64,000 nt of DNA, from the NCBI GenBank assembly GCA_033344895.1, contig JAWPMN010000001.1:992001-1056000 (forward strand), written 5' to 3'. A model generated the notes under the pieces. The model did not search any database and was not told the origin of the DNA. It saw nothing but the letters and a program-made list of their open reading frames with translations. Positions 1-64,000 of the stretch are shown here, piece after piece (positions within the stretch are counted from its first letter, which is position 1; every line of letters begins with the position of its first letter). The position numbers were made by a program, and so were the translations under genes. Source of the DNA: Alphaproteobacteria bacterium. GTDB taxonomy: Bacteria; Pseudomonadota; Alphaproteobacteria; UBA8366; Aestuariispiraceae.

Positions 1-915
1 CGGAAAGGCCGCCTGGACGATCTCTCGGGCTTCGGCATCACCGGGCAGGTCGAAGCCCGGCATCACCACACCGCCATTGCAGACGTAGAAATTGATGTAG
101 CAGTTGCAGAAATCGAAGTTCTCCGTCGTCGCAGTATCGCGGCGCGGCGCGGCCCGCAGCTCCGTGATCTCCAGCCGCCGTCCCCTAGCATCGGTCGCGT
201 CGCGCAGGATGTCGATATTCCGCCGGGCGATCGCCGCCTCGTCCGCGTCCGCTTCGGGATCGATTTCCACCAGCACCTTCCCCGGCGCGGTAAAACAGGC
301 GATGCCGTCGATATGGCCGTCGGTGCCGGTTTCATACGGGTTGCCGGGCAGCCAGATCGTCTTCTCGATCCCCAAGGTCCGGGCAAAGATCGCCTCCGCC
401 TTTTCGCGCCGGATGCCGGGATTTCGGTTCGGATTCAGAATGACCGTATCCGTCGTCAGCAAGGTCCCCTCGCCGTCGACATGCAAGGCGCCGCCTTCTG
501 TCGCCAGGGCCGAATGCAGGACGGGCAGGTTCAAATCGCGCAAGACCGTCGCGGCGAGGGCGGCGTCCTTGTCGAAATGGTCCGTCTTCCCGCCCCAGGC
601 GTTGAAGCGCCAGGACACGCCGGCCCGCCCTTCCGAGGAAATCACAAAGCTGGGTCCGGTGTCGCGAAACCAACTGTCATCGACCGGATAGGCGACGACC
701 TCGACCTCGCCGCCGCAGACCGCGCGCGCCCCTTCCGCCGCCGACGGGTCGGCGATCATGCGCACCGGTTCGAAACGCGCAATGGCGCGCGCAACCGCCG
801 CATAGTCCTTCTGAACGGATGCCAGATCCGGCGCCCACATCTCTTGCCGGTGCGGCCACACCATCCAGGTTCGGATATGCGGTTCCCATTCCGCGGGCAT
901 GCGATATGCGGTCAT
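1..915 (-). CDS. aguA: Agmatine deiminase (partial, runs off left edge)
   Basis: Hydrolyses agmatine to N-carbamoylputrescine and ammonia in the arginine-to-putrescine route (cytoplasmic, peptidyl-arginine-deiminase fold). The first 305 residues are present. They begin MTAYRMPAEWEPHIRTWMVW, a typical family N-terminus, and include WFRDTGPSF, the segment GGALHVDGEGTLLTTDTVIL, and GTDGHIDGIACF with the conserved His-x-Asp. The last part seen, NFYVCNGGVVMPGF, also matches the family. The catalytic Cys near the C-terminus (GGGxIHC) lies beyond the window. The ATG at 915 is preceded by an AGGGGG ribosome-binding site. It is the last gene of a minus-strand run after trpS (70 bp gap). Confidence 0.93.
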   Translation of the reverse strand, partial: MTAYRMPAEWEPHIRTWMVWPHRQEMWAPDLASVQKDYAAVARAIARFEPVRMIADPSAAEGARAVCGGEVEVVAYPVDDSWFRDTGPSFVISSEGRAGVSWRFNAWGGKTDHFDKDAALAATVLRDLNLPVLHSALATEGGALHVDGEGTLLTTDTVILNPNRNPGIRREKAEAIFARTLGIEKTIWLPGNPYETGTDGHIDGIACFTAPGKVLVEIDPEADADEAAIARRNIDILRDATDARGRRLEITELRAAPRRDTATTENFDFCNCYINFYVCNGGVVMPGFDLPGDAEAREIVQAAFP

Positions 916-985
916 CGTTTCCCCCTGTCTTTTGGGAAACGTTACCGCCGAACGGAAACCGAAGGCTATACCCCGTTTGGCCTAG

Positions 986-2017
986 TCAGCGAACAAGACC
1001 CAAGGTATCGCGCACTTCCGCCAGGATCGGGGCGGACAGAGCCCGGGCCCGTTCGCCGCCCTTGGCCAGGATACGGTCGATTTCGGCCTTGTCTTGCAGC
1101 AGTCGGTTCATCTCGGTCGTGATCGGCTCCAGATGGGCGACCGCGGCGTCGGCGAGTTGCTGTTTGAAGGCGCCGAACTGACCGCCACCGATGTCACGCA
1201 ATGCGGATTCGACCGTCTGGTTGGTAAGGGCGGCATAGATTGTCACCAGGTTCTGCGCCTCAGGGCGACCTTCGAATCCGTCCTTGTCCGTCGGCAGGTT
1301 TTCCGGGTCGGTCTTGGCCTTGCGGATCTTCTTCGCGATCGCGTCGGCATCGTCCGTCAGGTTGATGCGCGACATGTCCGACGGATCCGACTTAGACATC
1401 TTCCTGGTACCGTCGCGCAGCGACATGACGCGGGTCGCCTCGCCCAGGATCAGCGGTTCGAGGACCGGGAAGAAGTCATCTACGCCCCAGTCATTGTTGA
1501 ACTTGATCGCAATATCGCGCGCCAGTTCCAGATGCTGCTTCTGATCCTCGCCCACCGGCACATGGGTGCCGCGATAAGCCAGGATGTCCGCCGCCATCAG
1601 GTTTGGGTAGACGAACAGGCCGGTCGATGCGTTTTCCTTGTTCTTACCCGCCTTCTCCTTGAACTGGGTCATGCGGTTCAGCCAACCCATCCGCGCGACA
1701 CAGTTGAAGTACCAGGCCAGTTCCGAATGGTCCGGGTTCTGCGACTGGTTGAACAGGATATGCTTGTCCGCATCAATGCCGCAGGCAATCAGCGCCGCCG
1801 CCACCTGGCGTGTCGCATCGCGCAGGGTCGCCGGCTCCTGCCACACGGTCAGCGCATGCAGGTCGACGACGCAATACAGGCAGTCGAATTCGTCCTGCAG
1901 CGGGACCCAGTTTCGGATCGCGCCCAGATAATTGCCCAGGGTCAGATTGCCCGTCGGCTGAATGCCGGAGAAAACACGGCGCGGATGCTTTGTGGCGGTA
2001 GGAGCGGCGTCGGTCAT
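986..2017 (-). CDS. trpS: Tryptophan--tRNA ligase
   Basis: Charges tRNA-Trp in the cytoplasm. At 343 aa it has normal class Ic length. The HIGH-type motif is [13 protein letters not shown] (about residues 21-33) and KMSKS is at residues 206-210. The Rossmann-fold core segment [12 protein letters not shown], which helps contact tRNA and tryptophan, is also present. It lies 109 bp downstream of murJ on the same strand. The glnD-murJ-trpS order recurs in alphaproteobacteria and suggests co-transcription. Confidence 0.97.
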
Positions 2018-2126
2018 GGGATGTGGACTCCCCGAACGGTGTTGAAACGATTAAGGCGCGCGGTTATCGCGGGTAACCCGGGTGGGGTCAAGCGGCTGCG
2101 CTGGTCGCCGTCACATTTGCGAAGGA

Positions 2127-3683
2127 TCAATTGCGATTGCGCCTCAACCTACCGCGGACTTCACGCAGATCGGCACCGCCGAGAGCATGGGCGAGGACGA
2201 AATATCCCACCCCGCCCAGTGCGACGACAGCCGCGAGAATGGCCACCCGCATCCACAGGGTGAGTGGCATGAAGTCCGGCAAGGCTGCGAGCATCCAGAA
2301 CAGCGCAAACGCCATCAGCGTCGAGGCGAGGATCAGACGCGGCACCCGCCGGCGGAACCGGCCATCCAGCGGCAGGTGCCCGCGTCGCCCCAGAACCCAG
2401 CCCATGGCAACCGCGTTCGCCCAGGCCGCCAGGGAGGCGGCAAGTGCGATCCCCGCCGCGCCCAGCACCCGCATCAGGGCGAAGGCCAGTGCGACATTGA
2501 CCACCATGGACCCAACCGCGATGTAGAGCGGCGTGCGTGTATCCCCCCGGGCGAAAAAGGCGGGCGACAGGATTTTGACCAGCACGACCGGCGGCAAGCC
2601 GATTGCCATCGCCGCCACGACCTCCGCCGTCGCTATGGCATCTCCGGTTTCGAATGCCCCGCGGCGGAAAAGGACATCGACGATGGGCAGCGGCATGGCG
2701 ATCAGCGCCGCTGCCGCCGGGAGGGTAAACAGCATGCCGATCTCAAGCGACCGGTTCAGACTGTCCCGCGCCCCGGAATCATCCCCGGCACTCAACTGCC
2801 GGGACAGCAGGGGTAGCAACGCAACGGAGATCGCGACGCCGATCACGCCCAGGGGAAGCTGTGCCACCCGGTCGGCATAGTAGAGATGCGCGATGGCCCC
2901 CGCCGGCAGCAGCGAGGCCAGGATTGTGGAAACGACCATGTTGATCTGGCTGACCCCGGCGCTCAGCACGCCCGGTCCCATACGCCGCAGCAGAAGGCGG
3001 ATATCGTCCCCGATCCGCGGGCGCGGCAGGTGAAACAGCACACCCGCGCGTTTGCAGTCCCAGGCCACCAGACCGAACTGCGCGATCCCGGCCACAAAGA
3101 CGCCCCAGGCAAGGAATTCCGAGGGGATCAGGGGGAAACGGCCGGTCAGGGACAGCAGCATCGCGACGATCAGAACGACATTCAGCAACACCGGTGCGGC
3201 CGCCGCCGCGCCGAACCGCCCGACCGTGTTCAGCATGCCGGACAACAGCGCGGAAAGCGCCATGAATGTCAGATAGGGGAAGGTGATTGTGCTCAGCGCC
3301 ACTGCCAGCGCGAATGTGCCTTCGTCCTCTGCGAAACCCGGGGCAAGGAACAGGATCACGAATGGCATGAAAGCCATGGCCAGCACCGTCAGCGCCAGCA
3401 TGACCAGGATCAGCAGCACCGCCGCCTCGCCGCCGAAACGGACCGCGCTTTCCGTTCCGTCCCGCTCCATCCGTTTGGCGTAGAGCGGTACCAGGGCGGC
3501 GTTCAATGCCCCCTCCGCAAAGAGGCGCCGGAACAGATTGGGCAGTCGGAAGGCAACGACGAAGGCTTCAGCGGCCGGGCCTGCGCCCAACACGGCGGCC
3601 ATCATGGCGTCGCGGACGAACCCAAGCACCCGGCTGGCCATCGTCCAGCCGCCAACGGTGGCAATCGACCTCAACAGCGCCAT
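2127..3683 (-). CDS. murJ: Lipid II flippase MurJ
   Basis: Inner-membrane MOP-superfamily flippase that moves the peptidoglycan precursor lipid II to the periplasmic face. At 518 aa it has about 14 hydrophobic segments. The N-terminus MALLRSIATVGGWTMASRVL and the segment FVVAFRLPNLFRRLFAEGA are diagnostic of MurJ/MviN. The ATG at 3683 is preferred over the in-frame GTG at 3692 because AGGAG sits 8 bases before the ATG and would be too close for the GTG. It follows glnD by about 70 bp. Confidence 0.96.
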   Translation of the reverse strand: MALLRSIATVGGWTMASRVLGFVRDAMMAAVLGAGPAAEAFVVAFRLPNLFRRLFAEGALNAALVPLYAKRMERDGTESAVRFGGEAAVLLILVMLALTVLAMAFMPFVILFLAPGFAEDEGTFALAVALSTITFPYLTFMALSALLSGMLNTVGRFGAAAAAPVLLNVVLIVAMLLSLTGRFPLIPSEFLAWGVFVAGIAQFGLVAWDCKRAGVLFHLPRPRIGDDIRLLLRRMGPGVLSAGVSQINMVVSTILASLLPAGAIAHLYYADRVAQLPLGVIGVAISVALLPLLSRQLSAGDDSGARDSLNRSLEIGMLFTLPAAAALIAMPLPIVDVLFRRGAFETGDAIATAEVVAAMAIGLPPVVLVKILSPAFFARGDTRTPLYIAVGSMVVNVALAFALMRVLGAAGIALAASLAAWANAVAMGWVLGRRGHLPLDGRFRRRVPRLILASTLMAFALFWMLAALPDFMPLTLWMRVAILAAVVALGGVGYFVLAHALGGADLREVRGRLRRNRN

Positions 3684-3755
3684 GACGCCCACTCCTGTAT
3701 CGCGATGCGGCAGCGTTAGCCGGATTCGGTGGGCTTGGCGAGGTCCGGGACAGCG

Positions 3756-6602
3756 CTACTCCGCCGCCTGGACCTTTTGCTTGGCGCGCTTGGCGCGAGT
3801 CTTGGCGATGGCCTTCTTCGCCAGTTTGGTCGGCGGCGGTGCGGTCTTCTCCTCGCCATCCAGCAGGGCGAAACGCAGGGCCTGGCGGATCTGGTCCAGC
3901 TTGCCCTTGTGCTCGACCTTCATGCCGAACGTATCCTTCACATAGAAAACGTCGACAACCTGTTCGCCGTAGGTCGAAACCTTGGCGAGCACGATCTGCA
4001 GGCGCTGTTCCACCAAGGCGGATGTCAGCTTGTAGAGCAGGCCCGGCCGGTCGCGGCCGTTGACTTCGATCACGGTGTGGCTGTTGGACGCCTGATTGTC
4101 GATCAGCACCCTGGGCGCGACGGTGAAGACCCGCGTTCGCGACGGCAGGGCCGATTGCGCCCGCTTCGCCAACTCCTCCATCGGCTTGATCTCTCCCGCC
4201 AGCGACTGACGGATGAGAACTGACAATCGGGCCAGCCGGTCGGGCCGCGCAAAGGCCCCTTCCTCCGCGTCCTGCAGCAGGAAGGTATCCAGTGCCATAC
4301 CGTCCTTCATGGTCGAGATCTTGGCATCCACGACCGATGCGCCTGCCAGGGCGATCGCCCCGGACAGTCGTGCGAAAAGCCCCGGATGGTCGGTACAGTA
4401 GACGGTGAGTTCGGTTACCGCCTTGTCTGTGTCGATCCGCGTTTCCAGTGTCAGCTCATCCGTTCGCCCTTGCGCGGACCGCACGATGCGGGCGTGGTGG
4501 GCCAGCGTATCGTCGTCCAGCGCCAGGTAATAGCCCTTACCGCCGCGCGACAGATGGGTCTCGATCTCGGCCGCCTCCCAGCCATCCTGCTCAAGTCGTT
4601 CGGCAAGACGGGCCTTCGCCGCCTCCGCCCGCCGAATGCGCCCCTCGGATGCCGAGGCGCCTGACATCACCTCTTCGGCGCGCCAGTAAAGCTCCCGCAA
4701 CAGTGTGGCTTTCCAGTTGTTCCAGACATTGGGACCGACCGCCCGTATGTCGACGACCGTAAGGCAAAGCAGCAACCGCAGCCGCTCCGGCGATTGCACC
4801 AGATCCACGAAATCCTGGACAGTCTTCGGATCTTCCAAGTCCCGCTTCGTCGCGGTCATCGACATCGCGAGGTGATGCAGGACCAGCCAAGCGACCGTTT
4901 CGGTGTCCTCCTGATTCATCCCCAGTCGCGGACACAGTTCCCGTGCGACCTCCGCCCCCAGTTCTGAATGATCGCCGCCGCGGCCCTTGGCGATATCATG
5001 CAGAAGGGTCGCGACATACAGGACTTCGCGCGACTGAACCTGCCGGATCACCTTGCTGGCAACCGGATGATCCTCTGTCAGCATGCCGCGCTCGATCCGG
5101 TTCAGAATGCCTATGGCGCGGATGGTATGCTCGTCCGTCGTGTAGACGTGATACATGTCATACTGCATCTGCGCGACGACACGCCCGAAATCCGGAACGA
5201 ACTTCCCGAACAATCCGCACTCGTTCATCTGGCGCAAGGTCTTGTCCGGATCTTCGTCGGCGCAAAGAATGTCCATGAACAGGCGGTTGGCCTCCGGGTC
5301 ATCCCGAAACGCGGCATTGATCTTGCCCAGCGCCCGCGTCACCGCGGTCACCGCGTCGGGATGCAACTCCAGCCCGTGGCGGTTCGCGACCAGAAAGATC
5401 CGCAGCATCTCTGTCGGGTTGTTCCGGAAATACTTCTTTTCGGGAATGGACAAACGCTGCCCGTCTATCGGAAACCCTTCGACATCACGCCGGAAGAAAA
5501 CCGTCGGCAGGCGCAGCAGACCCCGGCGCTTCTGAGCCGCCTCGAAGGCCGCAAGAAAGATCCGGGTCAGGTCCCCCACATCTTTTGCAACCAGGAAGTA
5601 ATGACGCATGAAGCGCTCGACGCCGCTCCCTCCGGCCCGGTCCGAATAGGCCATGCGATGGGCCAGTTCCGGCTGCACATCGAAGGTCAGACGCTCTTCC
5701 GGTCGGTTCGCCAGGTAATGCAGATGACAGCGTACGGACCACAGGAAATGCTGCGCCCGCCCGAACCGGTCGATCTCCGCCTTGGTAAGGCCGCCTTCCG
5801 CCACCATCTGGGCAATATCATCGACGCCATAGAGAAACTTGGCGGTCCAGTACAATGTATGGAGATCCCGCAGCCCGCCCTTGCCGTCCTTGATGTTCGG
5901 CTCCAGGACATAGCGGCTGTCACCCATGCGTTCGTGCCGTTCGTCCCTCTCTGTCAGCTTTGCATCCAGAAAATCCGTCTCGCTGCCGGCAACGACCGTC
6001 TTTCGGAAATTGGTCCGCAGCGACGTGAACAATGCCTTGTCGCCCCAGATGTAACGGGTTTCCAGCAACGCGGTGCAGATCGTCCAGTCGGACTTCGCCT
6101 GACGCAGGCATTCCTCGACCGACCGGGTCGAGTGACCGACCTTCAACCCGACATCCCACAAAGTATACAGGATGGTCTCCACCACCTGATCGATCCGCGC
6201 GGCGGGTTTGCGCTGGTGCAGGAACAACAGGTCCACATCCGATTGCGGCGCCAGTTCGCCGCGCCCGTATCCACCGACCGCCACAATCGCGATCCGCTCG
6301 GATTCCGTCGGATTGGGCGCAGGATAGAGATGCGCCGAAATCGCGTCGTAGAGGACGCGGATCGTCTGATCGATCAGGAAGCAGTTGGCGCGAACGCATT
6401 CCGCGCCGTCCTGATTGTCGAAGAACCGATTGCGGATTTCCTCCCGGCCCTTCGCAAGTGCGGCTTTCAGGATGGGCAGCCAGGCGGCGCGCACATCGGC
6501 CTCGCCATGCACCGACTGGGCGGCGGCGGCCAGTTCTTCCTGCAGCGTCAGCCGGTCAATGATGCGGCGCTGCTGCTTCACTTTGACGGTGGTGTCGATC
6601 AT
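3756..6602 (-). CDS. glnD: [Protein-PII] uridylyltransferase/uridylyl-removing enzyme
   Basis: Bifunctional sensor of glutamine that uridylylates PII proteins and removes the group, so controlling nitrogen assimilation. It has 948 aa and the full domain order. The nucleotidyltransferase motif is GGYGRGELAPQSDVDLL (from residue 110, metal-binding Asp122 and Asp124). The HD hydrolase motif LLHDIAKGRGGDHS has His535-Asp536. Two C-terminal ACT domains follow: CTDHPGLFARLSGAI at about 737-750, and one around GRDRPGLLYKLTSAL. The Lys/Ala-rich tail (last ~25 residues) is probably disordered. Confidence 0.97.
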   Translation of the reverse strand: MIDTTVKVKQQRRIIDRLTLQEELAAAAQSVHGEADVRAAWLPILKAALAKGREEIRNRFFDNQDGAECVRANCFLIDQTIRVLYDAISAHLYPAPNPTESERIAIVAVGGYGRGELAPQSDVDLLFLHQRKPAARIDQVVETILYTLWDVGLKVGHSTRSVEECLRQAKSDWTICTALLETRYIWGDKALFTSLRTNFRKTVVAGSETDFLDAKLTERDERHERMGDSRYVLEPNIKDGKGGLRDLHTLYWTAKFLYGVDDIAQMVAEGGLTKAEIDRFGRAQHFLWSVRCHLHYLANRPEERLTFDVQPELAHRMAYSDRAGGSGVERFMRHYFLVAKDVGDLTRIFLAAFEAAQKRRGLLRLPTVFFRRDVEGFPIDGQRLSIPEKKYFRNNPTEMLRIFLVANRHGLELHPDAVTAVTRALGKINAAFRDDPEANRLFMDILCADEDPDKTLRQMNECGLFGKFVPDFGRVVAQMQYDMYHVYTTDEHTIRAIGILNRIERGMLTEDHPVASKVIRQVQSREVLYVATLLHDIAKGRGGDHSELGAEVARELCPRLGMNQEDTETVAWLVLHHLAMSMTATKRDLEDPKTVQDFVDLVQSPERLRLLLCLTVVDIRAVGPNVWNNWKATLLRELYWRAEEVMSGASASEGRIRRAEAAKARLAERLEQDGWEAAEIETHLSRGGKGYYLALDDDTLAHHARIVRSAQGRTDELTLETRIDTDKAVTELTVYCTDHPGLFARLSGAIALAGASVVDAKISTMKDGMALDTFLLQDAEEGAFARPDRLARLSVLIRQSLAGEIKPMEELAKRAQSALPSRTRVFTVAPRVLIDNQASNSHTVIEVNGRDRPGLLYKLTSALVEQRLQIVLAKVSTYGEQVVDVFYVKDTFGMKVEHKGKLDQIRQALRFALLDGEEKTAPPPTKLAKKAIAKTRAKRAKQKVQAAE

Positions 6603-6722
6603 GCCCTTAACCTAGTTCACGCCACAGCATTTGACGAGGGGCGTACCAGCCTGACCAGGACGGTACCAGACCCTGGCCCGCAAGGGGGCGCTGTGCTGTC
6701 ACGATGCCGCGCGGTGCCCGCT

Positions 6723-7565
6723 TTAGGCCTTGATCTTGTAGCCCGTCGCCAGCAGGCGGGCGGCAATGCCCAGCAGAACCAGAAAGACCGCCACGCCGAT
6801 GCCGGCACCAATCATCGGATCGGTCTCCGCCCGACCGGTCGCGGCCCATCGAAATCCGTCGACCAGATAGTAGATCGGATTGACCTGAAAGACGGTGCGC
6901 CACACGCCCTCCGGAACCGCCGCAATCGGGAAGAAGGTTCCGCTCAGGAAAATGATCGGCAGCATCATGAAGGTTTCCTTCCCGGCGAAGGAATCCCATT
7001 TCGGGGAGAAGATCGCATTGATCAGCCCGGCCATGGAAAAGATGCCCGCTGCCAGGCACAGAAACAGGAAGGCTGCGACCGGGGAGACCGGCAGTTCGAA
7101 TCCGAAGGGCATCATGACGACCCCGATGGCCGCGCCCACGGCGACAGCTGCGGTCACCGCCGTCACCAGATAGGAGATCAGCACCTCCAGGGGGCTCAGC
7201 GGGGAACTGAGGATATCCTGAAGCCCGCCCGATTCCAGCTTGTCGAACATGATCGAATAGCCGGTGGTTTCGAAGGCGCGCTGCATCGCCGCCGATGCCA
7301 CAAGGCCGGCGGCGAGAAACTGGATGAAGTTCAGCCCGTCGACCATCAGGTCGCTGCCCGCCGCCAGAGTGAAGACCGATGCAAACAGGAGCGCCTGAAT
7401 GGCCGGTCCCAGAATGACCATGCCGAACCAGCGAATTTCGCGTATCGCCTCGCGGCGGATCAGGCTGATCAGCCCGACCAGATTTACATGCCGGAAAAGG
7501 CGCGGCCGCGGCGGACCGGCGTCAGCGAAGGCAGGCGTCCTCGTGCGACCGGTCGCGGCATCCAT
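6723..7565 (-). CDS. ABC-2 type transporter permease (second of a pair)
   Basis: A 280-aa inner-membrane protein with about six hydrophobic segments and an ABC-2 permease pattern (VNLVGLISLIRREAIREIRW at the N-terminus, late segment FLSGTFFPIAAVPEGVWRTV). It follows a paralogous permease by 14 bp and the two are probably co-translated, perhaps as a heterodimer. The ATG at 7565 is chosen because upstream codons overlap the first permease. No ATP-binding subunit lies beside it. Sequence resemblance is to YadH/NodJ-like exporters; the substrate is unknown. Confidence 0.85.
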   Translation of the reverse strand: MDAATGRTRTPAFADAGPPRPRLFRHVNLVGLISLIRREAIREIRWFGMVILGPAIQALLFASVFTLAAGSDLMVDGLNFIQFLAAGLVASAAMQRAFETTGYSIMFDKLESGGLQDILSSPLSPLEVLISYLVTAVTAAVAVGAAIGVVMMPFGFELPVSPVAAFLFLCLAAGIFSMAGLINAIFSPKWDSFAGKETFMMLPIIFLSGTFFPIAAVPEGVWRTVFQVNPIYYLVDGFRWAATGRAETDPMIGAGIGVAVFLVLLGIAARLLATGYKIKA

Positions 7566-7579
7566 GATCGGGTCCAGTC

Positions 7580-8443
7580 CTAGTTCTTCAGCTTGTAGCC
7601 GGAATGAACCATGCGCCAGGCCAGCAAGGCCAGCGCCAGATTGATCCCGAACATGATCGTCATGCCAAGCCATGCAGGCGCATCGGAGGTCCCGATGAAG
7701 CCGCTGCGGAACCCGTCGATCATGTAGAAGAACGGGTTGAAGAAGGCGATCGTATAGAACGGCTCCGGCAGGCGCTCGATCGAATAAAAGGTTCCGCTGA
7801 GAAACGCGAAGGGCGTGATGACGAAATTCGTGATTGCGGCCATGTGGTCGAACTTGTCCGCCCAGATTCCCCCGATGATGCCGATGAGGCTGAGCATCAA
7901 CGACGCACTGATGCCATGATAGATGACCAATGCCGGGTTGGTGATCTCGAACGGCACGAAAATCCACATGCACAGGCCGGTGGACAGACCGACCACGACC
8001 CCTCGGGTCGCCCCGGCCAGGGCATAGGCAGTGACGAATTCCACCGGGTTGATCGGCGGCATAAGGACATCGACGATGTTGCCCTGAACCTTGGAGATGA
8101 CCAGCGAGGAAGACGTGTTGGCAAAGGCATTCTGGACCATGGCCATGACGATAAGGCCGGGCGCCAGGAAGACAGGAAACGGCACGCCATGCACCGTCTC
8201 CACAGCCCGACCGAGCGCCAGCGTGAAGATCGCGAGGAACAGCAGCGTCGTCACGACAGGCGCCGCGACGGTCTGGGTCGCGACGTTCAGGAAGCGGCGA
8301 ACTTCCTTCATGTAGAGGCTGCGCCAGCCAACCCAGTTGACCGAGCCGAAGGCGCGCGGACCGCGAACGCCGCGGCGGACATTGTCGGCGGCGGCGGCTT
8401 GATTCGGCGGCAGGCTGCCGCCGTCAGAATGCGTTGTCGTCAT
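7580..8443 (-). CDS. ABC-2 type transporter permease (first of a pair)
   Basis: A 287-aa permease with a ~55-residue hydrophilic N-terminus followed by VNWVGWRSLYMKEVRRFLNV and about six membrane segments. The late segment FAFLSGTFYSIERLPEPFYT matches the equivalent part of the next gene, so the two are paralogues. The ATG at 8443 (MTTTHSDGGS) is the most likely start; an upstream GTG/ATG extension would add an atypical basic stretch. The operon has no ATPase, so the partner must be encoded elsewhere. Role: export of an unidentified compound. Confidence 0.85.
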   Translation of the reverse strand: MTTTHSDGGSLPPNQAAAADNVRRGVRGPRAFGSVNWVGWRSLYMKEVRRFLNVATQTVAAPVVTTLLFLAIFTLALGRAVETVHGVPFPVFLAPGLIVMAMVQNAFANTSSSLVISKVQGNIVDVLMPPINPVEFVTAYALAGATRGVVVGLSTGLCMWIFVPFEITNPALVIYHGISASLMLSLIGIIGGIWADKFDHMAAITNFVITPFAFLSGTFYSIERLPEPFYTIAFFNPFFYMIDGFRSGFIGTSDAPAWLGMTIMFGINLALALLAWRMVHSGYKLKN

Positions 8444-8587
8444 GGCGCCGTACCCTATGCCGAAACGGGTCCAAGGCAACCCTTTCGGCCGCCCTGTGAG
8501 GAAAAAGCGTGTCGCCGGATCGGAAACGATGCCGCTAGCCGGACCATCCTTTGCGGTTGAGACCCTCTGCAAAGACAAATCGGAAAG

Positions 8588-8615
8588 TGGCAAATTGCGA
8601 TCTGCACTTTATAGT
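8588..8615 (+). promoter_or_regulatory. Candidate sigma-70 promoter of the lipoprotein gene
   Basis: TGGCAA and TATAGT are separated by 16 bp, in an AT-richer patch about 30 bases before the TTG start at 8647. This is a visual match to -35/-10 boxes only. Confidence 0.4.
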
Positions 8616-8646
8616 CCCAACCATACATTGGCTCAGGGGGGCGAAG

Positions 8647-9297
8647 TTGCAATTTTCCAAACTCATCTTGTGGATTGCCGTGCTTGCCGTCGCGGCATGT
8701 CAAACGACCGCAGACGGGGTCGCACGAGGACATTATTATAAGGTGCCACCGGAGCTGTCCCGATTGAGCATCGATGACACCGAGATACTGACAAAGATCG
8801 GCGCTGCACGACAGGCCCGGAGCATTTCGATATCAACGAGTCGCAGCGCCGCGTATTTCGAGACGTTCACGCTCAGCGGCGGTGGCCACAAAACATACAT
8901 CCGACTGTCGATGCTGCCACATGGCTGGTACTGGAACGTCCATTCATCCGGCTTCGGATTGCAGAAGGAATTGCGCAACGGCTTCGACAAGGTTCTGAAG
9001 CACGACATCGACATTTCTGATGTCACCCCACTGTCCACTGACTATGCGCGAAGTGTGTACGGGCGGTTCCGTCAGGGTGTGCGTGAATGCTACGGATTCT
9101 TGATTACGTCATCGGCCAGCGCATTACCGAACAATTACAGAAACCTTGTCGTCGGCGCCACCTGTGCGGCCGCGGACCAGCTTATGACCGACCAGGAGTT
9201 CATGCGCCTGGTCCTGGCCATATCGTTCGACCCGGCCCACTATTCGGGGGCCGGCTTCTCGAGCGAGCAGGTCAGATACATCGCCGGGAAGTCCTGA
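8647..9297 (+). CDS. Putative lipoprotein of unknown function
   Basis: A 216-aa product if translation starts at the TTG at 8647. From there the N-terminus is a short lipoprotein signal peptide (hydrophobic ILWIAVLAVAAC, lipobox Cys18), preceded by AGGGGGG as ribosome-binding site. A start further upstream would bury the signal peptide. The mature part has no motif I recognise. It contains several aromatic residues, a pair of Cys (CYGF and ATCAAA) that could form a disulfide, and a C-terminal segment SGAGFSSEQVRYIAG. It stands alone between divergent and convergent neighbours. Confidence 0.7.
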   Translation: MQFSKLILWIAVLAVAACQTTADGVARGHYYKVPPELSRLSIDDTEILTKIGAARQARSISISTSRSAAYFETFTLSGGGHKTYIRLSMLPHGWYWNVHSSGFGLQKELRNGFDKVLKHDIDISDVTPLSTDYARSVYGRFRQGVRECYGFLITSSASALPNNYRNLVVGATCAAADQLMTDQEFMRLVLAISFDPAHYSGAGFSSEQVRYIAGKS

Positions 9298-9326
9298 CCC
9301 ACGGAACGAAGGTCAGGACTGCCACG

Positions 9327-11006
9327 TCAGGTCGTGCCGGAGGCTTCCGACGCCGCCCGTGCCATGGATGCGGACATTTCGTTGGCAACGCTGGTCTGCT
9401 GACTCAGGGCTGATGCTGTGGCGGCGACCCGTTCCTGTACCAGTTCGATCTTGTGCCGGATATCGCCCAATCCGTTCACGACATCGGCCGACACCGATCG
9501 CAGATTGGAGATTTCCGTTTCGATTTCGGTGGTCGCCTTGCGGGCCTGGTCGGCCAGAACCTTGACCTCGTTGGCGACGACGGCGAAGCCCTTGCCGGCT
9601 TCGCCCGCCCGGGCCGCTTCGATTGTCGCGTTGAGTGCCAGCATGTTGATCTGGTTCGTGATCTCGCCAATCGCGACAGTAATGCCGCCCATGGAGGTCG
9701 CGGCGCTGTCCAATCGCTCGGTCGCGTGTCCGGTTGTCGACACTTCCTCTGCCGCGCCGGAGGTCAGTTCGTTGCACTGCTCCATGCTGACGGCAATCTC
9801 CCGAACGGACGCATTCATCTCCTCGGCTCCGGCTGCAGTCTGTTCCAACAGGTTGCTGATCTGCTCCGCGCGCCGGCGTGCCATGACCTCGTCCGTCACG
9901 TCGGTGGCAAATTTGACAACCTTGTAAGGCTGCCCGTTCAGATCGCGGATCGGGTTGTAGGTCGCCTGAATCCATATCTCACGACCGCCCTTACCGATCC
10001 GTCGGTATTCTCCGGCCTGAAACTGCCCCTGATTCAGGGCGGCCCAAAACGCATGGTACTCTTCGCTTCGGGCGGCCTCCTCGGGCATGAACATCGAATG
10101 ATGCCGGCCGCGAATTTCCTCCATCCGGTATCCGACGGCGTTCAGGAAGTTTTCATTGGCTTCCTCGATCGTGCCGTCCAGCTTGAAGGAAATCACCGCC
10201 TGCGATTTCTGAATGGCATCCAACTGGCCGGCCGCTTCAGCAGCGCGCTTCTTTTCAGCGGTAATGTCCGACGCAAACTTCACGACCTTGTACGGTTTTC
10301 CGTTCATGTCCCGGATCGGGTTGTAGGACGCCTGAATCCAGACCTCGCGCCCCCCTTTTGCGACGCGCTTGAATTCCCCGGCGCGATACTCTCCGCGCGC
10401 GAGCGATTCCCAGAAGGCAGCATATTCCGGGCTGTTTCGGGTCTCGGCATCGACAAAGGTGCGATGGTGCTTTCCGACGATTTCCGATTCCTCGTAGCCC
10501 ATCGCATTCAGGAAGTTCTTGTTGGCCTTGCGGATCGTACCGTCGAGTTCGAATTCGATCACCGCCTGGGACAAGTTGATGGCATCGATCTGTCCGTTGA
10601 AATCCGACGCCTTCAGCTTGGCTTCCGTAATGTCGCTGGCGAATTTGACCACCTTGTAGACGCGACCCTTGTGATCGGCGATCGGCGCATAGGTCGCCTG
10701 GATCCAGACCTCGCGACCATCCTTTGTCACGCGCTTGAATTCGGCCGTCTTGAATTCACCTTTGCCGAGGGCCTGCCAGAAGGCCCGGTATTCCGGGCTG
10801 GCGCGATAGGAGGCATCGACAAAGATCGAATGGTGACGGCCTTTCACTTCCTCAAGGCCATATCCCATCAGGGACAGGAAGTTGTCATTGGCGGTCAGAA
10901 TGGTTCCGTCCACCTTGAACTCAATCACCGCCTGAGACCGGTCGAGGGCCTTCAGAGTTTCAGTATGATCTTGAGCACGACCGCCAAACAGTTTCGACAA
11001 CGCCAT
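9327..11006 (-). CDS. Soluble methyl-accepting chemotaxis protein with three PAS domains
   Basis: 559 aa with no membrane segment, so a cytoplasmic chemoreceptor. Three PAS/PAC units of about 122 residues follow each other (roughly 20-140, 142-262, 264-384). Each starts with a variant of [13 protein letters not shown], contains EVWIQATY and ends [11 protein letters not shown], so they arose by tandem duplication. The C-terminal signalling domain contains [20 protein letters not shown] and [17 protein letters not shown]. The ATG at 11006 (MALSKLF) has a purine-rich site before it; the upstream in-frame ATG at 11024 has none. The input is unknown; such PAS repeats often bind FAD or heme. No che genes are nearby. 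Confidence 0.92.
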
Positions 11007-11305
11007 TGTCCTGCGCCTCTGCATGATTTCATTGGATAAGGAAAGACACCTGTCCCGGACCGGTGTGCGACCGAAACGTTGATCACTGTGCAGAAACGCA
11101 AACTTGCCCGCTGAACGGGCGCACGTTTCGGGGCCTGACGGGATCGAACACGGACGCGTTAACCTTCTGTTAAGGAACGCGGTCGCATTGGACAAGTCAA
11201 ATATTCAAACCTTGCAATTCGGCGTGCAGCTGAACGCGCCCCGGTTCGGCTGCCGAACATTCCCCGACCTCGCCTGTTTCCGGGACGCTCTGATCTGTCC
11301 GCTCT

Positions 11306-12088
11306 CTACAGGCCCAGAAACTCGATGATGTGGCGCGCCACGGCGTCCGGCTGCTCGATGCAGGGCAGATGACCGGCGCCCGGAATGGCCATATAGCTGC
11401 CGTTCGGCAGCAGATCGGCCAAAGACGCGACCAGTTCCGTCGGCGTCGCCTTGTCTTCCGTGCCGCACAGGCACAGGGCCGGCACGGCAATCCGCGCGGT
11501 GTCTTCGGTCAGGTCGGCATCGCGGATTGCGGCGCAGATCCCGTTATAGCCCTGGGGCGGAATCGTCGTCAGCATGGCGTGCATTCCGGCATGTAGCGCC
11601 GGGTCGCGCGTCTTGAAGTCCGGACCGAACCACCGGTCCAGAACGGAATCCACAATCGCGGTCATCCCGCCGGTCTCCACGGTTTCGATCCGCGCATTCC
11701 AGATCTCGCGAGTCGCAATCACGTGCCCGGTGTCACAGAGCACCAGCTTTGAGAACCTTTCCGGCGCCTTTGCGGCGGCGCTCTGGGCAACCATGCCACC
11801 GACCGACAGGCCGACCAGCGCCACCTGGTCGAGCCCCAACCGATCCAGAATGCCCAACAGATCATCCCGCAGATCGGTCATCGCATAGGGGGCCTGCGGC
11901 GCACTGGTAAGCCCATGGCCGCGCATGTCGTAGCGCAGGATTCGGACTGAAGGCGGCAGGCGATCGACCACCCCGTCCCAGATGCGAAAATCCGTCCCCA
12001 GGGAATTCGCGAAGGCGACAACCGGCGCCCCGGCCGGACCTTCCAGCGATACGTGATGGGTCAAGTCGCCGATGGATTCGAAACGCAT
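11306..12088 (-). CDS. Alpha/beta hydrolase, 3-oxoadipate enol-lactonase-like
   Basis: 260 aa with the alpha/beta-hydrolase triad: nucleophile GLSVGG (Ser95), acid in CGTEDKATP, and His in GAGHLPCIEQP. The pattern FANSLGTDFRIWDGVV near the N-terminus and LRYDMRGHG are typical of PcaD enol-lactonases, which open 3-oxoadipate enol-lactone in the beta-ketoadipate pathway. The ATG at 12088 has an excellent GGGAGG site 6 bases away. It is divergent from a thioesterase gene and not beside other pca genes, so another ester or lactone substrate is possible. Confidence 0.8.
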   Translation of the reverse strand: MRFESIGDLTHHVSLEGPAGAPVVAFANSLGTDFRIWDGVVDRLPPSVRILRYDMRGHGLTSAPQAPYAMTDLRDDLLGILDRLGLDQVALVGLSVGGMVAQSAAAKAPERFSKLVLCDTGHVIATREIWNARIETVETGGMTAIVDSVLDRWFGPDFKTRDPALHAGMHAMLTTIPPQGYNGICAAIRDADLTEDTARIAVPALCLCGTEDKATPTELVASLADLLPNGSYMAIPGAGHLPCIEQPDAVARHIIEFLGL

Positions 12089-12113
12089 GCAATCCTCCCG
12101 TTCAAGCCAAAAC

Positions 12114-12129
12114 ATTTTAAGCTTGAAAT
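12114..12129. promoter_or_regulatory. Near-perfect 16-bp palindrome in divergent promoter region
   Basis: ATTTTAAGCTTGAAAT pairs with its reverse complement at 14 of 16 positions. It lies in the AT-rich 123-bp gap between the divergent hydrolase and thioesterase genes. Size and AT-richness fit a MarR- or IclR-type operator. No regulator gene is adjacent, so the binding protein is unknown. Confidence 0.45.
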
Positions 12130-12211
12130 AATTTTTGGAAAGTCCGACACTCCGCCGACCTTACCAGAATGGATTTCCCGGCCTGCTTCCGGCCGATCTC
12201 GGGATGAATCG

Positions 12212-12646
12212 ATGGCTGCCTTCGCAACGACACGCAAGATTTTATTCCAGCACTGCGACCCGGCGGGGATCGTCTTCTACCCCCGCTACTTCGAACTGCT
12301 GAATGCGGTGGTGGAAGAATGGTTCGACCTGGAACTCGGTGTCCCGTTCTCGGAACTGCATGGGGCGCGGCACAGCGGAATTCCCACCGTGTCCATCGAT
12401 GTCCAGTTCAAGCGCCCCAGCCGTCTGGGTGAGGAGATCACCATTGAATACGGGATCGAGAAGCTGGGGGGCGCCAGCCTGACCGCCCGCTTCGCCTTCC
12501 TGGGGCCGGAGGGCGAGGTGCGCCTGGAAGGAAGCCAGGTGCTGGTTCATACCGACCTGGAAGCCTTGAAGCCGACCCCCTTCCCCGATGACCTGCGCGA
12601 AAAGATGGCGCATTTCCTGTTGGATGAGGAACCGAATGATGAATGA
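12212..12646 (+). CDS. Acyl-CoA thioesterase, 4-hydroxybenzoyl-CoA thioesterase family
   Basis: 144-aa hotdog-fold enzyme. The motif LFQHCDPAGIVFYPRYFELL carries the active-site Asp (residue 16, equivalent to Asp17 of Pseudomonas 4-HBA-CoA thioesterase). It would hydrolyse an aryl- or acyl-CoA to the free acid. The ATG at 12212 gives the usual family length; the frame is open further upstream but that part does not look like the family. Its stop overlaps the start of the RidA gene by 11 bp, so the two are translationally coupled. Confidence 0.88.
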   Translation: MAAFATTRKILFQHCDPAGIVFYPRYFELLNAVVEEWFDLELGVPFSELHGARHSGIPTVSIDVQFKRPSRLGEEITIEYGIEKLGGASLTARFAFLGPEGEVRLEGSQVLVHTDLEALKPTPFPDDLREKMAHFLLDEEPNDE

Positions 12647-13040
12647 CATACTGCACCCGACCAATTGGAAGAAGGCCTCCGGCTATGCCAACGGGATTGC
12701 CGCACCGGCAAACGGCCGCACGCTCTATCTCGGCGGCCAGATCGGCTGGAACGGACAGCAGGAGTTTGAAAGCGACGATTTCATCGATCAGGTCCGGCAG
12801 ACTCTGTCCAACATCGTCGCCATCCTGGCCGAAGCCGGTGCCGGTCCGGAGCATCTGGTGCGGCTGACCTGGTATGTCACTGACAAGAAGGAATACCTGA
12901 CCCGCCTGCGGGAGGTCGGTGAGGCTTACCGTGCGGTCCTGGGGCGTAACTTCCCGGCGATGACCATGGTTCAGGTAGTCGCGCTTGTGGAGGACCGCGC
13001 CAAGGTCGAGATCGAGGCAACGGCCGTTCTCCCCGCCTGA
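12636..13040 (+). CDS. RidA family protein (enamine/imine deaminase-like)
   Basis: 134 aa of the YjgF/YER057c/UK114 family, trimeric proteins that hydrolyse reactive enamines and imines or take part in specific catabolic routes. Features are GRTLYLGGQIGWNG, the helix DDFIDQVRQTLSNIVAILAEAGAG, and the C-terminal VEIEATAVL. The start is one of two adjacent ATGs (12636 or 12639) after GAGGA, inside the end of the thioesterase gene. Pairing with a 4-HBT thioesterase suggests a catabolic, CoA-linked job rather than the housekeeping RidA role; this is inference. Confidence 0.85.
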   Translation: MMNDILHPTNWKKASGYANGIAAPANGRTLYLGGQIGWNGQQEFESDDFIDQVRQTLSNIVAILAEAGAGPEHLVRLTWYVTDKKEYLTRLREVGEAYRAVLGRNFPAMTMVQVVALVEDRAKVEIEATAVLPA

Positions 13041-13165
13041 CGAGAGTCCAGCGCACCCGATGTTTCGCTGCGCTGCACTGTCCGACTTGACCGGGGCCGC
13101 GTTTCCGGCCACACATCCGGAACGCCCGAGTCGCGGCGGGACTTTCCTCGGATGGGCACGCTGCC

Positions 13166-13876
13166 ATGCTTTGGACGCTTTCTCTCGGGCTGATGATCGG
13201 GATGCAGCATGCGCTGGAGGCGGATCACGTCGCCGCCGTATCCTGCATCGCCGCCCGCGAACGATCCGTCCGGAAGATCGTCCGCCACGGCGCGGTCTGG
13301 GGTGTCGGCCATACGGTCACACTGATGCTCGTGGCGGGTGGGGCAATCCTGCTGGGGGCCTCGCTTCCCGACCGGTTTGCGGTAGCCCTCGAAATGCTGG
13401 TCGGGGTCATGCTGGTGGCGTTGGGCATCCATGTCCTTGTTCGCCTGATCCGGGAACGGGTCCATTTTCACCGGCATCGCCATTCCGACGGCACGGTTCA
13501 TCTCCACGCCCATTCCCATGATCAGGACATAACGGCCGGCGCGCCGCATCTGCCGGCCCACGACCACGATCATCCGCAAGGCCTGCCCTGGCGTACCCTC
13601 GCGATCGGCATGACCCACGGCCTCGCGGGGTCGGCGGCTCTGCTGGTGCTGACCGCGGCCGGGCTGCAGTCACCCTGGATGGGCGTACTGTACGTTCTGT
13701 TGTTCGGGGTTGGATCCGTGCTCGGCATGGCCGTGCTGTCGGCCCTGATGGCGGTCCCGCTGGCCTGGACCGCCAGGGCGATGACCTGGACCCATCGCGG
13801 GCTTCAGGGCCTCGCGGGCGGGGCGACCGCCGCGCTGGGCCTCTGGATCGCCGTGGAATCGGTTGGCCGCCTCTGA
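13166..13876 (+). CDS. NicO/UreH-like membrane metal transporter
   Basis: 236 aa with about six membrane segments. The first carries GMQHALEADHVAAV (residues 12-25), matching the metal-binding H-A-x-x-A-D-H helix of the NiCoT/NicO superfamily; a second site is GMTHGLAGSAALL. A cytoplasmic or periplasmic loop (about residues 108-145) is rich in His-Xaa-His. It is convergent with znuA, 6 bp apart, next to a zinc uptake regulon, so Ni, Co or Zn is the likely substrate. Direction of transport cannot be told from sequence. Confidence 0.75.
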   Translation: MLWTLSLGLMIGMQHALEADHVAAVSCIAARERSVRKIVRHGAVWGVGHTVTLMLVAGGAILLGASLPDRFAVALEMLVGVMLVALGIHVLVRLIRERVHFHRHRHSDGTVHLHAHSHDQDITAGAPHLPAHDHDHPQGLPWRTLAIGMTHGLAGSAALLVLTAAGLQSPWMGVLYVLLFGVGSVLGMAVLSALMAVPLAWTARAMTWTHRGLQGLAGGATAALGLWIAVESVGRL

Positions 13877-13882
13877 CACCGG

Positions 13883-14971
13883 TCAGCTGTTGGCCGCCAG
13901 ACAGGTCGCGATGGAGTTCGCCAGGGATTCGATGGTGGCGAAATAGTGGTTTGGCCCCGCCGGTGCGTCCACACCATGCGGATCCAGTTGACCGACCCCG
14001 GCGGAACTTCCCTCCGCCGCTACCTTTACAACCTTCTCCGAAAATTGCGGCTCCGTGAAGATGCAGGCGACATTCAGCCGCTTCAGTTTGTCCTGGATTT
14101 CGCGCACCCGTTCCGCACTGGGCGGTGTTTCGGGGTTCACGGTCACCGAACCGACGGCGGTCAGCTCAAAGCGGTGCTCGAAATACTGATAGGCATCATG
14201 AAAGACCGCATAAGGGACGCCCTTCGCATCGGCGAGCTGGGCGTGCACATTCTCGACCAGCGCATTTAGCCTGTCGGTCATGTCAGCCGCGTTACGGCGG
14301 TATGTCTCCGCATGATTCGGATCGACCTGAGACAGGGTCGCCGCAATTTCCCGCACCATCACAACGGCGTTGCGCGGATCAAGCCAGACATGCGGATCGA
14401 ACTGCGACAGGGCGTGGTCGTCATGGCCGTGCTCCTTATGAGCATGGTCGTCGTGGGCGTGGTCATCATGGGCGTGTTCGTCATGGGCATGATCGCCGTG
14501 CCCTTGCCCCTCATGGGCATGTCCCTCGTCAGCATGCTCGTCGTGATCATGGTCATCATGTCCGTGGTCAGCATGATCGTGGTCGTGCCCCTCAAAGTCC
14601 GCCTCTTCCCGGAAACGGAGCAGTTGCATCCCCTGGGCTTCGATGAGTGCGACGCGCCTTACCGTGTCCGGCAGGGTGTCGATCGGGCGATCCAGCGATG
14701 TTTCCAGGGCCTGTCCGATCCAGAAAACGGCATCGGCCTCGTTCATCGCCGCAACATGTGACGGCTTCAGGGAAAATCCATGGGGCGAGGACAGGCCGTC
14801 GATAATCAGTGTCGGCTCCCCCACACCGTCCATCACGCCGGCCACCAGGGAATGGAGCGGCTTGATCGACGCCACGACCTTCGGGGCCTCTTCCGCATGA
14901 GACACGCCAACAGCCAGAATCGCGACTGCTGTGAATGTGGCAGTCAAACCGCGCTGAAGCGTTTCGATCAT
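13883..14971 (-). CDS. znuA: Zinc ABC transporter substrate-binding protein ZnuA
   Basis: 362-aa periplasmic zinc-binding protein of the cluster A-I family. A cleavable signal peptide ends near VGVSHAEE. KVVASIKPLHSLVAGVMDGVG holds the first metal-ligand His, and SPHGFSLKPSHVAAM is also conserved. A His/Asp-rich loop of about 65 residues (about 130-195, repeats of H-x-H-D-D/E) is typical of ZnuA and buffers zinc. FDPHVWLDPRNA supplies another ligand. The ATG at 14971, after GGAAGGGG, is preferred to the GTG at 14992. It is divergent from znuC-znuB-zur. Confidence 0.95.
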   Translation of the reverse strand: MIETLQRGLTATFTAVAILAVGVSHAEEAPKVVASIKPLHSLVAGVMDGVGEPTLIIDGLSSPHGFSLKPSHVAAMNEADAVFWIGQALETSLDRPIDTLPDTVRRVALIEAQGMQLLRFREEADFEGHDHDHADHGHDDHDHDEHADEGHAHEGQGHGDHAHDEHAHDDHAHDDHAHKEHGHDDHALSQFDPHVWLDPRNAVVMVREIAATLSQVDPNHAETYRRNAADMTDRLNALVENVHAQLADAKGVPYAVFHDAYQYFEHRFELTAVGSVTVNPETPPSAERVREIQDKLKRLNVACIFTEPQFSEKVVKVAAEGSSAGVGQLDPHGVDAPAGPNHYFATIESLANSIATCLAANS

Positions 14972-14993
14972 GGCGACCCCTTCCCAGGACACT

Positions 14994-15016
14994 GAAATGT
15001 TATACTGTTACATAGA
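14994..15016. promoter_or_regulatory. Candidate Zur box between znuA and znuC
   Basis: GAAATGTTATA followed by CTGTTACATAG. The left half matches the Zur-box half-site GAAATGTTATA base for base. The right half keeps TnTnACAT. It sits in the shared promoter region, 23 bases before the znuA start and about 110 before znuC, so it could control both operons. The zur gene is the last gene of the znuC operon, which would give autoregulation. Confidence 0.7.
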
Positions 15017-15123
15017 TTGCGTGATGATATAACGTATGCTATCCGAACGCGTCAACGCCGTATTGAGGCTCCGCCTGCCAAGGGCGGCGCTCTCCGGCGG
15101 CGAGATTGCTTCAGGATAGCTCC

Positions 15124-16038
15124 ATGGCCGATAGTGCAACTGCGGTGGCGTCCCTTTCGCCCCGAGACGATCAGGTATCCGCCAATGAAACGAGGGCGGG
15201 GTCGCCCTTGGTCGAGGCCGTCGATATCGGTGTTCGAGGCGGTGGCCGCTGGCTGATCCGACATATCGATCTGTCCGTCCGGCCCGGCGAGATCGTCACC
15301 GTCATCGGCCCCAACGGCTCCGGCAAATCGACACTGGTCAAGACAGTCCTGGGCGTTCTCCGTCCTGCGGAAGGCAAGGTCGCGCGAAAATCCGGCCTGC
15401 GTGTCGGCTACGTGCCGCAGCGCCTCAGCGTCGACTGGACCCTGCCGCTAACAGTGGACAGGCTGATCCGGTTGACCGGACCGGTGCCCGAAGGCGAACG
15501 CAAGGCGGCCCTGGAGGCCGTCGGGATCCCTCATCTGGCGCGTGCGGAGGTTCGCACCCTTTCCGGCGGCGAGTTTCAGCGCGCCCTTCTGGCCCGGGCG
15601 ATCGCCCGCAAGCCGGACCTGCTGGTCCTCGACGAACCGGTGCAGGGCGTCGACGTCGCCGGAGAGGTCGCCCTGTATGCCCTGATCGACGAGATCCGGC
15701 ACAAGACCGGCTGCGGCATTCTGATGATTTCCCACGACCTGCACGTCGTGATGGCCGCGACCGACACCGTCTTGTGTCTGAACGGGCATGTGTGCTGCAG
15801 CGGCACGCCGCAAAGCGTCGCCGAGGACCCGGCCTATCGTGCCCTGTTCGGTGCCCGGGCCGCCGCGTCGATTGCAGTCTATGCCCATCATCACGACCAC
15901 ACCCATCTTCCCGACGGTCGGGTGCGACACGCCGACGGGTCCATCGCGGACGGCTGCCATCACGACATCCAACATGACGGTCACGAACACGCGGCACCCG
16001 ATCCGCGGACGCATTCCGGAAAGGAAGGCCGCCCATGA
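15124..16038 (+). CDS. znuC: Zinc ABC transporter ATP-binding protein ZnuC
   Basis: 304-aa ATPase. Walker A is GPNGSGKST, the ABC signature is LSGGEFQRALLARA, and Walker B is LLVLDEPVQGVD followed by the switch His in MISHDLH. The product is longer than E. coli ZnuC because of a ~30-residue leader and a His-rich C-terminus (HHHDHTH, then HHDIQHDGHEH) that could bind zinc. The ATG at 15124 follows AGGA by 8 bases. The stop overlaps the znuB start by 4 bp (ATGA). Confidence 0.95.
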   Translation: MADSATAVASLSPRDDQVSANETRAGSPLVEAVDIGVRGGGRWLIRHIDLSVRPGEIVTVIGPNGSGKSTLVKTVLGVLRPAEGKVARKSGLRVGYVPQRLSVDWTLPLTVDRLIRLTGPVPEGERKAALEAVGIPHLARAEVRTLSGGEFQRALLARAIARKPDLLVLDEPVQGVDVAGEVALYALIDEIRHKTGCGILMISHDLHVVMAATDTVLCLNGHVCCSGTPQSVAEDPAYRALFGARAAASIAVYAHHHDHTHLPDGRVRHADGSIADGCHHDIQHDGHEHAAPDPRTHSGKEGRP

Positions 16039-16868
16039 CCTTTCTGGACGATTTCTTCACCCGCGCCCTGATCGCCGGCATCGGCGTCGCGGTGGTCGCC
16101 GGACCGCTTGGCTGCTTCGTGGTCTGGCGGCGCCTTGCCTATTTCGGTGACACCCTGTCCCACTCGGCCTTGCTCGGTGTCGCCATGGCCTTCCTCATTG
16201 AGGTCGACATGGTGCTGGGCGTCTTCGGCATTTCCGCCCTGATCGCCGTCAGCCTCTTGGTCCTGCAACGGCGCGCCGAATTGTCTTCCGATTCCATCCT
16301 GGGGCTTCTGTCGCATTCCGCCCTTGCCCTCGGCATGGTCGCTATCGCGGTGCTGACAACCATTCGGGTCGACCTGATCGGTGTCCTGTTCGGTGACATT
16401 CTGGCTGTCTCGCAGATGGACATTGCGATCATCTATGGCGGGGGCGCGCTCATTCTCGCCGTGCTGATCGCCATCTGGCGCCCGTTGTTCGCCGCCACGG
16501 TCAATCGCGAACTGGCGGAGGCCGAGGGCGTCGGACCGGCCCGCGCCGATCTGATCTTCATGCTGCTGATGGCGGTCGCGGTGGCCATTGCGATCAAGGT
16601 CGTCGGCGCCCTGCTGATTACCGCCCTGCTGATCATTCCGGCCGCCACCGCGCGCCGTCTTGCCGTCGGTCCGGAAAGTATGGCCGTCCTTGCCGCCGCG
16701 ATCGGCGCCCTGTCTGTGATCGTGGGACTCTACAGTTCCCTTTCCTTCGACACGCCGTCCGGACCATCGATCGTGGTCGCCGCGACGTTCGCCTTTCTGG
16801 TAAGCTTGGCATTGCCACCGCTGGCGGGAATACTGCGGCGGCCGGAAAGGGAGAATTCAGGTTCATGA
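16035..16868 (+). CDS. znuB: Zinc ABC transporter permease ZnuB
   Basis: 277-aa ABC-3 family permease with eight or nine hydrophobic segments. Typical features are GPLGCFVVWRRLAYFGDTLSHSALLGVAM, shared by ZnuB/MntB, and VKVVGALLITALLIIPAATAR near the end. It forms the membrane channel for zinc delivered by ZnuA and driven by ZnuC. ATGA overlaps on both sides (with znuC and zur) indicate translational coupling. Confidence 0.95.
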   Translation: MTFLDDFFTRALIAGIGVAVVAGPLGCFVVWRRLAYFGDTLSHSALLGVAMAFLIEVDMVLGVFGISALIAVSLLVLQRRAELSSDSILGLLSHSALALGMVAIAVLTTIRVDLIGVLFGDILAVSQMDIAIIYGGGALILAVLIAIWRPLFAATVNRELAEAEGVGPARADLIFMLLMAVAVAIAIKVVGALLITALLIIPAATARRLAVGPESMAVLAAAIGALSVIVGLYSSLSFDTPSGPSIVVAATFAFLVSLALPPLAGILRRPERENSGS

Positions 16869-17269
16869 GTGAGGGCCATCGCACATTGACGAAGAACGAG
16901 GCGCTCGTCTTCGGGGCGCTCCGCAAGTCGGACCAGCCGATGAGCGCCTATGCCCTGCTGGACCTCCTGCGGGACTCCGGATTGCGGGCGCCTGTGCAGG
17001 TCTACCGCGCGCTCGACCGCCTTGTGGAATTCGGCATGGCGCACCGTCTGGAGAGCTTGAACGCCTTCGTTGCCTGCAACCACCCGGACTGCGACGACAC
17101 CGGACAGGCCGCCTTTGCAATCTGCGAAGGGTGCGGCAAGGTCACGGAATTCACCGATCCCGCCCTGGAAACACGACTGGCCGATTGGGCCGACCAGGCG
17201 TCCTTCATTCCGAACCGCACAACGGTGGAACTGCGTGGCCACTGCGCGGACTGTGCCGGGCGCCGCTGA
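16865..17269 (+). CDS. zur: Zinc uptake regulator Zur (Fur family)
   Basis: 134-aa Fur-family repressor. The winged helix lies in residues 8-60 (ALRKSDQPMSAYALLDLLRD, VQVYRALDRLVE). Cys-rich sites are CNHPDC, CEGC and a C-terminal CADC, forming the structural zinc site. Its place as last gene of the znuCB operon, with a 4-bp overlap, identifies it as Zur rather than Fur. It would repress znuA and znuCB through the dyad between them when zinc is sufficient. Confidence 0.93.
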   Translation: MSEGHRTLTKNEALVFGALRKSDQPMSAYALLDLLRDSGLRAPVQVYRALDRLVEFGMAHRLESLNAFVACNHPDCDDTGQAAFAICEGCGKVTEFTDPALETRLADWADQASFIPNRTTVELRGHCADCAGRR

Positions 17270-17299
17270 ACATCCCGCCGCTTGCGGCCCTGGTTGGGG

Positions 17300-18283
17300 T
17301 CAGGCTGCCGTCGCCGGGAGCGAAAACAACTCCGTCGCCACACCATCGGCCTCATATCCGCGGAGTGCGATCGACCCCGCACCCGCATCCAGAACGGCCG
17401 CCATGCGTGTATCGCGGTTCAACACCGGCTCCCGCACCCAGTGCAGGGGATTGGCGTCCTCTCCGGGCCCTCTGATCATGGCGCGCCGGGCAGCGTTTTC
17501 CCGGCCGCGGGGCCGCCCCCCCAAATCGGGACTGAGCCAGTCGTTGGCGACTGCTTCCGGAGCCTCATGGATTCGCGCCTCGGTCCCCAGATGTTCGATG
17601 ACGCAGCCCTCGCCGGATCGCGCGCCCGCAAGGGAATACAATGCCGGCAGTGCTATCGGCGTGTTGCGGACCATTGCCACGGCGGCCTCATAGTCCGAGC
17701 AGGTCTCGAACACGCGCCGGGCAAGATGGGCCGGTGGCAGGAAACGGCTGCGCCCGACCCGAATCCGGTCGTGCAGCCAGCCCGCGGGGGCCGGCCAGCC
17801 CCGTTTCAGACGCATGGGCGCCTGGTTGATGGCCAGGGAAAAGCGCCCCGGCGCCATCCCGGTGATCACACCGGAAAATCCGGGCCAGGTGATGTTGTAG
17901 AAGTCCCCGGTCGGGCCGGTCTGCAGCGCGACGATCAGTTCACGGCCAAGCCCGTCGAAAGGCCAGTCCAACGTCCGCCGCATGGACATGCTGCCTGTCG
18001 ATGACGGCTCGACGGCTGTCGTGCATCCCCATTCATAGCAGAAATTCATGAACCAGACGCCGCGTGGCATCCCCGCCGCCAGAACAGCAATTTCTTCACA
18101 ATAGGGATTATTGGCACGGACCGCCCAACGCGCGCTGCGCCCGTCGAAAAAAGTCACCACCGGCGGCGACATCTTCCGGCGACCGGCCGCCAGCAGCCGA
18201 TGCGCGCCTTCCCGGTGGTCGCGGTACAGCACGGCCGCGCCGCCATCGCGAATATCGACCAACGGAATCCTGACCAGACTCAT
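17300..18283 (-). CDS. Acid ceramidase/NAAA-like Ntn hydrolase (C45-type)
   Basis: 327 aa. The segment EWGCTTAVEP...MRRTLDWPFDG puts a candidate N-terminal nucleophile at Cys87, with Arg103 and Asp106. This +16/+19 spacing is the same as in human acid ceramidase (Cys143, Arg159, Asp162) and NAAA. Such enzymes self-cleave before the Cys and hydrolyse amide bonds of fatty acid amides, ceramides or penicillin-like substrates. Later FSGVITGMAPGRFSLAINQAP also fits the family. The ATG at 18283 is one of three possible starts; no strong ribosome site is seen. No signal peptide, so probably cytoplasmic. Confidence 0.75.
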   Translation of the reverse strand: MSLVRIPLVDIRDGGAAVLYRDHREGAHRLLAAGRRKMSPPVVTFFDGRSARWAVRANNPYCEEIAVLAAGMPRGVWFMNFCYEWGCTTAVEPSSTGSMSMRRTLDWPFDGLGRELIVALQTGPTGDFYNITWPGFSGVITGMAPGRFSLAINQAPMRLKRGWPAPAGWLHDRIRVGRSRFLPPAHLARRVFETCSDYEAAVAMVRNTPIALPALYSLAGARSGEGCVIEHLGTEARIHEAPEAVANDWLSPDLGGRPRGRENAARRAMIRGPGEDANPLHWVREPVLNRDTRMAAVLDAGAGSIALRGYEADGVATELFSLPATAA

Positions 18284-18384
18284 GACCCGCCCACCATCCA
18301 TGAACGGTGCGCATCCTAGCAGAACGGCAATTCCGCTCAAGCCGAGGGCCCGTCCAGGCTCGCCAAACGTTCAATTTGTCGGAT

Positions 18385-18471
18385 TGGTGCCCCCGGGGAG
18401 ACTCGAACTCCCACTTCCGTAAGGAAAACAGATTTTGAGTCTGCCGCGTCTACCAGTTCCGCCACAGGGGC
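18385..18471 (-). tRNA. tRNA-Leu (CAA)
   Basis: An 87-nt cloverleaf with a long variable arm on the minus strand. The acceptor stem GCCCCTG pairs with CGGGGGC, with A and an encoded CCA at the 3' end. The anticodon stem is GCAGA/TCTGT with loop CTCAAAA, giving anticodon CAA. The T arm is GGGAG-TTCGAGT-CTCCC. Confidence 0.96.
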
Positions 18472-18602
18472 CTCGACCGGGTGATAGGCGAAATCGCCTT
18501 GGGCGGCAACCGGTTTCGCGATAATCCGGAAAAGAAGGCTCGCCACGGAAGGTGCGCCTGCGTTAACCTTGGCGAATCGTGGTGAGGGGACCGTTCGAAA
18601 CG

Positions 18603-19889
18603 ATGTCGGAAACGGCAAACAGTGCTGTACGCCAGGGCGGTCGACGCGACGACGACCAAGCTGCGGAACTGCTGCGTGAGGCCGCATCGGAGATCACGCA
18701 GGGACTGCTGGTCGTCGATGGCGATCTGACAATTGTCTTCGTCAACAACCCCTATCGCGACTTTTTCGGTTTCTCGCCGGATGATCCGGCTGTCCAGCCG
18801 GGCGCCCCCTTGGAAGAAATGCTCCACGCGCTGGCCTCTCGCGGGGAATATGGTGGCGACGAACCTGACAGTTATGTCGAGGAGCGTCTCCGCCCGGTCC
18901 GCGAGCGCGCGGAATACACTGCGGAGCGTCGGCTCAGCAGCGGCCGCTACGTCGAGATCAGCGGCCATCCGCTGTCCAACGGCGGTTATGTCTTCACCTT
19001 CACGGATGTCACCGATCGTGTCGCGGAAAAGGAACGTCTCGATCGCCTTGTCCGGGACCGCACGGAAGAACTGCACGAGGCCAACAAGAAGCTGATCGAT
19101 GGCATCGAGTATGCCCGCCTGATCCAGACAGGGATCCTGCCGCAGAAATCCTTCTTCGACAGTCAGGTCGGGCCCAACTTCCTGCTGTTCAGGCCGGCGG
19201 ACATCGTCGGTGGTGACTTCTATATCGGCGTCAAGACCGACTACGGCACCTATATCGGTCTCGGCGATTGCACCGGTCACGGGGTACCGGGCGCCATGAT
19301 GACGATGATGGCGGCCTCCGTCTGCCGCCGCGCCATCAACGAGACCGGGGTCGGCGGGCCCGCGGCCGTGATGATGGCCATCGACCGGATCGTGCGCATC
19401 AACCTGCATCAGACCGAAGCACAGGTTGGACCGGATAATGGTCTGGAACTGACCCTCTGCCTTGTGGAATCCGATCTCGGCCGGGTCCGCATCGCCGGTG
19501 CGGGCCTGGACGCCTTTGTTCAGAAACAGAACGACATCGAGCGAATCCGGGGAACGAAACACGGGCTTGGCTATGGCCGTCAGACCAGTTCGGCGACCCT
19601 GATCCAGGAAGCCGTCTTCACGGACCGGGAAGCGGAGCGAATCTTTCTGACCTCCGACGGTATTCTGGACCAGGCCGGCGGAGACAAGGGCTACGGCTAC
19701 GGCCGGCGCCGCCTGACCGATGCCCTGAAGCAGGGCACCGGATTGCCGATCGAGGAACAGGGCGCGCTTCTCGCCGCGGATGTCGAGACCTACAGCAAGG
19801 GACATGTGCAGCGCGACGATCTTGCGGTGCTTGGCTTTTGTCTGAAGCAGGACCGGCCGCCCGCACGAAGAACTTCGGTCGGGGGTTAG
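18603..19889 (+). CDS. PAS-PP2C (RsbU/SiaA-like) serine/threonine phosphatase
   Basis: 428 aa with no membrane segment. It has an N-terminal PAS domain (about 25-140), a short coiled coil (KERLDRLVRDRTEELHEANK) and a SpoIIE/PP2C phosphatase domain. The metal-site motifs RPADIVGGDFY, LGDCTGHGVPGAMMTM and LTSDGILDQAGG are intact. It heads a four-gene run with SiaB, SiaC and a GGDEF protein, so its likely job is dephosphorylating SiaC. Pseudomonas SiaA has a membrane sensor instead of PAS. The ATG at 18603 is favoured; the GTG at 18579 lacks a ribosome site. Confidence 0.88.
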   Translation: MSETANSAVRQGGRRDDDQAAELLREAASEITQGLLVVDGDLTIVFVNNPYRDFFGFSPDDPAVQPGAPLEEMLHALASRGEYGGDEPDSYVEERLRPVRERAEYTAERRLSSGRYVEISGHPLSNGGYVFTFTDVTDRVAEKERLDRLVRDRTEELHEANKKLIDGIEYARLIQTGILPQKSFFDSQVGPNFLLFRPADIVGGDFYIGVKTDYGTYIGLGDCTGHGVPGAMMTMMAASVCRRAINETGVGGPAAVMMAIDRIVRINLHQTEAQVGPDNGLELTLCLVESDLGRVRIAGAGLDAFVQKQNDIERIRGTKHGLGYGRQTSSATLIQEAVFTDREAERIFLTSDGILDQAGGDKGYGYGRRRLTDALKQGTGLPIEEQGALLAADVETYSKGHVQRDDLAVLGFCLKQDRPPARRTSVGG

Positions 19890-19892
19890 GCC

Positions 19893-20441
19893 ATGAATCA
19901 GACGGATATGACGGCCCTGCGCGAGATTTTCGAGCGTTGCCACATCGTGCTCAGCTTCAACGGTCCCTTTTCGCAAAGCGTGATTGAGGAACTGGGGGAG
20001 GCGATCCGCCGCCACCTGGAAGCCCAGACCCAGCCGCGTAAACGGATCGCAGACGTCTTCGCCGTTTACATCGAGGTAACTCAGAATATCCGGCACTACG
20101 CCGAGAATTGCGGCCGGGACGATGCCCATACGGCGCGCCTCAATGCCGGCACCGTGCTGATCGCACGGCAGGGGGACGAATATGCCGTGGTCGCGGGCAA
20201 CCTCGTTCTCAAGGAACATGCGCCGGCCCTGACGAAACGGCTGGACGCCGTGATCGCCATGGACGACGTGGCCCTCAAATCCGCCTACAAGGAACGCCTG
20301 CGGGCGCCGGTGACGGAAGGCGCGACCGGTGCCGGGCTCGGCTTTCTTCAGATGGCCCGGAAGGCCACGAAACCGCTGTCTTACAGTCTGTCGGACGCGG
20401 ATTCGGATCACGCCTTCTTCACCTTGACAGCGGTGATCTAG
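19893..20441 (+). CDS. siaB: SiaB family protein kinase
   Basis: 182 aa. Matches the SiaB/DUF6272 family: an atypical GHKL-like kinase that phosphorylates SiaC. Recognisable parts are an N-box-like helix DVFAVYIEVTQNIRHYAE and a C-terminal glycine loop EGATGAGLGFLQMARKAT. It begins 3 bp after the stop of the phosphatase gene and precedes siaC, an order that keeps kinase and phosphatase expressed together. Confidence 0.88.
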   Translation: MNQTDMTALREIFERCHIVLSFNGPFSQSVIEELGEAIRRHLEAQTQPRKRIADVFAVYIEVTQNIRHYAENCGRDDAHTARLNAGTVLIARQGDEYAVVAGNLVLKEHAPALTKRLDAVIAMDDVALKSAYKERLRAPVTEGATGAGLGFLQMARKATKPLSYSLSDADSDHAFFTLTAVI

Positions 20442-20491
20442 CAACTGAAAAGAGGGGCCCTCGTCAGGGGCACGATTGGTTGGGGACGAGA

Positions 20492-20872
20492 ATGGTCGAA
20501 CGCATCACGATTGAAGGAACGCGGTCCTCGCCGGCCGTCGACTGCGATCCGAACAAGCGGGTGATCCACTTGTCGGGCGAATCCTATCCGGAAAACACCT
20601 TCGACTTTTACCGACCGATCATCGCCTGGCTGGATGCGGTCCTCGACGATGGTTCGAACCAGGCGGTCACCCTCGAAATCGCCCTGTCCTACCTCAACAC
20701 CGGCAGTATCAAATCGATGATGGACATGCTGGACCGGATGGACGAGGCCCATGACACCGGGATCGAAGTGTCGGTCATCTGGCGCTGCGACCCGGAAAAC
20801 GAACGGATCGTGGAACTGGCCGAAGAACTGCTGGAAGATGTCTCCCTGCCTTATGATATCGTGACGGACTAG
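20492..20872 (+). CDS. siaC: SiaC family regulator of diguanylate cyclase
   Basis: 126 aa, DUF1987/SiaC family. The conserved SYLNTGSIKSMMDMLDRM carries the Thr (Thr70 here) equivalent to the phosphorylated Thr68 of Pseudomonas aeruginosa SiaC. In that system unphosphorylated SiaC binds and activates the diguanylate cyclase SiaD. The motif GESYPENTFDFYRPIIAWL is also family-typical. The frame is open further upstream inside siaB, but the ATG at 20492 gives the normal length. A 50-bp gap separates it from siaB. Confidence 0.9.
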   Translation: MVERITIEGTRSSPAVDCDPNKRVIHLSGESYPENTFDFYRPIIAWLDAVLDDGSNQAVTLEIALSYLNTGSIKSMMDMLDRMDEAHDTGIEVSVIWRCDPENERIVELAEELLEDVSLPYDIVTD

Positions 20873-20895
20873 GACCGGACATAAGGGAAAGCCTC

Positions 20896-21594
20896 TTGGC
20901 GGACCAAAGCAAAACCGACGCGCGGATCGATGCCCTGCTGGCACGGCTGGGAGACCTGACGCCGGACATGCGGGCCGAGGTCGAATGGCTGGTCGGCCGG
21001 TATCGCCGACTTGATCGCAATCTGGACAAGATCTCACGCATGAGCGACCGCATGCAGGCCCAGATTCTGGAACTGAACGATCAGTTGCGCGCGGCGTCGA
21101 TCACCGACCCCCTGACCGGAATGGCCAACCGGCGCGGCGCTCATGATGCCTTGATATCGGAGACGAGGGCGTTCCACGACGCGGGTCTTCCGTTCTGTCT
21201 GGCCCTGTTCGACATTGATCACTTCAAGGCCGTGAACGACACCCACGGCCATGATGTCGGGGACGAAGTGCTGGTGGATTTCGCCGCGCGGCTGGCCGGT
21301 TCCATGCGCGAACGCGACCTCATCGCGCGCTGGGGCGGTGAAGAGTTTCTGGTGCTGATGCCCGAAACCGGCCCCGATGACGCCAGCATCCTGCTGGAGG
21401 GGTTTCTGGAGAAACTCCGTGCACGCCCGATCAAAACGGCAAATGGCCCCTTGCGAATAACGGCCAGCGCCGGGCTCTGCCGCTATATCGACACCGATGA
21501 AGGTTACGACCGCACCATCTACCGTGCCGATCAGGCCCTGTACGCGGCGAAGACATCGGGCCGCGACCGCTGGTTAATGGCTGAAGAGCCCTGA
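20896..21594 (+). CDS. siaD: Diguanylate cyclase, SiaD-like
   Basis: 232 aa: an N-terminal coiled coil (about 30-65; SDRMQAQILELNDQLRAASI) and a GGDEF domain. The active site is WGGEEF and an inhibitory site RxxD (RERD) lies five residues before it, so product inhibition is expected. The signature DPLTGMANRRG is present. The start is a TTG at 20896 with AAGGGAAAG before it. As last gene of the sia-type operon, its cyclic-di-GMP synthesis should depend on SiaC phosphorylation state. Confidence 0.92.
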   Translation: MADQSKTDARIDALLARLGDLTPDMRAEVEWLVGRYRRLDRNLDKISRMSDRMQAQILELNDQLRAASITDPLTGMANRRGAHDALISETRAFHDAGLPFCLALFDIDHFKAVNDTHGHDVGDEVLVDFAARLAGSMRERDLIARWGGEEFLVLMPETGPDDASILLEGFLEKLRARPIKTANGPLRITASAGLCRYIDTDEGYDRTIYRADQALYAAKTSGRDRWLMAEEP

Positions 21595-21603
21595 TTTCAG
21601 GCG

Positions 21604-22602
21604 TCAGTGTCGAAATTCCGTCGCCGGCGGTCGGCCCATCAGGCGGGCGATGGCGTCGTCCACATCGATCTGCTGATCCAGAATGGCATTCACGGTCTGG
21701 GTAATCGGCATGTCGACCTTCGCCCGATCCGCCAGCGCCGCGACCGCCTGGGTCGACCAGTAGCCCTCCGTCACCGCCCGCCGCGCGGTCAGGACGTCGC
21801 CGATCCGACGTCCCTCCCCCAGGGCAATTCCGAAGGATGTGTTTCGGGATGTCGCGCTCATCGCAGTCAGAATCAGGTCTCCCGCGCCGGCCAGCCCCAT
21901 CAGTGTTTCCGCCCGCCCACCTTCCGCGACAGCGAGGCGTACCATCTCCGCCAGTCCGCGACTGACCAGGGCCGCGCGGGCATTCTCCCCCAACCCCCGG
22001 CCGGTCGCGATACCGGCAGCGAGGGCGATCACGTTCTTGATCGCGCCCCCCAGCTCCGCGCCGACCGGATCATCCGACAGATAGGCCCGCAGCGAGCCCG
22101 ACCCGATCCCGGCCTGCACCCGCTTCGCCGCCTCCTCATCCTCGGCCGCCAGGGTTATCGCGGTCGGGAGGCCGCGCGCGACCTCCGCCGCAAAGGTCGG
22201 CCCCGAAAAGACGCAGGTTCGGGCTGAGGGCAGGGTTTCCGACAGAACCTCGCTCATCCGCTTCAGGCTGCCGCGCTCGATCCCCTTGGCGCAGATCGCC
22301 ACGGGCAGGCCCTCCGGCAGGACCGGTGCCGCGGCTTCGGCCACCGCGCGCACGACCTGCGCGGGGACGGCCAGAAGCGCAAAATCCGCGTCCGCCAGCA
22401 CCGCTGCCAGATCGGTCGTGGCTTCGATCCCACGCTCCAGGGTCACGCCGGGCAGACGTCCCGGGTTGGATCCCGTGGTGATTTCCTTGGCGGCATCGGG
22501 GTTTCGCACCCACAGCCGCACGGGCCGGCCGGCACGCCGCGCCACACAAGCCAGCGCGGTTCCCCAGGCGCCGCCCCCCAGTACAGCGACGGTATTGCTC
22601 AC
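21604..22602 (-). CDS. gpsA: Glycerol-3-phosphate dehydrogenase [NAD(P)+]
   Basis: 332-aa cytosolic enzyme that reduces dihydroxyacetone phosphate to sn-glycerol-3-phosphate for phospholipid synthesis. The NAD-binding site is [34 protein letters not shown] and the catalytic Lys region [14 protein letters not shown] are present. The start is GTG at 22602, 5 bases after AAGGAGG, and it overlaps the tsaD stop by 4 bp (GTGA). The gene is convergent with siaD, 9 bp apart. Confidence 0.96.
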
Positions 22603-23660
22603 GACGCCTCCTTTTCCGGTCCGGTCAGTTCGGATAGTGGCCATCGTGGGCGCGGCTTGAAATCCAGACCGTCGGTCAGCCCCAACCGAAAACGTTCCAG
22701 GCCGGCCCACGCGATCATGGCCGCGTTGTCGGTGCACAGCTTGATCGGCGGCGCGGCGAAGGCAATGTCCTCCTCGGCCGAAAGGCGCTCCAGGGCCGAC
22801 CGGAGAGTTCCATTGGCGGCGACCCCGCCGGCGACGACAAGCGTCCCCCCCGCCCCGCGCGTCTCCCGGAACAGGCGGATCGCGTTTCGGGTCCTGTCTG
22901 CGATGACATCCGCGACCGCGTTCTGGAAGGCCGCCGCCAGATCCGCGCGGTCCATAGCGTCAAGCGCACCGTCCGCCCCGGCGGGCAGCTTGTCAGCGGC
23001 CTGACGCACCGCCGTCTTCAACCCGGCGAAGGAAAAATCGCACCCCGGCCGTCCGGCCATCGGTCGGGGCAGACTGAACCGATCCGGATTCCCCGCCGTC
23101 TTCGCGGCCGCCTCCACCGCCGGGCCACCGGGATACCCGAGCCCCAGCAGTTTCGCTGTCTTGTCGAAGGCCTCTCCGACGGCATCATCGACTGTTCCGC
23201 CCAATCGTTCGTAGTGGCCGACCGAATCGACGGCGAGAAGCTGGCAATGGCCGCCGCTGACGAGGAGCAGCAGATACGGGAACGCGACATCGTCCGTCAG
23301 ACGGGCGGTCAGGGCATGCCCCTCGAGATGATTGACGGCGACATAGGGCAGGTTCGCCCCCAGGGCCATGGCCTTGCCCATCGTCGCCCCGATCATCACA
23401 CCGCCGATCAGCCCCGGGCCGGCGGTCGCAGCCACGGCGTCCAGATCGGACAGTGCCAGCCCGGCCTCGTTCAGGGCATCCGAAACGATGCCGTCGAGAT
23501 GGACCAGATGCGCGCGTGCCGCGATTTCCGGCACGACCCCGCCATAGGGACGGTGGTCGTCGAGCTGCGACAGGACGACATTGGCAAGAATGCGCCGCCC
23601 GTCGTCGACAATGGCGGCCGCAGTCTCGTCACAGGAGGTTTCGATACCCAGTACTAACAT
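22599..23660 (-). CDS. tsaD: tRNA threonylcarbamoyladenosine transferase TsaD
   Basis: 353 aa. Transfers the threonylcarbamoyl group to A37 of ANN-reading tRNAs together with TsaB and Tsa[21 protein letters not shown] is the ASKHA phosphate-1 motif. [13 protein letters not shown] supplies the metal-binding His pair, and [14 protein letters not shown] is also diagnostic. It is divergent from hemC across 86 bp and coupled to gpsA, the usual alphaproteobacterial arrangement. Confidence 0.97.
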
Positions 23661-23746
23661 GTCATCGCAGGATGTAGCCTATGCGGACCGGATGCGCTAC
23701 AGGTTCCGAAAGTTCAAGTCCTTACAACCGGCCGGAAGGGTTCTTC

Positions 23747-24667
23747 ATGGCGCCGTCGATCGAAAAAGTCACCCTGGGAACGCGTGGATCGCCCTTGGCG
23801 ATGCGCCAGACGGAGGAGGTCCGGGACCGGCTGATCGCAGCCCATCCCGGCCTGCAGGTCGAGATCGCCGAGATCAAGGTGGTCGGCGATCAGATTCAGG
23901 ACCGTCCCCTCGCGGAAGTTGGCGGCAAGGGCCTGTTCACCAAGGAGCTGGACCGCGCGGTCATGGACGGACGGTGCGACGCCGCCGTCCATTCAATGAA
24001 GGATGTGGAAACCTGGCTGTCAGAGGGAATCTCCCTGACCTGCATCCTGGAACGCGAGGATGTACGAGACGCCTTTCTGAGCCCCGTCGCGCGTTCTATC
24101 GCGGACCTGCCGGTCGGCGCCCGCGTCGGTTCCGCGTCGCTTCGGCGCAAGGCCCAGATCCTGGCCACGCGCCCCGATCTGGAGGTCGTGCTTTTCCGGG
24201 GCAACGTTCAGACCCGACTGCGCAAGCTTGAGGAACGGGTTGCCGATGCCACTCTGCTGGCGATGGCCGGATTGAACCGTCTGGGCATGGCCGACGTCGC
24301 AACCACGGCCCTGGAGCCGGAGGAGATGCTGCCCGCCGTTGCCCAGGGCGCCGTCGGCATTACGATTGCCACGGACAATGCAGATCTGGCGGCACTCCTG
24401 GCGCCGCTCAACCATGCGGAGACCGCCCTTCGCGTGCATGCCGAGCGCGGCTTTCTGGATGTCCTGGATGGAACCTGCCACACCCCGATCGCCGGCCTGG
24501 CGGAACTGAACGGCGATACGATTCGGTTCCGGGGCCTTGTCGCCCGCGAGGACGGCACGAGGGTGTTGACCGTCGAACGGTCCGGCGCGGCTGCAGACGC
24601 CGAAAGTCTGGCACGGGATGCCGCGGCCGAACTGCGGGCTGAAATGGGCGAGACCTTCTTTGACTGA
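23747..24667 (+). CDS. hemC: Hydroxymethylbilane synthase (porphobilinogen deaminase)
   Basis: 306 aa. Polymerises four porphobilinogens to hydroxymethylbilane in heme synthesis. LGTRGSPLAMRQTEEV, DRPLAEVGGKGLFTKELD, CDAAVHSMKDVET and VGSASLRRKAQIL line the active site. LDGTCHTPIAG holds the Cys (about residue 244) that carries the dipyrromethane cofactor. The ATG at 23747 follows GGAAGGG. The next gene, hemD, begins inside its last codons. Confidence 0.97.
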   Translation: MAPSIEKVTLGTRGSPLAMRQTEEVRDRLIAAHPGLQVEIAEIKVVGDQIQDRPLAEVGGKGLFTKELDRAVMDGRCDAAVHSMKDVETWLSEGISLTCILEREDVRDAFLSPVARSIADLPVGARVGSASLRRKAQILATRPDLEVVLFRGNVQTRLRKLEERVADATLLAMAGLNRLGMADVATTALEPEEMLPAVAQGAVGITIATDNADLAALLAPLNHAETALRVHAERGFLDVLDGTCHTPIAGLAELNGDTIRFRGLVAREDGTRVLTVERSGAAADAESLARDAAAELRAEMGETFFD

Positions 24668-27050
24668 TACCAACGGCCACGCCCCCGCCCTCGCCCCTCT
24701 TGTGCTGATTACACGGCCGGCCGAAGACGCCGCGCCGCTGCTGGATGCGATCCGGGCCATCGGACTGGATGGCATGGTTGAGCCGATGCTTCGGATAGAA
24801 CCGCGGGCGGACGCCCGGATCGACATCGACGATTGCCGGGCGCTGCTGTTTACATCGGCCAACGGCGTACGTGCGTTTTCAAGATTGTCGACCCGTCGGG
24901 ATCTGCCGGTCATCGCTGTCGGCCCCGCCAGTGCCCTGGCCGCGTCGGAGGCCGGATTCGAGGATGTTGAAGCAGCCGCAGGGGATGTCGACGCCCTGAT
25001 CGAGTCGGTGCAGGCCCGGTTTTCGCCGGGGGAAGCGCCGTTCTTTCATGCAGCCGGTACCGTCACCGCAGGGGACCTCAAAGGGCGCCTGGAGGCCATC
25101 GGATACCGTGTCCGGCGCGAACACCTCTACAATGCCGAACCGGCTACCGGGCTGAGCGATGCGTGCCTGGCGGCCTTCGACAGCGGTCGAATTGCCGCGA
25201 CCACGTTTTTTTCTCCCCGTACCGCCACAGCCTTTGTTAGGCTATTGGAAGAATCAGGGCGTGCGCCCCGTGCGCGTACGGTTTGGGCCATCTGTCTCAG
25301 CGAGGCCGTGGCTGCGGAAGCTCGGGCCATCGAATGGACCGGAACCAAAGTCGCCGAAACCCGGGATACCGCGGCGATAATCGCTGCTCTTGCGGAGACG
25401 GTCGGGCCAGGCGCGACGAGTGTGAACGCGGTCGAATCCGCGACAATGAACAAGGCAGGTGCCATGACGGAAGACAAAACCAAGCCGGACAACGAGACCG
25501 ACGATGCGATCGCCGACGAGGATACGATCGCGGAGCCCGTCGAGGACCTCAATGCCGATGCGGTGATCGAGGCTTTTGGCGGCATTCGACCGATGGCGTC
25601 GAAATTGGACGTCGCCGTCAGCACCGTCCAGGGCTGGAAAACCCGCGGCCACATTCCCGATTCCCGATGGCGCGACATCATCGCCGCCGCCGGTGCCCAT
25701 GACATCGACCTGAGTGCGGCGCTGCCGAAAGACGGTCCGGCCGAGCGGGACGCGGACGACGGCGTGGCGGAGAGCGAGACTCCCTGGTCAGAAGAAGCGA
25801 ACGAGCAGAGCGACGCGGCCGGTTCCGTCGATGCCGCAGCCGGCGACACGGATGGTCACGACATGGCAACGGAACAGAGAATCGATACGGAGGAGAGCGC
25901 GGCACAGCCCACGTCCGAGGACGCCGCTCCGGACTCCCCGCAGGACGAACGCCCGGCGACAGCGTCGCAAGGCGGCGGCAAGCTTGCACTGCTGGTCGGT
26001 GTCGCCGCGATCCTGGCAGTGGTCGCCCGGCCGGTCTGGGGCCCCTACGTCGATCCCCATCTGGCCAAGTACATCCCACAGGGGACATCGGGCAGCGGTG
26101 CGCCGATGGTACCAGCCACTCCAAGTGTCGATCTGTCGGAACTCAATGCCGAGATCGCGGATCTGCGGACCCGACTGCAGTCGGTTGAGGAGCGTCCCGT
26201 CGCCATACAGGGTGTCCCCGGTGAAGACGGCCACGGTGTGGTCTACGGCATGGCGAGCCGCCTGTCCGCGCTCGAAGGCGAGATATCGGAACTGCGCGGT
26301 GCCATCAATTCGGTCAAGGCATCGATCGAACGCGATGACGACACGCGGGCACGCCTGCTGGAACGGTTGGGGGTCATCGAGAGTCTGACAGAACAGGCCA
26401 CCACGGAGGCCGAAAGGGCTATGGCCGGTCTGGCCGGTGTCGAGGCGACCCTGAATCGTCAGGACGATGCCATCGCTGCCCTGGAACGTCGTCCCGCGAT
26501 AGAGGGGGCGGCTCAGGCCGGCCTCGCCCTGGCGGTCGGCGATGTCGAATCCGCCATGGCCGACGGACGCCCCTTCTCAGACGCGCTGCTTCGATTGCAG
26601 GCGCTGGCGGAGAACGACCCCGCGATTGCCGAGGCCGCCGGCTCGCTGGTGCCCTACGCTGCTTCCGGGGTGCCGACGGATGCCGATCTGCTGGCCGCAT
26701 TCCGCCGTGAAGCCCCGGCAATGCAGACCGAGCTGGGCAAAACCGATGGCGATGTCCTGGATACGTTGCTGAACGGCGCTCGGTCACTGGTTTCGGTCCG
26801 TCGCAAGGGCGATGCCCCCGACGCGCCCCCCGTCAGCCGCGCAGAGGCAGCGCTGGCACGCGGCGACCTGACCGGCGCCGTTGCCGCTCTGACGCCGGTT
26901 CGAGATGTCTCCACGACAGTCGATCTCTGGCTCGCCGGCGCAGAAGCCCGACTGGCGGCGGAAGCCGCATTGCGCCACCTCCGCCGAACGGTTGCGGCCG
27001 GCCTGAACGGCGTTACGGACGGCGACAGCAAAGACGGGGACGGCGCATGA
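24660..27050 (+). CDS. hemD: Uroporphyrinogen-III synthase fused to HTH/mitofilin-like membrane protein
   Basis: One uninterrupted 796-aa frame. Residues 1 to about 250 are HemD (LVLITRPAEDAAPLLDAIR, LLFTSANGVRAFS, TFFSPRTATAFVRLL), which closes hydroxymethylbilane to uroporphyrinogen III. After an Asp/Glu-rich linker comes a helix-turn-helix-like segment (about 301-350; FGGIRPMASKLDVAVSTVQG). Then an acidic region, a membrane helix (about 441-460), a coiled coil (about 500-620) and an Ala-rich alpha-helical C-terminus like bacterial mitofilin (COG4223). In relatives the two halves are usually separate genes. The TTG at 24660 overlaps hemC by 8 bp. In-frame ATGs at 25446 and 25464, the latter after AAGGCAGG, could start the second half independently. 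The end overlaps hemY by 4 bp. Confidence 0.85.
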   Translation: MTDTNGHAPALAPLVLITRPAEDAAPLLDAIRAIGLDGMVEPMLRIEPRADARIDIDDCRALLFTSANGVRAFSRLSTRRDLPVIAVGPASALAASEAGFEDVEAAAGDVDALIESVQARFSPGEAPFFHAAGTVTAGDLKGRLEAIGYRVRREHLYNAEPATGLSDACLAAFDSGRIAATTFFSPRTATAFVRLLEESGRAPRARTVWAICLSEAVAAEARAIEWTGTKVAETRDTAAIIAALAETVGPGATSVNAVESATMNKAGAMTEDKTKPDNETDDAIADEDTIAEPVEDLNADAVIEAFGGIRPMASKLDVAVSTVQGWKTRGHIPDSRWRDIIAAAGAHDIDLSAALPKDGPAERDADDGVAESETPWSEEANEQSDAAGSVDAAAGDTDGHDMATEQRIDTEESAAQPTSEDAAPDSPQDERPATASQGGGKLALLVGVAAILAVVARPVWGPYVDPHLAKYIPQGTSGSGAPMVPATPSVDLSELNAEIADLRTRLQSVEERPVAIQGVPGEDGHGVVYGMASRLSALEGEISELRGAINSVKASIERDDDTRARLLERLGVIESLTEQATTEAERAMAGLAGVEATLNRQDDAIAALERRPAIEGAAQAGLALAVGDVESAMADGRPFSDALLRLQALAENDPAIAEAAGSLVPYAASGVPTDADLLAAFRREAPAMQTELGKTDGDVLDTLLNGARSLVSVRRKGDAPDAPPVSRAEAALARGDLTGAVAALTPVRDVSTTVDLWLAGAEARLAAEAALRHLRRTVAAGLNGVTDGDSKDGDGA

Positions 27051-28315
27051 CCTGGCGGGTTCTCTGGTTTCTGATCAAGCTGGGCATCATTGGTGCCCTT
27101 GCGGTGTTCTTTGCGCTGGAGCCCGGTCGCGTCACCTTCGACTGGCAGGGCTGGGTCATCGACATGCCGGTCGGCGTCTTCGCGCTGAGCCTTCTGGTTC
27201 TGGTGCTTTTGTTCGTCTACGGGGAACGAATCCGACAGACCGTATTTCGTTTCCCGGGCCGCTGGCGTGCTCAGCGCAAAGCCATCCGTGAGATGAAGGG
27301 CTATCGCGCCCTGACGCTGGGCATGGTTGCGGTCGCGGCGGGCGACAAGGACGAATCCCGGCGGCAATCACGCCGCGCCAAGGATCTGCTGACCGACGCG
27401 CCCCTGACCAAGCTGCTGCAGGCCCAAAGCGCCCGCCTGTCCGGCGACGATCAGGCCGCTGTGGCCTATTTCGAGGATATGCGCGGCGACCCCGAGGTGG
27501 CGTTCCTCGGACTGCGCGGTCTGATGACCCAGGCTCTGCGTGCCGGGGACAAGGCCCGTGCATTGGAATTGGCCGAGGAAGCACGAAAGCTGCGCCCTGC
27601 CGCCAAATGGGTGTTGCTGGAGCTGCTGGACCTGCAGATCAATGCCGGCCGTTGGGCCAGCGCCCTCAAAACATTGGAGGATGCAGAGCGTACCGGCGCT
27701 CTGCCGCCCGAGGAAGCCGCCCCGGTTCGCGCACGTCTGGCCGTCCGGCAGGCCGAGTTGCTGTCAATTAGAGGCGATGACGGGCCGGCCCTGAAAACGG
27801 CGCAGACCGCGCTGAAGGCCGATCCGGAAAATGCGGAGGCCGTCACCCTGGCCGCAAGCCTGATGGCGCGTGCCGGTAAGGACCGGAAGGCGGAGAAACT
27901 GATCGAGGATGCCTGGCAGAAGGCGCCCGGCCCCCATCTGGCGGCAGCCTATCGGGACCTTGCACCGGAGGGGACAACCGCCCTCGCCCAGGTAAAGCGG
28001 TTTGAAAAACTGCTCAGCCTCGCGCCCGATGACGCGGAAAGCCATATGGCACTGGCCGATGCCAGCCTGGATGCCGAATTGTGGGGTGAAGCCCGGTCGC
28101 ATCTGGCGAAGTCCCTCGACATCGTCGGGGAGCCTGTGCCACCGCGCCTGTGCCGTCTCTGGGCGCGACTGGAAGAATCCGAGCATGGTGACCTGACGGC
28201 GGCGCATGCCTGGCTGATGCGCGCAACGGAGGTTGAAGATTCTCAGGGTCTTACCACGGCCGTCGAACCCCAATCCCATCTGGGCGACCACCGGGATGAC
28301 GGTGTCGTCGTCTGA
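27047..28315 (+). CDS. hemY: HemY-type TPR membrane protein
   Basis: 422 aa. Two N-terminal membrane helices (about 5-22 and 42-63) carry the HemY N-terminal domain (WFLIKLGIIGALAVFFALEPG, FRFPGRWRAQRKAIREMKGYRALTLGM). A long tetratricopeptide-repeat region follows. Encoded at the end of hem operons in proteobacteria but its biochemical role is not settled; it is unrelated to the Gram-positive HemY oxidase. Coupled to the preceding fusion gene by ATGA. The last residues are acidic and probably disordered. Confidence 0.92.
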   Translation: MTWRVLWFLIKLGIIGALAVFFALEPGRVTFDWQGWVIDMPVGVFALSLLVLVLLFVYGERIRQTVFRFPGRWRAQRKAIREMKGYRALTLGMVAVAAGDKDESRRQSRRAKDLLTDAPLTKLLQAQSARLSGDDQAAVAYFEDMRGDPEVAFLGLRGLMTQALRAGDKARALELAEEARKLRPAAKWVLLELLDLQINAGRWASALKTLEDAERTGALPPEEAAPVRARLAVRQAELLSIRGDDGPALKTAQTALKADPENAEAVTLAASLMARAGKDRKAEKLIEDAWQKAPGPHLAAAYRDLAPEGTTALAQVKRFEKLLSLAPDDAESHMALADASLDAELWGEARSHLAKSLDIVGEPVPPRLCRLWARLEESEHGDLTAAHAWLMRATEVEDSQGLTTAVEPQSHLGDHRDDGVVV

Positions 28316-28636
28316 CCGGTCGCCGGATTCAGCTCAAAAAAAAGGCCGGACGGGACCGGCCTGAGTCTGACTTGGAGGTAGAAGGTTGCGGTGTTTCCCC
28401 GGCGGGGGACGGATCCTTTTGGATCGAAGCGCCGAGGATTTGCGCCGCCTTCTGACGATCAATATGGGTCACATAGGCGCAAACGTAAGTGATTGCCGTC
28501 ACATTGCCCCAATTTTTTCGTCTTTCAGGTCACATTTCGCGGCGAAATCAGGTCAGGTCGGACTTGCAATGCGGCTGCGGTGCGGATAAAACCCTGCCGC
28601 CTGACGCCAGTGGCGAGCAGGCATCGATTGTGGCGG
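28316..28636. other. 321-bp intergenic region between hemY and tRNA-Thr
   Basis: No convincing gene; short open frames here lack ribosome sites and coding character. It holds the hairpin at 28336-28361 described separately, and leads into tRNA-Thr. A weak promoter-like pair, TTGCAA and GATAAA, 15 bp apart near 28564-28590, could serve the tRNA but the spacing is short. Confidence 0.5.
28336..28361 (-). terminator. Hairpin with U-run only on the minus strand
   Basis: GGCCGG-ACGGGA-CCGGCC preceded on the plus strand by eight A. Read on the minus strand this is a stem followed by eight T, a standard intrinsic terminator. Plus-strand transcripts from hemY would form the stem without a U-tract. 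It could stop antisense transcription arriving from the gene at 28803-29411. Confidence 0.65.
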
Positions 28637-28712
28637 GCCGCCATAGCTCAGTTGGTAGAGCGGCGCATTCGTAATGCGTAGGTCGGGTGTTCGAGTCACC
28701 CTGGCGGCACCA
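28637..28712 (+). tRNA. tRNA-Thr (CGT)
   Basis: A 76-nt cloverleaf. Acceptor GCCGCCA/TGGCGGC, D arm GCTC-AGTTGGTA-GAGC, anticodon stem GCGCA/TGCGT with loop TTCGTAA (anticodon CGT). The T arm is GGGTG-TTCGAGT-CACCC and the CCA end is encoded. Confidence 0.97.
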
Positions 28713-28802
28713 CTTCCTCCCGAAAAAACAGCAGACGCCAACCCGTTTCGTTCGGGGCAGGCTGTCATGCGTGCTGTCCCCGCAGCCTGATCGGAGGGGC
28801 CG

Positions 28803-29411
28803 CTATCCGTGCGGACGGATATCGCCGGTATCGTGGGCATACAGGTAGTCTTCCACCGCCGATTTCAGCGCGGTCGCAGCCTGGATCGGGATCTTGTAGG
28901 CATGTCCCCCCTGAACCAGACGATTGTCCTGCATGACCCAGAAACTGGGCGTCCGGCCGCGATTGGAGACATGTACCGCCAGCGGCACCGGCGCCCCTGC
29001 CGGATTGCTAAGGGCCAGTCTGACACCGTCTTCTCGGCCTTCGCGAACGATCTCGAACCGCCAACGCTCCTGCCGCAGGACATAGCGCATCGCCTCCTCA
29101 ACCAAAGCCACCGGATCGTCGGCATCGACTTTCGCCAGTTGCTGCGCCACCAGGATTTCCAGGGCCTGTGAGGCGGTCGCGATGTCTTCCCGGTCGATGC
29201 TGAGCGCCGCATTCAGGCAACGAGCCGCAACCTGAGCCAGTTCGTCGCCGTCCAGCGTCGCCGTCATCCCCCAAATCTCCAGATCGTCATCGTCCGGTGA
29301 CCGGCTTCGCGCCGCCTCTATCCGGATCGGAGCGGCATTTGTTGCCCCATCCTTGCCGACGCTGACCAGTACGACCGCATCCCGGTCGGCGACGAATCGA
29401 TAATCTGGCAT
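28803..29411 (-). CDS. Protein of unknown function
   Basis: 202 aa, no membrane segment or signal peptide and no family I recognise. The N-terminus (MPDYRFVADRDAVVLVSVGK) looks like a short beta-rich segment. The middle contains a helix rich in Ala (ALEILVAQQLAKVDADDPVALVEEAMRYVL). The C-terminus has FWVMQDNRLVQGGHAYKIPI. AAAGGAG lies about 10 bases before the ATG, and base composition matches neighbouring genes, so it is likely real. It is divergent from the first XRE regulator across an AT-rich spacer. Confidence 0.65.
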   Translation of the reverse strand: MPDYRFVADRDAVVLVSVGKDGATNAAPIRIEAARSRSPDDDDLEIWGMTATLDGDELAQVAARCLNAALSIDREDIATASQALEILVAQQLAKVDADDPVALVEEAMRYVLRQERWRFEIVREGREDGVRLALSNPAGAPVPLAVHVSNRGRTPSFWVMQDNRLVQGGHAYKIPIQAATALKSAVEDYLYAHDTGDIRPHG

Positions 29412-29643
29412 CGATACTGTTGCTCCTTTGTTACAGAACCCTCTAGTGGCGAAATAACCGCCAAATAGGAAACAAATACACCCTATGGACTGCCAATTGT
29501 ACCGCTAAAGTTTTAGAGTGCGGCATTTCAATACCGTTAACCTCACGTTTTAATTGAATTGAAAAAAATCAATCAAGTTGAATTACCGCTGGGATAGGAT
29601 AATCGTTACGACCTGGATTTGGGGGGTTGAGAGGGACTAAGGG
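29412..29643. promoter_or_regulatory. AT-rich divergent regulatory region
   Basis: 232 bp with clearly lower GC than the surrounding DNA, between the unknown gene and the first XRE regulator. It contains several TTGA/TCAA elements (TTGAATTGA, six A, then TCAATCAA), an imperfect inverted arrangement around 29556-29580. Likely holds promoters and operators for one or both genes. Confidence 0.45.
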
Positions 29644-29994
29644 ATGGCGCATCCAGTTGACGTTGCAGTAGGGAATCGCGTTCGCGAGTTGCGTACACGT
29701 GCCGGACTGTCTCAGACGGATCTGGGTCTGAAACTCGGTGTCAGTTTCCAACAGGTTCAGAAGTATGAAAAGGGCGTCAACCGAATGGGGGCGAGCCGCC
29801 TCATTCAGATTTGCGAAGCCCTTAAAGTGTCGGTGAACGACATTTTCGACGGCATTGCGTCCGTCACGGATGCCGCTGACAAGCCTTTGGCCGATCCGGA
29901 GGCAATGCGGATCGCGCGGGATATCCAGCGGATCGAGAACGAGGGTATGCGGACGGCGGTCAAACAGCTCGTCCGGACCATGTCCCGTCTGTAA
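29644..29994 (+). CDS. XRE-family transcriptional regulator, PraR/PhrR-like (1)
   Basis: 116 aa. The N-terminal Cro/CI helix-turn-helix (about 10-65) contains RTRAGLSQTDLGLKLGVSFQ and QVQKYEKGVNRMGASRL, close to rhizobial PraR/PhrR repressors. The tail (ADPEAMRIARDIQRIENEGM) is a short helical domain. The ATG follows AGAGGG. PraR in Rhizobium represses quorum-sensing genes; here a LuxI/LuxR-like pair lies 1-2 kb downstream, which suggests a similar role (inference). It is convergent with a paralogue. Confidence 0.88.
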   Translation: MAHPVDVAVGNRVRELRTRAGLSQTDLGLKLGVSFQQVQKYEKGVNRMGASRLIQICEALKVSVNDIFDGIASVTDAADKPLADPEAMRIARDIQRIENEGMRTAVKQLVRTMSRL

Positions 29995-30102
29995 CGTCGT
30001 CGCGCAAAAAAGGTGAATACGGTACCGATCTGCAAGGTTCGGCCGCACCGCTGCTGACAACGGCGCGACCGCCCTTGAAACAATACACTACCGTCACTGA
30101 TT

Positions 30103-30471
30103 TTAGCTCGCCAGGCGCGCCTCGGCGGCAACGTCGATCAGGCGGATGATCTCACGACGCATGGCGTCGTCCGGGATCTGGTGAAGCTTGGTCGCCGTGG
30201 CGATGGCCTTCCGCGACAGTTTCGCGTTGTTCGGCCCCTGATCGGCATCGACGCCGTCGATCCCGTCAAAGAAATACTCGACCGGAACACTCAATGCGAC
30301 GGAGGTCTGCAACAGGCGGCTGGCGCCGATCCGGTTCGTGCCCTTCTCGTACTTCTGCACCTGCTGAAAACTTACGCCCAGCTTGTCGCCCAGATCAGTC
30401 TGGGACATTCCCTTGGCAACACGCGCTTCGCGCACACGGCGGCCAACATAAACATCCGTAGGATGCGGCAT
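30103..30471 (-). CDS. XRE-family transcriptional regulator, PraR/PhrR-like (2)
   Basis: 122 aa. The helix-turn-helix half (ARVAKGMSQTDLGDKLGVSF, QVQKYEKGTNRIGASRL) is nearly the same as in the neighbouring regulator at 29644, so the two are paralogues facing each other. The C-terminal halves differ: this one has SRKAIATATKLHQIPDDAMR. The ATG at 30471 has AGGAG 7 bases before it; the frame stays open upstream but without a site. It is divergent from the LuxI-like gene and may control it. Confidence 0.9.
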   Translation of the reverse strand: MPHPTDVYVGRRVREARVAKGMSQTDLGDKLGVSFQQVQKYEKGTNRIGASRLLQTSVALSVPVEYFFDGIDGVDADQGPNNAKLSRKAIATATKLHQIPDDAMRREIIRLIDVAAEARLAS

Positions 30472-30832
30472 ATCAATCTCCTGTTTCGACTTGGATGAAA
30501 CCGCTCCCATGAGCCCGGCTTGGCGGATGGTGTGAGGCACGACCGATCCACTGCGGACCAAAGACCGCAACAACGGATTCATGGAAAGCTGGATTTAGGC
30601 CGGCTGACACCGACACCGCCGGACGTACTGACGGGGCGTTCGCCCCAAGGTCCCGAAGCACGAGTTTGCGTCTTCAATACAGGACCCGAATACACGGCAG
30701 AAGTGCAATTACATTACAGTGAAATTACATATGTTCAAGGAAAATCGCGTTTTTATCCGTAGAACACGGTAAAAGAGTACTCACGGGTGCCGAAAGCGCC
30801 CAAATCCAACCGTTTAAGTGGAAGGGAAGATC
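30472..30832. other. 361-bp intergenic region upstream of the LuxI-like gene
   Basis: No convincing gene. The half nearest the LuxI-like gene (30700-30800) is AT-rich against the GC-rich background. It contains AATTACAT twice and an ACATATGT palindrome, described separately. It must hold promoters for both the second XRE gene and the LuxI-like gene. Confidence 0.5.
30707..30734. repeat. Direct repeat AATTACAT x2 with overlapping palindrome
   Basis: AATTACAT occurs at 30707-30714 and 30723-30730, 16 bp start to start. The second copy runs into the palindrome ACATATGT (30727-30734). It lies about 100 bp before the LuxI-like start, in a plausible operator position. Confidence 0.5.
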
Positions 30833-31441
30833 ATGTCAGAACTCAAGATTGACCACCCCCGGCATAAGGATGCCGATTCAGTACGCGTCATTGTGGTGAC
30901 CACGATGAACGACTTCATGGCGTGCAACGCCGTCAGATCCGCCGCATTCCTGGCCCGCGGCGAACCGTTCCACGAAGAATTCGACGGCAACGATCTGGTC
31001 AGCACGACCCATCTCCTGGCGAAATGCGGCAAAGCGCCGATCGGCACCATGCGGGTGAGGATCCTGAGCGCGGGCGCGGGCGGCGTCGCGGCATGGGAAC
31101 GGCTGGCCATTCTCCCCAATGCCGGTCGGCTCGGCACGAAGGCGCTGCTGGGTCTCGCCCGAACCGCACGGGCCTACAGCGAATTCAAAGGGGTCAGCGC
31201 GGTTGTCGGCGCGGTCGAGAACCCGAAACTGCTCAAATTCTGGCAGAAGCATGGATTTGAGTTGATGAATGTACCGCCCGCAGTATACAACAATGTCGAG
31301 TATCACCAGATTCGGCTAAATCTACGCGATGCCAGAGACATTCATGCCGTGTCGGAGGATTCCGACCTCCTTGAGGCAATGAATGGGTCGGTCGAATATC
31401 TCGATTTCGACCGATACCTGTCTCAGCATGCCGAAATGTAG
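30833..31441 (+). CDS. GNAT-fold acyltransferase, LuxI-like (possible autoinducer synthase)
   Basis: 202 aa. The pattern RSAAF (Arg35, Phe39), EEFDGND (Asp51, Asp54) and GTMRVR (Arg74) lines up with the invariant Arg24, Phe28, Asp45, Asp48 and Arg69 of acyl-homoserine-lactone synthases. The Trp usual at position 34 is not in place, and the stretch before the next acidic residue (WERLAILP) is shorter than in LuxI. The second half (ENPKLLKFWQKHGFEL) reads as a general GNAT acetyltransferase. So it is either a divergent autoinducer synthase or another acyl- or acetyltransferase. The ATG at 30833 follows GGAAGGGAAG. The LuxR-type gene 215 bp downstream favours a signalling role. Confidence 0.7.
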   Translation: MSELKIDHPRHKDADSVRVIVVTTMNDFMACNAVRSAAFLARGEPFHEEFDGNDLVSTTHLLAKCGKAPIGTMRVRILSAGAGGVAAWERLAILPNAGRLGTKALLGLARTARAYSEFKGVSAVVGAVENPKLLKFWQKHGFELMNVPPAVYNNVEYHQIRLNLRDARDIHAVSEDSDLLEAMNGSVEYLDFDRYLSQHAEM

Positions 31442-31602
31442 GGTTTTCAGCCAGTTAGACAGGCGGATCCTACCGTTGCGCTGGAAGCGGGCGGCCCACC
31501 GGCTGCCCGAATCCAGATGGGGCGTACATAAAGGACGCGGTACAAGGGTCACGGCATGTGCGCAAGGCGCGGATGACGACAACCACTTTAAGGTCCCGGT
31601 AA

Positions 31603-31620
31603 TAGAATCGGCGTATTCTA
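31603..31620. promoter_or_regulatory. Perfect-arm 18-bp dyad, lux-box-like
   Basis: TAGAAT-CGGCGT-ATTCTA: six-base arms are exactly complementary. Length and placement, 36 bases before the luxR-type start, resemble lux-type boxes (18-20 bp dyads). The core sequence differs from known lux boxes. It may be the target of the adjacent LuxR-type protein or of an XRE neighbour. Confidence 0.5.
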
Positions 31621-31656
31621 CAATCACTGAATGTACTGAAGGGTAAATTCCGAAAC

Positions 31657-32403
31657 GTGGCGGATCGTAAGTCCCACAATGCCAACGCCGTATCGGCGCC
31701 GCTCGTCTCCCTGGGGACGGGATCGGCTTTGAATGCGTTCGCAAACGCGGATTCGCCCATGACCGTGGTTCGGACCGTGAAGGCGCTGGGGTTCAAATGG
31801 GCCTTCTGGCAATCCTGGGAAACGGACGCGGTCCTGACCTGGGATGCCATGCCGGATGGATTCCTTGAGCATTACTACGGCATTCAGGCGGACAGGTTCT
31901 GTCCCGTGGCCGTCGCCATTCGGCGCCGCTGGCAGAATTTCACCTTCTCCGAGGCGCGCGCGACACTGACGGGCCCCTATGCCAACGACGCTACCCGAGT
32001 CTGGGAAGCGTTCGGTGTTCGCGACGGAACCGTCATATTCGGCGGGCGCGGTCAGAATGTCAGCGCCCTCATCCTGACATCCGACAAATCGGTCGATTCC
32101 CTTTTCATGCAGTTCCGCGCTGAACTGTCGATCGCGGCGGTGCGTATGGATGAACTGCTGCGCGGTCATCCGGGCCTGACCCGCACGGCGCGTGACTTCA
32201 TCAATCTCAGCGAGAAGCAGATGGATGTCCTGCGCATCCAGATCGACCACCCGGAACTGAGCTTCCAGGAACAGGCCAAGCTGCTGGATATTTCGCCGCG
32301 CATGCTGGAGAAACGACACCAGCAGATTGCCAAGCGTTTCGGTGTTTCGAGCTTTACCGCGGCCGTCGCAAAGGCCGTCGCCGACGGCATCGGCCTCGGC
32401 TGA
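31657..32403 (+). CDS. LuxR-family regulator with autoinducer-binding-like domain
   Basis: 248 aa. Residues about 30-175 resemble an autoinducer-binding domain (ALGFKWAFWQSW, then HYYGIQADRFCPVAVAIRRR with Asp79 and Pro83, and later FGGRGQNVSALIL). The GerE-type helix-turn-helix is at about 184-245 (LSEKQMDVLRIQIDHPELSF, then ISPRMLEKRHQQIAKRFGV). Asp-Pro spacing is altered from TraR/LuxR, so the ligand may not be a standard acyl-homoserine lactone. The start is GTG at 31657 with only a weak upstream site. It follows the LuxI-like gene on the same strand. Confidence 0.82.
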   Translation: MADRKSHNANAVSAPLVSLGTGSALNAFANADSPMTVVRTVKALGFKWAFWQSWETDAVLTWDAMPDGFLEHYYGIQADRFCPVAVAIRRRWQNFTFSEARATLTGPYANDATRVWEAFGVRDGTVIFGGRGQNVSALILTSDKSVDSLFMQFRAELSIAAVRMDELLRGHPGLTRTARDFINLSEKQMDVLRIQIDHPELSFQEQAKLLDISPRMLEKRHQQIAKRFGVSSFTAAVAKAVADGIGLG

Positions 32404-32445
32404 CCCCTGCCCCGGGCGCCGCCACGCCCCCTGCATCGTCGCAAA

Positions 32446-32475
32446 TTGGACGGGCCTATTGCGATGCAGTATAAC
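32446..32475 (+). promoter_or_regulatory. Candidate sigma-70 promoter of acnA
   Basis: TTGGAC and TATAAC separated by 18 bp, about 115 bp upstream of the acnA start. This leaves a 5' leader of roughly 110 nt in which no riboswitch-like structure was recognised. Confidence 0.5.
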
Positions 32476-32591
32476 CCGACCCATCTGTAATTCGCGGGGG
32501 AAGTTCGGTCAGCCCGCGCCAATGAACCGCAGAGCGCAGGGCCTCGAATTCCCCGTCCCCAGCCTTTTTTGGAACGGGAGATTTCAAAGCC

Positions 32592-35357
<2,766 letters not shown>

Positions 35358-35382
35358 CGCTTGCGGATCATGTCACGGAGCA

Positions 35383-35416
35383 GAAAGCGGGCCCCGGCGC
35401 CCGCTTTCTTCGTTTT
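35383..35416 (+). terminator. Rho-independent terminator of acnA
   Basis: The stem GAAAGCGGGC/GCCCGCTTTC has a six-base loop and is followed by TTCGTTTT, 26 bp after the acnA stop. Confidence 0.88.
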
Positions 35417-35479
35417 AGGGCGGGACAGCCGCAGTTTTGCCGTGCCCTGCGAACGGACTTGGCCTATACCCTCCCCGCC

Positions 35480-36373
35480 ATGCAGATACTGACGGTCCAT
35501 CACGTAACCAGCTACACCTATGACCGGCCCGTCCGGTTCGGGGAGCATGCGTTGATGATGCGGCCGCGCGATAGCCACGATCTGCGCATGCTGGAAGCAT
35601 CGATCGCCATTCATCCGGCATCGACGATCCGCTGGACCCATGACGTGTTCGGCAACTCCGTCGCGCGTGTCGAGTTCCAGGAAGAATCGGACCGGCTGGA
35701 TATCGAGAACACGATCCGGATCGAGCATTACGGCCTCACGGAGCCGGATTTCTCACCCTTGGACGATTATGCCCGGACCTTGCCCTTTCCCTATCATTCG
35801 GACGAGGTGGCGGATCTCGGGCGGTGTATGGAACGGCACTATCACGACGAACAGCACCGCATCACCGAATGGGCGCGGCAGTTCCTGAACGGCAAGGACA
35901 CGCCGGACACGCTGATGGCGATGAACGATGCGGTCCGCAAGACCTTCGCCTACGAATCCCGGGAAGCTCACGGAACCCAGACGCCGACGGAAACCCTGGA
36001 TCGCGGGGCAGGAACGTGCCGGGACTTCGCCCTGTTCTTCATGGAGGCGGTCCGAAGCATCGGTCTGGGTGCACGCTTCGTGTCGGGCTATCTCTACGAT
36101 CCGGCTTTGGACGCGGCAATGAAGGACCCGACCCTGCCGCGTGGCGCGGACCTGCGCGGGGCCGGTGCCACGCATGCCTGGGTGCAGATCTATCTGCCCG
36201 GCGCCGGCTGGGTCGAGTTCGATCCGACCAACGGGATTGCCGGCGGTGCGAACCTGATCCGGGTCGCCGTGGCACGCGATCCATCCCAGGCGTCCCCGGT
36301 ACGAGGCTCCTATTTCGGGCCGGAAGAAGCGTTCCAATCGCTGTCCATCTCGGTAAAGGTCGCATCCGGCTGA
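35480..36373 (+). CDS. Transglutaminase-like cysteine protease
   Basis: 297 aa. N-terminal bacterial transglutaminase-like region (ILTVHHVTSYTYDRPVRFGE, LMMRPRDSHDLR) followed by the catalytic core. GAGTCRDFALFFMEAVRSIG holds Cys (about residue 180), ATHAWVQIYLPGAGWVEFDP holds His, and the following Asp-Pro-Thr-Asn supplies Asp. The family includes peptidases and amidases of unknown substrate. No signal peptide. The ATG at 35480 is the best family start, though no clear ribosome site precedes it. Confidence 0.88.
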   Translation: MQILTVHHVTSYTYDRPVRFGEHALMMRPRDSHDLRMLEASIAIHPASTIRWTHDVFGNSVARVEFQEESDRLDIENTIRIEHYGLTEPDFSPLDDYARTLPFPYHSDEVADLGRCMERHYHDEQHRITEWARQFLNGKDTPDTLMAMNDAVRKTFAYESREAHGTQTPTETLDRGAGTCRDFALFFMEAVRSIGLGARFVSGYLYDPALDAAMKDPTLPRGADLRGAGATHAWVQIYLPGAGWVEFDPTNGIAGGANLIRVAVARDPSQASPVRGSYFGPEEAFQSLSISVKVASG

Positions 36374-36449
36374 TCAGGCGCGCTCACCAGCCTGTGATGT
36401 CACCCATAATTGATTCGGGTGTGAGTGCCCGCGCGCCTATTTTAGCGCC

Positions 36450-37214
36450 ATGAAAACGTCACGTCGTACTCTCCTCGCGGGCGCAGCAGGCGCCCTTGCC
36501 ATTTCCCTTACCGGGGCCGGAACCCCGGCACAGGCCGCAGGCAAGACGCCGCTGGTCGTGGTGGAACTCTTCACCAGCCAGGGCTGCAGTTCCTGTCCCC
36601 CGGCCGAGGCGTTCCTGGCCGAACTGGCCGCGCGTGACGACGTCATCGCGCTCGAGTTCCATGTCGATTACTGGGATTACATTGGCTGGAAGGATCCCTT
36701 TGCCGATCCGCGCTACACTGCCCGGCAACGTTCCTACAACGCCCTGTTCGGTTCCCCCTACAATTACACACCGCAAATGGTCGTCGACGGCCGCGCGCAT
36801 GAAGTCGGTTCCCGCCGCAGCGCCGTGGAGGCCCGGATCGAGGCCGCATCCATGAAGCGCATGATGGAGGCCCAGAAGCACGGCGCGTCGGAAATGACGC
36901 TGAGCCACGGGGACGATGGCGGCCTGACGATCCGACTGGCCGGTACCCCGCCGGATGCGGGCCCCTATCAGGCGATCGTCGTCGGCTTCGATGCCCGGCA
37001 CGAAACCGAGATTCTGCGCGGCGAAAACTCGGGCCGGAGCCTTGTGAACGCCCATGTAGTACGGAGCATGACCACCGTCGGCCCCTCCTGGTCCGGCGGC
37101 GACGCCGAGTTCCAAGTCGAGATGTCCGAGGTCGCCGGCGACGGCGGCTGCGCCGTTCTGATCCAGAACCCCGCGACGGGTCGGATCGCCGCCGCGCAAC
37201 GCATCCTGTTCTAG
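36450..37214 (+). CDS. DUF1223 thioredoxin-like exported protein
   Basis: 254 aa. A Tat-type signal (SRRTLLAGAAGALAISLTG) is followed by a thioredoxin-like domain with VELFTSQGCSSCPPAEAFLA, where C-S-S-C is the redox-type motif. DYWDYIGWKDPFADPRYTAR and YTPQMVVDGR are family signatures. The function is unknown; export and a CxxC site suggest a periplasmic redox or metal role. The stop overlaps the 3' end of the convergent desaturase gene by 4 bp. Confidence 0.88.
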   Translation: MKTSRRTLLAGAAGALAISLTGAGTPAQAAGKTPLVVVELFTSQGCSSCPPAEAFLAELAARDDVIALEFHVDYWDYIGWKDPFADPRYTARQRSYNALFGSPYNYTPQMVVDGRAHEVGSRRSAVEARIEAASMKRMMEAQKHGASEMTLSHGDDGGLTIRLAGTPPDAGPYQAIVVGFDARHETEILRGENSGRSLVNAHVVRSMTTVGPSWSGGDAEFQVEMSEVAGDGGCAVLIQNPATGRIAAAQRILF

Positions 37215-38008
37215 GAGATTCGCCTTTCGAAGGGCCTGACCATCAGGTGCCAGAAAGAGCGCTCAGACTCCCGTTCGACGCCGATCTTCATATCGGGTTC
37301 GCGCCGGTTCGGGCTGAACGATCCGAACATCCTGTCCCAGAAACTGAACAGATTCCCATAGTTCGAATCCGTATCGCGCCGGACGGCGTGATGATGCACC
37401 CAATGAATCGCGGGGGTAACGAAGATCCAACCGATCGCCCGTTCCACGCCGTTCGGCAGGCGCACATTCGAATGGGCGAAGATCGCCGCCAGCAGCACCT
37501 GGATCTCAAAGATCAGAACACTTTCCAGCGGGATATCGAAGACGATGATGAAGACCGCCCGGGCACAGGCCGACAAGGCGACTTCACCCCAGTGAAAGCG
37601 TATTGCCGTCGTGCTGTCCAAGGTCTCATCGAGATGGTGAATCTCGTGGAACCGCCACAGGAAGGGCACGCGGTGGTTGGCGCGATGCCACCAGTAGATC
37701 AGGAAATCCAGCAGCAGCAGATCGAAGACCAGCCCCCAGCCGCCTTGCCACCAGGGGGCAAGGCTTTCACGCCATTCCGGCCCTACGGAGGCCGCCCACA
37801 GGCTGACCGGCACGACGATCAGTAGCGACACCGCGATATTCGCACCGAACAAGCCACCATTGCTGATCAGGCGCCGCATGCGTTCCGATCGACCCAATGG
37901 AACGATGGCCGCCGGGCGCAGTCTTTCTACCGCGAAGAACAGCGCAATCCAACCCGCGACAATGGCGGATTTATAGGTGAGCAGCGTTTCCGTCAGGTTT
38001 TCCATCAT
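37211..38008 (-). CDS. Sterol desaturase/fatty acid hydroxylase family protein
   Basis: 265 aa with about four membrane segments and the di-iron His cluster in its usual order: YWWHRANH, RFHEIHHLDE and IHWVHHHAVRRDTDSNYG. Such integral membrane oxygenases hydroxylate or desaturate lipids; the substrate here is unknown. The end HLMVRPFE fits the family. The start is the first of two adjacent ATGs at 38008; the ribosome site is weak. It is divergent from the PuuD-like gene. Confidence 0.9.
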   Translation of the reverse strand: MMENLTETLLTYKSAIVAGWIALFFAVERLRPAAIVPLGRSERMRRLISNGGLFGANIAVSLLIVVPVSLWAASVGPEWRESLAPWWQGGWGLVFDLLLLDFLIYWWHRANHRVPFLWRFHEIHHLDETLDSTTAIRFHWGEVALSACARAVFIIVFDIPLESVLIFEIQVLLAAIFAHSNVRLPNGVERAIGWIFVTPAIHWVHHHAVRRDTDSNYGNLFSFWDRMFGSFSPNRREPDMKIGVERESERSFWHLMVRPFERRIS

Positions 38009-38109
38009 GGATAAAGTGGGCGGATTGCCGAGACCCGGCAAGACGCGTAAGACAGCGGAGCGAATCAAACCGGCGTTACCAATCCACGCAGTCAATCCTG
38101 AGGCGATCC

Positions 38110-38868
38110 ATGTCCATCCCCCTGATCGGCGTTTCCGCCTGTACCCGCCACAGCGAGGGCGGCAGCTATTACCACCAGGTCGGCCACAAGTATCTATCGG
38201 CGGTGGCGAGCGCCGCACGGGGGCTGCCGATGCCGATCCCGGCCATGGCAGACCAGATCGACATGGATGACCTGCTGGACAAGTTGGACGGCCTTTTTCT
38301 GACCGGCAGCCCATCCAATGTCGAGCCGCAGCACTATAACGGCCCCGAGTTCCGCCCGGACACGGAGCGCGATCCGCTGCGCGATTCCATGACGCTGCCG
38401 CTGATCCGCAAGGCACTGGACCGCGGCCTGCCGATTTTCGCGGTCTGCCGCGGCCATCAGGAACTGAATGTCGTGCTGGGTGGCACGCTCCATCAGAACC
38501 TGCAGGAACTGCCCGGCAAGCGGGATCACCGCATGCGTCGGGATATCCCGCTCGGCGAACGGTATGGCGAGGCGCATCCGGTAGACATCAAGCCCGGGGG
38601 CATGCTGGAGAAACTTGCGGGCAAGACCGGTACCGTCATGGTGAACTCGCTGCATTCCCAGGGCATCGACCGGCTGGCCGACGGCCTGTTCGTCGAATGC
38701 GTCAGTGACGACGGCGTGATCGAGGCGGTCTCCCTGCCCGACGCCAAGGGGTTCCTGCTCAGCGTTCAATGGCATCCGGAACACCCGACCGCCCTGGCCT
38801 GGCCGTTGAGTCAGGCCATGTTCGCCGCCTTCGGCGATGCAGCACGCGCCTATTCGAAAACGAAGTAA
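38110..38868 (+). CDS. Gamma-glutamyl-gamma-aminobutyrate hydrolase family (class I amidotransferase-like)
   Basis: 252 aa, peptidase C26. The nucleophile elbow IFAVCRGHQELNVVLGG holds Cys113, and SVQWHPEHP supplies His and Glu. PuuD hydrolyses gamma-glutamyl-GABA in putrescine breakdown. The family also covers other gamma-glutamyl amidases, so the substrate is uncertain although agmatine deiminase in the same window shows putrescine metabolism. GAGG is 6 bases before the ATG. Confidence 0.87.
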   Translation: MSIPLIGVSACTRHSEGGSYYHQVGHKYLSAVASAARGLPMPIPAMADQIDMDDLLDKLDGLFLTGSPSNVEPQHYNGPEFRPDTERDPLRDSMTLPLIRKALDRGLPIFAVCRGHQELNVVLGGTLHQNLQELPGKRDHRMRRDIPLGERYGEAHPVDIKPGGMLEKLAGKTGTVMVNSLHSQGIDRLADGLFVECVSDDGVIEAVSLPDAKGFLLSVQWHPEHPTALAWPLSQAMFAAFGDAARAYSKTK

Positions 38869-38886
38869 CCGACAGGGAACCACGCC

Positions 38887-39678
38887 ATGCGGATCGCAAC
38901 CTGGAACATCAATTCGGTACGCCTTCGCATGCCGATCGTAGAGCAGTTCACGAAGGAGGTCGCCCCGGACGTCCTGTGTCTCCAGGAAACCAAGGTCGAC
39001 GACCCGCAGTTTCCGTTCGATGACGTGCGCGCCCTCGGTTATGAGCATGTCGCGATCAACGGGATCAAGGGCTATAACGGCGTCTGCATTCTGTCCAAGC
39101 TGCCGCTGGAGAATGTCGGACGTCACGAATGGACCGGCAAGGCCGACGGTCGGCACATCTTTGCCACCCTGCCCGGCGGGATCGAAATTCACTCGCTCTA
39201 TGTCCCGGCCGGCGGCGATGAGCCGGACCGCGCTGTGAACGAAAAGTTCGGCCACAAGCTGGACTTCGTCGATGAGATGACCACCTGGTTTGGCGCCAAC
39301 CGCAAGCAGTCCGACAAGATCATGGTGGTCGGCGATTTGAATATCGCCCCGCTGGAGCAGGATGTCTGGTCCCACAAGCAACTGCTGAAAGTGGTCAGCC
39401 ACACGCCGATCGAGGTCGAAAAGTTCACCGCCGCCCAGAACGCCTTCGGTTGGGTCGACTGCATGCGCAAATTCGTGCCTGACGACGAGAAGATGTACAC
39501 GTGGTGGAGCTACCGCTCCCGCGACTGGCGCGCCGCAAACAAGGGCCGTCGCCTCGACCATGTCTGGGCATCGCCCGGACTGGCCGACAGTGTGTCCGAC
39601 ATGCGTATTCTCACCGACGCCCGAGGCTGGGAAAAACCATCCGACCACGTTCCGGTGATCGTCGAGGTCGGCGCCTGA
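38887..39678 (+). CDS. xthA: Exodeoxyribonuclease III
   Basis: 263-aa AP endonuclease/3'-5' exonuclease for base-excision repair. MRIATWNINSVRLRMP and LCLQETKVDDPQFP hold metal ligands. VVGDLNIAPLEQDVW has Asp and Asn of the active site. RLDHVWASPGL and the last SDHVPVIVEV supply the catalytic Asp-His pair. It follows the amidase gene by 18 bp. Confidence 0.96.
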   Translation: MRIATWNINSVRLRMPIVEQFTKEVAPDVLCLQETKVDDPQFPFDDVRALGYEHVAINGIKGYNGVCILSKLPLENVGRHEWTGKADGRHIFATLPGGIEIHSLYVPAGGDEPDRAVNEKFGHKLDFVDEMTTWFGANRKQSDKIMVVGDLNIAPLEQDVWSHKQLLKVVSHTPIEVEKFTAAQNAFGWVDCMRKFVPDDEKMYTWWSYRSRDWRAANKGRRLDHVWASPGLADSVSDMRILTDARGWEKPSDHVPVIVEVGA

Positions 39679-39766
39679 TCCGGCACCAGAGCCCGCCGTT
39701 CCCTTGACCGGACGGGCCTTGCGGCTTACCTACGACACAGAACATTCACTAGTTGGAATTCGGGCC

Positions 39767-40306
39767 ATGGCGATCCTGCCGATCCTGGTCGCACCGCATC
39801 CGGTGCTGAAAATGAAATGCGAGCCGGTCGAGACTGTGGATGACGAAATCCGCACGCTGCTCGACGACATGCTGGAGACGATGTATGACGCCCCGGGTAT
39901 CGGCCTGGCCGCGCCGCAGGTCGGCGTGTCCAAGCGCATTATCGTTGTCGATTGTGCCCCGCGTGGCGCCGACCCGGAGCCGATGAAGCTGATCAACCCG
40001 GAAATCGTGACGCAGTCCGACGAATTGGCAACCTATGAAGAGGGCTGTCTGAGCTTTCCGGACCAGTATGCCGAGGTGCGGCGCCCGGCCACGGTGACAG
40101 TGAAGTATCTCGACGAGAACGGGACGCAACAGACCCTCGAATGCGACGGGCTTCTGGCAACCTGCATCCAGCACGAGATCGATCATCTGGAAGGCGTTGT
40201 CTTCGTCGATCACATCTCGTCGCTCAAGCGTGGTATGATCATGCGCAAGCTGCAGAAGCAGACGAAACTCCGCAGTAAGGAAGGCCGCGCCGCCGCCGCC
40301 GAGTAA
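39767..40306 (+). CDS. def: Peptide deformylase
   Basis: 179 aa. Removes the N-terminal formyl group from new proteins. All three motifs are present: GIGLAAPQVG, EGCLSFP (metal Cys) and QHEIDHLEG (metal His pair and catalytic Glu). The ATG at 39767 matches the family N-terminus MAILPILVAPHPVLK. It is followed by fmt after 27 bp, the standard def-fmt operon. Confidence 0.97.
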   Translation: MAILPILVAPHPVLKMKCEPVETVDDEIRTLLDDMLETMYDAPGIGLAAPQVGVSKRIIVVDCAPRGADPEPMKLINPEIVTQSDELATYEEGCLSFPDQYAEVRRPATVTVKYLDENGTQQTLECDGLLATCIQHEIDHLEGVVFVDHISSLKRGMIMRKLQKQTKLRSKEGRAAAAE

Positions 40307-40333
40307 GCGCCGGGCCGTCGCGGAATCCGGTTC

Positions 40334-41263
40334 ATGACGAAATTGAGATTGGCCTTCATGGGAACCCCCGGGTTTTCCGTTCCCGCTCTGGACGCGATTG
40401 TCCGGGCGGGGCATGAGGTCGAGGCCGTCTATACTCAGCCCCCGCGCCCGGCGAACCGCGGCAAGAAGGAAACACCCAGTCCGGTGCATCTGGCGGCCCT
40501 GAAAATGGGCATCCCGGTGCGCCATCCGGCCAGTCTGAAAACGCCGGAAGCTCAGGCGGCTTTTGCCGATCTGCGGCTGGATGCCGCGGTAGTAGTCGCC
40601 TATGGCCTGATCCTGCCGAAACCGATCCTCGAGATGCCGAAATTCGGCTGCCTGAACATCCATGCGTCCTTGCTGCCGCGCTGGCGCGGCGCCGCGCCGA
40701 TCCAGCGCGCGATTCTGGCCGGGGATGAGGAAACAGGCATTTCCATCATGCAGATGGACGAGGGACTGGATACCGGCCCGGTCCTCCTGGAAGAGCCCAT
40801 GCAGATTCTTCACCGTGCCACTGCGCAGGATTTGCATGACGACCTGGCACATCTGGGCGCGCGTTTGATCGTGGAGGCTCTGGACGGTCTGGTCGACGGG
40901 TCGATCCGGCCAACGCCGCAACCCGATGGCGGTGTGACCTATGCGGAGAAGCTCCGGAAATCGGAGGGCCTGATCGACTGGTCGGAAAGCGCCGCCGAAC
41001 TCGACCGTCGCGTCCGTGCCCTCACGCCCTGGCCCGGCTGCTATTTCAATCATGGCGGCGAACGGATCAAACTTCTGAGTGCCCTGCCCGGCATGCCGGA
41101 CCGCAACGCCGCCCCCGGAACCGTGCTGAACGACGAAGGGCTGATCGCCTGCGGCACCGGCGGTCTGCGCCTGCGCCGCGTGCAGCGCCCCGGCCGCAGC
41201 CCTGTTTCCGGTGCGGACTTCCTGCGCGGCTTGCGCCTATCCGAAGGTACCGTGCTAGGCTGA
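40334..41263 (+). CDS. fmt: Methionyl-tRNA formyltransferase
   Basis: 309 aa. Formylates initiator Met-tRNA using 10-formyl-THF. [38 protein letters not shown] (Asn-His-Ser type catalytic site) and [12 protein letters not shown] are diagnostic. A C-terminal tRNA-binding domain follows ([14 protein letters not shown]). Its 10-formyl-THF could come in part from Fhs, encoded at 56598-58271. Confidence 0.96.
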
Positions 41264-41290
41264 CGGCTTCATCGCGGGGGAGGGTTGAGT

Positions 41291-42280
41291 ATGAAGGTCT
41301 GCATCTACGGAGCCGGTGCCATCGGCGGCTATATGGCCGTGGCTCTGGCGGATGGCGGCGCGGATGTCAGTCTTGTCGCTCGTGGCCCTCATCTGGCGGC
41401 CATACGGCAGAACGGCCTCAGCCTGCATATCGGCGGAGAAACCAGAAACATTGCGGTTGCGGCCTCGGACAATCCCGCCGATCTCGGTCCACAGGATTAC
41501 GTCATCGTTGCCCTGAAGGCCCATTCGGTCCCGGCCGTTGCCGACCGGATGACAACGCTGTTTCACGACCGGACCGCCGTGGTGACGGCCGTGAATGGGG
41601 TACCGTGGTGGTACTTCCATGGCATCGAGGGGCCGCTAGCCGGTACGCGGCTTGAAAGCGTCGACCCGGGGGGCGCCCAGTGGCGCGGGATCGGACCGGA
41701 ACGCGCCATCGGCTGCGTCGTCTATCCTGCCTGCGAGGTCACCGAGCCCGGCATTGTCCGTCATATCGAAGGCGACCGATTCACCCTGGGGGAGCCTAGT
41801 GGCGAAAAATCGGACCGCGTCTCCGCCCTGGCCGAGGCGATGCGCGCCGGCGGGCTGAAAGCGCCGGTCAAACCGCGCATTCGGGACGAGATCTGGGTCA
41901 AGCTCTGGGGGAATTTGTCCTTCAATCCGATCAGTGCGCTGACCGGGGCGACCCTGGAACAGATCTGCGCCGATCCAGGCACGCGCGCCGTCGCGAAGGC
42001 CATGATGCTAGAAGGGCAGGCGATCGGTGAGAAACTGGGTGTCCGCTTTGCCATCGATGTCGAGAAACGCATCGATGGCGCAGCCGCCGTCGGCGCACAC
42101 AAGACGTCCATGCTGCAGGATCTTGAGCGCGGTCGGGCTATGGAAATCGACGCGCTTGTGACCGCTGTCCAGGAACTGGGTCGACTGACCGAAACGCCGA
42201 CACCGACGATCGATTCCGTACTCGCGCTCACGCAATTGCGCGGCGCCGTCGCGGGCTGTTACGAAAAAACCGGAAAATAG
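41291..42280 (+). CDS. panE: 2-dehydropantoate 2-reductase family protein
   Basis: 329 aa. The NADPH-binding start is MKVCIYGAGAIGGYMAVALA. The catalytic Lys region KLWGNLSFNPISALTGATL and the helix ENMxxSM-like HKTSMLQDLERGRAMEIDAL are typical of ketopantoate reductases (pantothenate synthesis). The family also includes paralogues of other substrate specificity. The ATG at 41291 follows GGAGGG by 7 bases and is preferred to the TTG at 41285. Confidence 0.85.
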   Translation: MKVCIYGAGAIGGYMAVALADGGADVSLVARGPHLAAIRQNGLSLHIGGETRNIAVAASDNPADLGPQDYVIVALKAHSVPAVADRMTTLFHDRTAVVTAVNGVPWWYFHGIEGPLAGTRLESVDPGGAQWRGIGPERAIGCVVYPACEVTEPGIVRHIEGDRFTLGEPSGEKSDRVSALAEAMRAGGLKAPVKPRIRDEIWVKLWGNLSFNPISALTGATLEQICADPGTRAVAKAMMLEGQAIGEKLGVRFAIDVEKRIDGAAAVGAHKTSMLQDLERGRAMEIDALVTAVQELGRLTETPTPTIDSVLALTQLRGAVAGCYEKTGK

Positions 42281-42293
42281 GGCCGGCGTCGGC

Positions 42294-43091
42294 CTAACCG
42301 ACGAAGGCCTTCTCGATCACGAATTCGCCAGGCATGGAGTTGGCGCCCTCGGTCAGGCCCGCCGCCTCGCACAGATCCTTCGTGTCCTGGAGCATGCCCA
42401 TGGAGCCGCAGATCATGACCCGGTCGTCGTCCTTGTTGAACGGCTTGCGGCCCAGATCCTCGAACAGCTTTCCGTTTTCGATCAGGGTCGTGATGCGGCC
42501 GGTATGGGTATGCGCCTCACGGGTCGTCGAGGTGTAATGGGTCAGACGACCCTGAACCATTTCACCGACCAGCGGGTCTTCCAGCGTGTCCTTTACGATC
42601 TTTTCGCCATAGGCGAGTTCCGCCACGTCGCGGCAGGTATGCGTCAGAACGACATGCTCGAACCGGTCATACGTTTCCGGATCGCGGATGACGCTGGCGA
42701 AAGGTGCAATGCCCGTACCGGTGGACAGCAGATACAGCGTCTTGCCCGGCAGCAGGGCGTCCAGCACCAGCGTGCCGGTCGGCTTCTTGCCCAGCAGGAT
42801 TTCATCGCCGACCTGGATCTTCTGAAGGCGACTGGTCAGCGGCCCGTCTTCAACCTTGATCGAGAAGAAGTCCAGTTCGTGATCCCAGGACGGGCTGGCA
42901 ATGGAGTAGGCACGCAGCAGCGGCTTGCCGTCGTCCTTCATTAGCCCGATCATCACGAACTCGCCGGAGCGGAAACGGAAGCTATCCGGGCGAGTGACCC
43001 GGAATGAGAACAGACGGTCGGTCCAGTGATGCACATCCACGACCGTGACGGCGTTGACCGAACCCGGAATGGCCTGTTTCTTCACTTCCAT
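42294..43091 (-). CDS. fpr: Ferredoxin--NADP reductase
   Basis: 265 aa, bacterial subclass. The FAD site is LLRAYSIASPSWDHELDFF. NADP-binding segments are LLSTGTGIAPFASVIRDPE and VMICGSMGMLQDTK. The C-terminus EFVIEKAFVG fits the family. It moves electrons between NADPH and ferredoxin or flavodoxin and supports oxidative stress defence and Fe-S assembly. GGAAGGAG lies 10 bases before the ATG. It is separated from marR on the same strand by 165 bp of AT-rich DNA. Confidence 0.94.
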   Translation of the reverse strand: MEVKKQAIPGSVNAVTVVDVHHWTDRLFSFRVTRPDSFRFRSGEFVMIGLMKDDGKPLLRAYSIASPSWDHELDFFSIKVEDGPLTSRLQKIQVGDEILLGKKPTGTLVLDALLPGKTLYLLSTGTGIAPFASVIRDPETYDRFEHVVLTHTCRDVAELAYGEKIVKDTLEDPLVGEMVQGRLTHYTSTTREAHTHTGRITTLIENGKLFEDLGRKPFNKDDDRVMICGSMGMLQDTKDLCEAAGLTEGANSMPGEFVIEKAFVG

Positions 43092-43256
43092 CTTGCGACG
43101 CTCCTTCCAAAAAAACCCGGCATCCCAACCGTGACAGCGGGGACTTCCGGATTTCCAAATTCGCGAGATACCACAAATGGGCCCTCATACGCCAGAGGCA
43201 AGTGATGCGGCAAAATTTCCACCATGTCAACTGTAGAAATAATAATTATACATATT

Positions 43257-43766
43257 CTATTTGTTATTACGACCTTCGGCAGACACCTCTTGCAGCAGCT
43301 TTGCCAGTAGATCGGCGAGGGCACGCTGTTCCGCATCGCTAAGTCCGGCAACAGCCTGCCTCTGTGCGGCAACATGCAGGGGAAGCATCCGGTCGATCAG
43401 ATCCCTGCCGTCATCCGTCAGGGAAATCCGGACGGCACGCCGATCCGTTTCATGGGGCATGCGGACGATCAATCCGGCCTTTTCCAGCCGATCCAACCGT
43501 GCCGTCATGCCGCCCGACGAGATCATGGTCGAATTGTATAGCTCCGTCGGCGTCAGGGCATAGGGCGGGCCGGACCGCCGCAAGGTCATCAGGACATCCA
43601 CCTCTCCCGGCTTCAACCCGAACTGGTTGAAGACAGGATACAGAAATGTCGCCCGTATCAGCTGGGACGCCTCGGTCATACGTCCGAGAAGCTCCATCGG
43701 AAGGAGGTTCAACCCGGGGATTTCCGCCTCCCATTGGGCCCTTGCATTGGCTGCGCGATCCGTCAT
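43257..43766 (-). CDS. MarR-family transcriptional regulator
   Basis: 169 aa. The winged helix spans about 55-140: GEVDVLMTLRRSGPPYALTP, STMISSGGMTARLDRLEKAG and MPHETDRRAVRISLTDDGRD. It is divergent from an EamA-type exporter, and a dyad lies between the two starts, so it most likely represses the exporter and itself. The ATG at 43766 has AAGAGA about 9 bases away. Confidence 0.92.
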   Translation of the reverse strand: MTDRAANARAQWEAEIPGLNLLPMELLGRMTEASQLIRATFLYPVFNQFGLKPGEVDVLMTLRRSGPPYALTPTELYNSTMISSGGMTARLDRLEKAGLIVRMPHETDRRAVRISLTDDGRDLIDRMLPLHVAAQRQAVAGLSDAEQRALADLLAKLLQEVSAEGRNNK

Positions 43767-43781
43767 CACAAAATCTCTTGC

Positions 43782-43805
43782 TATTAAGATACTTGATATT
43801 AAGTA
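43782..43805. promoter_or_regulatory. Candidate MarR operator between marR and EamA gene
   Basis: TATTAAG at 43782 and again at 43797 (15 bp apart). The second copy is part of a dyad with TACTT/AAGTA arms (43790-43805). This AT-rich patch in the 89-bp divergent gap is a typical place for a MarR site. Confidence 0.55.
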
Positions 43806-43855
43806 ATGCGGATCGAGTTGTCCAGACTGTCCGGACCGCCTATGCGTGAGGAGCG

Positions 43856-44782
43856 ATGAAAATAGGTCAGACGAATTCCGCAATCCGCCCGAATGTGTGG
43901 CACGCCGTGGGCCTGCTGCTGGCCACGGGATCCCTGCTCGGGCTCTCGGCCATTTGGGCGAAGGCATCGGGCTCGGTGTCCTGGCCGCCGCTGGCCCTGC
44001 TGCTTTGGTCCATGATTATCGGTGCGGCCATCCAGACCGTCGGACAACTGGCCCGGCGACGGACGCCGCTTCCCGGCGGCTCCGCCCTGGTCTTCGCGAT
44101 CTTCTCGGGTATCCTCTTTGCGATTCCCAACGCGATCACCTTCGCCGCGGTCGAGCATGTCGGCGCCGGCTTCGTCGCCCTGTGTTTTGCCTTCCCGCTC
44201 ATGCTGACCTACGCCCTGGCCCTGGCCCTTCGGATGGACAGGTTCGATGGCATGAAGTTTCTCGGCGTCCTGTTCGGCGTCGCGGGCGGAGCGGTTCTGG
44301 CGACGGCCAAGACCGGCGTCGACGGCGGCTACAATCTCTGGGTTCTGGCTGCGCTCTCCGTGCCGGTCATCCTGGCAATCGCAAACATCTACCGCAGCGC
44401 CTACTGGCCCAAAGGCGCGGATTCCATGCAGATGTCGATCGGCATGCTGGTTTTCGGCGCCGTGACCATGGTTGCGATGCTGATGTTCTTCGGAATCGAT
44501 TTCGGTCCTGCGGATTGGACAGCGGAAAGCGCCGGATTGCTGGCCGTGCAATCGCTCACCTTCGCGGTCCTCTATGATGTCTATTTCCGGCTCCAGAAAC
44601 TGGCCGGGCCCGTCTATCTGAGTCAGATCGGATCGGTCGCAGCGGTTACCGGCATCGCGCTGGCCTATCTGATCTTCGCGGAAATCCCCAGCACGCAGCA
44701 GAGCATCGCCGCCATCCTGGTCGCGATCGGGCTGGTCCTGGTGAACCGCGCAATGATCCGACAGCCGCGCCTCGCAGCGTGA
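43856..44782 (+). CDS. EamA/DMT-family transporter (1)
   Basis: 308 aa with about ten membrane segments and the duplicated EamA architecture. The first segments (VGLLLATGSLLGLSAIWAKA, LLLWSMIIGAAIQTVGQLAR) and the last (IAAILVAIGLVLVNRAMI) fit drug/metabolite exporters. The substrate is unknown. GAGGAG lies just before the ATG. It is divergent from marR, which probably controls it. Confidence 0.88.
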   Translation: MKIGQTNSAIRPNVWHAVGLLLATGSLLGLSAIWAKASGSVSWPPLALLLWSMIIGAAIQTVGQLARRRTPLPGGSALVFAIFSGILFAIPNAITFAAVEHVGAGFVALCFAFPLMLTYALALALRMDRFDGMKFLGVLFGVAGGAVLATAKTGVDGGYNLWVLAALSVPVILAIANIYRSAYWPKGADSMQMSIGMLVFGAVTMVAMLMFFGIDFGPADWTAESAGLLAVQSLTFAVLYDVYFRLQKLAGPVYLSQIGSVAAVTGIALAYLIFAEIPSTQQSIAAILVAIGLVLVNRAMIRQPRLAA

Positions 44783-44792
44783 CCGGGGCCGC

Positions 44793-45596
44793 CTAGGAAC
44801 CGTCGAAAACCGGCTTCCGCTTTTCCAGATGCGCGGCCACGGCCTCGGCATGATCGGCCGTACCATGCAGCAGGGCCTGATAGGACGCACACATCGCCAG
44901 ATGGTCCTCCAGGCTCTGATGCGGGGCCTTGCGCAGCAGACGCTTCGACAACTGAACGGCACGCGGTGCATTGGCCGCGATGCGGCAGGCGATGGCATGT
45001 GCCTCGGTCAGCAGGTTTTCCTGCGGCACGATGCGCGAGATCAAGCCCCATTCCTTCGCTTTCTCCGCGTCGGCCGGCTCCCCTGTCAGGATCATCTCCG
45101 CCGCCGCCGAGAGACCGATGATCCGGCTGAGGAACCACGCCGCGCCATCCCCGGGCGAAATGCCCAGCTTCACGAAAGGCGCCCCGAACTTCGCCGCCGG
45201 AGTCGCCAATCGGATATCGCACATGCAGACGAGGTCCAGCGCCGCGCCATAGGCGGGCCCGTTCACGGCCGCGATCACCGGGATCTCCAGGTTCCAGAAT
45301 GCCGGTGGCACCCGATGTATGCCTTCGGCATAGGCGCGTTCGATATCCGACGTTGTGCCGGAGAACATGTCGGTCTTGTCCCGCATGTGCTTGACGTTGC
45401 CGCCCGCCGAGAAGGCACGTCCCGCTCCGGTCAGGACAACGCACCGCACGCCGTCATCGGCCTTCACCCGCGCCAGCGCGCCGAGGAACGCCTCGATCAT
45501 CGGGGCCTCGGAAAAGGCATTCAATTCGTCCGGCCGATTCAGGGTCAGGGTTACGACCGCCCCGTCGCGGTCATACAGAACACGATCCTCGCTCAT
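44793..45596 (-). CDS. Crotonase (enoyl-CoA hydratase/isomerase) family protein
   Basis: 267 aa with the crotonase oxyanion-hole segments GAGRAFSAGGNVKHM and VNGPAYGAALDLVCMCDIRL. The two hydratase glutamates are changed: Glu144 is Asp (ALDL) and Glu164 is Phe (GAPFVKLG), with an extra Asp in SPGDGAAW. So it is probably not a true enoyl-CoA hydratase but an isomerase, hydrolase or other crotonase. The ATG at 45596 has GGAGG 9 bases away. It follows the GlxA-type regulator by 4 bp and ends the mttB operon. Confidence 0.87.
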   Translation of the reverse strand: MSEDRVLYDRDGAVVTLTLNRPDELNAFSEAPMIEAFLGALARVKADDGVRCVVLTGAGRAFSAGGNVKHMRDKTDMFSGTTSDIERAYAEGIHRVPPAFWNLEIPVIAAVNGPAYGAALDLVCMCDIRLATPAAKFGAPFVKLGISPGDGAAWFLSRIIGLSAAAEMILTGEPADAEKAKEWGLISRIVPQENLLTEAHAIACRIAANAPRAVQLSKRLLRKAPHQSLEDHLAMCASYQALLHGTADHAEAVAAHLEKRKPVFDGS

Positions 45597-45600
45597 GATC

Positions 45601-46566
45601 TCAGGCCTCCGGTGCGCGGTCCCGGCGGGGCGAATGGCCGAAGAACTCGCGGTAACATTTTGCAAAATGACTGGCCGACACGAAGCCGCAGGCCAGGGCG
45701 ACATCCAGCACCGACATGCTGGTCTGGCGCAAAAGGATGCGGGCCCGCTGCATGCGCAGGCCGAAATAGTATTTGCGGGGCGTGGAATTCAGGTATTTCC
45801 GGAACAGGCGCTCCAACTGGCGTGTGGAAAGGCTGACCGCCTCGGCGATCTCCTCCCGGTCCAACGGTGTCTCCAGATTCTCTTCCATGAACTGGATCGC
45901 ACCCAGCAGCTTGGGGTGACTGACCCCGACACGAAACCGCAGCGCCATGCGCTGATGTTCGGACTGCTCACGGATCTGCTTGTGCAGGAACCACTCCGAC
46001 ACATGGGTCGCCAGATCGTGACCATAGGAATGGCTGATCATGTGCAGCAGAAGATCGATCGATGCCGTGCCGCCGGAGCAGGTCACGATTCCGCCGTCGA
46101 TCTCGAACAGTTCGTCGGTAATCTCGAGATGCGGAAAATCCTCCCGGAATCCGTCGAGATACTCCCAGTGGATGGTGCAGCGCCGGTTGTCCAGCAGCCC
46201 GGCATGCGCCAGCAGATAAGGCGCCGTCGAAACCGCCCCGATGGTCGTCCCCATCCGGGACAGCTTGCGCACATAGTTGATTGCCCGCGGGTCCTTGATC
46301 TTCTCCGCCCCGGTACCGCCGACAACAAACAGATAGTCGAATCTCTTGTCCGTCGCGACGGACAGGTCCGGCATGATATCGATGTCGTTCGATGCGGTTA
46401 CCGCCTCGCCATCCATCGAAATCAGCGACCATTCGTACATCGTCTTGCCGGCAATCGTATTGGCCGCGCGCAGCGGTTCGACGGCGGAGGAAAACGCCAT
46501 CAACGAAAAGCTTGGCAGGAGAAGATACCCGAATTGCTCGGGCTCGCCGGATCCACGCATCACCAT
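45601..46566 (-). CDS. GlxA/GbdR-type AraC-family regulator
   Basis: 321 aa: an N-terminal DJ-1/PfpI-like sensor domain (FGYLLLPSFSLMAFSSAVEP, VVGGTGAEKIKDP, VTCSGGTASIDLLLHMI) and a C-terminal AraC pair of helix-turn-helices (EEIAEAVSLSTRQLERLFRK and SVLDVALACGFVSASHFAK). The layout is that of GbdR and CdhR, which sense glycine betaine or carnitine derivatives. The ATG at 46566 follows AAGG by about 8 bases. It lies between mttB and the crotonase, so it likely activates this operon. Confidence 0.9.
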   Translation of the reverse strand: MVMRGSGEPEQFGYLLLPSFSLMAFSSAVEPLRAANTIAGKTMYEWSLISMDGEAVTASNDIDIMPDLSVATDKRFDYLFVVGGTGAEKIKDPRAINYVRKLSRMGTTIGAVSTAPYLLAHAGLLDNRRCTIHWEYLDGFREDFPHLEITDELFEIDGGIVTCSGGTASIDLLLHMISHSYGHDLATHVSEWFLHKQIREQSEHQRMALRFRVGVSHPKLLGAIQFMEENLETPLDREEIAEAVSLSTRQLERLFRKYLNSTPRKYYFGLRMQRARILLRQTSMSVLDVALACGFVSASHFAKCYREFFGHSPRRDRAPEA

Positions 46567-46589
46567 GCGAGGTACCTTAATCCCTTCGC

Positions 46590-46617
46590 GCAAAAGCAAA
46601 AGCGCGTTTTGCGCGCT
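46590..46617 (-). terminator. Possible terminator or attenuator between mttB and its regulator
   Basis: On the minus strand AGCGCG-CAAAA-CGCGCT forms a hairpin followed by TTTGCTTTTG. The T-tract is interrupted, so it may give only partial termination within the operon and lower regulator expression. Confidence 0.4.
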
Positions 46618-46644
46618 GTCGAACGAATTCGATTCCGGTGTGCC

Positions 46645-48183
46645 TCATGGCTCCCCGGCACCGATTTCTTCCTTCCGTCCGGCGATGAAGGCGTCGATCG
46701 ATTCCAGACGATCCGGATCGAGCGGCGGCTGTTCGTACTCTTCCAGAACCTGCTGCCACAGGTCGGTCGCGCGCTGGGTCGTGTCCTTCGCCCCGGCGGC
46801 GGCCCAGGCCTCACTATTGGTCCAGTCGCTGAGGATCGGCGCGTAGAACGCCGTCTCGTAGCGTGCCATCGTATGGTCGGTGCCGAAGAAATGCCCGCCC
46901 GGCTGCACCGAGGCGATGGCATCCAGCCCCAACTCGTCCGGCGCGGTGTCGATCGGCTGAATCATGCCGATCATGTGCTGAATCATCTCGACATCGACCA
47001 TGACCTTTTCGAAGGAGGCGACGAGCCCCCCTTCCAGCCACCCGGCCGCGTGATAGATGAAGTTGCCGTGACCCATCAGCGCGCCGAACATCGCCATCAT
47101 CGTCTCATAGGTGGCCTGCGCATCGACGGTGTTGGAAGCGTTGCAGGCACTGGTCCGGTAGGGAACCTTGTAGAAGCGTGCCAACTGCCCGCCCGCCAGA
47201 TTGGCCTTGGAGTTTTCCGGGGTCCCGAATGCGGGGGCGCCCGACTTCATGTCGACATTGGACGTGAACCCGCCATAGACGACCGGTGCGCCGGGCCGGA
47301 CGATCTGGGTCAGGCACATGGCGAACAGGGCTTCGGCATTCTGCTGCACCAGGGCGGCGGCCATGGTCACCGGCGTCATCGCCCCCATCAGCGTGAACGG
47401 GGTGACGATCGTGGCCTGCCCCAGTTCAGCCATCTGGATCGCGCCCGTCGCCATATGTTCGTCCAGCTTGCGCGGGCTGTTGACATTGATGTTGCCGATA
47501 CAGGCGGGTGTCTCCATCAATGCGTCCAGCGACTTGCCGCAGGCCCGTGCCACGATCTCGCAGGAATCCCTGGCCCGGCCCGCGCCGATCAGCTGATGAT
47601 TGAAGGCCTTGTCGGTAAAGACGACATTGGCCCGGGTCGAATCCATGTGGCGGGTGTTGGCCGGCAGATCCGTCGGTGCCACGGCCTGATTACCCAGAAA
47701 CCGGATGCAATTGAAGAACTGCGCGAACTTGGCCAGCGTCACGTAATCGGCGAAGTTGCCCACGCGACGCCCGCGGATCGCGTCGTGCACATTCGGCGGC
47801 CCGGAAACCAGACCGAAATTGATATGATCGCCGCCGACGACGATGGCATGATCCGGGTTGCGCGGCGTCAGGATGAATTCCGACGGCGCATGCGCCATCA
47901 ACTCCATCACCAGCGCCCGGTCCATCTTCACCTTTTCATTGGCACGGTCCACCTCGGCCCCGGCTGCGGCGTAGAGGTCCAGCGCCCGGTCTCCGTTCAC
48001 CTCCAGCCCCTCACGTTCGATGACGTCCAGGCTGGCCTCATGGATCGCTTCGACCTGATCGGCCGACAACGGACACATGGGCGGAAATGGGTTGCGCAGG
48101 CTTTGGTACCAGGGAAGCTGCTTGATACCGGCGGACTTGCCGCGCCGTTCGCGCATCGCGCGCCGGCCGGATGTTCGGGCCAT
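46645..48183 (-). CDS. mttB: MttB-superfamily methyltransferase (non-pyrrolysine)
   Basis: 512 aa. N-terminal LPWYQSLRNPFPPMCPLSAD and the long barrel region with HMATGAIQMAELGQATIVTP, GAPVVYGGFTSNVDMKSGAP and GHGNFIYHAAGWLEGGLVAS match trimethylamine methyltransferase homologues. There is no in-frame amber codon, so it belongs to the non-pyrrolysine group (MtgB/MtcB-like), which demethylates glycine betaine, carnitine or similar compounds and passes the methyl to a corrinoid protein. No corrinoid protein gene is in the window. AGGGAG precedes the ATG. First gene of an operon with the AraC-type regulator and crotonase. Confidence 0.9.
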   Translation of the reverse strand: MARTSGRRAMRERRGKSAGIKQLPWYQSLRNPFPPMCPLSADQVEAIHEASLDVIEREGLEVNGDRALDLYAAAGAEVDRANEKVKMDRALVMELMAHAPSEFILTPRNPDHAIVVGGDHINFGLVSGPPNVHDAIRGRRVGNFADYVTLAKFAQFFNCIRFLGNQAVAPTDLPANTRHMDSTRANVVFTDKAFNHQLIGAGRARDSCEIVARACGKSLDALMETPACIGNINVNSPRKLDEHMATGAIQMAELGQATIVTPFTLMGAMTPVTMAAALVQQNAEALFAMCLTQIVRPGAPVVYGGFTSNVDMKSGAPAFGTPENSKANLAGGQLARFYKVPYRTSACNASNTVDAQATYETMMAMFGALMGHGNFIYHAAGWLEGGLVASFEKVMVDVEMIQHMIGMIQPIDTAPDELGLDAIASVQPGGHFFGTDHTMARYETAFYAPILSDWTNSEAWAAAGAKDTTQRATDLWQQVLEEYEQPPLDPDRLESIDAFIAGRKEEIGAGEP

Positions 48184-48315
48184 ACTGATGGATCTCCCTA
48201 AGACAATGCGCCGAAGCGTTATTGCCCTCTAGAATCTCCCAGTCCCAACATCTCAGTATTCGGTTCGCGACATGAATTGCTTGTTTTTGCCGTTTGTTTT
48301 GAACGCGACCAAGCC

Positions 48316-48864
48316 TTAGCCGGCCGGATGCACTGCGCAAATGCGCTGACGGATGCCCGGCTTCGGCACGTCATCATAGCCATGCTCGTAAGCCCGGACA
48401 GTCAGTTTGCCGTCGACGGCGCGAAGCAATTCGCCTTCCTCCAGAAGATACGCCTCCCGCGCAGGATGCCCATAGGCCTCGTTTCCCTTCGCGAAGGTCT
48501 CATAGAGAAGAACGCCACCCGGCGCGACGGCGGCAACGATATCGTGCAGAATGGGACGATGCAGATAGCAGGTCACGATCACCGCGCCGAAGCGGCGGCC
48601 GGCGAGGGGGAACGGCCGGCCACCCTCCAGGTCCACCTCCCGGATGTCCGCGCCGGCAGTACCGGCCAGATCCGCGACGGCCGTGGTATCCTTGTCGAGG
48701 AAGACGGTCTCGTGACCACGGCCCAGAAACAGCCTGCCGTGACGCCCGTTCCCGCAGGCTAGATCCAGGACCGGGGCACCCGGGGGGACAAGCCCGGCCC
48801 AGCGTTCGATCCAGGAACTTGGCGCTGTGAACCCGGCATGACGCTGGGTCAGATGATCTGTCAT
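48316..48864 (-). CDS. SAM-dependent methyltransferase, TehB-like
   Basis: 182 aa. Class I methyltransferase fold: VLDLACGNGRHGRLFLGRG (motif I), TVFLDKDTT (acidic loop after strand 2), FGAVIVTCYLHRPIL and APGGVLLYETFAKGNE. The substrate is unknown; TehB-like proteins methylate tellurite or other oxyanions. The ATG at 48864 follows GGCGGGA. It is divergent from the DUF1178 gene. Confidence 0.85.
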   Translation of the reverse strand: MTDHLTQRHAGFTAPSSWIERWAGLVPPGAPVLDLACGNGRHGRLFLGRGHETVFLDKDTTAVADLAGTAGADIREVDLEGGRPFPLAGRRFGAVIVTCYLHRPILHDIVAAVAPGGVLLYETFAKGNEAYGHPAREAYLLEEGELLRAVDGKLTVRAYEHGYDDVPKPGIRQRICAVHPAG

Positions 48865-48964
48865 GATCCCGCCTTTCGTATCAGATGGCTTGCAAGCCAC
48901 GGCATTTAGGGCCAAATCAGAAACAAGGCCCCTTCAAGGGGTAACGAAAATATGGTCGACCGAT

Positions 48965-49384
48965 ATGATTTCGTTCAACCTTCGCTGCGCAAAGGACCAT
49001 GAATTCGAGGGCTGGTTCAAGGATTCAGCCGCATTCGAGGACCAGATCGCCCAGAAGAAGATCGACTGCCCGATATGCGGCAGCCGCAAGGTCGAAAAGG
49101 CGCTGAGCCGACCGAACATCTCGTCCAGCCGCAGCCAGACCGCCGCACAGACCGAAGCCGCCAGCAAGATGCGGGAAATTCTGCGCGAATTCCGGCGCAC
49201 GGTGGAATCCACCCACGAACATGTCGGCGACCGGTTCGCCGAGGAAGCCCGCAAGATTCACTACGGTGAAAGCGAGGCGCGCGGCATCTATGGCGAAGCG
49301 ACCAGCGAAGAAGCGGAATCCCTGGCGGAAGAAGGAATCCCCATCGCGAAAATCCCCTGGATCGAGGAAGCCAAGGACAACTAA
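48965..49384 (+). CDS. DUF1178 family protein
   Basis: 139 aa of a widespread alphaproteobacterial family of unknown function. A zinc-ribbon-like N-terminus has Cys8 (LRCAKDHEFEGWF) and CPIC (about residues 35-38). The rest is helical and acidic (EILREFRRTVESTHEHVGDR) and ends with EAESLAEEGIPIAKIPW, a family signature. The frame is open upstream but the ATG at 48965 gives the usual length. Confidence 0.88.
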   Translation: MISFNLRCAKDHEFEGWFKDSAAFEDQIAQKKIDCPICGSRKVEKALSRPNISSSRSQTAAQTEAASKMREILREFRRTVESTHEHVGDRFAEEARKIHYGESEARGIYGEATSEEAESLAEEGIPIAKIPWIEEAKDN

Positions 49385-49436
49385 CGCCTATTGGTTGTTT
49401 ATGGCCGCGTTTTCGGCAAAAACTCCCGAATAAAGT

Positions 49437-49453
49437 TATATCGATCCGATATA
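49437..49453. promoter_or_regulatory. Perfect 17-bp dyad upstream of padR, operator candidate
   Basis: TATATCG-ATC-CGATATA: seven-base arms are exactly complementary. It lies 130 bp upstream of padR, directly before a promoter-like TTGACT (49456-49461) and TACTAT (49481-49486, 19-bp spacer). PadR-type repressors commonly bind AT-rich dyads next to their own promoter. Confidence 0.65.
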
Positions 49454-49566
49454 TTTTGACTTGATATAGGTCGGCGCGGGTACTATGTGTCCGCCGTGCC
49501 AAATGACTGCGCGGGATCGGGTATGCAGCCCGAACAACGGGCGCGCGGCGCACGGTCGGGACCCAG

Positions 49567-50124
49567 ATGGACACAAAAACCACATGCCTCGGTGTGCTCG
49601 CCCTCGGCGAAGCGTCCGGCTATGAGATCCGCAAGGCGTTCGAGGAAGGCCCGTTCAGCCATTTCGCGGACGGCGGCTTCGGCTCGATCTATCCTGCGCT
49701 GAACAAGCTGACGGACGAGGGGCTGGTCACCTGCACCGCCCAACATCAGGAAAAGCGCCCCTCAAAGAAAGTGTACCGACTGACCGAAGCCGGCTGGGAC
49801 CGGTTGGAGCAGGAAATGCGTGCCCGCATCCCCGGTGAGGACAAGTACAGATCCGATCTGCTGTTCATCCTGTTTTTCGCCGATTGGCAGGCCCCGGAAT
49901 GGATTGCGCGCGTGATTGACGCGCGGATCGACTTCTACCGCGACAAGCTGGAAGCCATGAAAGACTGTTCGAGCCTGGACGGGTTGATGGTGGGCCAGCG
50001 TCTGGTTCACGGGTTCGGTTGCGCCGTCTATCAGGCCGCGCTGGATTATCTGGTTGAGCACCGTGACGCCTTCGTGGCCGCCGCGGGCAAATGTCACAAT
50101 TGCCGGCAAACCGCCGCGGAATGA
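49567..50124 (+). CDS. PadR-family transcriptional regulator
   Basis: 185 aa. N-terminal winged helix (CLGVLALGEASGYEIRKAFE, GGFGSIYPALNKLTDEGLVT, KRPSKKVYRLTEAGW) and a C-terminal helical dimerisation domain, so it belongs to the longer PadR subfamily. It heads the efflux operon (19 bp before the membrane fusion protein gene) and probably represses it. The C-terminal Cys pair (CHNC) is an oddity that might sense metal or thiol reagents. Confidence 0.92.
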   Translation: MDTKTTCLGVLALGEASGYEIRKAFEEGPFSHFADGGFGSIYPALNKLTDEGLVTCTAQHQEKRPSKKVYRLTEAGWDRLEQEMRARIPGEDKYRSDLLFILFFADWQAPEWIARVIDARIDFYRDKLEAMKDCSSLDGLMVGQRLVHGFGCAVYQAALDYLVEHRDAFVAAAGKCHNCRQTAAE

Positions 50125-50143
50125 TCGAGACTGGGAAAAAACG

Positions 50144-51322
50144 ATGAAACTGCCGATCAAACCTTCTTTTCTGATCGCCTTCGCCCTGGCGGCGGGCGCC
50201 GCGGGGTGGATCTATTCCGGGCAGTTGGAGGACGATCCTTTCGCCGCGACCGAAGGGGAAGCAACGGCCGAGAAGCCGGCGCTCTCGGAACCCGAACCCG
50301 CGAAGAAGGAACTGCCTTCGGTCCGGGTCGCGGAAAGCCGGGCATCGGATCACCGCGCGGTCCTGCTTTACACGGGTCGCACCGAGGCGGACCGCCGCGC
50401 GGTCCTGCGCGCCGAAACCGAAGGACGCATCGTCGAAGTCGGCGCCAGCGTGAGCGATGAGGTCACCGCCGGAAAACTGATCGTCAAGCTGGCCGCGAAT
50501 GACCGATATGCGAAGCTGAAAGAAGCCGAATCCCTGGTTCGTCAGCGCGAGATAGAATATGACGCCGCAAAACAATTGGCCGGCAAGGGGTTCCAGACGG
50601 AATCCAAGCGCGCTGAGGCGGAAGCCAACCTGACAGCCGCCAAGGCGGCGCTGGAGCAAATTCGGGTCGATCTGGGCCGTACCACCGTCGAGGCCCCGTT
50701 CGACGGCGTCATAGAATCCCGCTCGGTCGAGGTTGGAGATTACGTGCAGCCCGGAGACGAAATCGCCGTCGTGGCGGATTTCGACCCGATCGTCGTGACG
50801 ATCCAGGTCTCCGAGCGCGAGATTTCCCGCGTTGACCCGGGCGTAACGGCGGAAATTCAATTGCTGGACGGTCAGACCCATTTCGGATTGGTCAGCCGCA
50901 TCGCCCCCACGGCCGACAGCGCCACCCGCACGTTCGAAGTCGAACTGGAGGTTGCCAATCAGGGGACGCGGCTGCTGGACGGCATGACGGCCAAGGTGTT
51001 CCTGCCGGCGCAGGAAGTATCGGCGCACCGTATCACACCGGCCCTGTTGGCGCTCAGCGATGACGGCGCGGTCGGCGTGAAGGCGGTCAACGAGGAAAAC
51101 CGGGTTGTCTTCTATCCGATCGAGATTGTCGAGGATACGGCGGGCGCCATGTGGGTGTCCGGCCTGCCCGACACGGTGACACTGATCACCGTGGGGCAGG
51201 CCTATGTCGCGCCCGGTGCGACGGTTCGTCCGATCCCCGAGAGTGAGGCGGAGAAGCCTTATGAAGAGCGGCCCGCCGCGTCCCAGACCCTGAGCTCCAT
51301 GCCTTCCGGAGACCCCTCGTGA
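50144..51322 (+). CDS. RND efflux membrane fusion protein (HlyD family)
   Basis: 392 aa. An N-terminal membrane anchor or signal (SFLIAFALAAGAAGWIY), an acidic linker, then the lipoyl-like domain (RAETEGRIVEVGASVSDEVT), an alpha-hairpin (KLKEAESLVRQREIEYDAAK to ALEQIRVDLGRTTVEAPFDG) and a beta-barrel domain. It links the RND pump to an outer-membrane channel. The ATG at 50144 follows GGGAAAAA. The stop overlaps the pump start by 4 bp (GTGA). Confidence 0.92.
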   Translation: MKLPIKPSFLIAFALAAGAAGWIYSGQLEDDPFAATEGEATAEKPALSEPEPAKKELPSVRVAESRASDHRAVLLYTGRTEADRRAVLRAETEGRIVEVGASVSDEVTAGKLIVKLAANDRYAKLKEAESLVRQREIEYDAAKQLAGKGFQTESKRAEAEANLTAAKAALEQIRVDLGRTTVEAPFDGVIESRSVEVGDYVQPGDEIAVVADFDPIVVTIQVSEREISRVDPGVTAEIQLLDGQTHFGLVSRIAPTADSATRTFEVELEVANQGTRLLDGMTAKVFLPAQEVSAHRITPALLALSDDGAVGVKAVNEENRVVFYPIEIVEDTAGAMWVSGLPDTVTLITVGQAYVAPGATVRPIPESEAEKPYEERPAASQTLSSMPSGDPS

Positions 51323-54300
51323 GTCCGATCGATGCCGCCCTGAACCGGTCGCGAACGGTTCTTGGAACACTCGCCTTTATCCTTATTGCCGGGGCCCTGG
51401 CCTACATCACGATCCCCAAGGAGGCCGATCCGGACATCAACATCCCGATCATTTATGTCTCCATGCATCATGACGGCATTTCGCCGGAGGACGCCGAACG
51501 CCTGCTGGTCCGACCGATGGAACAAGAGTTGCGCGGCATCGAGGGCGTGAAGGAGATGCGCTCCACCGCCTATGAGGGCGGCGCCAACGTGCTGATGGAG
51601 TTCGAGGCCGGATTCGATGCCGACAGCGCCCTGGACGATGTCCGGGAGAAGGTCGATCTGGTCCGTCCCGACTTGCCGGAGGACACGGACGACCCGACCG
51701 TCAATGAAGTGAATTTCAGCCTCTTCCCGGTCCTTGTGGTCACGTTGGCCGGCGACGTGCCGGAGCGGACCCTGCTGCGCATCGCCCGCGACCTTCAGGA
51801 CCGGCTCGAAGGCATCGGCACTGTACTGGAAGTCAACATCACCGGCGACCGCGATGAAGTTGTCGAGGTGCTGGTCGACCCGGTCCTGGTCGAAAGTTAC
51901 GGCCTGGAACCGGAAGCGCTACTGACCCGGATCGGCAACTCCAACCGGCTGGTCGCAGCCGGCGCGCTGGACACCGGCAGCGGCCGCTTTGCCATCAAGG
52001 TTCCGGGCCTGTTCGAGGATGTGAACGACATTCTGGACCTGCCGCTGATCAACAACGGCGACGCCGTCGTGCGCATCCGTGATATCGCGGAGGTCCGGCG
52101 CGGGTTCAAGGACCCGGTCAATTACGCGCGCCTGGGCGGCAAGCCGGCGCTGGCCCTGGAAGTCGTCAAGCGCAGCGGCGAAAACATCATCGAGACGATT
52201 GAGGCGGTCCGGGCCATCGTGGAGACCGAGAAGCAATACTGGCCCACCGGGGTCGAGGTCGGATATTCGAACGACAAGTCCGAAGACATCCGAACCATGC
52301 TGACCGACCTGCAGAACAACGTCCTGTCGGCGATCCTGCTGGTCATGATCGTTGTCGTCGCGGCACTGGGTCTGCGCGGTGGGTTGCTGGTCGGTGTGGC
52401 GATCCCCGGATCCTTCCTGGCCGGCGTCATGGTCCTGTCGGTTCTGGGCCTGACCGTGAATGTGGTCGTCCTGTTTGCGCTGATCCTGGCGGTCGGCATG
52501 CTGGTCGACGGCGCCATCGTCGTCACCGAATATGCCGATCGGAAGCTCTCGGAAGGCGTGGACAAGAAGCAGGCATACGGGCTGGCAGCAAAGCGGATGG
52601 CCTGGCCGATCATCGCGTCCACCGCGACGACGCTTGCCGCGTTCCTGCCGCTTCTGTTCTGGCCCGGCGTCGTCGGCGAGTTCATGAAGTTTCTGCCGAT
52701 CACCCTGATCGCAACGCTGTCCGCGTCGCTGGCCATGGCGCTGATCTTCATTCCGACGCTGGGCGCAAACCTGGCGGCGGTAACCCGGATCATCCTGACC
52801 GTTGCCCTGACCGTCGCTCTGGGCGGCATGGGGTTCGGCATGGCCGGGGAGTTCGGCCTTACCGAGATGGGCCCCGTCTTCGCCCTGCCCGCCGCCATCA
52901 TCGGTCTGGTCCTCGGTGTTTGGCTGGGCGGCATTGCCGGACGCCTGCTGGAGCGGCACGAAGTGGACAACGCCAATGCCCGCGCCCTGGCAGCCCCTTC
53001 CGGCAAGGATGACGGCGTCGACGCGACCATGGACCCGAATTCGGTCCGCGGCGTGACGGGAATCTACGTAAAGACCCTGTCCCTGGCGCTGCGGGCGCCT
53101 TGGCTTGTTCTGTTGCTGGCGGCCGGCACCCTGGTTGGCACCATCATGGCCTATGGCACCATCGGCAAGGGCGTCGAGTTCTTCCCCGAGATCGAACCCA
53201 AGCTGATGATCGTCAACGTCCACGGCCGCGGCAATCTGTCGGTCGACGAGAAGGACACGCTGACCGCCGAGGTGGAGCGCGAAATCCTGGCCATCGGTGA
53301 CGAGACCGGCGAATTCCAGTCGATCTACACCTCCAGCGGCAATTTCGAGGTGCGCGACGACGAGGCCGAAGACATCATCGGCAAGATCACGATCGAGTTC
53401 GTCGAATGGAGCCAGCGCCGCCCCGCCGCCGAGATCAAGGCGGAAATTCGCGAACGCACCGCCCATCTGGCGGGAATCGTCATTGAGATCCGGCAGGAGG
53501 AACAGGGCCCGCCGACCGGTAAGCCGGTGCACCTGCAGATGAGCGCTAGAAACCCCGCGGTTCTGGACGAAGCGGTTGAGATCGCCCGCGCACATTTCGA
53601 CGGCATGGACGGCCTGATCGACATCGAGGATTCGAACCCGATCCCAGGCATTCAATGGGAATACAGCGTCGACCGCGCGCAGGCCTCCAAGTTCGGTGCC
53701 AATGTCGCCGTCCTGGGCAGCTTTATCGAACTGGTCACCAACGGTCTGAAGATGTCCGACTACCGGCCGGACGATTCGGATGAGGAGATCGATATCCCGG
53801 CCCGATTCCCCGAGCAGTACCGGTCAATCGACCAGTTGGACCGGCTGCGGGTCAACACGGACCAGGGGCGCGTTCCGGCCGGCAACTTTGTCACCCGTAC
53901 TGCCAAGCAGAATACCGGTATCCTGCGCCGGGTCGACGGGTCCCGCATCGCCTTCGTGAAGGCGGATGTCGAAGAGGGACTGCTGCCGAACGATTTCGTC
54001 AATGACCTGCGCAGTTGGCTGGAAACCAATCCACTGCCGGAAGGTGTGACGGTTGAATTCAAGGGCGAAGACCAGGAACAGCAGGAAGCCCAGCAGTTCC
54101 TCATGAAAGCCTTCGCCATTGCGCTGTTCCTGATGGCGATCATCCTCGTGACACAGTTCAACAGCTTCTTCTCCGCGTTCCTGATCCTGTTCGCGGTGAT
54201 CATGTCGACCGTGGGCGTGCTGATCGGCCTGATGGTCATCCAGGAACCCTTCGGAATCGTGATGAGCGGCATCGGGGTAATCGCGCTGGCGGGGATCGTG

Positions 54301-54684
54301 GTGAACAACAACATCGTCCTGATCGACACATTCGACCGGCTGAAGAAATCATCGGCCACGGCGCGGGACGCGATCCTGCGAACAGGGGCACAGCGCCTGC
54401 GGCCGGTGATGCTGACCACGGTGACGACGATCCTCGGCCTGCTGCCGATGGTGCTTCAGACCAATATCGACTTTGTCACCCGCGAGGTATCGCAAGGCGC
54501 CCCATCGACGCAATGGTGGGTGCAACTGGCCACAGCGATCGTCTTCGGTCTCGCCTTTGCGACGCTGCTGACCCTGCTGGTCACGCCGTGCTGGCTGCAG
54601 TTGCGGGCCGACATTTCCAATGCGCTGGCCCGCCGACGCGGCAGACGCAAGGGGTCGATTGCCGAAGCCAGCCCTGCCGAATAG
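51319..54684 (+). CDS. RND family efflux pump inner-membrane subunit
   Basis: 1121 aa, AcrB/HAE-like. N-terminal RSRTVLGTLAFILIAGALAYITIPKEADPDI, TM4 proton site LILAVGMLVDGAIVVTEYAD (one Asp kept, second replaced by Gly) and the C-terminal VVNNNIVLIDTFDRLKK are diagnostic. It is about 90 aa longer than usual: two extra hydrophobic stretches between TM6 and TM7 (about residues 484-560; RIILTVALTVALGGMGFGMA and ALPAAIIGLVLGVWLGGIAG). Start is GTG at 51319. No TolC-like gene follows, so it must use a channel encoded elsewhere. Substrate unknown. Confidence 0.93.
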   Translation: MSPIDAALNRSRTVLGTLAFILIAGALAYITIPKEADPDINIPIIYVSMHHDGISPEDAERLLVRPMEQELRGIEGVKEMRSTAYEGGANVLMEFEAGFDADSALDDVREKVDLVRPDLPEDTDDPTVNEVNFSLFPVLVVTLAGDVPERTLLRIARDLQDRLEGIGTVLEVNITGDRDEVVEVLVDPVLVESYGLEPEALLTRIGNSNRLVAAGALDTGSGRFAIKVPGLFEDVNDILDLPLINNGDAVVRIRDIAEVRRGFKDPVNYARLGGKPALALEVVKRSGENIIETIEAVRAIVETEKQYWPTGVEVGYSNDKSEDIRTMLTDLQNNVLSAILLVMIVVVAALGLRGGLLVGVAIPGSFLAGVMVLSVLGLTVNVVVLFALILAVGMLVDGAIVVTEYADRKLSEGVDKKQAYGLAAKRMAWPIIASTATTLAAFLPLLFWPGVVGEFMKFLPITLIATLSASLAMALIFIPTLGANLAAVTRIILTVALTVALGGMGFGMAGEFGLTEMGPVFALPAAIIGLVLGVWLGGIAGRLLERHEVDNANARALAAPSGKDDGVDATMDPNSVRGVTGIYVKTLSLALRAPWLVLLLAAGTLVGTIMAYGTIGKGVEFFPEIEPKLMIVNVHGRGNLSVDEKDTLTAEVEREILAIGDETGEFQSIYTSSGNFEVRDDEAEDIIGKITIEFVEWSQRRPAAEIKAEIRERTAHLAGIVIEIRQEEQGPPTGKPVHLQMSARNPAVLDEAVEIARAHFDGMDGLIDIEDSNPIPGIQWEYSVDRAQASKFGANVAVLGSFIELVTNGLKMSDYRPDDSDEEIDIPARFPEQYRSIDQLDRLRVNTDQGRVPAGNFVTRTAKQNTGILRRVDGSRIAFVKADVEEGLLPNDFVNDLRSWLETNPLPEGVTVEFKGEDQEQQEAQQFLMKAFAIALFLMAIILVTQFNSFFSAFLILFAVIMSTVGVLIGLMVIQEPFGIVMSGIGVIALAGIVVNNNIVLIDTFDRLKKSSATARDAILRTGAQRLRPVMLTTVTTILGLLPMVLQTNIDFVTREVSQGAPSTQWWVQLATAIVFGLAFATLLTLLVTPCWLQLRADISNALARRRGRRKGSIAEASPAE

Positions 54685-54720
54685 GCTGCGTCCCGGAAAA
54701 TAGAGAACCGGGAGGCAAAG

Positions 54721-55113
54721 ATGGACAAGGAACTGTTTGAAAAGGGGCTGGAGATCCGCAAGGCGGTGGTTGGCGAGGATTACGTCAACAAGTCGCTGGA
54801 GAACGCCAACTCCTTCAACATGCCGTTTCAGGAACTGGTGACCGGCTATTGCTGGGGGCATGTCTGGGGCCGTCCGGGCCTGTCCCGGCACACGCGGTCC
54901 ATGCTGAACATCGCCATGCTGTGCGCGCTGAACCGGCCGCATGAGCTGAAAATTCACCTGCGTGGCGCGGTGAACAATGGGGTCAGCCCGGCGGAGATGC
55001 AGGAGATTCTGCTGCAGGTCGCGATCTATTGCGGCGTACCGGCAGCCCTGGAAGGCTTCAAGATCGCCACCGAAGTGCTGGAAGAAATGGGTGTCGACAT
55101 CCCCAAGGAATGA
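54721..55113 (+). CDS. Carboxymuconolactone decarboxylase family protein
   Basis: 130 aa. Similar throughout to 4-carboxymuconolactone decarboxylase PcaC: GLEIRKAVVGEDYVNKSLEN, WGRPGLSRHTRSMLNIAMLC and HLRGAVNNGVSPAEMQEILL (His of the active site). PcaC makes 3-oxoadipate enol-lactone, the substrate of PcaD-type enzymes like the hydrolase at 11306. No other pca gene is near, so the assignment to that pathway is tentative. GGGAGG precedes the ATG. Confidence 0.88.
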   Translation: MDKELFEKGLEIRKAVVGEDYVNKSLENANSFNMPFQELVTGYCWGHVWGRPGLSRHTRSMLNIAMLCALNRPHELKIHLRGAVNNGVSPAEMQEILLQVAIYCGVPAALEGFKIATEVLEEMGVDIPKE

Positions 55114-55234
55114 CCGTACGCCCGCCCCTGCCGCCGGGGGCTGCACTGGACATTTCGGGTTTGGCATACAATCTTGCGGGTAGATCGGCGCCACCATCCG
55201 GCGCCCCGTCGCCTATCATTGGGAGAGCCGAAGA

Positions 55235-55498
55235 ATGGCCGTTGTTGAGATTTACACCCGCCCGATGTGCGGTTTCTGCTACCGCGCGAAGAAGCTGCTG
55301 GACAGCAAGGGCATCAGTTACTCCGAATACGACATCTGGGCAGAGGATGGCCGCAAGGCCGAGATGGAGAAGCGCAGCAAAGGGGCGCAGACCGTCCCGC
55401 AGGTCTTCATCGACGACAAGCTTGTCGGGGGTTGCGACGATCTGATGGCGGCCGAGGCCGACGGCAGCCTGGATAAGATGCTGGGCGAAGCCGCCTAG
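55235..55498 (+). CDS. grxC: Glutaredoxin 3
   Basis: 87 aa dithiol glutaredoxin, reduced by glutathione. The active site is C-G-F-C (residues 12-15) instead of CPYC; the Gly form is common in alphaproteobacterial GrxC. TVPQVFIDDKLVGGCDDLMA holds the cis-Pro and glutathione-binding residues. GGGAGAG precedes the ATG. The next gene follows after 28 bp. Confidence 0.95.
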   Translation: MAVVEIYTRPMCGFCYRAKKLLDSKGISYSEYDIWAEDGRKAEMEKRSKGAQTVPQVFIDDKLVGGCDDLMAAEADGSLDKMLGEAA

Positions 55499-55526
55499 AG
55501 CAATTTCGACGGGGAGGGCGAAAGCA

Positions 55527-56384
55527 ATGACGAACACGCTGAAGGTCGGACTGGTACAGATGACGTCGACCACATCGGTCGATCGCAACATCGAAATCTC
55601 CAGCGCCATGATCCGTGACGCCGCGGCCAGGGGCGCCGAACTGGTGGCCCTGCCGGAGGTGGTGAACCTGATGCAGGTGAACCGCGACGAATCCCGGAAG
55701 GTCGCGGCGCTGGAATCCGACGACCCCTCCCTTGCAGCCTATCGCACCCTGGCGAAGGAACTCGGTATCTGGCTGCATGCCGGGTCGCTGATGATCCGAC
55801 TGTCCGACGACGCGCGTTTCGCCAATCGCGGTTTTCTGATCGGGCCCGACGGCGAGATTCGCGGCCGCTATGACAAGATCCACATGTTCGACGTCAATCT
55901 GGCGAATGGCGAAAGCTACCGCGAGAGCAACGGCTTCCGACCGGGCGATCACGCCACCCTCGTCGACACGCCCTGGGGCGGATATGGCATGGCGGTCTGC
56001 TACGATGTGCGGTTCCCGCATCTGTTTCGCGACCTCGCCAAGGCTGGCGCTCGTATCCTGGCGGTGCCGGCGGCCTTTACCCGCACGACCGGCCAGGCGC
56101 ATTGGCACACGCTGTTGCGCGCCCGCGCCATCGAGAACGGCTGCTTTGTCATCGCGCCGGCGCAATGCGGCGACCATGAAGACGGCCGCAAGACCTTCGG
56201 CCATGCGCTGGTCATCGACCCCTGGGGCGAAATCCTGGCCGACGGCGGCCCGGAACCGGGTGTCGTGCTGGCGGAAATCGACCTCGACCGGGTCGACGAG
56301 GTCCGCGCCATGGTTCCGTCGCTGACCAACGACCTGCCCTATGACAAACCGAGCCCGACCGGCCTGGACGCCGCGGCCGAGTGA
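55527..56384 (+). CDS. Carbon-nitrogen hydrolase (Nit1/deaminated glutathione amidase-like)
   Basis: 285 aa of the nitrilase superfamily. The Glu-Lys-Cys triad is in VALPEVVNLM, YDKIHMFDVN and MAVCYDVRFPHLFRDLAKAG. The fit to the Nit1/NitFhit branch, together with a glutathione-dependent glutaredoxin just upstream, supports deaminated glutathione amidase activity as a repair enzyme. GGGGAGGG precedes the ATG. Confidence 0.9.
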   Translation: MTNTLKVGLVQMTSTTSVDRNIEISSAMIRDAAARGAELVALPEVVNLMQVNRDESRKVAALESDDPSLAAYRTLAKELGIWLHAGSLMIRLSDDARFANRGFLIGPDGEIRGRYDKIHMFDVNLANGESYRESNGFRPGDHATLVDTPWGGYGMAVCYDVRFPHLFRDLAKAGARILAVPAAFTRTTGQAHWHTLLRARAIENGCFVIAPAQCGDHEDGRKTFGHALVIDPWGEILADGGPEPGVVLAEIDLDRVDEVRAMVPSLTNDLPYDKPSPTGLDAAAE

Positions 56385-56597
56385 TCCACTGTGGATGTCG
56401 CGATTTCGACAGCGCAGCCCCGTCATCGGGTCCGCGACACCGTCATGTCGTGTTAAACGCAAAAGAAGTCGCGGGAGCGCGCTCAACGGGCCCGCGTTGC
56501 CCCTAGCAATACTGCACGATCGACTTGGGGGAGCCGAATCGCAATCCGTCTTCCCCGCACGATGCCCCGATGTGCCAATCGAAAGGTGGGATGGAGA

Positions 56598-58271
56598 ATG
56601 AGCAAGTCCGATATTGAAATCGCCCGCGAAGCGAAGATGCTGCCGATCACCGAGGTCGGCGCGAAGCTGGGCATTCCGGCTGAGCAGCTGATGCAGTACG
56701 GCCCGAACAAGGCCAAGATGAGCTTCGCCTATCTGGACTCGCTGAAGGGCAAGCCGGACGGCAAGCTGATCCTTGTCACCGCGATCTCGCCGACCCCGGC
56801 GGGCGAAGGCAAAACCACCACCACGGTCGGCCTGGGTGACGGCCTGAACCGCATCGGCAAGAAGGCCATGATCTGCCTGCGCGAACCGTCGCTCGGTCCG
56901 TGCTTCGGTGTGAAGGGCGGCGCAGCCGGCGGCGGCTATGCCCAGGTTGTCCCGATGGAGGACATCAACCTGCACTTTACCGGCGACTTCCACGCCATCA
57001 CCTCCGCCCATAACCTGCTTTCGGCGCTGATCGACAACCATATCTACTGGGGCAACGAGCTGGGCTTCGACGAGCGCCGCGTGGCCTGGCGTCGCGTCAT
57101 GGACATGAACGACCGCGCCCTGCGCGACACGGTCGTCTCGCTGGGCGGCGTTGCCAACGGCTTCCCGCGTCAGACCGGCTTCGACATCACCGTCGCCTCG
57201 GAAGTCATGGCGATCTTCTGCCTGGCCGACGGCCTGAAGGATCTTCAGGAGCGCCTGGGCCGCATCGTCGTCGGTTATACCCGCGACCGGAAGCCGATCC
57301 TGGCCCGCGACCTGCAGGCGGAGGGCCCGATGACGGTCCTGCTGAAGGACGCACTGATGCCGAACCTGGTGCAGACGCTGGAAAACAACCCGGCCTTCAT
57401 CCATGGCGGCCCCTTCGCCAACATCGCCCATGGCTGCAACTCGGTCTCCGCCACCAAATCGGCCCTCAAGGTCGCCGATTATGTCGTGACCGAAGCCGGA
57501 TTCGGTGCCGATCTGGGCGCCGAGAAATTCTTCGACATCAAATGCCGCAAGGCCGGCCTGTCGCCGGAAGCGGTGGTCATCGTCGCCACGGTTCGCGCCC
57601 TGAAGATGCATGGCGGCGTGCCGAAGGATCAGCTGGGCGAAGAGAATGTCGAGGCCGTGAAGAAGGGTCTCGCCAATCTTGGCCGGCACATTCGCAATGT
57701 CGGCAAGTTCGGTGTCCCGGCGGTGGTCGGCATCAACCGCTTCATCAAGGACAGCGAGGCCGAACTGCAGGCGATCCAGGAATTCACCAAGACGCTGGGC
57801 GTCGAAGCGGTGGTCTGCGAGCACTGGGGCAAGGGCTCCGAAGGCACCGAGGAACTGGCCAACAAGGTGGTCGGCCTGATCGACGGCGGTCACGCCCAGT
57901 TCCGTCCGCTCTATGACGACGACATGCCGCTGTTCGAGAAGATCAATACCGTCTGCCGCGAAATCTACGGCGCGGAGGAAGCCATCGCGGACAAGAAGGT
58001 TCGCGATCAGCTGCATCAGTGGGAAGAGGAAGGCTACGGCAACCTGCCGGTCTGCATGGCAAAGACGCAGTACAGCTTCTCCACCGACCCGAATCTGCGG
58101 GGCGCCCCGTCGGGCCATGTCGTTCCGGTCCGCGAAGTACGCCTGTCGGCCGGGGCCGGCTTCATCGTCGCGATCTGCGGCGAGATCATGACCATGCCGG
58201 GCCTGCCGCGGAAACCCGCCGCGAACTCGATCAAGCTGGACGATGCCGGCCTGATCCAGGGCCTGTTCTGA
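56598..58271 (+). CDS. fhs: Formate--tetrahydrofolate ligase
   Basis: 557 aa. Makes 10-formyl-THF from formate, THF and ATP. ATP-site P-loop [38 protein letters not shown] and [19 protein letters not shown] are diagnostic. The end [20 protein letters not shown] is conserved. In one-carbon metabolism it could take formate from methyl-group oxidation. GGTGGG lies 8 bases before the ATG. It ends at a strong terminator. Confidence 0.97.
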
Positions 58272-58300
58272 TCCGCAAAGTTCGGGTCCAACGGTTTGGG

Positions 58301-58332
58301 AAAGGGGAGGCTCCGGCCTCCCCTTTTTCTTT
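58301..58332 (+). terminator. Rho-independent terminator of fhs
   Basis: The stem AAAGGGGAGGC/GCCTCCCCTTT with loop TCCG runs into TTCTTT, 29 bp after the fhs stop. Confidence 0.93.
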
Positions 58333-58353
58333 GTCCGGATCAGCAGGGGGAGG

Positions 58354-59271
58354 TCAGCCCGGCGTGCTGCGCGCGGCAGGGGGCGGCGGCGGCCGGCGCA
58401 GGCGGGATTCGCGCAGGGCGATATAGGTGGCGGCGGAAAAGATCACCGCGCCGCCCAGGAAGGTGAACAGGCCCGGCTGCTGCTGAAAGAAGACGAAGCC
58501 CAGCACGGCGGCCCAGATCAGCTTGAAGAAATCGACCGGCATGACGACCGCCGTCTCGCCCTGGCGCAGCGCCTCGGTCAGTGCCCATTGCGCGGCACCG
58601 CCCAGCGCACCGATGACGATCAGCCAAAGCCACTCCCCGCCCTGTGGCCAGGTCCAGACCGTCAGGGCGAAAGGCAGCGACAGGGGCGTCATCATCAATC
58701 CCATATAGAGGGTAATGGTCAACGAGCTGTCATATTGCGACGCCCGCTTGATCACCAGCATGGCGCAGGCCCAGAGCAGCGCCGATCCCAACACCAGAAC
58801 ATGGCCCAGCTCGACGGTCGAGAAACCCGGCCGGATGACGATCATCGCCCCCATGAAGCCGACGGCAATCGCCGTTCCCCGACGCCAGCCCACCACCTCC
58901 TTGAGGATCAGCGCCGCCAGACCGGTTGCGAAAATCGGCGCGGTAAAGCCCAGGGCGGCGACATCGGCCAACGGCGTCAGGGTCAGCGCCGTGAAATAGG
59001 CCAGCATGGCAAACAGATTGATGACCGCGCGCAGCCCCAATAGCCCCGGCCGCCTTGCCTTCAGCGGCGCCAGTCCATAGCGCAGGAACAACGGCGTCAG
59101 CGCCGCGAAGCCGAACAGATTGCGAAAGAAAGCGATCTCGAACGGATGAATCGTCTCACCGACATGCCGGATCGACGCATGCATCGCCGAAAAGCACAGG
59201 CCGGACAGAAACATCCACCCCATGCCGCGCAGATTGGCCCTGCGCCTCTCACTATCCGTCGACACCTGCAT
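58354..59271 (-). CDS. EamA/DMT-family transporter (2)
   Basis: 305 aa with ten hydrophobic segments in two EamA repeats (GWMFLSGLCFSAMHASIRHV, FFRNLFGFAALTPLFLRYGL, later LIVIGALGGAAQWALTEALR and FLGGAVIFSAATYIALRESR). The family exports metabolites or drugs; the RhaT/YddG-like pattern does not tell the substrate. The C-terminus is a Pro/Arg tail. No regulator is adjacent. Confidence 0.88.
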   Translation of the reverse strand: MQVSTDSERRRANLRGMGWMFLSGLCFSAMHASIRHVGETIHPFEIAFFRNLFGFAALTPLFLRYGLAPLKARRPGLLGLRAVINLFAMLAYFTALTLTPLADVAALGFTAPIFATGLAALILKEVVGWRRGTAIAVGFMGAMIVIRPGFSTVELGHVLVLGSALLWACAMLVIKRASQYDSSLTITLYMGLMMTPLSLPFALTVWTWPQGGEWLWLIVIGALGGAAQWALTEALRQGETAVVMPVDFFKLIWAAVLGFVFFQQQPGLFTFLGGAVIFSAATYIALRESRLRRPPPPPAARSTPG

Positions 59272-59454
59272 GTCACCCGCATCGCATACCGAACTGTCAG
59301 TCTATTCCGCTTCGAACCAAAACCAAGCCGCGGCAGCCCCGATCAGTTGAGACACCTGGGTTCCTTCAGAACAATCGTCACCGTTACAGGCGAACAATGG
59401 CGGTCATGAATTGCTGCACCGCGGACTTGCCAATACAACTGTTTGGGACGCCAA

Positions 59455-60705
59455 CTACGCTGCCCGCAACCCGCCCTGCAGCATGCGGGACACCGCCTCC
59501 GTGCCCGAGATATAGGCGCCGTGGGCGGTGCTGAAATAGTCGGGGGAGCAGGCCTCACCGGCGAGGATCAGGCGGTCGTCGAAGGGCGCGCGCAGGGCGG
59601 CTCTTGCGCTGAATCGTCCCGGCAGAGCGGCCGAATAGCCGCCCAGGATGTTGGGATCGGTCGACCAGCAGCTCGACACGCTGCCGAGGATCCTGCGCTT
59701 CATATCGCTGCCCAGGATTTCCACCGCGGCCTGCAGGGTATAGTCGATCAGCGCCGCGCGCCCTCCCTCCCGGGCAAGGTCTGCCGCTAGGTCCCCGGCC
59801 AGATAGCCACCGATCGTGTTCTGGCCGAATTCATGGAAGTTGATTCCGATCATATGCCCCGCCCGGGGCATGACATGGGCAATCACCGGCGGATCCATGA
59901 CCGGGCCGTTGGTGAACAGCGCCACCCGCTCCGCGAAGCCCAGGCGCACATCGTCCAGCGCCGCACGCACCGATTCCGGCAGGTCCGGCGTGAAGCGGAT
60001 CGACCCGGATCGCAGCACCTCCGGAGAGACGGTCACCACCACGGACCGCGCCGTCAGGGTGCCATCCACCGTTTCCACCCGCACGTCCTTGCCGCTGCGA
60101 TCGATCGCCGTCACCTTGCAGCCCGTGCGAATGGGCAAGCCCTCTGCGAAACTGCAGATCAGGGCGCCGTATCCATCCCGAACCGGCCAGTCCTCTTCCG
60201 TCTCGGAGTATTCCTTGAGATCCTCCGTCGAGACGCGATCGGGCGGGACGCCGACCATCGCCCCGGACCATCCGACATAGAAGTCATGAAAGGGCGAAGT
60301 GCTGTCGATCACATCCTCGACGGAAACATCCCTCTCCGCCGCCAGGGCTCGGTCATGGCATTCACCGTAATACCGGGCACAGGCGGCGCGGGTTTCCTCG
60401 TTCTGAAGGGCACCGTCACGATACAGCGTGGGCGGAAAGCTGTCGTGGGTGTGATGCATCGTCAAGATCTCACCCCGAGCCAGGGCGGCCAACGAAAACG
60501 GGTTGCGTGACGCGCAGTGCAGGAAATGGCAGCCCAGATCGTAGGCGATGCCATGATCCCGGACGGTATGCGCCCGGCCGCCGATCCGGTCCGCAGCCTC
60601 CAGGATCTGCACCTTCAGACCGGCCGCCCGCGCGGTCAGCCCGGCGCCAATTCCCGCCGCCCCGGCACCCACGACGATCAGATCCCAATCCACGCTTTTC
60701 GACAC
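59455..60705 (-). CDS. FAD-dependent amine oxidase/oxidoreductase
   Basis: 416 aa. The dinucleotide-binding motif is DLIVVGAGAAGIGAGLTARA with the following EAADRIGGRAHT typical of monoamine-oxidase-like flavoenzymes. The C-terminal FAD contact is RLILAGEACSPDYFSTAHGA. The substrate is unknown; family members oxidise polyamines, aromatic amines or carotenoids. The start is GTG at 60705, 9 bases after GGAGG. There is no signal peptide. Confidence 0.88.
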   Translation of the reverse strand: MSKSVDWDLIVVGAGAAGIGAGLTARAAGLKVQILEAADRIGGRAHTVRDHGIAYDLGCHFLHCASRNPFSLAALARGEILTMHHTHDSFPPTLYRDGALQNEETRAACARYYGECHDRALAAERDVSVEDVIDSTSPFHDFYVGWSGAMVGVPPDRVSTEDLKEYSETEEDWPVRDGYGALICSFAEGLPIRTGCKVTAIDRSGKDVRVETVDGTLTARSVVVTVSPEVLRSGSIRFTPDLPESVRAALDDVRLGFAERVALFTNGPVMDPPVIAHVMPRAGHMIGINFHEFGQNTIGGYLAGDLAADLAREGGRAALIDYTLQAAVEILGSDMKRRILGSVSSCWSTDPNILGGYSAALPGRFSARAALRAPFDDRLILAGEACSPDYFSTAHGAYISGTEAVSRMLQGGLRAA

Positions 60706-60771
60706 TTGACCACGCCTCCGACAAAACGACACTAGAGCGCCCTACATAACCTACGGTCCGGGAGTCTCAAG

Positions 60772-61119
60772 ATGTCCGTCTCGATCTATCACAATCCGCG
60801 CTGCTCCAAATCGCGCCAGACGCTCGGCCTGCTGCAGGAAAAGGGCATCGAGCCGGAAATCGTGCTTTATCTGGAAACCCCGCCCGACGCCGCCACGATC
60901 CGCGCCCTGGTCGCCCGGCTCGGCCTCGCCAGCGCCCGCGACCTGATGCGCCGGGGCGAGACGGTCTACAAGGAGCTGGGCCTGAAGGACGTCACCGATG
61001 AGGACGCCCTGATCCAGGCCATGGCCGACAACCCGATCCTGATCGAACGCCCCATCGTCCTGAACGGCGACAAGGCCAGGATCGGCCGCCCGCCGGAAGG
61101 GGTGCTGGAGATCGTTTGA
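60772..61119 (+). CDS. arsC: Arsenate reductase (glutaredoxin type)
   Basis: 115 aa. VSIYHNPRCSKSRQTLGLLQ holds the active Cys (Cys11). The Arg trio is represented by DLMRRGE and by ERPIVLNGDKARIGRPPEGV near the end. It reduces arsenate to arsenite using glutathione and glutaredoxin. No arsenite exporter or ArsR is beside it, so it may be one of the stand-alone ArsC/YffB-like paralogues. Confidence 0.9.
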   Translation: MSVSIYHNPRCSKSRQTLGLLQEKGIEPEIVLYLETPPDAATIRALVARLGLASARDLMRRGETVYKELGLKDVTDEDALIQAMADNPILIERPIVLNGDKARIGRPPEGVLEIV

Positions 61120-61143
61120 GACCGAGCGGCCACCCCGGTTCAA

Positions 61144-62157
61144 TCAACGGACATCGTTCCCGTTCGCGGCCCAGCGATATTTGGTAGGAGCTCCGAAGCG
61201 CCGCTCCAGTCCGGCGGCGACTTCGGCGTCGGTGTCTTGCGGCAGGCTGGCCAGGTCTTCTAGGAGTTCGGAATCCGACGCATGAGCCCGTTTCAGCGCT
61301 ACGGTACCTATTCGATAGCGTTCCAAGATCTCCAGTTCATAAACCCAGAACCAATCCGGGTTACGCTCGATTTCCGCGTCCAGAAGAGCCCAGAAGCGGT
61401 CGACCTGTTTCAGGTCCTCGAGCACACTTTCACCATATCGTTTTGCAGCGAAGTCGTAACTGTCGTCGAAGCGCAGCAGACTGAGACACAGACGGTCCTG
61501 CCGGTCCGGGTCGATTCGCGCGCAGAGGATTGCCAGTCTGTGAGATATCGCCATGTACGCCGTGGCCTTCATCATTGCCGACGCGGCACCACCCAAATCT
61601 CTTGCCTCCACCAACGACTTCACGCCATCTGACCAGTAACCAACGCGTTCGAGCTGGGCATCGAGCAGAAGCCGCTCAGCACCGAGCAGAAGGATGGAAT
61701 GGCGCCAGATTTGTTCCGCCCGACGATCAAGGTCGCCCTTGGCAGGTACCGACAATGCCATTTCGGCAATAGCCCACTCCAGGTCCCGGAACATCCCGGC
61801 CATGTCACGCAGCGCATCGGTCGGCGCTTCGTCCAGGAAATCGGCCTCGCCGGCACGCTTGCCGTCCCACCAACGCGCGGCGGTTTCCACCGCCGCCGGC
61901 AAGCGGTCGAGGTTGCGGCAAGACGCAGGATCGGCACCGGTCTCTCCGCAGGCCAGCTCCGGCCCATAGGCAATCCGAATGGGATCGAACCCTTCCTGCC
62001 GGATCAGTGCGCCATATGAAAACTGGCTGATGAGCTGCCACGCCCAGCGTTGCGAGTCCGACAATTCCTCCGCCCGGACAGCCGGGAAGCCCGCACTCAC
62101 GGTCAGCAAAACCGCGGCGGCGCAAGGGGCAACGAAAACATCGCGTAAAAATCGCAT
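61144..62157 (-). CDS. Secreted protein of unknown function
   Basis: 337 aa. From the ATG at 62157 the N-terminus is a signal peptide (RDVFVAPCAAAVLLTVSAGF, cleavage near VRAEE). The mature protein is mainly helical with two Cys pairs near the start and middle (ACGETG, SCRNL; LCARID, LCLSL). No family was recognised. Base composition resembles its neighbours and the frame continues to a stop 24 bp after arsC, with which it is convergent. It is divergent from carB. Confidence 0.65.
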   Translation of the reverse strand: MRFLRDVFVAPCAAAVLLTVSAGFPAVRAEELSDSQRWAWQLISQFSYGALIRQEGFDPIRIAYGPELACGETGADPASCRNLDRLPAAVETAARWWDGKRAGEADFLDEAPTDALRDMAGMFRDLEWAIAEMALSVPAKGDLDRRAEQIWRHSILLLGAERLLLDAQLERVGYWSDGVKSLVEARDLGGAASAMMKATAYMAISHRLAILCARIDPDRQDRLCLSLLRFDDSYDFAAKRYGESVLEDLKQVDRFWALLDAEIERNPDWFWVYELEILERYRIGTVALKRAHASDSELLEDLASLPQDTDAEVAAGLERRFGAPTKYRWAANGNDVR

Positions 62158-62306
62158 CCGCGACAATCCCACACGGGGGCGATATTTGGCAAGAAATCCG
62201 CCATCCCGCGCTTTCCATGCCGGGGCGCTTCGTGTAGAGAACCCGCCTAGCCCACAGGGTCGCACTGCCGTATCAACGCTTCGCATTTCCGGAGGCGCGT
62301 TTGCCC

Positions 62307-64000
62307 ATGCCCAAACGTACAGATATCGACGCCGTCATGATCATCGGGGCCGGCCCCATCGTGATCGGTCAGGCCTGCGAATTCGACTATTCCGGCACCC
62401 AGGCGTGCAAGGCGCTGAAGCAGGAGGGCTACCGCGTCGTGCTGGTGAACTCCAACCCGGCGACGATCATGACCGACCCGGAAACGGCGGATGCGACCTA
62501 TATCGAACCGATCACCCCCGAAATGGTCGCCAAGGTTCTGAAGCGCGAACGCCAGGAACATCCGGACGAGAAACTGGTCCTGCTGCCGACAATGGGCGGA
62601 CAGACCGCGCTGAACACGGCGCTGGAACTGGAAAAGCGCGGCGTGCTGGACCTGCTGAATGTCGAGATGATCGGAGCCGACGCCGATGTCATCGACAAGG
62701 CGGAGGACCGGCAGCGGTTCCGCGAGGCGATGGACAAGATCGGCCTTGAAAGCCCGCGTTCGCGCCAGATCGGCACCCTGGAAGAGGCCATGCTGGCGCT
62801 GGACTACGTCAAGCTGCCGGCGATCATCCGCCCGTCCTTCACCATGGGCGGCACCGGCGGCGGCATCGCCTACAACAAGGAAGAGTTCCAGAAGCTGGTG
62901 AAGGATGGCTTGGCCGCGTCGCCAGTCCATACGGTGCTGGTCGAGGAATCGGTACTGGGCTGGAAGGAATTCGAGATGGAGGTCGTCCGCGACAAGGACG
63001 ACAACTGCATCATCATCTGTTCGATCGAGAATATCGATCCGATGGGCGTGCATACCGGCGATTCGATCACCATCGCCCCGGCGCTGACGCTGACCGACAA
63101 AGAATACCAGATCATGCGCAACGCCTCGATCAACTGCCTGCGCGAGATCGGCGTGGATACCGGCGGATCGAACGTGCAGTTCGCGGTGAACCCGGACGAC
63201 GGCCGCCTGGTCGTGATCGAGATGAACCCGCGCGTCTCCCGATCCTCCGCCCTGGCATCCAAGGCGACCGGTTTCCCGATCGCCAAGGTCGCGGCCAAAC
63301 TGGCCGTCGGGTATACGCTGGACGAGCTGGACAACGACATCACCAAGGTGACCCCGGCGAGCTTCGAACCGTCGATCGACTATGTCGTCACCAAGATGCC
63401 GCGCTTCACCTTCGAGAAGTTTGCCGGCGCCGATCCGACGCTGACCACCTCCATGAAATCGGTCGGCGAGGCGATGTCGATCGGCCGGACCTTCCAGGAA
63501 AGCCTGCAGAAGGCCCTGCGGTCCATGGAAACCGGGCTGACCGGTCTGAACGAAATTGAAATCGGCGACGACAAGGATGCCTGGCGCGCCGCGATTTCCA
63601 AGCCGCTGCCGGATCGGTTGCTGAAGGTCGCCCAGGCCTTCCGCCAGGGCATGACGCTGGAAGAAATCTACAAGGCCAACAAGATCGACCGCTGGTTCCT
63701 GGCACAGATCGAAGGCATTGTGCAGGCCGAGGCAGCGGTGCGCGCGGACGGCCTGCCGAAGGACCGCCAGAGCCTGCTGCGGCTCAAGAAGATGGGCTTC
63801 TCGGACGCCCGTCTGGCGGAGCTGAGCGGCCAGGAGGAAAGTGCCGTCTTTGCGCTGCGGGACGAGCTGAACGTGCGGCCGGTCTACAAGCGCATCGACA
63901 CCTGCGCCGCGGAATTCCCCAGCGAAACGCCCTATATGTATTCCTGCTACGAAGGCGATGGCCTGACCGAACCGGAATGCGAGGCGGACGTCACCGACCG
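62307..64000 (+). CDS. carB: Carbamoyl-phosphate synthase large subunit (partial, runs off right edge)
   Basis: The first 564 codons are present. [20 protein letters not shown] and [21 protein letters not shown] are the canonical CarB N-terminus. The first ATP-grasp half is complete ([49 protein letters not shown]), and the oligomerisation domain has begun. It makes carbamoyl phosphate for arginine and pyrimidines with CarA. GGAGG lies about 11 bases before the ATG. Confidence 0.97.

Follow-up and report, generated by a model that had tools for sequence, protein, structure and literature searches.

A uroporphyrinogen-III synthase–Mic60 fusion with a candidate nested start for free Mic60 recurs in Alphaproteobacteria

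Results

Organisation of the locus

The window, that is, the whole stretch of 64,000 nucleotides that was analysed, contains a single open frame on the forward strand that runs from a TTG at 24660 (or from an upstream ATG at 24618) to a TGA at 27048–27050. Its long product (24660–27050, +; TTG start, 796 aa) joins uroporphyrinogen-III synthase (HemD) to a helix-turn-helix (HTH), a transmembrane helix, a coiled coil and a mitofilin domain. A sequence-only reading of this DNA had proposed HemD fused in one frame to an HTH/mitofilin-like membrane protein; the open frame and the domain profile matches bear this out, and the proposed domain order stands as well. The stop codon of hemC (23681–24667, +; PF01379, E 8e-76), at 24665–24667, overlaps the start of the fusion frame, and the ATG at 27047 of the following gene, encoding a hemY-type TPR membrane protein (27047–28315, +; PF07219, E 1.5e-22), overlaps the fusion stop (ATGA). 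Downstream of hemY lie a 202-aa frame (28803–29411, −) with no Pfam match at E 0.001 and, 1.3 kb past hemY, a separate small Cro/C1-type regulator (HTH_3; 29644–29994, +). PADLOC gave no match.

The HemD part is a uroporphyrinogen-III synthase domain (HEM4; 24744–25382, +) matching PF02602 at E 2.3e-35, with 122.2 bits against a cut-off of 27.5. A PDB sequence search with this part gave no match at E 0.001, and in Foldseek the 13 top-ranked PDB matches of its structural model are without exception HemD structures (lowest E 1.5e-11). A profile search shows the fusion to carry the sole HemD copy of the genome, so catalytic activity is to be expected of it. HemD is followed by an acidic, variable linker (25383–25553, +; partly of low pLDDT), which cannot be aligned among relatives except around the internal start in the nearest pair. 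In the AlphaFold model the HemD, HTH and mitofilin parts are confident and confidence is low across much of the linkers; a helix coincides with the predicted membrane span, a hydrophobic stretch at 25977–26048 (+), and long helices then form the coiled-coil region (26133–26489, +).

The linker leads into a Cro-type HTH of 54 residues (carph-isopro; 25554–25715, +; NF046037, 67.2 bits, cut-off 38), the one match to this profile above cut-off in the genome; a second, sub-threshold match lies outside the window (G000:C1:751826-751909; 22.2 bits against the cut-off of 38). The core of the HTH model has pLDDT above 90, and its nearest Foldseek matches are phage Cro proteins (Xfaso 1, N15) at probability 1.00, with E values of only 0.027–0.058; weak sequence matches of the HTH to phage Cro-like proteins agree with these fold matches. 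A PDB sequence search with the Mic60 part likewise returned only a Cro protein (E 0.056). The HTH, with core motifs FGGIRPMA and TVQGWK, is conserved better than the remaining Mic60 and occurs in fused and split genomes alike, with a match in 53 of the 163 that were classified. This domain may bind DNA or, alternatively, dock a protein. RodZ-type membrane proteins carry a cytoplasmic HTH, a single membrane helix and a periplasmic C-terminal part; the fusion resembles them in layout, with its HTH, single membrane helix and C-terminal part beyond the membrane. By analogy only, the HTH could bind protein rather than DNA, as in RodZ-type proteins.

The C-terminal mitofilin domain (26520–26969, +; PF09731) scores 27.9 bits on the 528-aa product of an internal start, above the cut-off of 27.4, and 24.6 bits, below it, on the whole fusion. 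The layout of Mic60, a single membrane helix followed by a coiled coil, is matched, in the hem operon position.

HemX is a membrane protein of the hem operon, and HemD–HemX fusions occur in databases. We rejected HemX as the identity of the membrane part of the fusion, which has no PF04375 match at E 1 in a Pfam scan; the whole genome contains no PF04375 match. In this the window differs from the HemD–HemX arrangement of other Pseudomonadota. HemX is present in 25 of 120 sampled Pseudomonadota, 24 of them with HemX frames of 319–528 aa; the single longer frame (G460, 622 aa) is distinct from the HemD frame of that genome (315 aa). A HemD–HemX fusion as a common precedent was also rejected, as none was found in the 25 HemX genomes (HemD frames checked in six of the 25). 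Passages of PMC7641849 describe the alphaproteobacterial mitofilin homologue as a diverged HemX homologue.

The fusion in the family of the window

The sequence-only reading had pointed to related genomes as the place to look for the fusion, and there it is present. The comparison covered 14 genomes of the family of the window, in 12 of which the junction could be read; all 12 are fused by sequence. A further one, G008, is fused too, as shown by a shared 814-aa frame in its table row, and in G002 the contig breaks at the junction. An assembly or sequencing error that removed a stop, for which the same reading had marked the stretch 25400–25460, is vanishingly improbable, and we exclude it: assemblies made independently of one another have the frame open, both in all 12 members of the family that could be read and in other families.

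Named relatives of the window include Pacificispira, Marivibrio, Hwanghaeella, Aestuariispira and Curvivirga. A tree built from the concatenated parts (HemD, HTH and mitofilin) has 76 rows, four of 79 named loci having been omitted because they gave no good match to mitofilin. In it the window and 11 named relatives form an all-fused clade with support 99/97. A quick tree of the concatenated parts recovered the same clade (support 97, starred), and in a single-gene HemD tree the family was not recovered as a clade. The 11 relatives are 29–71% identical to the window where identity is listed. Three records bear titles foreign to their alphaproteobacterial locus: L061 (Mesoflavibacter sp.), L128 (Mycobacterium sp. 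KBS0706) and L101 (Anaerolineae bacterium). The first two titles look misassigned, because in the tree L061 joins the window and L128 joins Inquilinus; L101 is absent from the tree.

Fused and split genes across Alphaproteobacteria

We drew 387 Alphaproteobacteria evenly, of which 320 had a match. Of these genomes, 149 were classified from sequence: 51 are fused, 29 have the two parts in one frame but interrupted by stops, 67 have them in different frames and 2 show no partner. Fused members occur in 25 of the 61 families of the sequence-classified set. Tables of 125 lower-scoring genomes, overlapping the 149 by four, indicated 13 further fused genomes with a single frame for both matches (G110, G161, G170, G192, G209, G272, G288, G307, G322, G339, G354, G376 and G414); about 50 matching genomes of the draw lie outside this classification. 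The fusion is therefore found in at least 64 of the 387 drawn Alphaproteobacteria, while others keep separate genes, so that what had been taken for a departure from the usual separate genes proves widespread rather than exceptional. Kin genomes added 8 more fused cases, and 166 genomes were classified from sequence overall, 17 of which only the kin search had supplied. Named examples of the fused state are Inquilinus, Tistlia, Ferruginivarius and Rhodovibrio; Azospirillum and Kiloniella are split. The best-scoring named loci (n = 79, from the best 80 of 301 candidates) comprise 40 fused, 35 in frame with stops and 4 out of frame, counts that do not represent a rate because a joint in-frame match ranks higher. 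In CP030885.1 (L072, L074) the locus occurs at both ends of a single contig, a terminal duplication or an assembly artefact, and G070 shows the same two-end pattern with opposite orientations at one end.

Fused and split states changed 7–8 times among the 76 HTH-type rows of the concatenated and quick trees. The HemD-only tree (163 rows) gave 29 changes, a count we set aside in favour of the concatenated HTH-type tree because the HemD-only tree misses the family. State labels cluster: the tree shows 8 changes, whereas 500 shuffles of the labels gave 25.4 on average and never fewer than 18, indicating that the fusion state is inherited, yet has been repeatedly gained or lost. Whole families are uniformly fused (12/12 in f1, 5/5 in f41 and 5/5 in f45). 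Among 104 split pairs, 34 are in frame, and 22 and 48 are in the two other phases. The proposal that split pairs are broken fusions, which would leave them in frame beyond chance, is unsupported by this proportion of about one third.

These data bear on the origin and benefit of the fusion. Where hemD and mic60 lie in frame, as in a third of genomes, loss of the intervening stop may simply be tolerated, so that fusions would arise neutrally; such an origin is compatible with two products. The in-frame share of split pairs, no commoner than chance, and the alternation of fused and split states over the tree agree with this account, whereas the stability of the fusion in the three uniformly fused families and the clustering of state labels speak against it, and on balance we think it rather unlikely.

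A probable internal start in the linker

The sequence-only reading had named two in-frame ATGs, at 25446 and 25464, as possible starts of a second product. The latter holds up: it is preceded by the Shine-Dalgarno-like AAGGCAGGT (25452–25460, +), whose predicted duplex with the anti-SD sequence reaches −7.0 kcal/mol, and would open a short product consisting of Mic60 alone (25464–27050, +; 528 aa). The former, at −2.4 kcal/mol, has no ribosome site and does not hold up. In L061, the nearest relative of the window, GGCAGGTGCC-ATG is identical, as is the block GGCAGGTGCCATGACGGAAGACAA, and the flanks of the linker differ. Codons around the start are identical between the two in 6 of 6 cases, against 50% overall; this is unexceptional, because identical runs of 7–9 codons occur elsewhere, so synonymous conservation in the pair is only suggestive as support for the start.

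Comparison across fused loci argues for the start more strongly than the pair does. The linker holds an in-frame ATG in 40 of 43 distinct fused HTH loci and a GTG in the remaining three, and ATGs are denser in the HemD–HTH linker (0.0252 per residue) than in the linker that follows (0.0069). The mean anti-SD pairing energy is −5.99 kcal/mol at 51 linker ATGs and −2.64 at 271 other in-frame ATGs of those frames (p 9e-15). With GTGs included (54 codons) the mean is −5.96, while 1943 codons of these linkers that are not starts average −3.04. The linker starts pair more strongly than the non-start codons in 41 of 43 loci; among representatives below 60% identity, 28 of 30 show this. The mRNA is also less structured at the linker ATG than in its surroundings, by 7.69 kcal/mol (37/38 loci; the best-pairing ATG was chosen where a linker has several), and at 257 other in-frame ATGs the relief is 0.52 kcal/mol, with 136 above zero. 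An internal start codon is thus conserved together with a ribosome site and open mRNA, as expected of a nested gene, and these comparative signatures lend support to the earlier suspicion of two products from one frame.

The ATG might instead be the relic of a former mic60 start in a plain fusion that yields one long HemD–Mic60 product. A recent loss of the stop would indeed leave the old start standing, and three fusions (G163, G227 and G247) have no ATG, GTG or TTG between HemD and the membrane helix, so that there the long form must act as Mic60. Under a single product, however, a relic start would be expected to decay, and the linker ATG has been kept: all 12 fused proteins of the clade of the window, down to 29% identity and with unalignable linkers, retain it. 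Moreover, the signals match or exceed those of split genes, with best-site pairing averaging −6.85 kcal/mol in fused linkers against −4.91 at split HTH-type mic60 starts, and mRNA relief equal to that where split mic60 genes truly start (7.47 kcal/mol; 37/39). We therefore judge the relic reading improbable.

Separate proteins could also be released by a protease that cuts the long chain in a disordered linker, the fusion itself being functionless. The acidic, variable linker of partly low predicted confidence would suit this, but no cleavage motif is evident by eye in the aligned linkers, and the recurring element is a nucleotide-level start signature, for which cleavage has no need; we give proteolysis very little weight.

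Pairing is weak in some members of the family, at −3.1 kcal/mol in Curvivirga (L073) and −2.7 in G006. Fused loci that lack the HTH also tend towards stronger pairing at the ATG when they have one (21/24, p 2e-4). However, 13 of 37 of them have no ATG before the membrane helix, and three, named above, have no start codon of any kind there, indicating that a second product is not universal.

Discussion

A model for one frame with two products

Our preferred reading is that the one frame encodes two proteins, a membrane-tethered HemD–Mic60 and a free Mic60, to which we assign a probability of roughly three in four. Ribosomes starting at hemD must run on to the end of mic60, as the sequence has no stop between the two, and HemD would consequently form the cytoplasmic N-terminal part of a protein that crosses the membrane once. 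Going by the topology of Mic60 in general, the mitofilin domain would lie across the membrane, with HemD and the HTH in the cytoplasm. A second initiation at ATG 25464, supported by the comparison among fused loci, would yield Mic60 alone. The coiled coil of Mic60 probably brings long and short forms together in mixed assemblies, in which case HemD would be attached to some Mic60 molecules and not to others. We infer that HemD is anchored at the membrane; the enzyme, which takes over the unstable product of HemC, would be held there, at Mic60 sites beside the products of hemC and hemY.

A fuller version of this model, which we advance tentatively and regard as somewhat short of even odds, is that of a repeatedly evolved two-product gene whose nested start would fix the balance between Mic60 with HemD and Mic60 without it. 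Through mixed assemblies, tetrapyrrole synthesis would take place at the membrane sites that Mic60 shapes, bacterial forerunners of mitochondrial cristae, and the Cro-like head would add another docking module. Mitochondria inherited Mic60, the core of their cristae-shaping machinery, from Alphaproteobacteria. To our knowledge, there is no explanation for the location of Mic60 in a heme operon. For other alphaproteobacterial Mic60 proteins, membrane bending and contact-site activity are reported in passages of PMC12136173; the summaries of alphaproteobacterial Mic60 in membrane shaping in PMC12136173 and PMC12631773 make, in the passages concerned, no mention of a HemD fusion.

Relation to known systems

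Nested in-frame starts are known elsewhere, including infB, clpB and cheA of E. coli. What sequence comparison points to here is a recurrent, widespread HemD–Mic60 fusion with an apparently maintained second start. A parallel is found in Haloferax, where, according to PMC11899642, Cas11b starts at an internal methionine inside cas8b. In both cases an internal methionine of a longer frame would open a separate, shorter protein; the long frame of cas8b is one protein, whereas the frame in the window joins two genes that are separate in relatives.

The operon itself has a counterpart in PMC7641849, passages of which describe an alphaproteobacterial HemC–HemD–mitofilin homologue–HemY operon with tsaD–gpsA as neighbours. 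The window shares this gene content and order, and divergent tsaD–gpsA lie next to it, but that description lists HemD and the mitofilin homologue as separate genes, whereas the window has one frame with a nested start. In a literature search that left most subscription papers outside its scope, this was the only paper found to join uroporphyrinogen-III synthase with mitofilin, and no description of a HemD–Mic60 fusion or of its nested start was found.

Fused lineages with or without a separate Mic60 start offer a natural strain set in which to study how tetrapyrrole synthesis and membrane shaping are connected. If such a frame were annotated simply as uroporphyrinogen-III synthase, its Mic60 part would go unseen, and fused copies could escape surveys of where Mic60 occurs.
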